The notes under the pieces are model-generated. The model made no database searches. It worked only from the letters and a program-made list of their open reading frames with translations, and was not told the origin of the DNA. This document shows, piece by piece, positions 1-39,673 of a DNA stretch of 39,673 bases (position 1 is the first letter of the stretch; every line of letters starts with the position of its first letter). The stretch is from IMG/VR virus record IMGVR_UViG_3300049893_000805, positions 1-39,673 of that record; one strand, given 5' to 3'. The translations under genes were made by a program, and so were the position numbers. Origin of the DNA: a virus.

Positions 1-1
1 G

Positions 2-3000
2 TTGTACGGGGAGGCGAAAAATTTCCACTACCGCCTGCAGGAAGATGTCGCCGGCATCGCTAACTCAATCGGTGCGGAGCAGAAGCTTCGCCCGGGCGGC
101 GAGCCGAAGGACAAGGCGGGCGCGTTCAAGAAAATCTCAAGAAAGGGATACCTCGGCCCCGGCGGCCTTACCGACGTTGCCGCCACCATGATCGTCGTCG
201 ACACGCCGGCGCAGATGGACCAGGCCGTCGAGAAACTGCGCGCCCAGTACGGGACCGTTGCCGCCCCTGGCCTGCAGACTACCCCCCTCGGGTACCTCGA
301 CCAGAAGGTGCTGGTGCAGGACCCGCAGACCGGCGTCATCGGCGAGGTCATCCTGATCCCGCGTCCGTTCTACAGTGCGCGCGAGGTCCAGGGCGGGCAT
401 GACCTCTACGACATGGTCGAGAAGGCGGACGACAACACGACCTCCGCGGTCATGCTGGCCAATCAGGTGGCAGAGATCAGCCGCACCATGTACGCCGAGG
501 CGGCGAAGGATGCGGCGAAGGAATGGGGGCCCTACTTGCCGAGCAGTGCCGCGAACGCCGCGACATCGAGCCGCGAGGCGGTTCCGTCGATCTCGTCCTT
601 GATCAGCTCCTTGAACGACACCGGCACCCAGGTTGCGCCGCGGTCGTTGGACACGGCGGCCATGGAGCCGCTGCCGACCTTGTCGGCGATGAACGCCGGG
701 CGCCCCTCCCAGCTATACAACAAAACGGCAGGGGCTGACGTCGCCTCCCCCGGCACGGGAAGGCTTTCGAGTTCGGTTCCGGGGATTGGGTCGAGCATGG
801 ACACCTCCACTGTTTCGACAAGTGTAACAAACCCGACCCTCTCCGGTTTGATGGACGCGATGCGCGCCTCGCAGCCGCTGGCTGTTGCGTCGCACGAGGT
901 GACGAAGGGATGGCGCGTGGCACCGAAGCTGCGCATCGTCGATACCGCCGCCGGCATTCCGATGAACCGCCAGGACCTGCTGACCGCGCCCCGCGAGACG
1001 AAGGCCGCCGTCACCGGCGACGGCACGGTGTACCTGGTGCGCGGGAACATCCACAGCATGGACGATCTGGTCCTGGCCCTGTCGCACGAGCACATCGGGC
1101 ACCTCGGGGTGCGTCTGGTGCTGGGTGATGCCTACGACGGTTTCCTTGACCGCATGTGGCGCAACGCCGACAAGCTCGACCAGGCCCTGCTCGGGAAGCT
1201 CGGGCGCGCCTATGCGTGGGCGGACCCGAAGACGCTTGAGGGCAGGCGCGAGCTGATGGACGAATACATCGCCCACTTGGCGCAGACCAACCCGAAGGCC
1301 GGGATGGTGCAGACGCTCGTGGCTGCGGTTCGCCGCTGGCTGGCTAAGTATTTCCCGAAGATGCGGGTGACGGATGCCGACATCGTTGCCCTGATTGCGA
1401 AGGCCCGCGAGCATGTGACCGGCACCAACGAGGCGGTGGGGGGCCGCACACAACCCGCAGACCTGTTGCCTGCGACCCGCATGCGCGTGGAAGACCAGGC
1501 GGTTCCCGGCGTCAACCGCAACCAGTCGGGCGAGTTTCGCCGCAACGCGAAGGGCGACATCACCGGCGCGCCCCCTGGGGTCAAGAGCGAGGCCGACGTC
1601 CAGGCGCTGGTCGATCGCACCCTGGCGGCGCTCAATAGCGAGCTGGCGCAGGGCCCCGATTCCTTCGAGTGGTACGAGCGCAGCGGCAAGGCCATTCGCG
1701 AGATCACGCACGGCGACCAGGCACTGATGGAAAAGACGGTTCGACTGGCGGCGCTCTTGTCGGCCAACACCTCGCTCGGGGGCAACACAACCGCATTTAT
1801 CAAGGCGGCCTACCAGCTCGCTCGTGGCGAGACGCCGGCCGCCGGGCGATTCCCGAACTCGTTTGCAAAGTCGGCAGAGGCGGCACTGAGCGCGAAGGAC
1901 TTCACCGACGTACGCGGCGCCGACTACAAGGTCCAGTCCTTCTACCAGAACCTTCACGACGCCACATTCGGAGACGATAGGTTTACTGGCAGCTCGACGC
2001 AGGACATGTGGATGGCCTCGCATTTCGGCTACCCGGAGAACGCAAACGGCGAGTTTAAGCTGACCCAGGCACAGTACCGGTTCGCGCACATGGTCACCCA
2101 GGAGGTGACGGACGCCTACAACGCCGAGCACGGCACCAGCTATCTGCCGCGGCACGTTCAGGCCGCGCTGTGGACCTACGAGCGCAACAAGGCAAAGGGC
2201 GGCGTGCAGGGACCGGTGCAGGACTTCTCCACCTACATCAGCCGGGCAACTCAGCACGTCACCGCCGAGGTGCTGCCAGGGCCAGGAACCACGGAATTCG
2301 AGGCGCTATCGGCCCTGCCGCGCGAGCAAAAGGAGGCGCTCACGCGCGAGGCGCTGAAGATCGTTCAGGACGAGAACGGAAACGACAAGATCCTCGGCTT
2401 CCTGAAGGTGCCCCTGTATTCGCAGCGCCAGGAGGCCGGCGCATACGAGGGCGCCGTCACCCCGAACGTCATCACCTCGGTGGTGGCCGAGGGTGGAGTT
2501 GATGCCAGCCGGGCCGCGGCGGACGCCTACGCGCTCGCGTGGATGCAGGTGTTCCGCCAGCAGGCGGTGCCGTGGTTGCGCCTCTCGCCAAAGGTGACCG
2601 GCGGCGTCGATACGGCGGTGATCACCTTCGAGAACGAGATCACCCCCGAGCAGCAGGACGCGATCGACAAGCTGCTTGAGCCGATGGTGAAGACTGGCTT
2701 CACCTTCAGCGGCAACTCAATCATCGTCGCAAACTTCGCCGGCATGAAGAAGGCAGCCTTCCTGAAGGCCGTTAACGCGGCATTCGATGGCGCCTCGATC
2801 CCTGGCGACAATGTTATCGTGTCGCTCCATACAACCAAGGCGGAGGGCGCCTACCATGACGTCAAAGAAATCACCGGGCACGACTGGTCGAACGAGCAAG
2901 CTGCAAACGAAGCACTTGACCGCGCAACCGCTGCCACCAGACCACCCGGCCTTACGGAGTGGATTCACTCTGCTCAAGCCGACGCGCGGCAGCTCTTCGC

Positions 3001-5245
3001 CAAGTACGCCGAAAAAGGCAAAGTAACCCGCCTCCTCAACGAGCCCAAGCAGGGTTCCAATCTCGCCAACCTCCAGAAGGCGAACGAACTCACTCGCGCC
3101 GGCAACGAGCGCATCGAGCAGGAGCGCCGCGGCGTCATCACCTGGAAGGAAACCGCGGCGATGGCCCGCGCGCTCGGCACCACAAAGGAAGAGGTGGCGA
3201 AGTTCATCGAGCGAAAGACCGGGACCGCATTCAACGCCGAGCAGCTGCAGCAGGCGGCCAACATGGTCTCGCGTCGCGAGAGTGCGATGCAGAAACACTT
3301 CGAGGGCCTGAAGGAAAAAATCGACAACGGCACCATCACCGACGAGGACCTGGCGCAGGCCCAGGAGATGCTGATGGACGCGGTTGACTTGAACGCTCAG
3401 TTCATGGGGGTTCGCGCCGAGGCCGGCCGTGCGCTGAACCTGTTCAAGAAGCTCAAGGCAACGTCGAAGCGCGCCGAGGCATACCGCAACATCATCTCGC
3501 AGGGTGGCGGGCGCAAGCAGATGCTGGTCAAGGTGGCGGCGCTGGCTGATGCGACCGAGGCCGGGCAGGTCAACAAGCTCGCCCGCAAGTTCGCCGAGGC
3601 CACCACGATGACAAAGATCGTGTATGCCTGGCGGGCGGGCCTCCTCACTGGCATCCAGACGCACATCGTCAACATCATTTCCAACGCATCGGTGGCGGCG
3701 TTCGAGGATGCGTCGACTGGCCTTGCGTCGGTGTATGGCAAATTCCACGGCGGGGAGAAGGTCACGATGCAGGAGGCCGGCGCGCGCTTCGCCGCCAATC
3801 TCGCGGGCTCACTGAATGGACTGGCCGCTGCCGGCCGGATTATCAAGACCGGCGAGGAGATCGGGCAATGGTCGCGCGGTGAAGACCCCACGCACGGCAA
3901 CCCGTTCCGCAACGCCCAGGGCGAGCTGACGGGCTTGAACAAGCTCGCGATCGCTCCCGAGATGGTCTACCGCGCGCTGGGCGGGATGGACGCCTTTTTC
4001 AGGACCGTTGAAATGTCCAAGCAGATCGAAATGTGGGTCATGGACAAGCACCTGAAGACCGGCGAGTCCATCGAGTCACTGCGCCAGAACGTCCCCGATG
4101 AAGTGATTGAGCGCGCCCAGAAGTGGGCCGATCGGCAGACCTTCCAGGACGCGCCGGGCCAAATGACGGCGGACGTGCTGGCGTTCCTGCGCCGCCACCC
4201 GGTCCTGAAGTTTATCTTCCCGTTCGTCAACACGCCGGTCAACCTGACCAAATATGCGTTACGCGTGACCTTCCCGACGGGGCTTCTGTTCGAGGAGGTG
4301 CGCAACGACCTCATGGCTGGAGGCAAGGCGCGAGACATGGCGCTCGCGCGCATGACGCTCGGCACTTCGATCATGGCGGCCGGCTACATGCTCGCCGCCG
4401 CTGGTGTCGTTACCGGAGGCGCGCCCGAGGACAAGAACGAGCGCGAGTGGTTCTATGCCCAGAAAAAGCTCCCCTACGCATGGAAGATCAATGGCAGGCA
4501 CTACACCTACAATCGCTTCGACCCGCTGATGCTGCCGTTCGGCATAGCGGCGGACGCTTACCGGATGAGGGAAAAGCTCGGGGAGAAGGAAGCCTCCAAG
4601 CTGATGATGATCGGGTGGCGCTCGCTGTTGGAGAACCTGGCCAACAAGACCTACCTGTCCGGCATGTCGCAGTTCGTGCAGATGCTCAATGAGCCGGAGC
4701 GCTACGGCGAGCAGTGGTTCCGCTCTCTCGCGGGTTCGTTCGTACCGACCATCTTCGCGCACATCGCGCAGGCCAATGACAAGTACATCCGCCGCGCGGA
4801 CTCGATCATGGACCAGGTGCAAAAGCGCATCCCCGGGAAGGCCGACGACCTGCCGCCGAAGCTGGACGTCAAGGGGCAACCGGTCGAGAAGGACCCGGGA
4901 ACCGGCTTCTGGTTCAAGATGCTGTCGCCGGTCAGGGTGTCGGCAAAGGGGACCGACCCGGTCGCTGAGGAGCTGGCGCGTCTCGGCACCTTCCCCGGGA
5001 TGCCATCGCGCGTGCTGTCGAAGGCAAAGCAGAAGATCAGGCTCACCGCCGAGGAGCACAACCAGCTCATCGCCGCGCAGCAGCCGCAGACATACATCGA
5101 CCTCTACCAGCTCATCCGCAGCGAGCGCTATCAGCGGATGGGGGATGATGAGAAAATCATTGCCATCGGCAGGGTTGCCGGCACCGGTTCGAGGCGCACC
5201 GCGGTGCTGCGCGAGCAGCTGAAACTGAAGCACCTGGAGAAATAA
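2..5245 (+). CDS. Large polyvalent virion protein with RelA/SpoT-like and zincin-like domains (5' truncated)
   Basis: The frame is open from the window edge, so the true start lies upstream. It encodes at least 1747 residues, far larger than an ordinary enzyme and typical of phage large polyvalent proteins that travel in the virion and are ejected with the DNA. Residues about 1-140 resemble a RelA/SpoT-type nucleotidyltransferase fold (GGLTDVAATMIVVDT, GYLDQKV, GEVILI, GGHDLYD). Residues 362-367 read HEHIGH followed by LGVR, matching the HExxGHxG(L/V)R signature of phage zincin-like domains. Residues about 550-745 resemble the DUF7178 type of all-helical domain. Residues about 1400-1590 (FIFPFVNTP, hydrophobic MAAGYMLAAAGVV, RFDPLM) resemble the C-terminal LPD38-type domain. 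A Ser/Thr/Ala-rich stretch at about 180-290 lies over a reverse-strand gene candidate. Domain names are family recognition by eye; catalytic activity is not shown. Confidence 0.85.
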   Translation: MYGEAKNFHYRLQEDVAGIANSIGAEQKLRPGGEPKDKAGAFKKISRKGYLGPGGLTDVAATMIVVDTPAQMDQAVEKLRAQYGTVAAPGLQTTPLGYLDQKVLVQDPQTGVIGEVILIPRPFYSAREVQGGHDLYDMVEKADDNTTSAVMLANQVAEISRTMYAEAAKDAAKEWGPYLPSSAANAATSSREAVPSISSLISSLNDTGTQVAPRSLDTAAMEPLPTLSAMNAGRPSQLYNKTAGADVASPGTGRLSSSVPGIGSSMDTSTVSTSVTNPTLSGLMDAMRASQPLAVASHEVTKGWRVAPKLRIVDTAAGIPMNRQDLLTAPRETKAAVTGDGTVYLVRGNIHSMDDLVLALSHEHIGHLGVRLVLGDAYDGFLDRMWRNADKLDQALLGKLGRAYAWADPKTLEGRRELMDEYIAHLAQTNPKAGMVQTLVAAVRRWLAKYFPKMRVTDADIVALIAKAREHVTGTNEAVGGRTQPADLLPATRMRVEDQAVPGVNRNQSGEFRRNAKGDITGAPPGVKSEADVQALVDRTLAALNSELAQGPDSFEWYERSGKAIREITHGDQALMEKTVRLAALLSANTSLGGNTTAFIKAAYQLARGETPAAGRFPNSFAKSAEAALSAKDFTDVRGADYKVQSFYQNLHDATFGDDRFTGSSTQDMWMASHFGYPENANGEFKLTQAQYRFAHMVTQEVTDAYNAEHGTSYLPRHVQAALWTYERNKAKGGVQGPVQDFSTYISRATQHVTAEVLPGPGTTEFEALSALPREQKEALTREALKIVQDENGNDKILGFLKVPLYSQRQEAGAYEGAVTPNVITSVVAEGGVDASRAAADAYALAWMQVFRQQAVPWLRLSPKVTGGVDTAVITFENEITPEQQDAIDKLLEPMVKTGFTFSGNSIIVANFAGMKKAAFLKAVNAAFDGASIPGDNVIVSLHTTKAEGAYHDVKEITGHDWSNEQAANEALDRATAATRPPGLTEWIHSAQADARQLFAKYAEKGKVTRLLNEPKQGSNLANLQKANELTRAGNERIEQERRGVITWKETAAMARALGTTKEEVAKFIERKTGTAFNAEQLQQAANMVSRRESAMQKHFEGLKEKIDNGTITDEDLAQAQEMLMDAVDLNAQFMGVRAEAGRALNLFKKLKATSKRAEAYRNIISQGGGRKQMLVKVAALADATEAGQVNKLARKFAEATTMTKIVYAWRAGLLTGIQTHIVNIISNASVAAFEDASTGLASVYGKFHGGEKVTMQEAGARFAANLAGSLNGLAAAGRIIKTGEEIGQWSRGEDPTHGNPFRNAQGELTGLNKLAIAPEMVYRALGGMDAFFRTVEMSKQIEMWVMDKHLKTGESIESLRQNVPDEVIERAQKWADRQTFQDAPGQMTADVLAFLRRHPVLKFIFPFVNTPVNLTKYALRVTFPTGLLFEEVRNDLMAGGKARDMALARMTLGTSIMAAGYMLAAAGVVTGGAPEDKNEREWFYAQKKLPYAWKINGRHYTYNRFDPLMLPFGIAADAYRMREKLGEKEASKLMMIGWRSLLENLANKTYLSGMSQFVQMLNEPERYGEQWFRSLAGSFVPTIFAHIAQANDKYIRRADSIMDQVQKRIPGKADDLPPKLDVKGQPVEKDPGTGFWFKMLSPVRVSAKGTDPVAEELARLGTFPGMPSRVLSKAKQKIRLTAEEHNQLIAAQQPQTYIDLYQLIRSERYQRMGDDEKIIAIGRVAGTGSRRTAVLREQLKLKHLEK
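532..798 (-). CDS. Small reverse-strand protein with one Asp-box, nested in the polyvalent gene
   Basis: On the minus strand a perfect GGAGGTG ribosome binding site precedes an ATG by three bases, opening an 88-residue frame that reads like a real protein (VLLYSWEGRPAFIADKVG, then SNDRGATWVPVSF). SNDRGATW fits the Asp-box pattern SxDxGxTW. Upstream is an extended -10 sequence (TGTTACACT) without a good -35. On the plus strand the same bases encode a low-complexity Ser/Thr/Ala linker of the large protein, which is what antisense reading of a gene often looks like. It resembles small phage proteins of unknown function. It may be a live overlapping gene or a relic of an inverted segment absorbed into the polyvalent frame; I cannot tell which. 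Confidence 0.45.
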   Translation of the reverse strand: MLDPIPGTELESLPVPGEATSAPAVLLYSWEGRPAFIADKVGSGSMAAVSNDRGATWVPVSFKELIKDEIDGTASRLDVAAFAALLGK

Positions 5246-5246
5246 C

Positions 5247-6611
5247 ATGCAACCGACCCCATACATGCGCGCTGGCGACTTTTCAGATGCGGCGCTCGAC
5301 AGTGAGTTCGAGGCCATCGAGCTGACGATCGGCGAGGTGCTGCGCCAGCTCTCGCTCCTGCAGCGCGATGACGACGCACTTCAGGATGGACTGGTTACGC
5401 CGGCCTCGCTCGCCGAGTCCACCGTCGCGGCGATGGCGGCACAGGTCAACCCGCGAGGTGACTGGGTGACTGCAACCCACTACGTCGCCGGGGACGTGGT
5501 GCGCAACGGCGGGAACATCTACCTGTGCTTCGTCGAGCACAGCTCGGGGACCTTTGCCACCGACCTTGCCGCCGACTACTGGGAGCAGATCGGGACCAGC
5601 GCGCCACTGGTGACCTCAGTGTTCGGCCGCACTGGCGCCGTCGTCGCAGCAAGCGGCGACTACACCTCAACGAACGTCACCAACTCATCGACCGCGCCGG
5701 GCACCAGCGTGACCGATGCGCTCGACGGATTGCAGGCGAACAAGCAGGCCGCGCTAGGCTACACGCCGGTCAACAAGGCCGGCGACACGATGAGCGGCGC
5801 GCTGTCGCTGCCGGCCTCCGACCCTACCAGCGACGACCATTCGTCGCGCAAGGCCTACGTCGACACCGTTGGCAAGCGCTCGATGCTGTCGGGGACGTTC
5901 CTGTGCCCGCACAAGAACCTGAAGATCGATCCGGTCGACACGACATCAAGCACGGTCAGCGCCACCTCGCTGATACTGGAGAACTCCAGCGGCGTCACGA
6001 TGCGTATCGACTCCCTGTCTGTGACGATCGACAAGGACAACACGGTTGGCTCCCCTCTCGGTCTCGACACCGGCGCGTGGGCGGCCGGCATCTATTCGAT
6101 CTGGGCGATCGCGAAGGCCGACGGGACCAAGTCCGTCGTTTACTCTGCCGCCAACCCGAACGCTGGCGGCACGCCTAATCTGAGCGCCGGTGGTTTAAGC
6201 GGGTACACCTTCTATGGCTACCTGGGGTCGGTCTATTGGAGCGGCACCGCGTTCGACTTCGTGTATCAGCGCGACAAGTTCGTCGATTGCGCGGTTCAAA
6301 ACCCGCTCAATGCGGGCACCGCCACCAGCGACACGCTGACCACGCTGACAAAGGTCCCGGCCACAGCGCGAGCGATCGTTGGATTGCTCCGGGCAACTAA
6401 AACGGTTGGGGCTGGGGCGGTATCGGCTGCACTGCGTCCGGTGTCGGGTTCTGACGCTGGGGCGATATATAAGCAATCAGGGAATGTCGGGATCAACGAC
6501 TACCACGACACGCAATATCGCATGGTCTTTGTGACGCCGCAGCAATACTATTACCTCGTCGGCGGGGCAAATCAGAACCTGAGTCAGTGGATCTACGGCT
6601 GGGAATATTGA
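5247..6611 (+). CDS. Tail-fibre-like protein with carbohydrate-binding-type repeat
   Basis: This 454-residue protein starts one base after the polyvalent stop codon, so the two are probably co-translated. Residues about 69-115 form a CBM5/12-like module (WVTATHYVAGDVVRNGG, YLCFVEHSSGTF, YWEQI), often seen in phage fibres and chitin- or glycan-binding proteins. Residues about 127-205 hold the fibre motifs FGRTGAVVAASGDYT and GYTPVNKAGDTMSGAL. The C-terminal half is beta-rich and not recognised; it may be the receptor-binding or trimerisation part. The first 55 residues resemble those of the next gene. It acts at the virion surface, most likely in attachment. Confidence 0.75.
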   Translation: MQPTPYMRAGDFSDAALDSEFEAIELTIGEVLRQLSLLQRDDDALQDGLVTPASLAESTVAAMAAQVNPRGDWVTATHYVAGDVVRNGGNIYLCFVEHSSGTFATDLAADYWEQIGTSAPLVTSVFGRTGAVVAASGDYTSTNVTNSSTAPGTSVTDALDGLQANKQAALGYTPVNKAGDTMSGALSLPASDPTSDDHSSRKAYVDTVGKRSMLSGTFLCPHKNLKIDPVDTTSSTVSATSLILENSSGVTMRIDSLSVTIDKDNTVGSPLGLDTGAWAAGIYSIWAIAKADGTKSVVYSAANPNAGGTPNLSAGGLSGYTFYGYLGSVYWSGTAFDFVYQRDKFVDCAVQNPLNAGTATSDTLTTLTKVPATARAIVGLLRATKTVGAGAVSAALRPVSGSDAGAIYKQSGNVGINDYHDTQYRMVFVTPQQYYYLVGGANQNLSQWIYGWEY

Positions 6612-6621
6612 GGAGAACGGC

Positions 6622-7326
6622 ATGAGCTACGCACCCGATTACACGCCCGCGACCGACTTCTCGGCCGATGAGAGCAGCTCAGTTGCTGGGCGCTCGACCG
6701 TCCGCACCGCGAACCTCGACAATGAGCACGATTCGATCAGCGCCAGCATCAACGCCCTGAACGACAACCTGCAGATCATCCAGCGCAGCGACGGCGAGCT
6801 GATGGACCAGGTCGTCACGCCGCACGCGCTGAACTCCGACACGGTGGCGCTATTCGCGGCAGTAACCGCGCGCGGGGCATGGCTGACCGCCACGCTGTAC
6901 GTCGCTGGCGACCTCGTCATCATCGGCGGGGCCACCTTCCTGTGCGTGACCGGGCACACCTCGGGCGCGTTCCTGGTGGACTACGATGCGGGCCTGTGGA
7001 TGCCGGTCGGGCGCGGGGTTTGGAAAAAGGTGCTGACCGACGGGGCCACCGTTAACTGGAGCGCGACGCTGAGCCCCAACGCGGAGGTGACGCTGGGCGG
7101 CAACCGAACGATCGCCAACCCAACCAACCTGGTTACCGGCGTCGTTTATACCCTAAAGGTGATACAGGACGGCGCCGGTAATCACACGGTCAGCTGGGGG
7201 GCGGCGTTCAAATGGGGTGTGAGCGGAGCGCCGACCCTGTCGACTGGCGCCGGCAAGGCCGACCTCTTCTCGTTCCTATACGACGGCACGGATCTGCTCA
7301 ACCTCTCCCGCACGCTCGGCTTCTAG
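6622..7326 (+). CDS. Short paralogous fibre-like protein
   Basis: This 234-residue protein has a GAGGAG ribosome binding site just after the previous stop codon. Its N-terminal half repeats the architecture of the preceding gene: a helical segment (LDNEHDSISASINALNDNL), VVTPHAL, then WLTATLYVAGDLVIIGG, LCVTGHTSGAF and LWMPVG, the same CBM-like module. The C-terminal half (TVNWSATLSPNAEVTLGGNRTI, VYTLKVIQDGAGNHTVSW) is a beta-rich domain seen in many phage tail proteins. It is probably a virion appendage component. Its last 51 bases overlap the end of the convergent minus-strand gene at 7276-7491. Confidence 0.7.
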   Translation: MSYAPDYTPATDFSADESSSVAGRSTVRTANLDNEHDSISASINALNDNLQIIQRSDGELMDQVVTPHALNSDTVALFAAVTARGAWLTATLYVAGDLVIIGGATFLCVTGHTSGAFLVDYDAGLWMPVGRGVWKKVLTDGATVNWSATLSPNAEVTLGGNRTIANPTNLVTGVVYTLKVIQDGAGNHTVSWGAAFKWGVSGAPTLSTGAGKADLFSFLYDGTDLLNLSRTLGF

Positions 7327-7491
7327 CACGAAGCGCGCGGCGTTCTTGAGGAAGCGCCCCGACACCTTCACCGAGACCTCGCCCCCCGGGGTGATGACCG
7401 TCAGGCGATAGCTGCCCGGCCCGATGTCGCGCCCGAGCTTGATCTGGCCGTGCCCACCCTCAAACGGCAGCGCCTCGGCTACGGTGTTCAT
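7276..7491 (-). CDS. Small protein of unknown function, end of the minus-strand operon
   Basis: This 71-residue protein has a strong AGGAGGG ribosome binding site before its ATG. I do not recognise it. The sequence looks like a small compact fold (beta strands SYRLTVITPGGEVSVKVSG followed by a helix FLKNAARFVLEAERAGE). It is the last gene of the leftward operon and runs 51 bases into the end of the convergent fibre gene, with no terminator visible between them. Confidence 0.55.
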   Translation of the reverse strand: MNTVAEALPFEGGHGQIKLGRDIGPGSYRLTVITPGGEVSVKVSGRFLKNAARFVLEAERAGEVEQIRAVV

Positions 7492-7503
7492 TGCGCCCTC
7501 CTC

Positions 7504-7866
7504 TCACTCTCTACGTGCCGCCCTCGCGGCCTTTACAGCCTCACAGGCGATGCGCCTGGCCCAGTCAGGGCTGATACCGATACATTCCGCCAAGTCCGCC
7601 AGGGAACCCAATGGGTGGCCCTGGGGCGGTGCTGCGAGCCATGTCCATGCGGCCACCGGATCGGTCCCCTTGATCCCGCCGCTGCCGCCTATCGCCTCCC
7701 AGACAGTGAACCTGATGAGAGGTTTAACGGCTTCGAGTTCGTTGCCGCAATCCTTCACCAGGCTGGCGCGATAAAGCAGGTCCGCGACCGCCTCACCGAC
7801 CAGAAACGGAAGGCGCTCCTTGTTTCCGTTCACCGATTCCAATAACTGTACGGCTGCTGTATTCAC
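7504..7866 (-). CDS. Predicted HTH phage protein
   Basis: The GTG start at 7866 is chosen because GGAGG lies five bases upstream, giving 120 residues. The C-terminal part, SLADLAECIGISPDWARRIA, has the pattern of a short helix-turn-helix like those in small phage regulatory proteins, with a basic tail (AVKAARAARRE). The N-terminal helical part (FLVGEAVADLLYRASL) may mediate oligomerisation. The gene overlaps the upstream Cro-like gene by 74 bases, unusually long for this phage, so one of the two boundaries could be wrong. It probably works in early regulation; this is inferred from the HTH and operon position only. Confidence 0.6.
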   Translation of the reverse strand: MNTAAVQLLESVNGNKERLPFLVGEAVADLLYRASLVKDCGNELEAVKPLIRFTVWEAIGGSGGIKGTDPVAAWTWLAAPPQGHPLGSLADLAECIGISPDWARRIACEAVKAARAARRE

Positions 7867-8143
7867 GTTCGCCTCCAAACTGTGACCGCACCTCCACGTC
7901 CACCTGGTCCGGCTCGCTCCAGACGTCGGGCCTCATCTCACACAGGGCGAGTGGACGCACCCTCTGCCCCCGCGGTTCACACAATTCCAAGTGCAGGAGC
8001 GCGTCGCGCAAAGCCCGGCAGCGCTCGTGCGGGATGCGCCCGCTATCACGGATCTGATACAGGCGCGCGCGGCTGATCCCGAGCTTGCGGGCCAGCTGCG
8101 CCGCGCCGTGTCGCTTCATCATGAACTGCAAATATTCGCGCAT
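7793..8143 (-). CDS. YdaS/Cro-like HTH transcriptional regulator
   Basis: The ATG at 8143 is preferred over a TTG six bases upstream because AGGAGG sits eight bases before it; this gives 116 residues. Residues about 12-40 (GAAQLARKLGISRARLYQIRD) are a classical helix-turn-helix as in YdaS/Cro-type phage regulators, and the later RPDVW matches a signature of the same group. The remaining C-terminal tail is not recognised. It lies in the leftward operon whose promoter overlaps a palindrome (9216-9230), so it is the best candidate for the protein that binds there. No partner repressor of CI type is visible in the window. Confidence 0.7.
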   Translation of the reverse strand: MREYLQFMMKRHGAAQLARKLGISRARLYQIRDSGRIPHERCRALRDALLHLELCEPRGQRVRPLALCEMRPDVWSEPDQVDVEVRSQFGGEREYSSRTVIGIGERKQGAPSVSGR

Positions 8144-8173
8144 CGTCAACGCCTCCTGTAGCTGGAGGCAAGT

Positions 8174-8395
8174 CTACCTTGACGGAAACGCCTCGTCCAC
8201 GTTCACGCAGCCGTAGTGCTCCGCGAGGTCCTTGTCGACCGACTTCTCGACAAGAATAGGGGCACGTTCCGTGTGCCTCGCGACGGTCGGGAACCTGGCC
8301 TCGAACACGCGCCAGGCCTTCCCGGCATGGGTCGCCGCTACCCGCGTGAACCGGAACGCCGTGCTCTCGCGCGTGATAAATTCGTAGATGTTCAT
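8174..8395 (-). CDS. Small protein of unknown function
   Basis: This protein of about 73 residues starts at an ATG overlapping the previous stop by one base (TGATG), behind a G-rich AGGGGG ribosome binding site. An in-frame GTG three bases upstream is an alternative start. The sequence (NIYEFITRESTAFRFTRV, VFEARFPTVARHTE) looks like a small alpha/beta protein, but I recognise no family. Tight coupling with its neighbours supports it being real. Confidence 0.55.
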   Translation of the reverse strand: MNIYEFITRESTAFRFTRVAATHAGKAWRVFEARFPTVARHTERAPILVEKSVDKDLAEHYGCVNVDEAFPSR

Positions 8396-9018
8396 CACGC
8401 CCCCTCCGCAAAGCCGACCGACCTCTTCAGGGCATCCAGCCCATTGAAGGCGTAGAGGGGGCTGATTGATTCCGCGCCGCCGTAACGCGCCCCACCGGCG
8501 GCCGGCGGCGAAAACTCCGGGTATCGCTTCACCACCTCGTCCCGCCCTAACCGGCCCTCCTGTCGGTAGACGTACCCGCGGCTGCTGGACGGCAGGTCGG
8601 GGAACGGGGCGCCGTAGTTAAAGTCGGCATCGATCTTGACCCGGAACACAGTGTCGCCGACCTTCGTCCAAAAGCTCAGGCACGCCGACGAGAACCCAAC
8701 CCCGCAGCTGTACTCAAGGCAGTAGGCATTGTCGACCGCCCAAGCCAGCGCCTTGCCCTCGTACTTGCCGTGCAGGCCATCGGGCTGGACGCTCAGGCAC
8801 CCGTCACGCCTCGCGGTGATGCCGAGCGCTGGGGGGAACTGCTTCGCGAGCGCGATCGCCTCGGCGAGCGTCTTCGCCCCGTAGAGCGCCCACGGCGCCG
8901 GCTTGAATTCAAGCACCCGCTTCGGCGCCACCGGCAGCTGGGTGGCGAAGTCCAGCTCGCGCTCCAGTGCGGCCTTCTTCTCTGCAAACTCCTGCTCCAA
9001 CTCCTGAATGGTCTTCAT
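8395..9018 (-). CDS. Hypothetical protein with N-terminal coiled coil
   Basis: The ATG at 9018 follows GAGGAGG by eight bases; an earlier in-frame ATG lacks a site. It encodes 207 residues. Residues 1-25 (TIQELEQEFAEKKAALEREL) are a coiled coil. The rest is a globular domain with several Tyr, Cys and Trp residues (CLEYSCGVGFSSACLSFW), not recognised. It is the largest gene of the minus-strand operon. The compact early-operon setting suggests an accessory or host-takeover role, which is inference only. Confidence 0.65.
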   Translation of the reverse strand: MKTIQELEQEFAEKKAALERELDFATQLPVAPKRVLEFKPAPWALYGAKTLAEAIALAKQFPPALGITARRDGCLSVQPDGLHGKYEGKALAWAVDNAYCLEYSCGVGFSSACLSFWTKVGDTVFRVKIDADFNYGAPFPDLPSSSRGYVYRQEGRLGRDEVVKRYPEFSPPAAGGARYGGAESISPLYAFNGLDALKRSVGFAEGA

Positions 9019-9031
9019 GCTTACGCCTCCT

Positions 9032-9199
9032 CTAAACCGCAACCGTTAATCGGGAAATCGCCACGCCGGCGTAGCCGTTGGTGACGGCCAGGGCCGCGGC
9101 GCGCTTGGCGTCATCGGCAACCTTGCTGAAGTAGATAACCGCGACGACGTCCTTCACCAGGGCCTTGACGACGTACAACGTGTTGAGTTTGACTGCCAT
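9032..9199 (-). CDS. Small early protein, first gene of the minus-strand operon
   Basis: This 55-residue frame begins MAVKLNTLYVVKALVKD and ends RLTVAV. Its ATG follows a perfect AGGAGGCAG ribosome binding site, the one used across this phage, and its stop codon merges with the ribosome binding site of the next gene. It looks like an alpha/beta protein with a central Ala-rich helix (DDAKRAAALAV). I do not recognise the family. It is the first gene downstream of the leftward promoter, so it should be the earliest product of that operon. Confidence 0.6.
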   Translation of the reverse strand: MAVKLNTLYVVKALVKDVVAVIYFSKVADDAKRAAALAVTNGYAGVAISRLTVAV

Positions 9200-9215
9200 T
9201 TCTGCCTCCTATCGT

Positions 9216-9230
9216 TGCACCACGAGTGCA
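9216..9230. promoter_or_regulatory. Palindromic operator candidate
   Basis: TGCAC-CACGA-GTGCA is a perfect inverted repeat with 5-bp arms. It touches the -10 box of the leftward promoter and covers its predicted start point, a classic repressor position. A related pattern (TGCACCAGATGCA) occurs twice before the replication gene at 11906. Binding by the YdaS/Cro-like protein is inferred. Confidence 0.5.
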
Positions 9231-9258
9231 TACTCTCACGCCAGGCGGAATGTGTCAA
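9230..9258 (-). promoter_or_regulatory. Leftward early promoter
   Basis: On the minus strand, a perfect TTGACA (9258-9253), a 17-bp spacer and GAGTAT (9235-9230) preceded by TG form a sigma70 promoter with an extended -10. It would drive the six-gene leftward operon. Confidence 0.6.
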
Positions 9259-9265
9259 TAGGGGC

Positions 9266-9294
9266 TTGACGCCTTCACAGATTAATGAGACGAT
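9266..9294 (+). promoter_or_regulatory. Rightward early promoter
   Basis: TTGACG (9266-9271), a 17-bp spacer and GACGAT (9289-9294) with an upstream TG extended element mirror the leftward promoter; the two -35 boxes are seven bases apart. The -10 hexamer is weak, so the call rests on spacing, the TG element and gene orientation. Confidence 0.45.
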
Positions 9295-9327
9295 ACTCCC
9301 GCAGTGACCAGACAGGAGGCAGAAACC

Positions 9328-9498
9328 ATGAGCTACTACATCTACCAGCCCGACGAGGAAGACATCTACCGGTCGATGGTCGAGGAGCAGATCCGGCGCG
9401 AGCGCCTGCGGCGCAAGCTGATCCACCCGCTGCAGCTCGACCCCCCGGAAGATGACGATTGTGACGATTGTGACGATGAGGAGGCAGACAATGAGTAA
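9328..9498 (+). CDS. Small acidic-tailed early protein
   Basis: This 56-residue protein starts at an ATG behind AGGAGGCAG. The N-terminus is Tyr-rich (SYYIYQPDEEDIYR), the middle is a basic helix (EEQIRRERLRRKL), and the tail is strongly acidic with two CDD units. The tail is encoded by a 9-bp tandem repeat (gacgattgt-like, about 9454-9482). It is the first rightward early gene. Acidic early proteins of this size sometimes mimic DNA or bind host proteins, but nothing here shows that. Confidence 0.6.
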   Translation: MSYYIYQPDEEDIYRSMVEEQIRRERLRRKLIHPLQLDPPEDDDCDDCDDEEADNE

Positions 9499-9688
9499 CG
9501 CGAACCCCAAGACGTTTGGCCAGCTCGACCAGGTCAGCCAGATCATGGCCTACGAGCAGGGCGAGCTGGACGAGGAGCAGACGATCGAGCTGTTCCAGTC
9601 CCTGCTCGATTCCGGGCTGGTGTTCCAGCTCCAGGGCAGCTATGGCCGGATGGCCCAGGCCCTGATTGACGCGGGCCTGATCGGATGA
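9491..9688 (+). CDS. DUF7417-like small phage protein
   Basis: The ATG at 9491 follows GAGGAGGCAG within the previous gene, overlapping it by eight bases. The 65-residue product (IMAYEQGELDEEQTIELFQ, then LQGSYGRMAQALIDAGLI) matches by eye a family found widely in phage early regions and often labelled DUF7417. Its function is unknown. The match is clear along nearly the full length. Confidence 0.8.
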   Translation: MSNANPKTFGQLDQVSQIMAYEQGELDEEQTIELFQSLLDSGLVFQLQGSYGRMAQALIDAGLIG

Positions 9689-9873
9689 CCGCCGCGAAGG
9701 ACGTCAAGGCGGTGGTCGCCTCGCTGGAGGCTGGTGGGCTGGCGCTCGCGCGCCAGACCTTCCTCGGCCTGTGCAACATCCGGCGACTGTCACCAGAGGA
9801 GGCCCTGACGCTGGCGGTCTGCGCCAGGGCCACCGCAACTTCACCCCGACGGAGGCCCCGTGCGAAGCGATGA
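9685..9873 (+). CDS. Small basic protein of unknown function
   Basis: The start codon overlaps the previous stop (ATGA). The 62-residue product has a helical N-terminal half (DVKAVVASLEAGGLALARQTF) and a basic, Pro/Arg-rich C-terminus (SPRRRPRAKR). I do not recognise it. Translational coupling and the tight packing on both sides support it. Confidence 0.55.
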   Translation: MTAAKDVKAVVASLEAGGLALARQTFLGLCNIRRLSPEEALTLAVCARATATSPRRRPRAKR

Positions 9874-10060
9874 AGAGGTGAGGCAGATCCTCAACCAGGG
9901 GCTCGACAGGGTCCACACCATGTGCGCGACGCTGACCGTTGCCACGAACAGCGGCGAGCAGAAGGCCAGCGGCGACTGGTGTGCATACGTTATCCAGGTG
10001 GAGCGGCACCGCTGGATAGAGGAAGCCCTGAGCGGGGAGCCGCCGCCAAGTATTAATTGA
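9860..10060 (+). CDS. Small hypothetical protein
   Basis: A GTG start lies four bases after GGAGG and inside the end of the previous gene. The 66-residue product (EEVRQILNQGLDRVHTMC, WCAYVIQVERHRWIEEAL) is amphipathic and helical. No family is recognised. The stop codon overlaps the -35 box of the next promoter, so this gene ends the first early unit. Confidence 0.55.
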   Translation: MRSDEEVRQILNQGLDRVHTMCATLTVATNSGEQKASGDWCAYVIQVERHRWIEEALSGEPPPSIN

Positions 10061-10085
10061 CACCGTCGAAGTTATCGTCGACAAT
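10057..10085 (+). promoter_or_regulatory. Early promoter for the DUF932 gene
   Basis: TTGACA (10057-10062), a 17-bp spacer and GACAAT (10080-10085, four of six consensus bases) lie between two genes and upstream of an AGGAGGCAG site. This is one of the best sigma70 matches in the window. Confidence 0.6.
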
Positions 10086-10120
10086 ACGCTTGTAGTTCCA
10101 CTTAACTAGGAGGCAGAACC

Positions 10121-10912
10121 ATGGCACACCAATGCAACTTGATAGTTCATGCCGGCGGATACGTTGCCGGCCTCGATGAGGTTTACGCAGCCCCCACCCC
10201 GGACCCGGTCGAGGATTGGGTTCCAATCCCGCACGGCCTGCTGATCGACACCGTCCGCGGTTACTTCGGTTCCACCGGGCTTCAGGTGGTAGGCGAGCAG
10301 CACTGCCTGGCGCGCGAGGGCACCCGATATTTCGGCCTGTTCCAGATCAACTCCGAGAACGCCGACTATGACCTCACGGTCGGTCTGCGCAACGCCCACG
10401 ACAAGTCCTTCAGCGCCGGGTTGTGCGTCGGTTCGAGCGTGTTCGTTTGCGATAACCTGGCCTTTTCGAGCGAGATCGTGCTCGGGCGCAAGCACACGAA
10501 GTACATCGAGCGCGACCTCCCCGAGCTGGTCGGGCGCGCGGTCGGTGCGCTTGGCGAGCAGCGCGTCGAGCAGGACCGCCGCATCGAGCTGTACAAGGCC
10601 ACCGAGCTGAGCGACAGGGACGCCTACGCCGGGCTGGTCGACCTGCTCAAGCAGCGCGCGATCATCGGCAAGGACCTGATCGACATCGTCCACGAGTGGG
10701 ATACCCCGCGGTATTCCGAGTTTGCCGGCGACCGGAACGTGTGGCGCCTGTTCAATGCGGTGACCACGGTTGCCAAGCCGAACGTGTTCGCCGGCCTGAA
10801 GCGCACCCAGGTGCTGCATGGAGTGTGCGACGGACTGAGCCTGTACCAGCCCAAGGTCATCGACCTGGCGCGGGACCTGGCCGACATCGAGGACGTGGAG
10901 GTGGTGCAGTAG
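10121..10912 (+). CDS. DUF932-family phage protein
   Basis: This 263-residue protein starts at an ATG behind AGGAGGCAG. The conserved stretch PHGLLIDTVRGYFG, FGLFQINSEN, LTVGLRNAHDKSFSAGL and GSSVFVCDNLAF is typical of the DUF932 group, found on plasmids and phages. The C-terminal third is helical (VGRAVGALGEQRVEQDRRIEL). The biochemical role is not established; some relatives are annotated as plasmid or phage replication-associated or antirestriction-like proteins, which I would not transfer. It has its own promoter and is followed by two hairpins. Confidence 0.8.
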   Translation: MAHQCNLIVHAGGYVAGLDEVYAAPTPDPVEDWVPIPHGLLIDTVRGYFGSTGLQVVGEQHCLAREGTRYFGLFQINSENADYDLTVGLRNAHDKSFSAGLCVGSSVFVCDNLAFSSEIVLGRKHTKYIERDLPELVGRAVGALGEQRVEQDRRIELYKATELSDRDAYAGLVDLLKQRAIIGKDLIDIVHEWDTPRYSEFAGDRNVWRLFNAVTTVAKPNVFAGLKRTQVLHGVCDGLSLYQPKVIDLARDLADIEDVEVVQ

Positions 10913-10919
10913 GCAGCTC

Positions 10920-10962
10920 GCTGGGGCTCTCCACGGGGCCCCAGCCGGGTGCATTCCGCACC
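10920..10962 (+). terminator. Tandem intergenic hairpins, possible attenuator
   Basis: GCTGGGGC (10920-10927) pairs with GCCCCAGC (10938-10945), followed at once by GGTGC (10948-10952) pairing with GCACC (10958-10962). No T-run follows, so this is more likely an RNA stability or processing element or a weak terminator than a full intrinsic terminator. Confidence 0.4.
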
Positions 10963-10979
10963 GGACACTGGAGGCAGTC

Positions 10980-11273
10980 ATGGCAAAGCGAAAGTGCAGT
11001 AAGGCCGCTCAGGCGGCAATCGACCGGCTCGGCGCGCTGGACGCAAAGCTGGCGGACCTCAGGGCCGAGCGCGACGCGCTGGCCGAGCGCATTAAGAACC
11101 TCGGCAACGGCTACTACGAGGGCGCGAAGTACAGCGCGCTGGTTACCACCGGCGCGGCCGCGTCGCTCAACGTCGAGGCGCTGGTGCGCGACTACGACAT
11201 CGCGGACATCGACAACTACAAGAACCGCACCACGTTCCCGCGGCTCACCATCTCTGCCCGGGACAAGCAGTAA
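10980..11273 (+). CDS. Coiled-coil small phage protein
   Basis: This 97-residue protein has GGAGGCAG before its ATG. Residues about 20-43 (LDAKLADLRAERDALAERI) are a coiled coil. The second half (YYEGAKYSALVTT, LNVEALVRDYDI, TTFPRLTISA) is a small conserved region seen in many phage early operons, of unknown function. It overlaps the next start codon (TAATG). Position suggests a role in replication or recombination, but no activity can be read from the sequence. Confidence 0.65.
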   Translation: MAKRKCSKAAQAAIDRLGALDAKLADLRAERDALAERIKNLGNGYYEGAKYSALVTTGAAASLNVEALVRDYDIADIDNYKNRTTFPRLTISARDKQ

Positions 11274-11755
11274 TGGCGCGCTTCGAGGTAGTGGGCGAGG
11301 TCACCCCTCTCCCTCCTCTTCAGGTATGGGAGGGCCTGGAGGAGAACACAGGAAACCCGCAGACCATCGTTCTGCGACTGACCACCGACGCGCTTTACTT
11401 CGGCGCCGAGCGCTTCATCGCCGGGTTTTCGGGACCCCTTTGGCTCGCCTGGGTCGCTGAGCGGCTCGCTGAAAATAGTGTGAGCTGGGCGGATGACGTG
11501 AGGCGCTCGAACAGGGAAATCTTCGAGGATAACGAGTACCTCACGGCGCTACCGGAGTGCGTGGTACTGAGCTGCGCGTGCCACGCTATGCACCTCGAAC
11601 ATCAGGCGGCGCTCATCAAGCGGCACGAGAGGCCTTTCCCTGAGTTTGAGTGGGAGGTGCATCGCCTCGCATTCGTCCGGCGGCGGCACCAAACCAGCCA
11701 GCTGTATAACGCGATCGATCACATTGTCGAGGTGCTGCGGGCCGTCACTCGGTAG
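11273..11755 (+). CDS. Hypothetical protein
   Basis: This 160-residue protein starts at an ATG overlapping the previous stop (TAATG). It contains a helical region rich in Cys, His and Trp (PLWLAWVAERLAE, CVVLSCACHAMHLEHQ). I recognise no family. It is the last gene before a 150-bp intergenic regulatory region. Confidence 0.6.
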   Translation: MARFEVVGEVTPLPPLQVWEGLEENTGNPQTIVLRLTTDALYFGAERFIAGFSGPLWLAWVAERLAENSVSWADDVRRSNREIFEDNEYLTALPECVVLSCACHAMHLEHQAALIKRHERPFPEFEWEVHRLAFVRRRHQTSQLYNAIDHIVEVLRAVTR

Positions 11756-11839
11756 GCGGGACACGGGACACGGCGGGACACTTGTCCCGCTTTGTCCCCG
11801 CCGTCCCCCTGCACCAGATGCACCCCTGCACCAGATGCA
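11756..11839 (+). repeat. GGGACA boxes and a 17-bp tandem repeat upstream of the replication gene
   Basis: GGGACA occurs three times directly (11758, 11765, 11775) and twice inverted (TGTCCC at 11783 and 11793), with GCGGGACACTTGTCCCGC forming an 18-bp inverted repeat at 11773-11790. Immediately after, CCCCTGCACCAGATGCA is repeated exactly in tandem (11806-11822 and 11823-11839), each copy with TGCA arms around five bases. The arrangement ends at the -35 box of a promoter and looks like an operator region; the inverted repeat could also act as a weak terminator for the preceding gene. Confidence 0.65.
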
Positions 11840-11843
11840 CCCC

Positions 11844-11872
11844 TTGCTGCACCCCACCCCGGCTGGTATGTT
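11844..11872 (+). promoter_or_regulatory. Promoter for the replication gene
   Basis: TTGCTG (11844-11849), a 17-bp spacer and TATGTT (11867-11872) with an upstream TG form an extended -10 promoter. It sits just downstream of the tandem repeats and 34 bases before the start codon at 11906. Confidence 0.5.
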
Positions 11873-11905
11873 GTCACCGCGTTCAAACTGATGACAGGGG
11901 ATGAC

Positions 11906-12304
11906 ATGAAAGGCTATAGTAAACTTTTCCCAACGATCTGGACCGGCAGTCTGTATGGCAGATTCGAGGCCTCGGCGGTGATGATGGTTTTGCTTTCTCT
12001 TGCCGATGCAAATGGCGAGGTGGACATGACGCCCGAGGCTGTCGCTGGGGTTACTGGGTGGCCGCTGGACTTTATAAAAACAGGCATTTCTGAGCTGGAG
12101 TCGCCGGACGCGCGCAGTCGCACAGAGGGCGAGGATGGGCGTAGAATAGTCCGCCTCGCGGACCATCGAGACTGGGGCTGGCGCATCGTGAACTATGCCA
12201 TTTATCGCGAGCGCGGCCGGTCCATTGAAAGGCGCGAGTATGTCGTCCAACACAATCGCGAATCGCGGGCCCGCAAGCGAGCACTAAAACGTGATGACAA
12301 ATGA
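11906..12304 (+). CDS. HTH replisome-organiser-like protein
   Basis: The ATG at 11906 has AGGGG five bases upstream; an earlier in-frame ATG at 11891 lacks a site. The 132-residue product (KLFPTIWTGSLYGRFEASAV, DMTPEAVAGVTGWPLDFIKTGI, RLADHRDWGWRIVNYAIYRER) matches a common phage winged-helix family, often annotated as replication protein or DnaT-like, in which the N-terminal domain binds DNA. The C-terminal tail is basic (RESRARKRALKRDDK). It is followed by a helicase and flanked on both sides by phased GATGAC repeats, as expected for an origin-binding initiator. DNA-binding is well supported; the exact role in replication is inferred. Confidence 0.7.
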   Translation: MKGYSKLFPTIWTGSLYGRFEASAVMMVLLSLADANGEVDMTPEAVAGVTGWPLDFIKTGISELESPDARSRTEGEDGRRIVRLADHRDWGWRIVNYAIYRERGRSIERREYVVQHNRESRARKRALKRDDK

Positions 12305-12356
12305 TGACAAGATGACCAGGGATGACCGGAGATGACCGGAGATGACCGCTGATAAC
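12293..12356 (+). repeat. Phased GATGAC iteron-like array, candidate origin
   Basis: GATGAC starts at 12293, 12303, 12311, 12321, 12331 and 12341, then degenerates to GATAAC at 12351. Spacing is 10 bases except one gap of 8, so the copies fall on one face of the helix. Three consecutive units start GATGACC. Two more copies, also 10 bases apart, sit at 11890 and 11900 over the ribosome binding site of the replication gene. The following 120 bases before the helicase hold no gene I can support. Confidence 0.55.
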
Positions 12357-12481
12357 CTAAAGCAGAGGCAGAAGGTAACAGCAACTGATCCGTACGAGAT
12401 GGGAAGAGGTAAGTAGGGTAGGAGTAGTGACCCCTAGCGACCCCAATCGAAAATGAGAATCAACCGTAAATGGAGGCATCC

Positions 12482-13981
12482 ATGTTCGAAACAGGTTTGA
12501 CGCTCCGCCCGTACCAGGAGCGAGTGATCCCCCGCTTGTACGAATCCATCGCGCGCGGAAACAAACGCCCGCTGCTGGTGGCCCCGACAGGGAGCGGGAA
12601 GACGGTCATCGCAGCGCACCTGATCGAGAGGGCCATGGCAAAGAACTCGGTCGTATGGTTCGTTGCCCCGCGCCGAGAACTCATCGACCAGACCTGCAAC
12701 AAGCTCGACCAGATCGGCCTGGCTGGAAGCTATGGCGTGCTGATGGGGGCAGACAAGCGCCGCTACTCGATGGCGCAGATCCAGGTGTGCTCGATCGACA
12801 CGCTGCGATCGAGGATGGGAAAGCCAACGCTCGTCGCAAACCCGAAAGTGATACTCGTCGACGAGGCCCACCTATACGTCACCGAGAAGCGGCTCGCGGT
12901 GCTGAACCAATTCCCCGATGCGATAAGGATCGGGCTCACCGCAACACCGTGTCGGTTCGATGGGGCTGGGCTGCATCACCTGTTCGACGACATCGTCGAG
13001 GCCTCCAATGTTGCCGAGCTGACCGATCAGGGCTACCTGGTGCCGGCGCATTACTTCTCACTGAGCGAGCCAGACCTGCAGCGCGTTGGTATTCGGTGCG
13101 GGGACTTCAAGCTCGATGAACTCGCGGACGTGATGATGAAGTCAAAGCTCGTGGGCAACACGATCGAGGAGTGGAAGGAACGAGCGAGCGATCGCAAAAC
13201 GGTTGTGTTCGCGGTGAATTGCGCGCACAGCGTCGCGCTGCGAGACGTGTTCAGGGCCAACGGCATCAGCGCGGAGCACGTCGATGGCAGCATGCCGACA
13301 GAGGAGCGCAACCGCATCATCGCCGAGTATCGCGCCAACAAGTTTCAGGTACTGTGCAACTGCCAGCTGTTGCAGTATGGCGTGGACATACCAGACCTCT
13401 CGTGCCTCGTGCTTGCGAGGCCGACCCGATCGGTGACGCTCTACTTGCAGATGATTGGCCGCGGTCTTCGCCCGGCCGAAGGGAAAAAGGACCTGCTGGT
13501 GCTGGACCACAGCGGCGCGGTGATGATGCACGGGCTCGCCGATGAGCCGCGCGAGTGGAGCCTTGAGGGCGGGCAGGTTGGCAGGCCGGCATCGAAGGGA
13601 GACGCCCTGCCGGTTGACCCGAAGCTCATCACCTGCAGCAAGTGCGGCTGTGTGTTCCGCAAGCGCGTGGACTGCCCGGCGTGCGGTTTCTTCGTGCCGA
13701 AAAAGCCCAAGCCCGTCGAGACCCTCAAGGGCAAGCTGGTCGAGGTTGGTCGCATGACCCTCAGCGAGCAGCAGAAGCTGTTCTACCGCGAGCTACTGCA
13801 CTACGCGAGGTACAACGGCAAGGCGGCGGGATGGTGCTACTACACCTTCCTGGCGAAGTTCAAAACGAAACCGCCCTTCGAGTGGAACGACCTTGAGCCG
13901 GCGGTGACCTCGTTCCGAACCCTCGGCTACATCAAGCATCGCAACATCGCATACGCGAAACGGAGAGCGAATGGACTTTGA
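12482..13981 (+). CDS. Superfamily II DEAD/DEAH-box helicase
   Basis: The ATG at 12482 is chosen because GGAGG ends seven bases upstream; the ATG at 12470 overlaps that site. The 499-residue protein has Walker A APTGSGKT (34-41), motif II DEAH (about 127-130), motif III TATP and motif VI QMIGRGLRP, the full ATP-dependent helicase core. A zinc-ribbon follows (CSKCG, then CPACG), then a C-terminal alpha-helical region. It is likely the replicative or recombinational DNA helicase of this phage. Its end overlaps the primase-like gene by 11 bases, coupling the two. RNA helicase activity cannot be excluded, but context favours DNA. Confidence 0.9.
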   Translation: MFETGLTLRPYQERVIPRLYESIARGNKRPLLVAPTGSGKTVIAAHLIERAMAKNSVVWFVAPRRELIDQTCNKLDQIGLAGSYGVLMGADKRRYSMAQIQVCSIDTLRSRMGKPTLVANPKVILVDEAHLYVTEKRLAVLNQFPDAIRIGLTATPCRFDGAGLHHLFDDIVEASNVAELTDQGYLVPAHYFSLSEPDLQRVGIRCGDFKLDELADVMMKSKLVGNTIEEWKERASDRKTVVFAVNCAHSVALRDVFRANGISAEHVDGSMPTEERNRIIAEYRANKFQVLCNCQLLQYGVDIPDLSCLVLARPTRSVTLYLQMIGRGLRPAEGKKDLLVLDHSGAVMMHGLADEPREWSLEGGQVGRPASKGDALPVDPKLITCSKCGCVFRKRVDCPACGFFVPKKPKPVETLKGKLVEVGRMTLSEQQKLFYRELLHYARYNGKAAGWCYYTFLAKFKTKPPFEWNDLEPAVTSFRTLGYIKHRNIAYAKRRANGL

Positions 13982-14456
13982 CGCATTCGTGGAGCTGCTC
14001 GATGGCGCCCAGAGCTTCGGCCCCGGGCGGTGCCGGGCGCGGTGCCCGGCGCACGAGAGCAAGCGCAACAGCAAGACCCTGAGCGTCGCAGCTGGCGAGG
14101 ACGGCAGGGTACTGCTGGCCTGTTTCGCTGGGTGCTCGGCGCTGGAGATCGTCGAGGCGATGGGGCTGAAGCTCGCCGACCTGATGCCCAAAAGCGCGCA
14201 GGGCCCGAGCCTGGCGCCGTGGCGCAATCACAAGGGGCTCGTCGAGGGCGTGCGTAACGAAGCCGTGTACGTCCTGCTCTGCGCGCGGGAGCTGGGCAAG
14301 GGCGTAGCACCAGGAAGGGCGAGGGCCGTCCAGAAGCGATTACAGGAGGCCGTGGACAGACTGGAACAGGTCGACAGCCTGCTGAAGGGGAAGGTCACAT
14401 CGGTGCCATGGCTGCGTCACGGCACCCCGATCCCCCGACGCCCGCTCGACCCCTGA
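13971..14456 (+). CDS. Primase-type zinc-finger protein (CHC2-like) without a polymerase domain
   Basis: This 161-residue protein starts inside the helicase end, with GGAG upstream. Residues about 20-70 (CRARCPAHESKRNSK, LSVAAGEDGRVLLACFAGC, MGLKLADLMP) match the zinc-binding domain of DnaG/phage primases, which recognises the template start site. No TOPRIM or archaeo-eukaryotic primase domain follows; the C-terminal 80 residues are a helical region (VQKRLQEAVDRLEQVDSLL). It may guide the host primase, partner a polymerase domain encoded elsewhere, or be a helicase accessory. Zinc-domain identification is good; function is inference. Confidence 0.75.
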   Translation: MDFDAFVELLDGAQSFGPGRCRARCPAHESKRNSKTLSVAAGEDGRVLLACFAGCSALEIVEAMGLKLADLMPKSAQGPSLAPWRNHKGLVEGVRNEAVYVLLCARELGKGVAPGRARAVQKRLQEAVDRLEQVDSLLKGKVTSVPWLRHGTPIPRRPLDP

Positions 14457-14460
14457 TCGT

Positions 14461-14790
14461 TATGCTAGGCTTATTCCCATGTCGCACGGTCCAGCCTCGG
14501 CGCGACAGACGCCGTCCAGCCGCGGCGGAAAAGCTGGCGCCCCGCGACTCGCGTAGCGGGGTGAACCTGAACCGACCGGGCGTTGTACCCGGACGAGGGA
14601 ACGCCGCCATTGATCAGGCCAACTGCCGAGGCGTGACAAGCCGGGAGAGACCGGCACTGGTGCGCCAGCCCGGCTACCCGTACACCGCGTTCGCGACGGT
14701 GGTTTAAGTACGGTGAGAGCACCGACCCGCGCCGGGACGTGTAACCAACACGATGAAAAGATGGTGACAAGCCGGGAGAGACCGGCAACT
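14461..14790 (+). ncRNA. Candidate structured non-coding RNA with tandem units
   Basis: This 350-bp gap between coding genes holds no convincing reading frame but many stems: TGTCGC (14480) with GCGACA (14502), CCAGC (14516) with GCTGG (14533), CCCCGC (14540) with GCGGGG (14556), CCGGG (14576) with CCCGG (14588), GCCGG with CCGGC at 14640-14655, CTGG with CCAG near 14657-14668, CCGTAC with GTACGG near 14678-14713, CGTGT with ACACG near 14738-14752, and GCCGG with CCGGC at 14771-14786. Two related units can be aligned, each running from a GGTGA...ACCGACC hairpin to an identical 24-base hairpin element. The second unit ends just before the AGGAGGCA site of the RecA-like gene, so a 5'-leader regulatory RNA is one option; a free ncRNA or an origin is another. 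No known family is recognised. Confidence 0.45.
14633..14787 (+). repeat. Two identical 24-base hairpin-forming direct repeats
   Basis: Copies at 14633-14656 and 14764-14787 are identical over 24 bases, starting GTGACAAG and each containing the stem GCCGG-GAGAGA-CCGGC. The copies are 131 bases apart. The bases 5' of each copy also show related hairpins, so the exact repeat marks the 3' end of two homologous structural units. Confidence 0.8.
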
Positions 14791-14806
14791 AACTCAGGAG
14801 GCAACG

Positions 14807-15904
14807 ATGACACTGTTCACTGATGCACATTCCACCCAGGCCTACGCCAAGATCGGCGTGCTGGGCTTCGCCGGGTCCGGCAAAACCTACACCTCGGCGC
14901 TGATGGCGATCGGGTTGGTGAAGCTGATGAAAAAGCTTGGCCTACCCGACGGTGAGAAGCCTGCCTATTTCCTCGATACCGAGACCGGGTCGGACTGGGT
15001 AATCCCGCTGTTCAAGAAAAACGGCATCCCGCTACGGAGCGCGAAGACGCGCGCCTTCAAGGACCTTCTCGGCGCCGTGCGCGAGGCGGAGAAGAACGGC
15101 TCGGTGCTGATCGTTGATTCCATCACGCACTTCTGGCGCGAGCTGTGCGATGCGTTCGCCAAAAAGCGCAGGGTCGAGCGGCTGGAGTTCCAGCACTGGG
15201 CCGCGCTCAAGCGCGAGTGGGGCGAGTTCACCGACCTGCTGGTCAACTCCCGCCTGCACATCATCATGTGCGGCCGCGCCGGCTATGAGTATGATTTTTT
15301 TGAGGATTCCGACGGCAAGCGCCAGCTGGAGAAGACCGGCATCAAAATGAAGGCCGAAACAGAAACGGGCTTTGAACCCTCTCTGCTGATCCTGATGGAG
15401 CGCGCGATGGACGTGTCGAGCAACGAGGTGTGGCGCGTCGCCTCGGTGCTGAAGGACCGCTCGACCATGCTGGACGGCAAGAGTTTTCGGAACCCGACCT
15501 TCAAGGACTTTCTGCCGCACTTCAAGCAGATCAACTTCGGCGGCGAGCAGCTCGGGGTCGACATCGACCGCACCTCGGACGAACTGTTCGACGAGGAGAG
15601 CGGCGACACGAAGTGGACCCGCGAGCGCCGCCAGCGCGACATCTGCCTGGACGAGATCGCCGAAATCATCCACAAGCACCACCCGGGCACCAGCGGGGAG
15701 GCCAAGTCCTCGCGCGGCGCGCTGATGGAGAAGCACGCACAGACCCGCAGCTGGGAGGCCATCAAGGCGATGCGACTGCCGCAGCTACAGGTCCTGCGCA
15801 ACGAAATCTGGAAGGAGCTGGAGGGCAAGGAATACGCGCGCCCGGTGGTGGTCGCCCCGGATGACCTGCCGCCAGAGAAGACCGAGGAGGAGGTGACCGC
15901 ATGA
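14807..15904 (+). CDS. Sak4-like RecA-fold recombination ATPase (AAA_24)
   Basis: This 365-residue protein starts at an ATG behind AGGAGGCA. Walker A GFAGSGKT is at residues 20-27 and Walker B VLIVD at about 99-103 followed by SITHFW; the layout is that of the phage nucleotide-binding family AAA_24, which includes Sak4 single-strand annealing or recombination proteins. The C-terminal 100 residues (RRQRDICLDEIAEIIHKHHPG, LPQLQVLRNEIWKELE) are helical and may bind partners. It lies with a resolvase and a helicase, giving a coherent recombination module. ATPase fold is well supported; strand-annealing function is family inference. Confidence 0.85.
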   Translation: MTLFTDAHSTQAYAKIGVLGFAGSGKTYTSALMAIGLVKLMKKLGLPDGEKPAYFLDTETGSDWVIPLFKKNGIPLRSAKTRAFKDLLGAVREAEKNGSVLIVDSITHFWRELCDAFAKKRRVERLEFQHWAALKREWGEFTDLLVNSRLHIIMCGRAGYEYDFFEDSDGKRQLEKTGIKMKAETETGFEPSLLILMERAMDVSSNEVWRVASVLKDRSTMLDGKSFRNPTFKDFLPHFKQINFGGEQLGVDIDRTSDELFDEESGDTKWTRERRQRDICLDEIAEIIHKHHPGTSGEAKSSRGALMEKHAQTRSWEAIKAMRLPQLQVLRNEIWKELEGKEYARPVVVAPDDLPPEKTEEEVTA

Positions 15905-16224
15905 CCATGATCACCCCTGACCTGGCGCCGAGCCAGCTCCTGATGCGCCCGCTCGACATGGGCGACATCCGACTCGGCCAGCAACTGATCGACTTCCTCG
16001 CCACGCACGTCAGCTACGACGGGGACGCGGAGGCGGCGATCGGGGCGATGGTCGGGATCTACGCCAAGCACAGGTTACAGATGGGGGACGAGACCGCCAT
16101 CTCGCGCCTGGCCCAGCTCGCGGACGTGGTCTGCCGGCATATCGGCTTCCGCTCCATTACCGACGTGCTGAACGCTGAGGGCGGGGTTGCTGCGTTGAAT
16201 GAGGCGCTGAAGGCAAAACCATGA
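15901..16224 (+). CDS. Hypothetical protein in the recombination module
   Basis: The start overlaps the previous stop (ATGA) and the end overlaps the next start (ATGA). The 107-residue product is mostly helical (GDIRLGQQLIDFLATHV, DGDAEAAIGAMVGIYAKHRL). I do not recognise it. Coupling between the Sak4-like and RusA-like genes suggests a recombination accessory role, which is inference. Confidence 0.6.
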   Translation: MTMITPDLAPSQLLMRPLDMGDIRLGQQLIDFLATHVSYDGDAEAAIGAMVGIYAKHRLQMGDETAISRLAQLADVVCRHIGFRSITDVLNAEGGVAALNEALKAKP

Positions 16225-16625
16225 TCATCGTTTGGGTCCCGGTGCAGACCGTCAGCGAGGCGAACTCACGCGGGCACTGGTCGATTCGGCACCGGCGCGT
16301 GAAGAAGCAGCGCCGCGCCGCGTACTACTCCTGCCTCGATGGCGGCGTGAATAGCAGCGCGCTGAGCGACACCGAGATGCTCATCGTCACGCTGGTGCGG
16401 GTGACGAAGACGCACCAGCGGCTCGATACCGACAACCTCGCCTCGTCACTGAAGGCGGTGCGCGATGGGGTTGCCGATGCGCTAGGGATTGAGGACAACA
16501 GCCCCCGCGTCGAGTGGCGATATGACCAGCGCGATGGCGTTGGCAACGCCGTGGAGGTAGAGTTTACCGGCGGCAATATACAGGGGGTACTGTTCCGTGA
16601 ACGACTTGAATCTGCTAGTCCCTGA
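16221..16625 (+). CDS. RusA-like Holliday junction resolvase
   Basis: This 134-residue protein overlaps its upstream neighbour by ATGA. The N-terminal VPVQTVSEANSRGHW, the basic HRRVKKQRRAAYY and above all RLDTDNLASSLKAVRDGVADALGIEDN fit the RusA family, where conserved aspartates bind metal and cut Holliday junctions. It would resolve recombination or replication intermediates before packaging. Length is typical for the family. The substrate has not been shown for this protein, and some RusA-like phage proteins are annotated only as nucleases. Confidence 0.8.
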   Translation: MIIVWVPVQTVSEANSRGHWSIRHRRVKKQRRAAYYSCLDGGVNSSALSDTEMLIVTLVRVTKTHQRLDTDNLASSLKAVRDGVADALGIEDNSPRVEWRYDQRDGVGNAVEVEFTGGNIQGVLFRERLESASP

Positions 16626-17100
16626 GTTTCGCGAGCGCGTCGAGGCCGTACTACAGGCCTGCGCCAGCGATGGGCTGACAATGCGGCCATTCTTCACGGT
16701 GCGCTCAACGCGCGACCAGGGCGGCCTATGGCGCCAGTCTCGCTCCCGAGAGGAAGTGAACGCGATGGTCACCGCATTGCTCGCCAAAGATTGCCAGTAC
16801 CTTGCCGCCGCAATTATCTCAGCCGGTCCGCGCACCGGGCGCTGGGCCACCAATGCGGTGCCGGGGAACTCCTGGCACCAATGGGGCGAGGCCATCGACT
16901 GTGTGGTGATGAAGAATGGCCGCGCCGACTGGGAGGATATCAAGGCCTACCAGCGTTACCGCGGCATCGGGCAGGCCCTTGGGCTGTTCATTGGCCCAAA
17001 GAACGACTGGGTCCACCTGCAGCTTCGCCCTGACTCCGCGCCCGGGCGGCTGTGGTCTTTGAAGGCTATCAACGATGAACTGAAGCGGCGCGGCGTGTAA
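16597..17100 (+). CDS. Endolysin, M15-type L,D/D,D-carboxypeptidase-like peptidase
   Basis: A GTG start inside the end of the RusA-like gene opens a 167-residue frame. The motifs FTVRSTRDQGGLWRQSR, then SWHQWGEAIDC (about 92-102) and WVHLQL (about 138-143) are those of the VanY/Peptidase M15 fold, with the zinc ligands His, Asp and His. Phage members cut peptide bridges of peptidoglycan at lysis. There is no signal peptide, so release would need the holin encoded next. The length and start of the lysis cassette agree with this role. Confidence 0.85.
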   Translation: MNDLNLLVPEFRERVEAVLQACASDGLTMRPFFTVRSTRDQGGLWRQSRSREEVNAMVTALLAKDCQYLAAAIISAGPRTGRWATNAVPGNSWHQWGEAIDCVVMKNGRADWEDIKAYQRYRGIGQALGLFIGPKNDWVHLQLRPDSAPGRLWSLKAINDELKRRGV

Positions 17101-17115
17101 CCAGAGGGCACCAAC

Positions 17116-17397
17116 ATGGCAACCGAAACACCAGGCGGTAAGGGCATCTTCACCAGCGAGTTCATGCTCGCTATCGCGACCATCCTGTCGATCATCGTCT
17201 CAAGCGTGACCGGTCACACCATCGACCCGCAGCAGCTGAGCGACATCGTCAATCTCGTCATCGCATACATCGCGGGCCGATCGGCGGTGAAGTCCATCCC
17301 GCAGCTGCTACTCGCGATCGTTCAGGCGGCCGTGGCGAAGCGCTACACCAATCAGCTGCCAACGGTCGGTCAGACCAACCCGCCGGCCAAGCTGTAA
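17116..17397 (+). CDS. Holin-like membrane protein
   Basis: This 93-residue protein follows the endolysin by 15 bases with AGAGGGCA before its ATG. It has a hydrophobic segment at about 16-34 (FMLAIATILSIIVSSVTG) and a second, weaker one around 47-57 (VNLVIAYIAGR). Size, hydrophobicity and position beside the endolysin fit a holin that permeabilises the inner membrane. No holin family is recognised with confidence. Confidence 0.65.
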   Translation: MATETPGGKGIFTSEFMLAIATILSIIVSSVTGHTIDPQQLSDIVNLVIAYIAGRSAVKSIPQLLLAIVQAAVAKRYTNQLPTVGQTNPPAKL

Positions 17398-17669
17398 TGC
17401 CGGGCTCGGGGTGGTTGTTGATGGGCGGCCTCGGCGGGCTGGTGCTGTTCCTGATCTACAAGCGGATCGACAAGGCGTGGATGGCGAAGATGTACGCCAA
17501 GATCATTCGCAGCGAGACCAACAGCATCCGCAACGCCGAGATCGCCAAGCAGAACCAGGAGGCCATCCAGCAGGCCGACCAGGTTCAGCAGGCGGCCCAG
17601 GAGAAAAACCAAGGCCTCTCGCTGGACGAGAAGTTTGCCAAGCTCAAGCGACCGGTGCGGCCGAAGTGA
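17397..17669 (+). CDS. Membrane-anchored coiled-coil protein, possible inner spanin
   Basis: The start overlaps the previous stop (TAATG). The 90-residue product has one N-terminal transmembrane segment (GWLLMGGLGGLVLFLIY) followed by a long Gln/Ala-rich coiled coil (IAKQNQEAIQQADQVQQA) and a short basic tail. This is the layout of an i-spanin: inner membrane anchor with a periplasmic coiled coil. A lipoprotein gene lies nearby. A second holin is the alternative. Confidence 0.55.
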   Translation: MPGSGWLLMGGLGGLVLFLIYKRIDKAWMAKMYAKIIRSETNSIRNAEIAKQNQEAIQQADQVQQAAQEKNQGLSLDEKFAKLKRPVRPK

Positions 17670-17926
17670 AGCGCCGCGGTTTCATTGGCTTCATCATGTC
17701 GATGCCGGCGACGCCGATAATCGCGAGGGTAAAGCCGACTGCAGCGGCAACCACTGCTACAGAGGCCGTCACTCTCACTGCCGGTGAGCTGGCGGCCGTC
17801 GAAGCCGAAGCGCTCGACCACTACATCAACCGCCGGCCTATGAAACTTGCTGCGTGCTTCAATTGGTACGAGGGACATAACACCCTCCCGGTCGTTTCGC
17901 GCCAGACCTTCGAGGCAGACAAATGA
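17666..17926 (+). CDS. Small protein with twin-arginine-like N-terminus
   Basis: A GTG overlaps the previous stop (GTGA) and the stop overlaps the next start (ATGA), so the 86-residue frame is locked between coupled neighbours. The N-terminus (KRRGFIGFIMSMPATPIIA) has two arginines before a short hydrophobic stretch, resembling a Tat or uncleaved signal; the hydrophobic part is short, so this is uncertain. The rest (ELAAVEAEALDHYINRRP, FNWYEGHN) is not recognised. Lysis context suggests an envelope role. Confidence 0.5.
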   Translation: MKRRGFIGFIMSMPATPIIARVKPTAAATTATEAVTLTAGELAAVEAEALDHYINRRPMKLAACFNWYEGHNTLPVVSRQTFEADK

Positions 17927-18174
17927 AAAACGCACTTATCGTCAGCTGCATCGCCCTTGCGGCGTGCGCCGGCGCACCGAGAACCTCCCCCGTGCAGGAC
18001 CTCTACTGCAAGCTAGACCGACCGCAAACACCACCGACGGAGATCGTCGAGGCGGTTGAATCTGCGATGAAGGCCGGGCAGGTCAAGCGAGAGGTGGCCG
18101 ACCGGTGGGTCACTTCCGTACTCGACCATGACGACACCTACATCGGCAAGTGCGGTGGGTACGAACGCCAATGA
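17923..18174 (+). CDS. Lipoprotein, possible outer spanin
   Basis: This 83-residue protein has GAGGCAG upstream of its ATG. Its signal ends in a lipobox LAAC with the lipidated Cys at about residue 15, so the mature protein should be lipid-anchored, probably in the outer membrane. The mature part contains two further Cys (LYCKLD, KCGGY). With the coiled-coil membrane protein 250 bases upstream it may form a two-component spanin. The low Pro content is unlike many o-spanins, so the call stays tentative. Confidence 0.6.
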   Translation: MKNALIVSCIALAACAGAPRTSPVQDLYCKLDRPQTPPTEIVEAVESAMKAGQVKREVADRWVTSVLDHDDTYIGKCGGYERQ

Positions 18175-18470
18175 CAGACCAGGCGAGACAACCGCCCACG
18201 CTGGAAGAGCTGGGGGCTCTATCGCAGTGTCTGCGCGCGCGACTGACGACCATCACCGAGGTCGCGGTGCTGACCAGGACGGGGCGCGTTCCCATCGACG
18301 CATTGCATGGGTGCGTGCTGGCGCTCGATATGTTTGACGACAGCTGGTGGTCGACTTCAGAGAGGCACCGGAAGCTCGACTCGCTCTGTGTCGAGTTTGC
18401 TAAAGTGTACGAAGATTGGAAGCAACGTCAGGAGGCAGACAGTGCAAGAAATCCAGAGACTGGGGCTTAG
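18171..18470 (+). CDS. Hypothetical protein in the lysis region
   Basis: The ATG overlaps the previous stop (ATGA). The 99-residue product (LGALSQCLRARLTTITEVAVL, ALHGCVLALDMFDDSWW, KLDSLCVEFAKVYEDW) is helical with three Cys and no signal or membrane segment. I do not recognise it. An AGGAGGCAG site for the next gene lies inside its 3' end. Confidence 0.6.
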   Translation: MTDQARQPPTLEELGALSQCLRARLTTITEVAVLTRTGRVPIDALHGCVLALDMFDDSWWSTSERHRKLDSLCVEFAKVYEDWKQRQEADSARNPETGA

Positions 18471-18747
18471 CAAAAAGGCCCGACGCGGCATCAAGCGCGC
18501 ACTGCAGGTAATCCTTCAATACATGGATGAACGCGACGCGATCAACACAGCGATGGACGAGCAGCGCGACCGCATCGAGGGGCTCGCCAAGGGGCAGATC
18601 AGGCGCGACGACCTGGCGCGCATCATCAAGCTCGCGCGCTCAAGCCAGGACGATGTCGGCCGACACACTGAGGCTGTCGCTGAGCTGGCGGACATCTGGT
18701 TCAACGAAGAGCCGGCCGGCGACGAGGCCGAGGACGAAGCGGCGTGA
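18442..18747 (+). CDS. Hypothetical helical protein
   Basis: A GTG lies four bases after AGGAGGCAG, inside the previous gene; no other start in this frame has such a site. The 101-residue product begins with a basic region (LSKKARRGIKRALQVIL), continues as charged helices (AMDEQRDRIEGLAKGQIRRDDLARIIKLAR) and ends acidic (GDEAEDEAA). No family is recognised. Confidence 0.6.
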   Translation: MQEIQRLGLSKKARRGIKRALQVILQYMDERDAINTAMDEQRDRIEGLAKGQIRRDDLARIIKLARSSQDDVGRHTEAVAELADIWFNEEPAGDEAEDEAA

Positions 18748-19004
18748 AGTTCGTCCACGTTTCGCACAACTTCGCCGGGCGCATATGCGGGAAAGCGTAC
18801 TGCGTTAAGTGCGGGCTGGTCGCCCTGCGGAACGAGTTCACCGAATGGGCGATCAAGCACGGTTGCAACAACGAGGACCATCCCCAGTACAACGAAATGC
18901 GCGAACGCGCAGGAGGTTTCCATGAAGGCGATCCTGTTAATCCTCTCGGTGCTGACGCTGCAGGCCTGCGCGTACAGCCGCGAGTTCACCCAGAAAAACC
19001 CTGA
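18744..19004 (+). CDS. Small zinc-binding-type protein
   Basis: The GTG overlaps the previous stop (GTGA). The first 55 residues (FVHVSHNFAGRICGKAYC, VKCGLVALRNEFTEWAIKHGC, HPQY) carry a C-x4-C-x2-C arrangement and the pattern LxN..T.W....GC...HP.Y that recurs in small phage proteins of unknown function. The last 27 residues overlap the following lipoprotein gene and look less constrained; this reading frame may have been extended by loss of an earlier stop. Confidence 0.55.
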   Translation: MKFVHVSHNFAGRICGKAYCVKCGLVALRNEFTEWAIKHGCNNEDHPQYNEMRERAGGFHEGDPVNPLGADAAGLRVQPRVHPEKP

Positions 19005-19335
19005 CGGTTCCAACAGCGTCTACCAGTTCGTTCACGACGTCGACATCGCCGGCCCGAACACGGTCGTCGTGCGCGTTCACGACTGCGTCGACACCGGCGA
19101 GCCGCCGCTCAACTGCAAGACGCGCGACCCGCAGGTCGGCTACGGCAATGGCGTGCTCGAACAGGTCGTGCAGCCGGCGGCAATGGTCGGCGCGGCGGTG
19201 CTGTGGCCGAGCGACAACGTGACCGCCACCGGCGGCAGCACATCATCCTCGGCGGCAGGAGGCAGCGCATCATCGTCGGCAACCTCATCGGCAGCGTCTT
19301 CGTCCAGCGGCACCAAGCCGAAGCCGCACAAGTGA
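18922..19335 (+). CDS. Lipoprotein with Ser/Thr/Ala-rich tail
   Basis: This 137-residue protein has AGGAGG before its ATG and starts with a lipoprotein signal ending in LQAC (Cys about residue 16). The mature part has a folded region (SVYQFVHDVDIAG, VVVRVHDCVDTGEPPLNC) and a C-terminal Ser/Ala-rich low-complexity tail ending GTKPKPHK. It is the second lipoprotein within 1.2 kb, an alternative o-spanin or a surface/exclusion protein. No family is recognised. Confidence 0.65.
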   Translation: MKAILLILSVLTLQACAYSREFTQKNPDGSNSVYQFVHDVDIAGPNTVVVRVHDCVDTGEPPLNCKTRDPQVGYGNGVLEQVVQPAAMVGAAVLWPSDNVTATGGSTSSSAAGGSASSSATSSAASSSSGTKPKPHK

Positions 19336-19895
19336 TCGAGCAGCTGCTCGCAACCGCCCTGCTACCCTTCGCCAACCGCCACAGAGGCGGCTGGCTGGTG
19401 CCGCAGGGCGGCGTCTACGAGCGCCTGAAGCTCCACCGGGTCTGGGAGGTGTGGCTGGTGTGCGTCTGCCTCGGCTATCCGTTCGAGTGGGCGACATTGG
19501 CCGGCCTCATCCCGGTGGCCCTGATGCGGGTGGGCTGGGGCTCGCCACTCGGTCGTGCCGTTCGAGGCGAGGACGACGGCAAGCTGGAGGCCTACGAGCA
19601 GCTGGACCCCACGTTCATGCGCGCTCACCCGTTCGCTGCGCTCTCGGTGTGCGGCGCCCTATGGGGTAGCCGCCCCCTCTTGCCGCTCGCGCTCCTGGCC
19701 CCACTGGGGGCGACCTGGAGCTACATGCTGTGGCTGCCGCTGGTCTACGCGGCGGCGATCCCGGCCTCGGCTCACCTTCAGCGGCTATGGGGCGACATTC
19801 CGTTTCAGCCGGTGGAGTGGAGCGGCGCCAGCAACGAGGCCTACATGGGCGTCGTTGCGGGGCTTGTCGCATCGCTCGCGGGTTGGTTTTCCTAA
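19332..19895 (+). CDS. Multi-pass membrane protein
   Basis: A GTG overlapping the previous stop (GTGA) opens 187 residues. Hydrophobic stretches WEVWLVCVCLGYPFEWATLAG, PFAALSVCGALWG, LLPLALLAPLGATWSYML and WLPLVYAAAIPASAHL suggest three or four membrane spans. The C-terminal MGVVAGLVASLAGWF may be another. The family is not recognised. In the lysis region it may be a holin, pinholin or exclusion factor, but it is larger than most holins. Confidence 0.6.
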   Translation: MIEQLLATALLPFANRHRGGWLVPQGGVYERLKLHRVWEVWLVCVCLGYPFEWATLAGLIPVALMRVGWGSPLGRAVRGEDDGKLEAYEQLDPTFMRAHPFAALSVCGALWGSRPLLPLALLAPLGATWSYMLWLPLVYAAAIPASAHLQRLWGDIPFQPVEWSGASNEAYMGVVAGLVASLAGWFS

Positions 19896-19896
19896 A

Positions 19897-20217
19897 ATGA
19901 TGTACCGAAACCCCGCGCTGCTCGCCCTCGCAAACGAGGCCCCGTGCTGCATGAGCTGCTCGCGAATGGCGCCGGGTGAGATCGTGGCGGCGCACTCAAA
20001 CCATCAGCGGCATGGGAAGGGGCGCAGCCTAAAAGCGCACGACATCGCTGTCGCGTTTGTTTGTGGCGTCTGCCACGACGTGATCGACGGGGGCGACAAT
20101 CACTTGGACAAGCATAGCCGCGACACCCTGTGGCACTTGGCCGTCGTTAACACCCTGGTTTGGGTGGCGGTTCATCACCCGGAGGTGCTCGGAAAGGGGA
20201 AGCTATGCCGAAAGTGA
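19897..20217 (+). CDS. HNH-like nuclease-type phage protein
   Basis: This 106-residue protein starts at 19897 or at the adjacent ATG at 19900; there is no clear ribosome binding site, so it is probably coupled to the gene before it. The motifs CCMSCSR, AAHSNHQRHGKG, KAHD and VCGVCHDVID are the zinc and active-site pattern of a compact phage HNH-like family. Such proteins may act as endonucleases in recombination or packaging. Catalysis is not shown. Confidence 0.65.
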   Translation: MMYRNPALLALANEAPCCMSCSRMAPGEIVAAHSNHQRHGKGRSLKAHDIAVAFVCGVCHDVIDGGDNHLDKHSRDTLWHLAVVNTLVWVAVHHPEVLGKGKLCRK

Positions 20218-20477
20218 AGCGCCAGCCGCCCATCACGGTCGTGACCTGCCCTGGCTGTGGGGCGAAGGTTCGCGAGGGTTGGTGCGACCGCTGCGGGAAC
20301 TCTCCATGGTTTACCGGCGAGGCTATCTCAGTCGGCAACGCATGCCGCGCCATCATTGCCGCCTTCCCGTCGAGCCATGTCTGCTGTGCAATAATCGCTG
20401 GCGAGGTGCGGCGTAGTGACCGGTGCCCAACCTGTAAAGGGGATTACCGACGATGCAAGATCCAGCCGATAACGTGA
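20205..20477 (+). CDS. Zinc-ribbon protein
   Basis: The ATG at 20205 follows AAGGGG by five bases and lies inside the end of the HNH-like gene. The 90-residue product carries CPGCG, WCDRCG, an internal CC and CPTC, arranged as one or two zinc ribbons. The middle part (GNACRAIIAAF) is hydrophobic. It may bind nucleic acid; I recognise no family. Confidence 0.55.
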   Translation: MPKVKRQPPITVVTCPGCGAKVREGWCDRCGNSPWFTGEAISVGNACRAIIAAFPSSHVCCAIIAGEVRRSDRCPTCKGDYRRCKIQPIT

Positions 20478-21055
20478 CGATTGACATGGCGCCGGACCGG
20501 AACGTGCGCCGCATCCAGCTCGGGATGGAGACGACCGGAAAGACAGACTACGTCACGCCGCAGTCGATCTTCGCCCCGCTCGATGAGCAGTTCGCTTTCA
20601 GCATCGACCTGGCGGCCGACAGGAGCAACTGCCGAGTCCCAAGGTATTTCGGGCCCGGCTCAGCGTACGGCGAGGACGCGCTCAAGGAAGCGTGGCACGG
20701 GCGCGGCTGGCTCAATCCGCCATTCGGTCGGAATATGCCCGCATGGATACGCAAGGCGATCCACGAGACCACCTTCGGCGACGCAGAGCTGGTGTGCATG
20801 TTGATGCCGGTGAGCTATGTCGGGTGGTTCTGGGACCTTGTCGAGCCAAACTCTCGCAGCACAATCATCGACCACAGGATCAAATTCGAGGGGACAAAAC
20901 ATGTCGCAAACTTCGACGTCAGGATCGCGCTCTTCTCGGAGCGCCGGTGGTGGGCAAACGTCTACCCTTGCATCGGACGACCAGCAACCTATGGTCCTCG
21001 CACTCGAAACGTGGCTGACGAAGCACGAGGGGGTGTGCCGCAACGGGCTCGCTGA
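20453..21055 (+). CDS. dam: Phage DNA N6-adenine methyltransferase (Dam family)
   Basis: This 200-residue protein has AAGGGG nine bases before its ATG. TDYVTPQSIFAPL, FSIDLAAD, RGWLNPPFG (the NPPF catalytic motif) and WIRKAI are the hallmark of the phage Dam family (PF05869). It would transfer a methyl group from S-adenosylmethionine to adenine in DNA, protecting phage DNA from restriction or host MutH-type signals. No cognate restriction enzyme is visible, so it is a solitary methyltransferase. The last 30 residues are basic and less conserved. Confidence 0.85.
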   Translation: MQDPADNVTIDMAPDRNVRRIQLGMETTGKTDYVTPQSIFAPLDEQFAFSIDLAADRSNCRVPRYFGPGSAYGEDALKEAWHGRGWLNPPFGRNMPAWIRKAIHETTFGDAELVCMLMPVSYVGWFWDLVEPNSRSTIIDHRIKFEGTKHVANFDVRIALFSERRWWANVYPCIGRPATYGPRTRNVADEARGGVPQRAR

Positions 21056-21056
21056 C

Positions 21057-21197
21057 ATGCTGAGGATGACGTGCGCCTCCTGCGGGGAGGTCTTCTACAT
21101 CAGGGCCCACGAGAAGAGGGCCAAGGCATCACGCGGCAAATACTGCAGCGACCGGTGCTCAGGGGAGGCCGGCAAGGCGAACCTGCGCCATGAGTGA
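21057..21197 (+). CDS. Very small zinc-finger protein
   Basis: This 46-residue frame begins at an ATG two bases after the methyltransferase stop (MLRMTCASCG) and contains C-x2-C (CASC) and C-x3-C (CSDRC) separated by a basic GKY segment, a short treble-clef-like pattern common in phage mini-proteins. Earlier in-frame ATGs exist within the methyltransferase gene, and the ribosome binding site is weak, so the start is uncertain. It probably binds nucleic acid or protein. Confidence 0.5.
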   Translation: MLRMTCASCGEVFYIRAHEKRAKASRGKYCSDRCSGEAGKANLRHE

Positions 21198-21217
21198 CAA
21201 TGAAGGGAGGATGAGAA

Positions 21218-21532
21218 ATGAGCATTTCCAGTTTGTTTAAAACGAAGCCGAAACCTTCGTTGGAGGAAGTTAGGCGCAAGCGACAGTCGTGGGTTGGCAA
21301 GCATGTGCTCGCGGCTCAGACCATTGAAGTTACCGATCAGCTTCATCCGTTGGCTACCGTTCGGTATCCGACTGTTACAAGCGCCCGTCACATCAGCGGG
21401 AAAGTTACCGGTGTTGGTGACCGCACGATAAAGATTGATGCCCAGTGGTACGAAATGGACTCGTCCACGCCCGGAGGCATTCGCATAGTAGAGATCCTGC
21501 AAGGGGACAACGATTCGTCGACGGAGGGCTGA
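21218..21532 (+). CDS. Hypothetical basic-to-acidic protein
   Basis: GGGAGGATGAGAA precedes the ATG of this 104-residue frame. The N-terminus is basic (FKTKPKPSLEEVRRKRQSW), the middle is beta-rich (KVTGVGDRTIKIDAQWYEM) and the end is acidic. Its codons are richer in A and T than those of its neighbours, hinting at recent acquisition. No family is recognised. Confidence 0.5.
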   Translation: MSISSLFKTKPKPSLEEVRRKRQSWVGKHVLAAQTIEVTDQLHPLATVRYPTVTSARHISGKVTGVGDRTIKIDAQWYEMDSSTPGGIRIVEILQGDNDSSTEG

Positions 21533-21639
21533 TGCGCGCGCTTGAGAACCGATTGGTCAAGTTCCTGGTCGAGCTGTCGCTCGCGGCGTTCATCGTGCTG
21601 GCGCTGGCCTACTGCACCTACCTCGGGGCGCTGCGGTGA
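21532..21639 (+). CDS. Single-span membrane miniprotein
   Basis: This 35-residue frame begins at an ATG overlapping the previous stop (TGATG) after GGAGGG, and its own stop overlaps the next start (GTGA). It is a basic N-terminus (ALENRLVKF) followed by one transmembrane helix (LSLAAFIVLALAYCTYL). It lies between two coupled genes, so it is likely to be translated. Function unknown. Confidence 0.5.
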   Translation: MRALENRLVKFLVELSLAAFIVLALAYCTYLGALR

Positions 21640-21824
21640 CCGTCTCCGAACGCGAACGCCTCGAATCCCTGCACGAGGGCTGGCGGAAAAACACCCGGAC
21701 ACCCAGCGAATGGGCTGAATACTGGCAGCTGCGAAGGGCCGACGAGGAGGCGAGGCGCCAACGCCTCGGTGTGCCGTTCCTGCGGGGCATCGACAACCCG
21801 TGGCATGAACCGAGGGATGACTGA
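21636..21824 (+). CDS. Small hypothetical protein
   Basis: A GTG overlapping the previous stop opens 62 residues: SERERLESLHEGWRK, WAEYWQLRRADEEARRQRL, then FLRGIDNPW. It is a charged helical protein rich in Trp. Similar short proteins occur in phage accessory regions, but I cannot name the family. Confidence 0.55.
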   Translation: MTVSERERLESLHEGWRKNTRTPSEWAEYWQLRRADEEARRQRLGVPFLRGIDNPWHEPRDD

Positions 21825-21843
21825 CCCATTCTGGACGGCATGA

Positions 21844-21996
21844 ATGAACTGGGAAACTAGGCTATGTATTCTTCTTGGCCACGTATGGGAGCAAGTCTCG
21901 CGTAACTGGGGTGCTGACGACTCGGAAGATTATTACCCATTTTGGTCTGAGGATTATCAATGCAAGCGATGCGGGAAAACCAAGAGGGTCTACTAG
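21844..21996 (+). CDS. Small zinc-knuckle-type phage protein
   Basis: This 50-residue frame (MNWETRLCILLGHVWEQVS, then DYYPFWSEDYQCKRCGKTK) reads as a genuine short protein: an N-terminal Cys/His region, an aromatic stretch and a CKRCG knuckle. The ribosome binding site is weak. Base composition is richer in A and T than in the flanking late genes. Function unknown. Confidence 0.55.
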   Translation: MNWETRLCILLGHVWEQVSRNWGADDSEDYYPFWSEDYQCKRCGKTKRVY

Positions 21997-22059
21997 ATGA
22001 TTGATATGGGTGAGGCGCTAGCAGGTTGGATTCCGCGCACGAATCGAGGGGCTGACTAA
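21997..22059 (+). CDS. Possible 20-residue coupled miniprotein
   Basis: An ATG abuts the preceding stop codon and the frame (MIDMGEALAGWIPRTNRGAD) ends in TAATG overlapping the next gene. It may be a real micro-gene or simply a coupling leader that carries ribosomes to the next start. Length alone gives little support. Confidence 0.25.
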   Translation: MIDMGEALAGWIPRTNRGAD

Positions 22060-22355
22060 TGAGCGACACGCCTAGAACTGATGCGAAAAAGCGCGAGTCG
22101 GATGGGGTGATGAGCGACTTTTATTGCGAGACAAGCGATAGCGGCGAGCCGCCATGTGCAGGGGTTGTGCGTCTGCGCAAGGAACTATCCGCAGTCACCG
22201 CCGAAAGGGATGCACTGCGTGGTGCCCTCTATGACGGTTTTAGGGTTTATTCAACCATGACTGATATAGCCAAGGGCCGCACGTCACTAGAAAATGTTGC
22301 TGATGTGCTGGCCGCCTTCGCTAAGGTTGTGAGTATGGATTGGAAGGGGGAATGA
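22059..22355 (+). CDS. Small phage protein of the MSDTPRTDA type
   Basis: This 98-residue protein begins MSDTPRTDA, a start seen in a common phage accessory family. It continues with a coiled coil (VRLRKELSAVTAERDALRG) and a helical C-terminus. Function is unknown. It overlaps a 19-residue frame at its end that I do not call. The 90 bases after it, up to the next gene, hold nothing I recognise. Confidence 0.65.
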   Translation: MSDTPRTDAKKRESDGVMSDFYCETSDSGEPPCAGVVRLRKELSAVTAERDALRGALYDGFRVYSTMTDIAKGRTSLENVADVLAAFAKVVSMDWKGE

Positions 22356-22444
22356 TGGACCAAAAGAAGCGAGGCGCTAGAACCCGACCACCTGCGAAAC
22401 AATCGCCTTAAGACGTTCGGGATTGAGAGGGAGACTAAAGGCTG

Positions 22445-22630
22445 ATGCCCCCCAACGAACACGGGCACATCTACGACCAGCTGGTTGCGCACTGCAGCGA
22501 CGCCGTGGTGTATATCGCTGTGGACGGCAAGGTCCGCTTCCGGTGCGTACACGCCTGCTCGAATAGAGAATGCCAACATGTCGACGACAATGAGCCCAGA
22601 ACCCCAGAGACCAAAGACCGGGAAGGATAA
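22445..22630 (+). CDS. Small Cys/His-rich hypothetical protein
   Basis: GAGGGAG lies upstream of an ATG opening 61 residues (HGHIYDQLVAHCSDAVVYIA, RFRCVHACSNRECQHV). The Cys and His spacing could bind zinc. Its second half overlaps the start of the terminase small subunit by 53 bases, so either its end or that start may need adjusting. Confidence 0.45.
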   Translation: MPPNEHGHIYDQLVAHCSDAVVYIAVDGKVRFRCVHACSNRECQHVDDNEPRTPETKDREG

Positions 22631-23132
22631 GGCCGGCAAAACGTACAGGATGCAGCCGCACGGCAAGCTCGCCACCGGCAAGCCGACCAGCTACCGCCCA
22701 GAAATCCACGACCCCCAGGTCATTGAGCTGGGGAAACAGGGCAAGGGGAGGGCACAGATGGCCTCGGCAATGAACATTGCGGCCTGTACGCTGGACAGCT
22801 GGATACAGAAATATCCCACGTTTGCAGAAGCTTACGCACGGGCATGGTCTGAGTGCCAGGCCTGGTGGGAGGCGCAGCTGCAGGAATCGCTCGCCATCCC
22901 GCCCAAGCTTTTCAATACCCGCTCGCTGGAGTTCGGCATGCGCAACCGCTTCCCCGAGTACCGGCAGGCGGTCGACGTCGCCGTTACCACGAAACCAGAG
23001 GCGGAGCGCAGCCCACACTCGTACACTGATGAGGAGCTGCACCAGCTGGCAGTGGATGAACTGAGGAGAATGGAGGATGCAAGGCGCGCGCGCTTACCTG
23101 ATCCTGGAAACAAGAAGGGCCGCAAGAAGTAG
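22578..23132 (+). CDS. terS: Terminase small subunit
   Basis: The frame from 22578 gives 184 residues; the ribosome binding site is weak, and 22590 is an alternative start. A basic N-terminus is followed by an HTH-type region (VIELGKQGKGRAQMASAMNI, LDSWIQKYPTFAEAYARA), as in small terminases that recognise the packaging site, then EAQL and MRNRFPEYR, a motif common in this family. The C-terminus is basic (DPGNKKGRKK). It lies directly before the large subunit and overlaps it by 56 bases. Confidence 0.8.
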   Translation: MSTTMSPEPQRPKTGKDKAGKTYRMQPHGKLATGKPTSYRPEIHDPQVIELGKQGKGRAQMASAMNIAACTLDSWIQKYPTFAEAYARAWSECQAWWEAQLQESLAIPPKLFNTRSLEFGMRNRFPEYRQAVDVAVTTKPEAERSPHSYTDEELHQLAVDELRRMEDARRARLPDPGNKKGRKK

Positions 23133-24672
23133 CCTTGTCACCTTTTCGCAGTTCGTCGAGGTCCCCGGCAAGCCGGTCACCGAGGACCCCGAGGAGTGGG
23201 TGTTCGCGCCGATCGAGACCGGGGTCGCCAAGCATCACCGGCTCATCATGGAGGCGGCCCAGAGGACCATGGAGCGGCGCTACGGGCGCCTGATGGTGTT
23301 CGCCCCGCCCGGCAGCGCGAAGTCGACCTACTGCAGCGTGGTCGCCCCGACGTGGTACATGGGCAAGTATCCGGGCGCGCGCGTCATCCTCAATAGCTAT
23401 GGCGATGACCTGGCAAGGCGGCACGGGCGCAAGGCGCGCCAGCTGGTGAAACAGGAGGCCTACGCCGCCGTCTTTGGCGCCACCATATCGAAGGACACAT
23501 CCGCCGCGGACGATTGGGCGCTCAGCAACGACAGCCACTATCTGGCCGCCGGCATCATCTCATCCATCACCGGCAACCGCGCCAACGGCATCATCATCGA
23601 CGACCCGACAAAGAACCGCGAGGAGGCGCGCTCGGAGACGGTCATGGACAAGACATTCGATGAATACCGGTTTTCTGTCGACTCGCGTTTAATCCCCGGG
23701 GGCTGGGTCATCCTGATCCTGACCCGCTGGTCGCCGCTCGACCTTGCCGGTCGACTTCTCCCCGACGACTACGCACAGCAGAGCGGCGTCATCCGCTGCA
23801 AGGACGGGCGCGACTGGGAGATCCTCTGCCTGCAGGCGAAGTGCGAGCGCAGCGATGACCCGCTCGGGCGCAAGCTCGGGGAGTACATTTGGCCCGAGTG
23901 GTTCGACCGGGAGCACTGGGTCAACAAGGAGAACGATTCGGAGGTTTGGGAGCCCCTCTATCAGCAGCGCCCGTCGGCGGAGGCGGGCATGTTCTTCAAG
24001 CAGGAATATTTCCGCTACTACAGCGAGGCGCCGGCGCGCGCAACGCTCAAAATCTACGGCACCTCAGACTATGCCGTCAGCGAGAAGCACGGCGACTGGA
24101 CCGTTCACATGATCTGGGGCGTTGACCCCGACTTTAACGTCTACCTGCTCGACTACTGGCGCGAGCGCACCGACACGCTGGTGTGGGTCAATGTGATGTT
24201 CGACCTGCACGACACATGGAAGACCTTTCAATGGGTTGAAGAGGATGGCCAGATCGAGAAAGGCCTCGGGCCATTCATCGACAAGGAATGCCAGGAGCGC
24301 AAGGTCTTCACGCTCGACCGCATCCAATACTCGATCGGCTGGGGCAAGAAAGAGCAGCGCGCCCAGTCCTTCCGCGGCCTGCTGATGAAGGGCAAGGTCT
24401 ACTACCCGAACCCGGCCACACACCCCTGGGTCCGTCAGATGGAACGCAGGATGTTACAATTCCCGCTACTCCAGAAGCTGGACGACGAGGTGGACGCGCA
24501 GGCCCTGATGGGGCTGCACATCGACTACCTGATGGAGGGGACGCGGCCTCCCAAACCGAAAGAGCCGCAGAAGAAGCTGCCGCGCGGGATGGTGCGCATC
24601 GACCTCGATGCAGAAGCAAAGCAGCAGCACAGTCCGTCAAAGTACCGAAGCGTGATCAGGAGGCCGGTATGA
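23077..24672 (+). CDS. terL: Terminase large subunit
   Basis: This 531-residue protein is the packaging motor and nuclease. The N-terminal ATPase has Walker A APPGSAKST (about 75-83) and Walker B GIIIDD (about 170-176), with a coupling-like LTRW motif after it. The C-terminal RNase H-like nuclease starts at YGTSDYAV (first acidic residue) and includes further acidic residues around FIDKE and LDDEVDA. The overlapping N-terminus (LETRRAARSSLVTFSQFV) is typical of the family, supporting the start inside the small-subunit gene. It would cut concatemers and pump DNA through the portal. Confidence 0.92.
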   Translation: MQGARAYLILETRRAARSSLVTFSQFVEVPGKPVTEDPEEWVFAPIETGVAKHHRLIMEAAQRTMERRYGRLMVFAPPGSAKSTYCSVVAPTWYMGKYPGARVILNSYGDDLARRHGRKARQLVKQEAYAAVFGATISKDTSAADDWALSNDSHYLAAGIISSITGNRANGIIIDDPTKNREEARSETVMDKTFDEYRFSVDSRLIPGGWVILILTRWSPLDLAGRLLPDDYAQQSGVIRCKDGRDWEILCLQAKCERSDDPLGRKLGEYIWPEWFDREHWVNKENDSEVWEPLYQQRPSAEAGMFFKQEYFRYYSEAPARATLKIYGTSDYAVSEKHGDWTVHMIWGVDPDFNVYLLDYWRERTDTLVWVNVMFDLHDTWKTFQWVEEDGQIEKGLGPFIDKECQERKVFTLDRIQYSIGWGKKEQRAQSFRGLLMKGKVYYPNPATHPWVRQMERRMLQFPLLQKLDDEVDAQALMGLHIDYLMEGTRPPKPKEPQKKLPRGMVRIDLDAEAKQQHSPSKYRSVIRRPV

Positions 24673-24959
24673 GTTTTAACGATAGGCTGGGGGCCGAAGC
24701 CCCGATTGAAAAGGGGTCGCTAATTAGCGCTATCGACAAGCTCGAACAGCATGCAAAAGAGGCGCTCGACTTGCTCATCAGTATCGAGTGCCGACTGGAG
24801 CCGGCTATGTCGCCAGCCCCTCCCACGCAGCTGACGAAGGACCCGATGCAGGATGCGGCAGGCAGCTGCGGGCTGGTATCGCATCTTTCTTCCGTGACCG
24901 GCATCGTCGACCAGACTATCTACAGGGCGACCTCGATCCTGAAGAGGCTGCAGCTATGA
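24669..24959 (+). CDS. Hypothetical protein after the terminase
   Basis: The ATG overlaps the terminase stop (ATGA) behind GGAGG. The 96-residue product is helical (SLISAIDKLEQHAKEALDLL, LSSVTGIVDQTIYRATSIL) and may form a short coiled coil. I do not recognise it. It is coupled on both sides. Confidence 0.55.
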   Translation: MSFNDRLGAEAPIEKGSLISAIDKLEQHAKEALDLLISIECRLEPAMSPAPPTQLTKDPMQDAAGSCGLVSHLSSVTGIVDQTIYRATSILKRLQL

Positions 24960-25426
24960 TCAGCACCAGACACTGGGACTGGGAATTGATCCAGTCCATG
25001 GCAAAGAAAAAGATCCCGGCAATCGCGGACCTCGGGGAGGCCGAGATGCAGACGATCCTCTCGGAGCTTCTCATGCTGTTCATTCGAGCGATCACCCCGT
25101 TCCGGCCATCGCTCACCCTGCGGGAGATGCAGCTGGTGAGGGGCATCACGCCCAGGCTGGAGCTGCACATTATCGACCTTGACCTGTGGCTCTTTTCCTT
25201 CGATTGCACGATAGCTGGTACCAAGCTCAAGCGCTGCATGATGGAGCAACAGCTGTCGGTCGTGAACGCAGAGACGGAAGAGAAGGCAAAGGAACTTTGC
25301 CGCGATGCCATCGAGCAGACCGTGATCCTGACGCAGCGCGCACTGTTCGCCGAGGAGATTGGGGTCGACCTTGGCCAGGACGCCCAGAACGAGGGCCTGT
25401 CGGTCGACAGCCACACCAAGCACTGA
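24956..25426 (+). CDS. Hypothetical helical protein
   Basis: This 156-residue protein starts at an ATG overlapping the previous stop, with GAGG upstream. It has hydrophobic helical stretches (MQTILSELLMLFIRAI, LELHIIDLDLWLFSF) and a charged helix (ETEEKAKELCRDAIEQTV). No signal peptide is evident. No family is recognised; packaging or head assembly is possible by position. Confidence 0.55.
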   Translation: MISTRHWDWELIQSMAKKKIPAIADLGEAEMQTILSELLMLFIRAITPFRPSLTLREMQLVRGITPRLELHIIDLDLWLFSFDCTIAGTKLKRCMMEQQLSVVNAETEEKAKELCRDAIEQTVILTQRALFAEEIGVDLGQDAQNEGLSVDSHTKH

Positions 25427-25437
25427 GAGGAGGCCAC

Positions 25438-25812
25438 ATGCCACAAACCAAGCAAGAGGCGCTAGTCAACTTCTGCGACAAGCGCAAAGTGCCGGAGGTG
25501 TTCACGACCATTACCGAGAACCCGAGCAGCTTCCGCCCTGAGTTTTTCGAGTGGCTGAGCGAAAACTGGCACATTTGGCGCGCGTTCGAGCGTGAGGCGC
25601 GACGCATCAGGGCCAAGGGGTTCAAGCACTACAGCGCCCTGACGATCCTATTCTTCCTGCGGCACTACACCGCGCTGTACGAGCGGGCGCCGTCCACGTT
25701 CAAGATCAACAACAACTTTGCCCCGGACTGCGCGCGCCTGCTGATGATGACGTATCCAAAATTCAAGGGGTTTTTCGAGAAGCGGACGAGAACCGCCACC
25801 GCTATACAATAG
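25438..25812 (+). CDS. Conserved phage protein of unknown function
   Basis: AGGAGG precedes the ATG. The 124-residue product contains FFEWLSENWHIWRAFEREA, KHYSALTILFFLRHY and FKINNNFAPDCARLLMM, a pattern (WxAFExEA, HYS, KxNNN..P..AR) seen in many phages and prophages, always of unknown function. Basic and aromatic residues suggest DNA binding. It is the last gene before the terminator. Confidence 0.65.
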   Translation: MPQTKQEALVNFCDKRKVPEVFTTITENPSSFRPEFFEWLSENWHIWRAFEREARRIRAKGFKHYSALTILFFLRHYTALYERAPSTFKINNNFAPDCARLLMMTYPKFKGFFEKRTRTATAIQ

Positions 25813-25841
25813 GCGACACCCGGGGATTGAACCTCCCCTTC

Positions 25842-25882
25842 AGGGCTCATCCATCGCGACCGGTGGATGGGCCCTCTTTTTT
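25842..25882 (+). terminator. Rho-independent terminator
   Basis: AGGGC-T-CATCC pairs with GGATG-G-GCCCT, followed by a run of six T after one C. A smaller GGGG/CCCC hairpin precedes it. It would close the terminase transcription unit. The 80 bases after it, to the next gene, show no clear promoter. Confidence 0.85.
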
Positions 25883-25963
25883 GGGGTACGCTTCGCGCAG
25901 GCAACCTCGCCGGTTATCGAGGACGGTGCCGGGCCGCTCTCGGCTCCCCATAGGAGAAACACC

Positions 25964-26566
25964 ATGCGTCTACAATCTCTAGGCTGCGTCGCATCCCAGG
26001 CCAACGCCCTTATCGTGGCTGGCGCCACCAACGCAACTCCAATTGTCGTCAGCATCACCACCGCCCCGGCAAGCTCGCACCGGCTGCAGGTTGGCCAGCG
26101 GGTCGCCATCCAGGGCGTCACCGGCAACACCGGAGCCAATGGAATATGGACGATCTCCGCCCAGGCGGCCGGCACCATCACGCTTGACGGTTCCGTTGGT
26201 AACGGCACCTATGGCGGTTCGCCGACCATGGCCGTCGTCATGGATAAAACGCCATTCATGCGTGGGCACAGTGCGGTGGCGTACATCGTCGACGGTTTCC
26301 GCAACCAGCTCGCGTTCGACGGCACGGTCATCGTCGAGGGCAGCAACCAGACCGACGCGGCTTGGCAGTCCTCGCCGACCTACGTTGACGCCACGCTGTA
26401 CGGCGGCGACGGTAACACCGACTCGCAGTACCAGCAGGCGATCCCGGCATCCGGCGCTACCAATGACGGTATCAACGAACTGGTGCAGCTCAAGCTGTTC
26501 CGCTACATGCGTTTGCGGTGCAGCGCCTACACGGCAGGCGGCGTCAAGGGCTACCTGTTGGTCTAA
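25964..26566 (+). CDS. Virion-associated beta-domain protein
   Basis: AGGAG precedes the ATG by eight bases. Residues about 25-85 (VSITTAPASSHRLQVGQRVAI, GVTGNTGANGIWTIS, TLDGSVGNGTY) match a beta domain that recurs in phage structural proteins. The remaining part includes AAWQSSPTYVDATLYGG and FRYMRLRCSAY. It may be a head decoration, head-fibre or tail component. It begins the late structural unit and is 3 bases from the portal. Confidence 0.6.
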   Translation: MRLQSLGCVASQANALIVAGATNATPIVVSITTAPASSHRLQVGQRVAIQGVTGNTGANGIWTISAQAAGTITLDGSVGNGTYGGSPTMAVVMDKTPFMRGHSAVAYIVDGFRNQLAFDGTVIVEGSNQTDAAWQSSPTYVDATLYGGDGNTDSQYQQAIPASGATNDGINELVQLKLFRYMRLRCSAYTAGGVKGYLLV

Positions 26567-26569
26567 GCG

Positions 26570-29014
26570 ATGGCCGAACCGGTCATCACGCCCAAGGCAC
26601 AAGGGCCTGAGCAGACACCTGCCCAGGTCCTTGTTTCCGATTGGGCGAAGAAAATCGAGCGGGCCAGCAAGGACCGCAAGAAACGCAACGAGAAGATCGT
26701 CACCTGGCGTAAGCGCGTTGCCGGCGACCTTCACAGCGACGGCGCCCCGGGGCTGGTTCGAACCAACCTCATCTTTGCGCACATCGCGACCGCCGTCCCC
26801 AACACTTACGCAAAGAACCCCGAGATCGCGGTCTCGCCCTCCGATGGCGTACCGAAAGAGAAGCTCAAGGCGGTCAAGAAGCTCGCCAAGGTCTCCGAGA
26901 CCCTGCTCAAGCGGAGGTTCGTCCGTGACGGCAAGCTGAAGAAGCGCGCCCGCGCGGCTTTGCGCAGTGTGTTCACCGTCTCCGACGGATGGCTGAAGGT
27001 ATCCTTCATCGACCCGCCGCCGACCCAGAACCCGCTATCCTCTGCCGCCACCGATGACGTCACCGATAACCTCAAGCGCATCGAGGCGCTGAAGGCTGAC
27101 ATCGCCAACGCCACCGATGAAACGGACCGTAAGCTAAAAGAGGCCCAGCTCGCCGAGCAAACTGCGGCGGTGGAGTCGGGGCAGGAAATCAACCCCTCGC
27201 GCGGCATCGCGATCGACAAGATCCGCTCCGAGGACATGCTCATCCTTGACGGGTCGGTTAACGAGTTCGACGACTACGAGCAGGCCGGCGCCATCGCGCA
27301 CTGCATTTGGTACTCAAGGGACGAGTACGAGACCGAGTTCGGCGCCGTCGACTGGACCGACTCGACCGCCGACCTGCCCACGCTGTGGGCCTGTTCGGTC
27401 GATGAGAACGGGCAGCGGGTCTACTCACCGAATCACGCCACCGGCGAACAGCGGCCGCCAAGCAACACGAACGAGCCCGGCTACGTGCGCGTATGGGAAA
27501 TCTGGCACCGCACCGGCAAGGTCATCTACGTGTGGGCGGATGGCCGCAAGGACTGGTGCCGCGCGCCGTCGCCGCCTAAGTATTTCGGCAGGCGGTTCTT
27601 CCCGTTCTTCCGGTTCGGCTTCAATGCGATCGACGGCATGGTCGACGGCATCTCCGACGTGGCGCTGCTTGAGGAGCTGCAGGACGAGTACAACACCACC
27701 CGCACCAACTTCGCGGAGCACCGCAAGGAAGCCATCCCCGTGCGCCTGGCGCGCAAGGCCGGCAACCTGAGCGACGAAGACATCAAGGCCATCCAGAACC
27801 GCAAGCTAAACGACATCCTTCTCGTCGGCGGTAAGCCCGGCAAGCCCCTGGAGGAGGACCTGTTCGAGTTCAAGCACGTCCCGCTCGACCCGGCCGTCTA
27901 CGACACCCTGCCGATCCGGTCGGACATGGAGATGGTGGTCGGTCGCCAGGACGCTGAAGTGGGCAACATCCAGAAGGCGAAGACCGCCACCGAGGCGAGC
28001 ATCATGGCCCAGGGCAGCAACACGCGCTCGGGCTACAAGAACGACACCATGGAGGACGTGCTCACAGAGATGAGCGAGTACGTGCTGCAAATGTTCATGC
28101 AGGCCTACAGCCCGCAGGAGGTCGCCGAGGTTGCCGGCCCCGAGGCGCTGGAGGTGTGGCCGCAGCTCAACAAGGAGGCGAGCTTCGAGTACCTGTCGGT
28201 CGAGGTGATCGCCGGCTCGATGCAGAAGCCCAACGTCGCCGAGGAGCTGGAGAAGTGGACCAAGCTTCTGCCGGTGCTGCAGGACGCCATCCTGAAGATG
28301 GCAGAGCTGCGCGCGCAGGGCATGGTGCATGAGGCCGACGCGATCGCCAAGCTCGCCCAGGAGACCGTGCGGCGCTTCGAGGACCGCATCGACATCGAGA
28401 CCCTGCTCGGCATCAACGAGGACGGCGAGCAGTCGATGGTGCTGCAGCTGCAGCAGGAAAACATGCAGCTCAAGCAGGCCATGGCGCAGCACCAGGAGCA
28501 GATGGCCCAGCAGGACCAGCAGGTCAAGCAGGCGATGACGGACGCGGAGGCCAAGGGCGCCGAGGCGCAGAAGATGGCCGCCGACGCCGAGGGCAAGGTT
28601 GCCGCCGTCTCGAAAGAGAACGAGCAGCTCAAGCAGAAGGCCCAGGTGCGCGAGACCGAGCTGCAGGCACAGCTGCGCAAGCAGTCGGGCGACCTGGAGA
28701 ACCAGCGGCGCGAGTTCGAAACCGCCCAGATGAAGGCCGGCTACGAGTCCAAGATCGCCGACCTCACCAAGCAGATCGAGGCGATGACCCAGCAGGTGCA
28801 GGAAACTCCGTCGGCAGATGAGCCCGGCGACACCGAGGGCCAGCAGGGCCAGCAACCGTCACAACCGTCACAGGCAGAGCAGCTGCTGTCGGCCGTTGCG
28901 CAAGGGCTGCAGGCCGTGATGCAGGAGCTACGCGACTCGCGCAGTGGAGACGTAAAGGTCGAGTATTCCCCAGAGGGCCGAGTGATTGGGCTGAAGCGCA
29001 GCCAGAAGGGTTAA
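26570..29014 (+). CDS. Portal protein
   Basis: This 814-residue protein has the layout of a large portal: an N-terminal clip/wing part (DWAKKIERASKDRKKRNEKI, LVRTNLIFAHIATAVPNTYA), a core (FFPFFRFGFNAIDGMVDG, LLEELQDEYNTTRTNF), the crown-side helices (VGRQDAEVGNIQKAKTATEA) and a Gln-rich coiled coil at about 620-770. Twelve subunits would form the vertex channel used by terminase. Portal proteins of podovirus-like phages often have this long C-terminal barrel. The identification rests on overall architecture and position after the terminase. Confidence 0.8.
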   Translation: MAEPVITPKAQGPEQTPAQVLVSDWAKKIERASKDRKKRNEKIVTWRKRVAGDLHSDGAPGLVRTNLIFAHIATAVPNTYAKNPEIAVSPSDGVPKEKLKAVKKLAKVSETLLKRRFVRDGKLKKRARAALRSVFTVSDGWLKVSFIDPPPTQNPLSSAATDDVTDNLKRIEALKADIANATDETDRKLKEAQLAEQTAAVESGQEINPSRGIAIDKIRSEDMLILDGSVNEFDDYEQAGAIAHCIWYSRDEYETEFGAVDWTDSTADLPTLWACSVDENGQRVYSPNHATGEQRPPSNTNEPGYVRVWEIWHRTGKVIYVWADGRKDWCRAPSPPKYFGRRFFPFFRFGFNAIDGMVDGISDVALLEELQDEYNTTRTNFAEHRKEAIPVRLARKAGNLSDEDIKAIQNRKLNDILLVGGKPGKPLEEDLFEFKHVPLDPAVYDTLPIRSDMEMVVGRQDAEVGNIQKAKTATEASIMAQGSNTRSGYKNDTMEDVLTEMSEYVLQMFMQAYSPQEVAEVAGPEALEVWPQLNKEASFEYLSVEVIAGSMQKPNVAEELEKWTKLLPVLQDAILKMAELRAQGMVHEADAIAKLAQETVRRFEDRIDIETLLGINEDGEQSMVLQLQQENMQLKQAMAQHQEQMAQQDQQVKQAMTDAEAKGAEAQKMAADAEGKVAAVSKENEQLKQKAQVRETELQAQLRKQSGDLENQRREFETAQMKAGYESKIADLTKQIEAMTQQVQETPSADEPGDTEGQQGQQPSQPSQAEQLLSAVAQGLQAVMQELRDSRSGDVKVEYSPEGRVIGLKRSQKG

Positions 29015-29017
29015 TCC

Positions 29018-31684
29018 GTGCTGCAGCACATATTCACCAACCCCCAGGCCGACGGGACCAACACGCAGATCGTCCGGCCTTCGGACTGGAACAGCGCGCA
29101 CCTGCAGAACCTGACCCTGTCCGGCAACACCGCCGGGGTCAGCACGCTCAGCGGCACCAACATCGTTATCCAGGGCGGCCCGAACGCCACCGTCTCCGGC
29201 ATTCAAGGGGCGAACGAGGCGACGGTGCAGTTCAGTGGCGGGGCTGGGGCGGCCGGCAATACCGGGTACATCTCAGCCGGCGCCGCGACCGCCTCGCTCG
29301 GCACGGTCGTCTTCAGCAACTCGAACGGCGTGTCCTTCGGGGTTGCAGGCCAGACGGTCACCGCCCAGCACAACGGGCTCACCAGCCAATCCAACCAGGC
29401 GGTCAGCGGGGCGAACGGGTCATCGACCTTCCAGACGCTGTCCTTCGCCGACAGTAACGGGGTCTCGTGGTCGACCAACGCGAACGGGCTGGTGGCCACG
29501 GTCAAGACCGACTACCTGACCAGCCAGAGCAATCAGGCATTCTCGGCCCAGGGCGGATCGAGCGCGTTCCAGACGCTCAGCTTCAGCAACGCCAACGGGG
29601 CCACCTTCAGCAACTCGAACGGCCAGGTGCAGCTGTCCTACACGGTCCCGAGCATTGCCGGCCTATTGTCAGCGGTAAACCTGTCGGCAGGCACGACCAG
29701 CTCAAACCTCTCGGCGTTCGTCTTCAGCAACTCCAACGGGCTCGCCTTTGGGTTGAACGGCGCGACCGTCACGGGCAGCTACACAGTCCCGACGCAATCT
29801 GTCCAGACTGTCGGACTGTACGCGACCAGCAACACGACGCAGTCCAGCTCCGGCACTGTCGACGCGCGGTCGCTCACGTTCGCCGGCGCTGGTGTCGCCT
29901 CGGTGGGCGTGACCAACGGCTCGGTCGTGGTGTCGGTGCCGGCCGGCGGCGGCGGGGACGGCATCAACGCGCTGGTCGTGAACGGTGGCGCGAGCACGGC
30001 ATCGACGACGTTATCGCTGTCGAACAGCAACAATGTGACCTTCGGCATCAACGCCGGCGTCATCACCGCCTCGGCAAGCTTCAACCAGACCAATCAGTCG
30101 GCCATCAGGGCGTTCGGCGTCAGCAACACCGGACAGACCGCCGGCAACACCGGCGTGAGCACTGGGGTCGATTGGGTGCTCGCTGGGTCGCAGTCCATCA
30201 CGCTCAGCCAGTCCACCGCGGCCGGCGGGCCGAACACGGTCTGGTTCCAGCACCCGGCCTGGCTCACCACAGCGATGCTCTCGAACGCGGTCACGCTGAG
30301 CAACATCCGCGTTTCGGCCGGCACGACCTCGAACTTACTGTCGGCACTCACCTTCGCGGACGGCAACGGGGTGTCATTTGGCATCAACGCCTCCACGGTC
30401 ACGGCGAGCCACAACGGGCTCACCTCGCAGAGCAACCAGAACGTTACAGCCGCCAATGGTGGCTTTGCGTTCCAGACCCTGTCGTTCTCGAACGCCAACG
30501 GAATGAGTTTCGGCACCTCCGCCGGCAGCGCCATCACCGGCAGCTACACGGTCCCCAGCACCGCGGGCCTGATCTCGGCCATCAACCTCTCGGCCGGGAC
30601 CACGAGCAGCAACCTGTCGGCCTTCACGCTGAGCAATTCCAACGGATTGGCGTTCGGTTTGAATGGTGGAACGGTTACCGGCAGCTACACGGTCCCGAGT
30701 GTGACCCAGTATTTCAGCGCCACGAACACCACCTTCAACGGCGCGAACATCTCGGGGTCCATCACCAACAACACCAACGGGCTGCAGCTCAGCCTGAGCG
30801 TGGCGGCACCGGGCGCGGCGGCGGAGAACAACTGGTTCACCCTCGCGGGTAACGTCGCCGGCAACTCATCGGCCTCCGGCTCGACCATCCAGCTTGCCGG
30901 CTCGAACAACATCACGGTATCCGGCACCAACAATTCGCAGATTGTCATCAGTGGCCCGACCCTGACGGACTACTTCAGCAAGACGAACACCACCTTCAAC
31001 GGCGCCAATATCAGCGGCTCGTTGACGTTGAACACGGCCGGACTGCAGGTCTCGCTCAGCGCGGCGGCGCCGGGCGGAGGCGGGTTCACGCAGAGCGGGT
31101 ACATCCCGGCGGAGGCGATGGGCGAGTTCATCGCGGCGGGACGAAATGCGACCGTGCATGTCCAGCCGATGGAGGTAAACACGCCGTTCCAGTTCGACCA
31201 GTTCCGGCAGATGTTCAGTTTCACTTGGGCGACCAACTCGACCGGCTCCGGCACGATGTCGTGGGGCATCGGGATCTACACGAAGAACGCAAGCACGCTC
31301 TCGCTGCTGCACTCCATCAGCTCCTCGACCGCCTATACCCTGTCGGGCACGGCGAACAGCTCCGCCCACTCCGGGCCGCGGCTGTTGAATATCGCGTGGA
31401 CCTCGACCATCACGCAGGGGCGGTACTGGGCGGGGTTGTGGTACCGGACAACCAGCGCCGGTGCGAACCACACCATTCAGCAGATGGTGGTGTCGAACAA
31501 CGGCGCGAACTTCAGCGGCACGCTCGGCAGCGGTACCGCGAACAGCAACAACATCATCTTCGGGTTTGGTGAGTTCACCACGTCGACCAACGTCCCGGTG
31601 TCCATGGCGTTCAGCGGCATCACGGGCACGGGCAACGCGCAGTACCGACAGCCGATTTTTCACTTCGCCAGCGATACGATCTAG
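29018..31684 (+). CDS. Repetitive beta-rich fibre protein
   Basis: A GTG start three bases after the portal stop opens 888 residues. N-terminal HIFTNPQADGTNTQIVRPSDWN is a known fibre start. The shaft consists of imperfect units built on FSNSNGVSFG, LTSQSNQ and VTGSYTVP; one unit beginning LSAGTTSSNLSAF occurs twice (about nt 29680 and 30595), and NTTFNGANISGS occurs twice near 30730 and 30990. The C-terminal 200 residues (IPAEAMGEFIAAGRNATV, WGIGIYTKN) form a distinct head, probably the receptor-binding tip. It lies between portal and sugar genes rather than in a tail module. Confidence 0.75.
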   Translation: MLQHIFTNPQADGTNTQIVRPSDWNSAHLQNLTLSGNTAGVSTLSGTNIVIQGGPNATVSGIQGANEATVQFSGGAGAAGNTGYISAGAATASLGTVVFSNSNGVSFGVAGQTVTAQHNGLTSQSNQAVSGANGSSTFQTLSFADSNGVSWSTNANGLVATVKTDYLTSQSNQAFSAQGGSSAFQTLSFSNANGATFSNSNGQVQLSYTVPSIAGLLSAVNLSAGTTSSNLSAFVFSNSNGLAFGLNGATVTGSYTVPTQSVQTVGLYATSNTTQSSSGTVDARSLTFAGAGVASVGVTNGSVVVSVPAGGGGDGINALVVNGGASTASTTLSLSNSNNVTFGINAGVITASASFNQTNQSAIRAFGVSNTGQTAGNTGVSTGVDWVLAGSQSITLSQSTAAGGPNTVWFQHPAWLTTAMLSNAVTLSNIRVSAGTTSNLLSALTFADGNGVSFGINASTVTASHNGLTSQSNQNVTAANGGFAFQTLSFSNANGMSFGTSAGSAITGSYTVPSTAGLISAINLSAGTTSSNLSAFTLSNSNGLAFGLNGGTVTGSYTVPSVTQYFSATNTTFNGANISGSITNNTNGLQLSLSVAAPGAAAENNWFTLAGNVAGNSSASGSTIQLAGSNNITVSGTNNSQIVISGPTLTDYFSKTNTTFNGANISGSLTLNTAGLQVSLSAAAPGGGGFTQSGYIPAEAMGEFIAAGRNATVHVQPMEVNTPFQFDQFRQMFSFTWATNSTGSGTMSWGIGIYTKNASTLSLLHSISSSTAYTLSGTANSSAHSGPRLLNIAWTSTITQGRYWAGLWYRTTSAGANHTIQQMVVSNNGANFSGTLGSGTANSNNIIFGFGEFTTSTNVPVSMAFSGITGTGNAQYRQPIFHFASDTI

Positions 31685-31716
31685 TACAATCTCCGTCCCA
31701 ACCTGGAGGCAGCCCA

Positions 31717-32454
31717 GTGGAGCCGCAGCTCGTCATTCAAGATTTTGGTGGGTCTCACAACTCAGACATGGAGGGCACGCGCGCGCGCCTCATCAAGGGC
31801 GGCTCATGGAAGAAACAGCGCATCGTCGTCATTCTCCCCGCAGGCAGCATGATGTCATCCAAGGTCGCGCTGTCGCACTGGAACCTCATCTTCCCGCCGA
31901 ACCAGGGCGTGCTGAGGGTGCTGGCCCAGGGCATGGAGGTGGGCGACGCCTACACGACCGCCATCCAGCAGGTGCTGGCACACCCGGAACTGTCGCAATG
32001 GGAGTACGTGCTGACGATCGAGAGCGACAACGCGCCGCCGCAGGATGGCGTTATCAAACTAGTCGAGGCGATGGAAGAGCACCCGCAGTTCGCGTGCATC
32101 GGCGGGCTGTATTTCTGCAAAGGGCCGGGCGGCTGCGCTCACATATGGGGAGACCCGCAAGATCCGGTCGTGAACTTCAGGCCCCAGGTGCCGCAACCGA
32201 ACACGGTGCAGGAGTGCGTCGGGACCTCGATGGGGTTCAACCTGTGGCGCCTGGCGACCTTCAAGGACGAGCGCCTGCGAAAGCCCTGGTTCAAAACGCT
32301 CAACGGCAGCAACGGGCAGGGCGTCGGGACGCAGGACCTGTACTTCTGGACCGACGCGCGCAAGTTCGGCTACCGATGCGCGGTACACACCGGCGTGGCA
32401 GTGGGCCACCACGACGCAGAGGGAAAGTTCGGCCCGCCAGACACCATGTGGTAG
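31717..32454 (+). CDS. Glycosyltransferase-like protein (GT-A fold)
   Basis: A GTG lies five bases after GGAGGCAG. The 245-residue product has a GT-A-like start (IVVILPAGSMMSSKVALSHW), an acidic motif TIESDNAPP at about 100-108 in the place of the metal-binding DxD, and VQECVGTSMGFNLWRL followed by a catalytic-like DLYFW segment and a His pair near the end. Family 2-like phage glycosyltransferases act on sugars of the virion, DNA or host envelope. The substrate cannot be told. It is coupled in an operon with a dehydratase and methyltransferase. Confidence 0.65.
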   Translation: MEPQLVIQDFGGSHNSDMEGTRARLIKGGSWKKQRIVVILPAGSMMSSKVALSHWNLIFPPNQGVLRVLAQGMEVGDAYTTAIQQVLAHPELSQWEYVLTIESDNAPPQDGVIKLVEAMEEHPQFACIGGLYFCKGPGGCAHIWGDPQDPVVNFRPQVPQPNTVQECVGTSMGFNLWRLATFKDERLRKPWFKTLNGSNGQGVGTQDLYFWTDARKFGYRCAVHTGVAVGHHDAEGKFGPPDTMW

Positions 32455-32463
32455 GAGGCAGCC

Positions 32464-33477
32464 ATGAACACCATGAATATCCTGATTACCGGCGGGGCCG
32501 GCTTCATCGGCCATCACCTCGTCGAGTACCTGCTCGACAACACGGACCACACGCTGACCCTGATCGACAGGCTCGACACCAGCGGCACGCTCAGTCGGCT
32601 GGCCGCGATACTTGAGCGCAGGCCCCCAGCGAGCCGCGCCCGAGTGCGGTTCATCTATCACGACATCAAGTCACCGATCGGGGACCACACGAGAAGGGAC
32701 ATCCTAAGAGGCGGGCACCCGCGTGTGATCATCCACATGGCGGCCGGAACGCACGTCGACCGATCCATTCAGGACCCGCTTGGGTTCGTCATGGATAACG
32801 TCGTCGGCACGACCAACATGCTCGACTTCGCCAAGGACATTGGGGTTTGGTCTTTCATCAACTTCTCCACCGATGAGGTGTTCGGGCCTGCGTCGAGGGG
32901 CGAGGCGTTCGTAGAGGACGACCCGCACCACCCCAACAACCCGTATGCCGCCTCAAAGTCTGGCGCGGTACAGATGGGGTTCGCCTATCACAACACCTAC
33001 AAGGTGCCGGTCGTCACGACCTACACGATGAACGTCATCGGCATTCGCCAGCATCCCGAGAAGTTTGTGCCGTCGACGATTGGTAAGGTGATGCGGCGGG
33101 AGAAGGTGCTGATCCATGCCGACCCAACCAAAACCACGCCGGGGTCGCGCGTCTACATTCACGCCAGGGACGTGGCGAGCGCGGTAGCGTTTGTGATGGC
33201 AAATGGGCTGGCGGGCGAGACATACAACATCGTCGGGATTGAGGAGACCAACAATCTCGAAATGGCGCAGGAGATTGCGGGAGCCTGCGGTGTCAAGCTC
33301 AACTATGAGCTGGTCGACTTCCATTCCTCGCGCCCCGGGCATGACCTGCGCTATGCGCTGAGTGGCGAAAAACTGAGAAGGAAGGGGTGGGGGCCGCTCC
33401 TTTGGACGAGCGGCGCAGTCGAAGAGGTGGTGAAGTGGAGCCTGCTCCCAGAGAACAAACACTGGGTGGGCCTATGA
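32464..33477 (+). CDS. NAD-dependent epimerase/dehydratase (dTDP-glucose 4,6-dehydratase-like)
   Basis: AGGAGGCAG precedes the ATG. This 337-residue extended SDR protein has the nucleotide-binding GGAGFIG (10-16), FSTDEVFG (about 134-141) and the catalytic YAASK (161-165), in the order of RfbB-type sugar-nucleotide dehydratases. Length fits the family. It would modify a nucleotide-activated sugar, perhaps for the neighbouring glycosyltransferase. The preferred nucleotide and sugar cannot be read. Host-derived phage copies often alter surface polysaccharide or receptors. Confidence 0.85.
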   Translation: MNTMNILITGGAGFIGHHLVEYLLDNTDHTLTLIDRLDTSGTLSRLAAILERRPPASRARVRFIYHDIKSPIGDHTRRDILRGGHPRVIIHMAAGTHVDRSIQDPLGFVMDNVVGTTNMLDFAKDIGVWSFINFSTDEVFGPASRGEAFVEDDPHHPNNPYAASKSGAVQMGFAYHNTYKVPVVTTYTMNVIGIRQHPEKFVPSTIGKVMRREKVLIHADPTKTTPGSRVYIHARDVASAVAFVMANGLAGETYNIVGIEETNNLEMAQEIAGACGVKLNYELVDFHSSRPGHDLRYALSGEKLRRKGWGPLLWTSGAVEEVVKWSLLPENKHWVGL

Positions 33478-34118
33478 GCGACGTTTGGACTGAGGATGAG
33501 AAAATGACCGACCCGATCGTCACCGCCCCCCAGGGCCCCCGCAACACGGCGGAGGCGGCCGACCCCAACCCGCCTGACCCGGACGTCTACGAATACCCCA
33601 AGCCCCTACGCATCGACATCGGCTGCGGCAAGAACAAGCGCCAAGGGTTCATCGGGGTCGACACGAGGAAGTTCGAGGGCGTCGACGTCGAGCTGGACGC
33701 CGGCCTCGGGCATTGGCCATGGTACGACAGCACGGTCGACGAGGTTCACTGCTCGCACATGGTCGAGCACCTGAAGCCCGGCGGGCGGATACACTTCGTC
33801 AACCAGCTGTATCGTGTACTTAAGCCCGCGGGGTTCGCTACTATCGTGGTGCCGCACTGGGCCAGCTCTCGGGCCTATGGGGACATGACCCACGAGTGGC
33901 CGCCGGTGTCGGAGTTTTGGTTCTACTACCTCAAGCGCGAATGGCGCGAGGTGAACGCGCCGCACAATGACGCCTACACCTGCGACTTCGATGTGACCTG
34001 GGGCTACGGGTTGCTGCCGGAACTTCAGACCAGAAACGTGGAGTACCAGCAGATGGCCGTGCAATACTACAAGGAGGCAGCGCAGGACATCATCGCCACG
34101 TTTAAGCCGAGGAAGTAA
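33474..34118 (+). CDS. SAM-dependent class I methyltransferase
   Basis: The ATG overlaps the dehydratase stop (ATGA). After a Pro-rich leader of about 40 residues, RIDIGCGKNKRQGFIGVD (about 45-62) is the SAM-binding motif I and acidic loop, and DEVHCSHMVEHLKPGGRIHF and RVLKPAGFATIVVPHW follow as in Methyltransf_11-type enzymes. It is 214 residues long. The acceptor could be a sugar, small molecule or protein. Its place with glycosyltransferase and dehydratase favours a sugar or glycan, which is inference. Confidence 0.8.
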   Translation: MSDVWTEDEKMTDPIVTAPQGPRNTAEAADPNPPDPDVYEYPKPLRIDIGCGKNKRQGFIGVDTRKFEGVDVELDAGLGHWPWYDSTVDEVHCSHMVEHLKPGGRIHFVNQLYRVLKPAGFATIVVPHWASSRAYGDMTHEWPPVSEFWFYYLKREWREVNAPHNDAYTCDFDVTWGYGLLPELQTRNVEYQQMAVQYYKEAAQDIIATFKPRK

Positions 34119-34477
34119 TGGCCACAGCGTTCCAGCCCAATGCCTTCCAGAACGACGCCTTCCAGATCGAGGAGGGCGTCGTCGCCAGGCAGCACCGCAC
34201 GGGCTGGCGCGAGATTGCCAAGCGGCGCGAGCGGGAGCTGTACTACGAGCCCCCGAAACCCGTACCACCGACGCCGCCTCCCGAGGTCATCGTCCCGGTC
34301 GTCAAACCGATCGAGCTTCCCGAGCCCAAGGCCCGGCGCGTACTGAAGACGGTCCACATCGAGCCCGCACCGGTGATGGTGCCGCCGGTCGCCAAGGTCG
34401 AATCCTTCGAGACAGGCCCGAGCCTGGAGGAGGAGAACCAGCGCGCGGTCGCATTGTTGTTGCTTACCCTGCATTAA
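34118..34477 (+). CDS. Minor structural protein with FQ-repeat start
   Basis: The start overlaps the previous stop (TAATG). The 119-residue product begins FQPNAFQNDAFQ, a repeated NAFQ/DAFQ signature frequent in phage minor virion proteins, then a Pro-rich region (PPKPVPPTPPPEVIVP) and a hydrophobic end. Exact role unknown; the context is the boundary with the scaffold/capsid genes. Confidence 0.55.
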   Translation: MATAFQPNAFQNDAFQIEEGVVARQHRTGWREIAKRRERELYYEPPKPVPPTPPPEVIVPVVKPIELPEPKARRVLKTVHIEPAPVMVPPVAKVESFETGPSLEEENQRAVALLLLTLH

Positions 34478-34561
34478 TCCGGCACAGTTTCAATGGCCGG
34501 TTCCGCTCGCGCGGGCGCGGCTGCCTCCACGCCCCTAAACCGTGAGCGGAGCTGGCCTCCT

Positions 34562-34867
34562 ATGAAACTACGGACGATAGCGGTGCTTTCATTGGGAATT
34601 GTGCTTTACGCGCGCTACCATGGCGAACCCGCTGTCGCCACCGCTGACGATGAGATGGTGTGCAGTGAGCCAAAACCCTATGTCATGATCTGTAGGAGGC
34701 AACCGACCGATGGACGAACCAATCACAGCAGCCGCGCCGTCACCGGCGCCGAGTTCCGAAATATCCCAAGGGACACCGACCCCGGCGACCCCAGCGACCC
34801 CGGAGGCGACCCCACCAGCACAACCGACCCCGTCGAAGCCTTCGCAAGAGCCGCAGGCCCATGGTGA
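34562..34867 (+). CDS. Doubtful small secreted protein
   Basis: The 101-residue frame begins with a signal-like sequence (KLRTIAVLSLGIVLYARY) but has only a distant GGAG upstream. Beyond the first 50 residues it overlaps the scaffold gene by 158 bases and becomes low-complexity (DPGDPSDPGGDPTST), so the 3' part is likely an out-of-frame shadow. I keep it as a weak candidate for a small export-signal protein. Confidence 0.25.
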   Translation: MKLRTIAVLSLGIVLYARYHGEPAVATADDEMVCSEPKPYVMICRRQPTDGRTNHSSRAVTGAEFRNIPRDTDPGDPSDPGGDPTSTTDPVEAFARAAGPW

Positions 34868-35795
34868 GCCCCCGCTCTCTGAAGAGCTGACCCTCGCGGC
34901 TCAACTGACAAAGGCCCTTGTCAAAGATGCCAAGGCCGAGCCGCCGCCGGCAGTACCGGAAGAGAAGCCGCCGGGAGCCGAAGAGCCGCCCCCTGACCCG
35001 AACGCCACCCGCTATGCCATCCCCTCAAGCTCGACCTTCAAGGGGAACCACGAACTGCGGAAGGCCTTCGTCGAGAAGGTAGAACTACTCAAGCAGGCCG
35101 ACCAGCAGCTCGCCCAGTCGACGCAGATGGTGACGTCGTTCCGCGAGAAGGTGCGCGAGATCGGCGCCACCCCCGAGCAGGTGCAGGCCTCGTTCGGATA
35201 CCTCGCGCTCCTCAACCAGGGCAAGCTGCAGGAGGCCCTGAAGGTCATCGACCACCAGCGGGCGGAGATAGCCAAGCAGCTTGGCGTCGCACTTCCCGGC
35301 GTCGATTACAACCCGCTGGCGGAATTCCCCGACCTGCAGGCCAAGCTTGACGACCTCTCGCTCACCGAGGAGGCGGCGCTGGAGGTTGCCAAGGCGCGCC
35401 TGGACAAGCAGCGCGCCGAGGAGGCCGCCGCACAGCGGCAGCAGGGGCAAGAGCGGGTCCAGCAGCAGTTCCAGATGCGCGAGCGCTGCCACCAGCAGAT
35501 GATGGAGGCGATCGCTGACCTGGCCGCCAACGACCTCGACTACCCAATGCTGGACGAGGCCCTGGCCGATTACATTGAAAAATCCGACTTCATGGCGAAC
35601 GTGCCGCCGCAATTCTGGGCAAACAACCTGAAAACGGTTTACAATTCGCTGAAAGCAGGTATGGCCAAGCTCGGGAAACCGACCGGGGTCAACCCATTAA
35701 GGCCTCGCGCACCGGAAGGTGGCGGCGAGGGCCGCGTGGCAGAGGCCGAACCGAAGACACTTCACGAGGCCATCTCCAGGCGGTTTGGACCGTAA
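34710..35795 (+). CDS. Capsid scaffolding protein
   Basis: AGGAGGCA lies before the ATG. The 361-residue product starts with a long Pro/Ala/Thr-rich disordered region (to about residue 95), then coiled coils (ELRKAFVEKVELLKQADQQL, AALEVAKARLDKQRAEEAAA with many Gln/Arg/Glu) and ends with PKTLHEAISRRFG. Acidic/helical, disordered-start proteins immediately before the capsid gene are typical phage scaffolds, which bind the capsid through a C-terminal helix. The gene ends 119 bases before the capsid gene; that gap holds only its AGGAGGG site. Confidence 0.75.
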   Translation: MDEPITAAAPSPAPSSEISQGTPTPATPATPEATPPAQPTPSKPSQEPQAHGEPPLSEELTLAAQLTKALVKDAKAEPPPAVPEEKPPGAEEPPPDPNATRYAIPSSSTFKGNHELRKAFVEKVELLKQADQQLAQSTQMVTSFREKVREIGATPEQVQASFGYLALLNQGKLQEALKVIDHQRAEIAKQLGVALPGVDYNPLAEFPDLQAKLDDLSLTEEAALEVAKARLDKQRAEEAAAQRQQGQERVQQQFQMRERCHQQMMEAIADLAANDLDYPMLDEALADYIEKSDFMANVPPQFWANNLKTVYNSLKAGMAKLGKPTGVNPLRPRAPEGGGEGRVAEAEPKTLHEAISRRFGP

Positions 35796-35914
35796 ACCGG
35801 CACCGGTCACCGGAACAGGCGCAACGAGGCATCGCCCCCCTCCACCAGGACGCACAAGCCGCAATCGTCCCGCGGCAAGCAACCCGTGCAACCTTTTGGA
35901 AATAGGAGGGCGTC

Positions 35915-36961
35915 ATGCCATTCACCAGTCAAGAACTTCAGGAAGCCGGCAAGATCGCGCTGGACTTCTACGTCAAGAACAAGCCCATCGACCAAGTTGC
36001 CGTCGAGCGTATCGTGCTCGACCGCCTGATGAAGACCAAAAAGTCTTTCCCGGGCGGCAAGCAGTACGTCACCGAGCAACTGCGCTTCCGCTACCAGTCG
36101 AACTTCCAGTGGTTCAACGGTAGCCAGGTCGTCACCTACAATCGTCGGCACGTCAACGAGCAGACCCAGTTCGCCTGGCGCTCAGCTCACGACGGCATGT
36201 CGCTCGATGAAGACCGCCTGATCCAGAACGGCATCAGCGTTACCGATGAGGGCCCGGGTGGCAATGCCACGCAGGCCGAGGTGATACAGCTGACCAACCT
36301 TCTGGACGAAATGACCAGTGTGCTGCGCCTCGGTTTCGAGGAGAAGTTCAGTCAGGCCCTGATGCTGGACGGCACCGATTCCGCCGACGCCATCGCCGGG
36401 CTCGATGCACTGGTTCCGCTGTCGAGCTATGCCACGGTCGGCGGTATCGACCAGACCGCCAACGCCTGGTGGCAGAACTACAAGCTCACCGGCCTGGACA
36501 AGACCCCAGTCACCGGCACGATCCTGACGAAGATGGAAGAGGCCTACCGCGCCTGCGTGAAGAATGGCGGCAAGCCGAACTTCATGCCCGCGGGGTCGAG
36601 CTTCATCGACGGCCTGCGTGACTTCATGCTGGTGACCTACGGCACCCTCAACTGGGAAGGCATGAACGAGCGCGTCATCGAGGCCGGCACCAAGCAGCTG
36701 ACCTTCCACGGCGTGCCCATCGAGTGGGTGCCCGAGTGGGATGACCTGGACGGCGTCGACGCCCCGAGCGTTTCGTGGAAAAAGCGCCTGTACATGCTCA
36801 ACATGAACCACATCAAGCTGCGCCCGATCGAGGGACAGGACATGTTGACGCGCAAGCCCCCGCGGCCCTATGACCGCTACGAGTATTACTGGGGGCTGAC
36901 GTGGCGCGGTGCGTTGACGGCGAATCGCCTGAACGCCCACGCTGCACTCTCCATCAGCTAA
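35915..36961 (+). CDS. Major capsid protein (HK97 fold expected)
   Basis: AGGAGGG precedes the ATG. The 348-residue protein has the features of phage capsid proteins of the P22-like/HK97 type: an N-arm region (FTSQELQEAGKIALDFYV), FRYQSNFQWFNGSQVVTYNRR, GFEEKFSQALMLDG, and AYRACVKNGGKPNFMPAGSSF in the A-domain area, ending with YDRYEYYWGLTWRGAL. It lies between a scaffold and a hairpin terminator, the usual place. Family assignment is from overall pattern and position. Confidence 0.85.
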   Translation: MPFTSQELQEAGKIALDFYVKNKPIDQVAVERIVLDRLMKTKKSFPGGKQYVTEQLRFRYQSNFQWFNGSQVVTYNRRHVNEQTQFAWRSAHDGMSLDEDRLIQNGISVTDEGPGGNATQAEVIQLTNLLDEMTSVLRLGFEEKFSQALMLDGTDSADAIAGLDALVPLSSYATVGGIDQTANAWWQNYKLTGLDKTPVTGTILTKMEEAYRACVKNGGKPNFMPAGSSFIDGLRDFMLVTYGTLNWEGMNERVIEAGTKQLTFHGVPIEWVPEWDDLDGVDAPSVSWKKRLYMLNMNHIKLRPIEGQDMLTRKPPRPYDRYEYYWGLTWRGALTANRLNAHAALSIS

Positions 36962-36974
36962 CGCTACAATCGGC

Positions 36975-37000
36975 AGGCCCCGGCAATTGTGCCGGGGCTT
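36975..37000 (+). terminator. Hairpin after the capsid gene
   Basis: GCCCCGGCA (36977-36985) pairs perfectly with TGCCGGGGC (36990-36998) around the tetraloop ATTG; two outer pairs (A-T, G-T) extend it. Only two T follow directly, so termination may be partial; it may instead set the excess of capsid mRNA over downstream genes. Confidence 0.65.
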
Positions 37001-37016
37001 GTCAATGGAGGTGCGT

Positions 37017-37445
37017 ATGTACATCAGGCCAAAGCGCGTGAATGTTGAGATCAAGCGCGGGATCACGCAGACCAACGTGCGCGCGGTGTTCGAGCACGAA
37101 ATTCCAATCCTTGAGGTGGTCCACGGCGAAGGCAACATCCGCCTCATCGAGCCGCCCTATCCAATCGGCATGGTTGAGCCCCCGCAGCTGGAGTGCCCCA
37201 TCGACGCGCGCGCTGAGTACGAGCGCCTGTGCGAGCACTACGGCATGCACGATGAGGTCGCTGAGCCGAACTGCGAGAACGTCTACGGGAAGTTCGGCAA
37301 CGGCCGGGCATTCGCCGCGTCAGCCGGCGGCGCCGTCAAGGATGAGGTAGCACAGAAGGAAATTGCCGCCTTCGAGGAAGCGGAAGCGAAGCGGACGGCC
37401 GCTCTGCAGCAGGAGCGCGTGCGGGCGGTTCGCGGGGCGGCGTAA
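37017..37445 (+). CDS. Small structural-region protein
   Basis: GGAGG lies five bases before the ATG at 37017; in-frame upstream ATGs overlap the terminator. The 142-residue product begins with a beta-rich part (YIRPKRVNVEIKRGIT, FEHEIPILEVVHGEG) and ends in a charged coiled coil (KEIAAFEEAEAKRTAALQQERV). It may be a head-completion or decoration protein; no family is recognised. Confidence 0.55.
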   Translation: MYIRPKRVNVEIKRGITQTNVRAVFEHEIPILEVVHGEGNIRLIEPPYPIGMVEPPQLECPIDARAEYERLCEHYGMHDEVAEPNCENVYGKFGNGRAFAASAGGAVKDEVAQKEIAAFEEAEAKRTAALQQERVRAVRGAA

Positions 37446-38099
37446 ATGCGTACCGAGACCCTTGGCTTCCTGTCCGCGCAGCTGCTCTCGCGGCTCGGGT
37501 TCGGAGCCCAGGGGTCTCGCGTCGGTGCGGCCGCAGGCCTGGTCCGCAGCGTGCTGTTCACCTCCCAGATCCAAATCTACCGCGCTCATGAGTGGAAGCA
37601 CCTCAAGCGCTGGGAGGATTCGCAGCTCGGCGCTGACCAGCGCTTCATCGACTACCCGGAGTGGGTCGATACCGGGCGCGTGACGATGGTCCAGATATTC
37701 GAGGGCGGCAGGCCTTGCGCGCTGACGCTTGGCATTGACCCGGCGCGTTACCTTGAGGATGAGGTGACGATGCTGCCAGACAGCTACGAGTGCAAGGCGC
37801 AGATCGAGGTTTACCCGGTCAACGACATCGTTCGCAGGGTTCGCGTTCACGGCATCGAGCAGCTCGGGAGCTTCACGCTCGACGATGACCGCACCACGGT
37901 AGACCCAGACCTGCTGTTCCTTCACGCGCTGGCAAATCTCAAGGCGCACTATCGACAGCCTGACGCCGAGTTCTACGCCGGCCAGGTCGACAACCTTCTC
38001 ACCAGTGTGAAGACCGACTCGCGCAACCAGGTGGTCTTCCCGCGCGGACAGACGGAGCAACGCTATGTCAAACCAAAGGTCGTCGGGCGTGATGTATGA
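37446..38099 (+). CDS. Putative head-tail connector/adaptor protein
   Basis: This protein of 217 residues starts immediately after the previous stop. It begins with helices (LGFLSAQLLSRLGFGAQG), then FTSQIQIYRAHEWKHLKRW, beta strands (VTMVQIFEGGRPCALTLGID) and ends with LLFLHALANLKAHYRQPDAEF, a pattern resembling head-completion/adaptor proteins that bind beneath the portal in podovirus-like phages. The position after the capsid gene supports this; homology by eye is moderate. Confidence 0.55.
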   Translation: MRTETLGFLSAQLLSRLGFGAQGSRVGAAAGLVRSVLFTSQIQIYRAHEWKHLKRWEDSQLGADQRFIDYPEWVDTGRVTMVQIFEGGRPCALTLGIDPARYLEDEVTMLPDSYECKAQIEVYPVNDIVRRVRVHGIEQLGSFTLDDDRTTVDPDLLFLHALANLKAHYRQPDAEFYAGQVDNLLTSVKTDSRNQVVFPRGQTEQRYVKPKVVGRDV

Positions 38100-38323
38100 A
38101 CGAGGAACAACCCTCGCCATTCCGCCAATCAGTGATCGCAGAGGCGGGGAAGTGGCTGGTGATGGCGCTCGCGACGTCGGCCGCCTCGATCATGTTCATG
38201 AAAAAGGACATCGAGTACCTGCAGGCGCACACGCACTCAACGGATACCCGGATCGAAAAGATGGAAGACCGGCTGCAGTCGCTTCAGCGAGAGGTATGGA
38301 CGAATGGAGGCCCACACCGATGA
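38096..38323 (+). CDS. Single-span membrane protein with coiled coil
   Basis: The ATG overlaps the previous stop (ATGA). The 75-residue product has one membrane segment (GKWLVMALATSAASIMF) followed by a coiled coil (TRIEKMEDRLQSLQREV), as in class-III-type holins or small membrane anchors. It starts a run of four membrane/export genes. Role unknown; a second holin is possible. Confidence 0.55.
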   Translation: MNEEQPSPFRQSVIAEAGKWLVMALATSAASIMFMKKDIEYLQAHTHSTDTRIEKMEDRLQSLQREVWTNGGPHR

Positions 38324-38466
38324 AACTTTTCGCCGCATACATTGCTGAACTCATTATCGGCCTGCTGATCCTGGTGTTCGTCATGTCGATGCGGTCTGTT
38401 TACTTCGCATCGCTAACCGGGCCAACCTCAGCCACAGTCTTTGAACAAACGGAGATGAAGCAATGA
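38320..38466 (+). CDS. Membrane miniprotein
   Basis: A 48-residue frame starts at an ATG overlapping the previous stop, with GGAGG nine bases upstream, and its stop overlaps the next start. It has one strong membrane helix (YIAELIIGLLILVFVMSM) and a short polar tail. The coupled setting supports translation. Function unknown. Confidence 0.5.
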   Translation: MKLFAAYIAELIIGLLILVFVMSMRSVYFASLTGPTSATVFEQTEMKQ

Positions 38467-38852
38467 AGACACGCTCACTACTCGCGCTGCTGGTGCTCGC
38501 ACTGCTGTCGCTGCCTGCGGCAGCGCTGGATACGCGCGTAGTACAGGGAAGGCCAACCACACTTGGAAGCGCGGTTACCGGGACCGGGGCGCAACCTTCG
38601 CAACCTGGAGTGGTGTTTTCGACATTCCAAGTCACTGGATCAACGTCAGCCGGGACAGGATCGGCAACGGTATATATCCAAGTCAGCAACGATAACGTCA
38701 ACTGGGTTACCGCATGCACCGTTACACTTTCATTAAGCACATCAGTATCAACGGATGGTTGTGGTGTTTCCGTTCCTTGGCGTTACGTGCGCATGTATGT
38801 TAATGCAATCAGCGGCACTGACGCCGCTGTCTCGGCAACGATGGGAGGGTAA
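38463..38852 (+). CDS. Signal-peptide protein with beta domain
   Basis: The ATG overlaps the previous stop (ATGA). The first 21 residues (KTRSLLALLVLALLSLPAAA) form a clear Sec signal peptide with an AxA cleavage site, so the mature protein should be periplasmic or secreted. The mature 108 residues are a beta-rich domain (ATVYIQVSNDNVNWVTACTV, DGCGVSVPWRYVRMYV) like those in phage fibre or decoration proteins, with two Cys able to form a disulfide. Codon usage shifts to more A/T than in the capsid genes. Confidence 0.65.
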   Translation: MKTRSLLALLVLALLSLPAAALDTRVVQGRPTTLGSAVTGTGAQPSQPGVVFSTFQVTGSTSAGTGSATVYIQVSNDNVNWVTACTVTLSLSTSVSTDGCGVSVPWRYVRMYVNAISGTDAAVSATMGG

Positions 38853-38855
38853 GCC

Positions 38856-39673
38856 ATGATCAGAAAGATTTTACAAATTGCGGTTATTGCCTACCTTTCT
38901 CTGTGCGGGAACGTATCCGCTGAGGTTTCAACCAATGCAGTGATCAGTGGAATTGCCAGTTCACCCCCATTGGTCAGCCGTCAAATTTTCACCGCATCGG
39001 GGTCTTTCGTTGTCCCTTCTAACGTCTATACCGTTTATGCGACGCTGTGCTCAGGCGGCGCTGGCGGTGGTGGTGGACACAATACCGCCACGACTGGCGG
39101 CGGTGGTGGCGGCGGGGCTTCTGGCTCGTGTAATTTTCGGGTCGCGTACATGGTCGTGCCAGGGGATTCGTTGACAGTCACCGTCGGGACCGCTGGCACG
39201 GGCGGGACTGGTGGAGGCTCACCTACAGCAGGAAATCCGGGAAACACGACCTCGATCACAGGCAGCACCGTGCCATTTCAGTGGACTATTCGCTCTGTGC
39301 GCGGTGGGGCAGGGGCCGCTGGAGCGGCCGCGGCTGGCGGTGATGGCGGCTCAATCGGCGGTTTTAATTCTTCCGGGTTAATGTCTCGCGATGATGCCTC
39401 CGGCGTCATGTCGTGCGGCAGCACAGCCACCGCCATCCCTGGGTATGCCTTTGGCCTTGGGTGCTCAGGATCTGATGGCAACAGCAACGCTGGCGCCGCC
39501 GGGCAGGGCATATCTATGCCGGACGATACAGTTTACGTCGGCGTTAACAACGGCGGTGGCGCTGGTGGGACGGGACCATTTTGCAAGACGACCGCACACA
39601 ATGGCGGCGCGGCTGGCGCTAATGCCGCGACGTTGTCGACAGCGGCAAATGGGTACTCGTGCGGTGGAGGCGG
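38856..39673 (+). CDS. Cys- and Gly-rich exported protein, 3' truncated by window
   Basis: GGGAGGG precedes the ATG; the frame is open to the window end (at least 272 residues). Residues 1-22 (IRKILQIAVIAYLSLCGNVSA) are a Sec signal peptide. The mature part has IFTASGSFVVPSNVYTVYATLCSGG followed by Gly-rich strands (LTVTVGTAGTGGTGGG), the pattern of the Gly_rich_2-type domain of phage tail adhesins. Unlike typical members it has many Cys (SCNF, SCGS, GCSGS, FCKT, SCGG). It is AT-richer than the capsid genes, suggesting recent gain. Confidence 0.7.
   Translation, partial: MIRKILQIAVIAYLSLCGNVSAEVSTNAVISGIASSPPLVSRQIFTASGSFVVPSNVYTVYATLCSGGAGGGGGHNTATTGGGGGGGASGSCNFRVAYMVVPGDSLTVTVGTAGTGGTGGGSPTAGNPGNTTSITGSTVPFQWTIRSVRGGAGAAGAAAAGGDGGSIGGFNSSGLMSRDDASGVMSCGSTATAIPGYAFGLGCSGSDGNSNAGAAGQGISMPDDTVYVGVNNGGGAGGTGPFCKTTAHNGGAAGANAATLSTAANGYSCGGG

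Follow-up and report, generated by a model that had tools for sequence, protein, structure and literature searches.

GOLLD and ROOL are RNAs of phages and prophages found near tRNA islands (PMC12286853). HK022 put (putL and putR) is a phage RNA that works without a protein and folds into two stem-loops over about 70 nt (PMC9378689); the VIPR vrRNAs are phage-encoded RNAs of about 100 nt, sometimes arranged in arrays, in which 9–16 tandem YNNGG repeats lie upstream of a constant tail that possesses a pseudoknot in one clade (PMC13142463, preprint). RNA C and RNA D of T4 (species 1 and 2) are small stable RNAs of a tRNA cluster. The window analyzed here, i.e., the whole stretch of viral DNA of 39,673 nt, carries tandem copies of what sequence comparison identifies as a phage-borne structured RNA family (the element), and this family shares some properties with each of these RNAs.

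Like GOLLD and ROOL, the element is a phage-borne structured RNA often situated near tRNA genes, and two loci (L073 and L077) contain GOLLD as well; however, GOLLD and ROOL are RNA cages of 400–800 nt or more, whereas the element spans about 60–130 nt and has another structure. The Rfam models of GOLLD and ROOL gave no match at the element, the GOLLD matches in L073 and L077 being elsewhere in the locus. In phage phiCbK (L077) and in L073, GOLLD, tRNA genes and the element were clustered, and phiCbK also carried a permuted tmRNA. HK022 put and the element are both small phage RNAs with two domains, but put is suggested at most as an analogue in function and differs in location and architecture; identity with put was rejected, since scanning the HK022 genome with the covariance model of the family, R1 (this one direction of search), gave nothing up to E 10. 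The element resembles the vrRNAs in its length of about 100 nt, in joining a variable part to a constant 3′ part and in occurring in tandem, but it lacks the GGY/NN repeats and its tail is unrelated. GG at period 5 in the 70 nt upstream of the element showed no excess (mean 2.43 versus 2.54 in shuffles), R1 found nothing significant in the 50 kb of phage SUSP1 scanned, and the repeat-and-tail stretches of SUSP1 look unrelated; on these grounds a vrRNA was rejected. T4 RNA C and RNA D, as small stable RNAs of a phage tRNA cluster, may be similar but have no GACA-P3 module (see below), and no R1 match was found in T4.

At the gathering score, no Rfam 15 model matched at the element, either in the window or in the related loci scanned (some 40), in agreement with the sequence-only reading, which recognized no known phage RNA family; scans at low thresholds returned chance-level scores alone. 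A literature search, poor in subscription papers, found no earlier description of the element. The family is uncatalogued in Rfam 15, and a prior description elsewhere is possible. Other candidates were also rejected: a CsrA sponge, in that the GGA is not wholly inside the loop and hosts such as Caulobacter are not known to have CsrA; an HDV-like ribozyme, in that the strand order differs and Rfam gave no match; and a mimic of the sarcin-ricin loop, in that GAGA and GACC are the sole common parts.

The gap upstream of the Sak4-like gene and its two units

In the window, a gap of about 350 nt separates a primase-like ORF (end 14456) from the Sak4-like gene (start 14807), among helicase, primase and recombination genes. 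A conserved protein frame was sought across the region; the ORFs crossing the gap had no PHROG match and no protein signal was seen in it, in agreement with its being non-coding as first read. The block GTGACAAGCCGGGAGAGACCGGCA is present twice in identical form (nt 14633–14656 and 14764–14787), 131 nt apart, confirming the 24-base element noted in both units, and its second copy stops 9 nt before AGGAGG (nt 14796–14801), the Shine-Dalgarno sequence of the Sak4-like gene, so that unit 2 does lie next to the ribosome site of that gene. The recurrence of the block is far above chance: its exact 21-nt core occurs in 36 viral-contig stretches. The 24-base block forms the 3′ module of the RNA family that Rfam 15 lacks. 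BLAST against phages with the whole gap of 354 nt gave no match, and relatives were found only with the 30-nt 3′ module. Of the two alignable units proposed from the sequence, the 3′ modules are alignable and the remainder is not. Homology of the unit starts, described as GGTGA...ACCGACC, was not borne out: the comparative model of unit 1 places CCTGA in another helix, although CGGTG-AGAG-CACCG of unit 2 is a plausible hairpin.

The predicted features of both units are listed in Table 1. Helix A encloses the 5′ strand of P2 as well, so that P2 of unit 1 is a pseudoknot in the model. A rival local hairpin in unit 1 (GGCGTT, nt 14579–14584, with AACGCC, nt 14600–14605) would take the same P2 strand. 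In unit 2, the layout agrees with the inner-helix trend of the family (see below); an earlier reading of this unit, with a helix TGGTT/AACCA and P2 as ACC/GGT, gave way to CGTGT/ACACG and a P2 of ACCA/TGGT. For both units, the outer helices are to be taken as models rather than as proven.

Table 1. Predicted structural features of the two units (positions in the window)
Feature	Position (nt)	Strand	Remark
Unit 1 helix A (outer)	CCTGA 14566-14570 / TCAGG 14614-14618	+	Model; position follows the family trend; weakest part of unit 1
Unit 1 internal hairpin CCGGG-CGTTGTA-CCCGG	14576-14592	+	Enclosed by helix A
Unit 1 P2	ACGCC 14601-14605 / GGCGT 14630-14634	+	Family-wide covarying 5-bp helix
Unit 1 linker GACAA	14635-14639	+	Part of invariant module 14635-14656
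Unit 1 P3 GCCGG-GAGAGA-CCGGC, then A	14640-14655	+	Exact 21-mer in 36 viral-contig stretches; family P3 complementarity
Inter-unit hairpin CGGTG-AGAG-CACCG, 5′ to unit 2	14711-14724	+	Predicted by folding of unit 2
Unit 2 S1	CGTGT 14738-14742 / ACACG 14748-14752	+	Present in the minimum-energy fold
Unit 2 P2 (4 bp)	ACCA 14744-14747 (S1 loop) / TGGT 14762-14765	+	H-type pseudoknot with S1
Unit 2 A-rich connecting loop ATGAAAAGA	14753-14761	+	Part of pseudoknot 14738-14765
Unit 2 linker GACAA	14766-14770	+	Part of invariant module 14766-14787
Unit 2 P3, then A	14771-14786	+	Covered by R1 match 14745-14789

The match of R1 to unit 1 covered nt 14598–14658 (55.2 bits, E 3e-14). Unit 2, which was outside the training set, was matched at nt 14745–14789 with 38.6 bits (E 1.5e-9), R1 aligning just two P2 pairs there. 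Minimum-free-energy folding of the single sequence is uninformative and barely exceeds chance, and comparison is the evidence: the fold of the whole 350 nt had z = -1.2, with 13 of 100 shuffles equally good, and those of units 1 and 2 had z = -1.5 and z = -2.6, respectively. The count of at least nine plausible stems given by the sequence-only reading is by these values not above chance. The tandem structured RNA that it proposed gained support, in that compensatory base changes were seen in homologues and unit 2 was found by a covariance model trained without it.

Two observations concern the sequence of the gap itself. Over nt 14579–14605, P2 of unit 1 and the possible GGCGTT/AACGCC pairing would be two mutually exclusive folds. 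Further upstream, at nt 14489–14562 (first 110 nt of the gap, 5′ of unit 1), GC-rich repeats were observed, with GTCCAGCC present twice and CCCCGCGAC...GTAGCGGGG, for which no relation to the family was detected.

Base pairing and distribution of the family

The collected set comprised at least 309 non-identical copies in at least 286 stretches, from unrelated bacterial viruses and mostly from metagenomic phages. Beyond the exact core, search patterns in which the stem was left free or shortened yielded many additional copies, two of these scans giving minimum counts. Invariance of GACA and GAGAGA in this set is partly due to ascertainment, because the search patterns fixed those letters wholly or partly. 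In a scan that left three stem positions free per side, the P3 stem was complementary in 68 of 73 copies, compared with roughly 5% for random triplets, and the stem types included CGG/CCG, GGG/CCC, AGG/CCU and GGA/UCC. P3 has 4–5 bp and the loop GAGAGA, or GAGAG-N-A in outliers. For P2, the 5 nt before GACA had an exact upstream complement in 49.8% of copies versus 8.7% in tail-swapped controls; at 6 nt no excess was seen, and thus P2 consists of five base pairs, ending in G-U across the family. An alignment of 43 sequences, with rows selected for having the complement, showed 76 cells with double changes versus 17.8 in shuffles; because of this selection, the unbiased support for P2 comes from the swap test. 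Alignment A2 used a shortened P2 loop, with N in place of missing positions. On comparative grounds, the 5-bp helix P2, the GACA(A) linker and the P3 hairpin were demonstrated.

A helix with 5 bp or more between the P2 loop and the sequence 12–25 nt 5′ of P2, a distance window picked after inspecting the data, was found in 37.9% versus 8.5% of controls; unit 1 (gap 30, J 11) falls outside this tight window. An inner helix of 4 bp flanking the 5′ strand of P2 was present in 26% versus 9%. In many members, comparison supports a hairpin around this strand, which makes the domain an H-type pseudoknot. A subtype of four sequences had double changes in both the outer helix and P2, 20 of 500 shuffles of this small sample scoring as high, and some copies, including unit 1 of the window, have competing local folds. 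The 3′ border after P3 consists of A (74%) and C (57%), followed by A/U-rich sequence from +4 to +8 and then background; the motif RNWTT occurred there in 22.6% versus about 9%.

A compact subtype possesses a small hairpin P2; a second hairpin, whose loop is GUMGCKM, lies 16–22 nt 5′ of GACA. In T4 rnaD (L085:1554-1672, minus strand), the hairpin ACCGG-GUCGCUA-CCGGU has the same loop as this subtype (L070 and L071) and fits GUMGCKM, a likeness of one short motif noticed post hoc; T4 RNA C contains UUGA-GUAGCG-UCAA. A hairpin module common to RNAs of phage tRNA clusters is possible. In another subtype (L119, L122, L129, L131, L150, L153, L155 and L254), GCGACACCUGC is conserved upstream and GGUGUGACAG at P2; several of these loci have two copies, with some partner copies degenerate.

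BLAST with the 30-nt 3′ modules reached named phages, mostly within unannotated gaps. Model matches were obtained, among others, in Synechococcus phage MinM2, Caulobacter phage phiCbK and relatives, Cronobacter phage CS01, Pseudomonas phage Itty13, Morganella phage IME1369_02 and, partially, Microcystis phage Mwe-JY26. The P1-like phage D6 and Bordetella phage MW2 showed BLAST similarity but no R1 match, and their membership is doubtful. None of the plasmids searched carried the element, and one subtype probe had no match in E. coli genomes. Among 298 further Pseudomonadota genomes, four had a match, indicating a phage rather than a cellular element. One bacterial genome (G125) had three matches on three contigs (L348, L352 and L353), probably several prophages. 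Annotated hypothetical proteins overlap the element on the opposite strand in two cases, gp163 of CcrColossus (L081:2436-2645) and an ORF of PSTRCR_117lys (L342:2894-3376), which may be spurious gene calls.

Genomic settings of the element

Within 300 nt of the 308 copies considered, tRNA genes were on the same strand in 46 cases and on the opposite strand in none, and in L049, L034 and L053 a copy lies directly between tRNA genes. Two or three copies were present in 22 loci, always on one strand and spaced by 61–820 nt; MinM2 has a tandem pair. The neighboring genes scattered into 115 upstream and 111 downstream similarity clusters, and thus no gene is linked to the element. Type III toxin-antitoxin RNAs are ToxI-like tandem repeats of short pseudoknots placed immediately 5′ of a toxin gene; downstream of the element, the recurrent families seen were a head-tail adaptor and HNH genes, and Rfam gave no match. 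Upstream genes showed a preference: about 22 of 98 encoded capsid, tail-tube or ssDNA-binding proteins, versus at least 2 among 96 ORFs picked at random from these loci, counted among the matches listed (Fisher P about 1e-5, with related phages possibly counted repeatedly in the 98). These included capsid proteins of the SU10 (6), Mu gpT (3), HK97 (1) and cap_E (1) types and a further capsid-like protein (1), tail tube proteins (3), and Enc34 or DUF669 ssDNA-binding proteins (7). Terminator-like sites were located downstream in 3 of 297 copies. A Shine-Dalgarno sequence with a start codon within 60 nt downstream was present for 25% of copies versus 11% in the control. The conserved pairing, strand specificity, mobility among gene contexts and preference for positions behind gene kinds that are usually highly expressed were all demonstrated.

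In the A3/A4 loci, a gene with an Acb2/Tad1 hairpin domain was found once upstream and once downstream, and one downstream gene encoded CsrA. In L198, L208 and L264, copies of one subtype follow Mu-like gpT capsid genes on their 3′ side. The Mu-gpT-DE motif of Weinberg et al. (2017) is reportedly located downstream of Mu-like gpT genes, and the subtype may overlap with this motif. The models of Rfam 15, which may not include Mu-gpT-DE, gave no match to the gpT-flanking subtype.

Possible roles of the element

We consider it about an even chance (probability near 0.5) that the element gives a small stable RNA that is cut from abundant phage transcripts and acts in trans via GACA-P3, a reading drawn from sequence patterns. 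The element would be released by processing of abundant polycistronic transcripts, with a putative cut perhaps in the A/U-rich segment 4–8 nt after P3. In the resulting small stable RNA, the GACA-P3 module would bind a putative partner common to many bacteria, such as the ribosome, RNA polymerase, a nuclease or an RNA-targeting defence protein, and the RNA could serve, e.g., as a decoy or an inhibitor, with the dose raised by tandem copies. Several results speak against action in trans: the excess of Shine-Dalgarno sequences with starts just downstream; the preferred position behind capsid and SSB genes, which suits a cis role in the 3′-UTR equally well; the share of the search patterns in the invariance of GACA and GAGAGA; and the competing local folds in some copies.

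Such a cis role is a possible though less probable account. An RNase E-type cut in the A/U-rich segment behind P3 would leave the pseudoknot and P3 to block 3′-to-5′ exonucleases, so that the message of the capsid, tail-tube or SSB gene preceding the element outlasts the rest of the operon. The enrichment right after genes of highly expressed types, among them several unrelated capsid families, fits this account, as do the A/U-rich border and its RNWTT motif; in the absence of terminators, the 3′ end must, by this argument, come from processing. It leaves unexplained the copies between tRNA genes, and also the conservation of GACA and of the loop across hosts with different nucleases; to block exonucleases, a stable structure should be enough by itself. 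By analogy to put, the fold might instead bind RNA polymerase as a nascent-RNA antiterminator and make it insensitive to terminators within long untranslated stretches or distal parts of operons, e.g., tRNA clusters. The position on the coding strand within long operons and tRNA clusters, the near lack of terminators just downstream and the precedent of a protein-independent RNA of similar size agree with this, but put lies near early promoters, whereas the element is mostly mid-operon or after capsid genes; together with the missing R1 match in HK022, this renders antitermination unlikely.

A regulatory leader of the Sak4-like gene, whether riboswitch or protein-binding, as suggested by the sequence-only reading, is favored by the closeness of unit 2 to AGGAGG. 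It is very improbable and has been largely refuted, since five viral loci with Sak4 relatives (L001–L005, 42–58% identity) have no copy and the downstream genes elsewhere are unrelated. A DNA element, e.g., an origin of replication with many inverted repeats, would suit the helicase, primase and recombination genes around the units in the window and had been offered as the alternative; the 46:0 strand ratio for tRNA genes, tandem copies on one strand, scattered genomic positions, which in other phages include sites behind genes for capsid and tail proteins, and the fact that base pairing, not the DNA repeats, is conserved make it highly improbable. A guide RNA of a VIPR system, a further mark of which is a linked vipr (RAMP) gene, would account for a variable part joined to a constant 3′ tail, and length, arrays and the pseudoknot tail of one clade are common to both; nevertheless, with neither the GG periodicity nor a relation to SUSP1, and with no single linked neighbor family by similarity clustering, it is extremely unlikely.

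Returning to the RNA acting in trans, a narrower version is tentative and rather doubtful, namely that the element is an accessory RNA gene of tailed phages whose hosts range from cyanobacteria to alpha- and gammaproteobacteria, and that it would neutralize a widely conserved host factor or an RNA-targeting defence via GACA-P3. If true, this version would make the element an RNA counterpart of the widespread anti-defence proteins. A structured RNA with near-invariant nucleotides that is present in hundreds of phage contigs and not in Rfam would mean that phage annotation has missed one of its common non-coding genes. Its sites, behind capsid, tail-tube and SSB genes or within tRNA clusters, suggest a common need of phages, either for an abundant RNA effector or for control of message stability.
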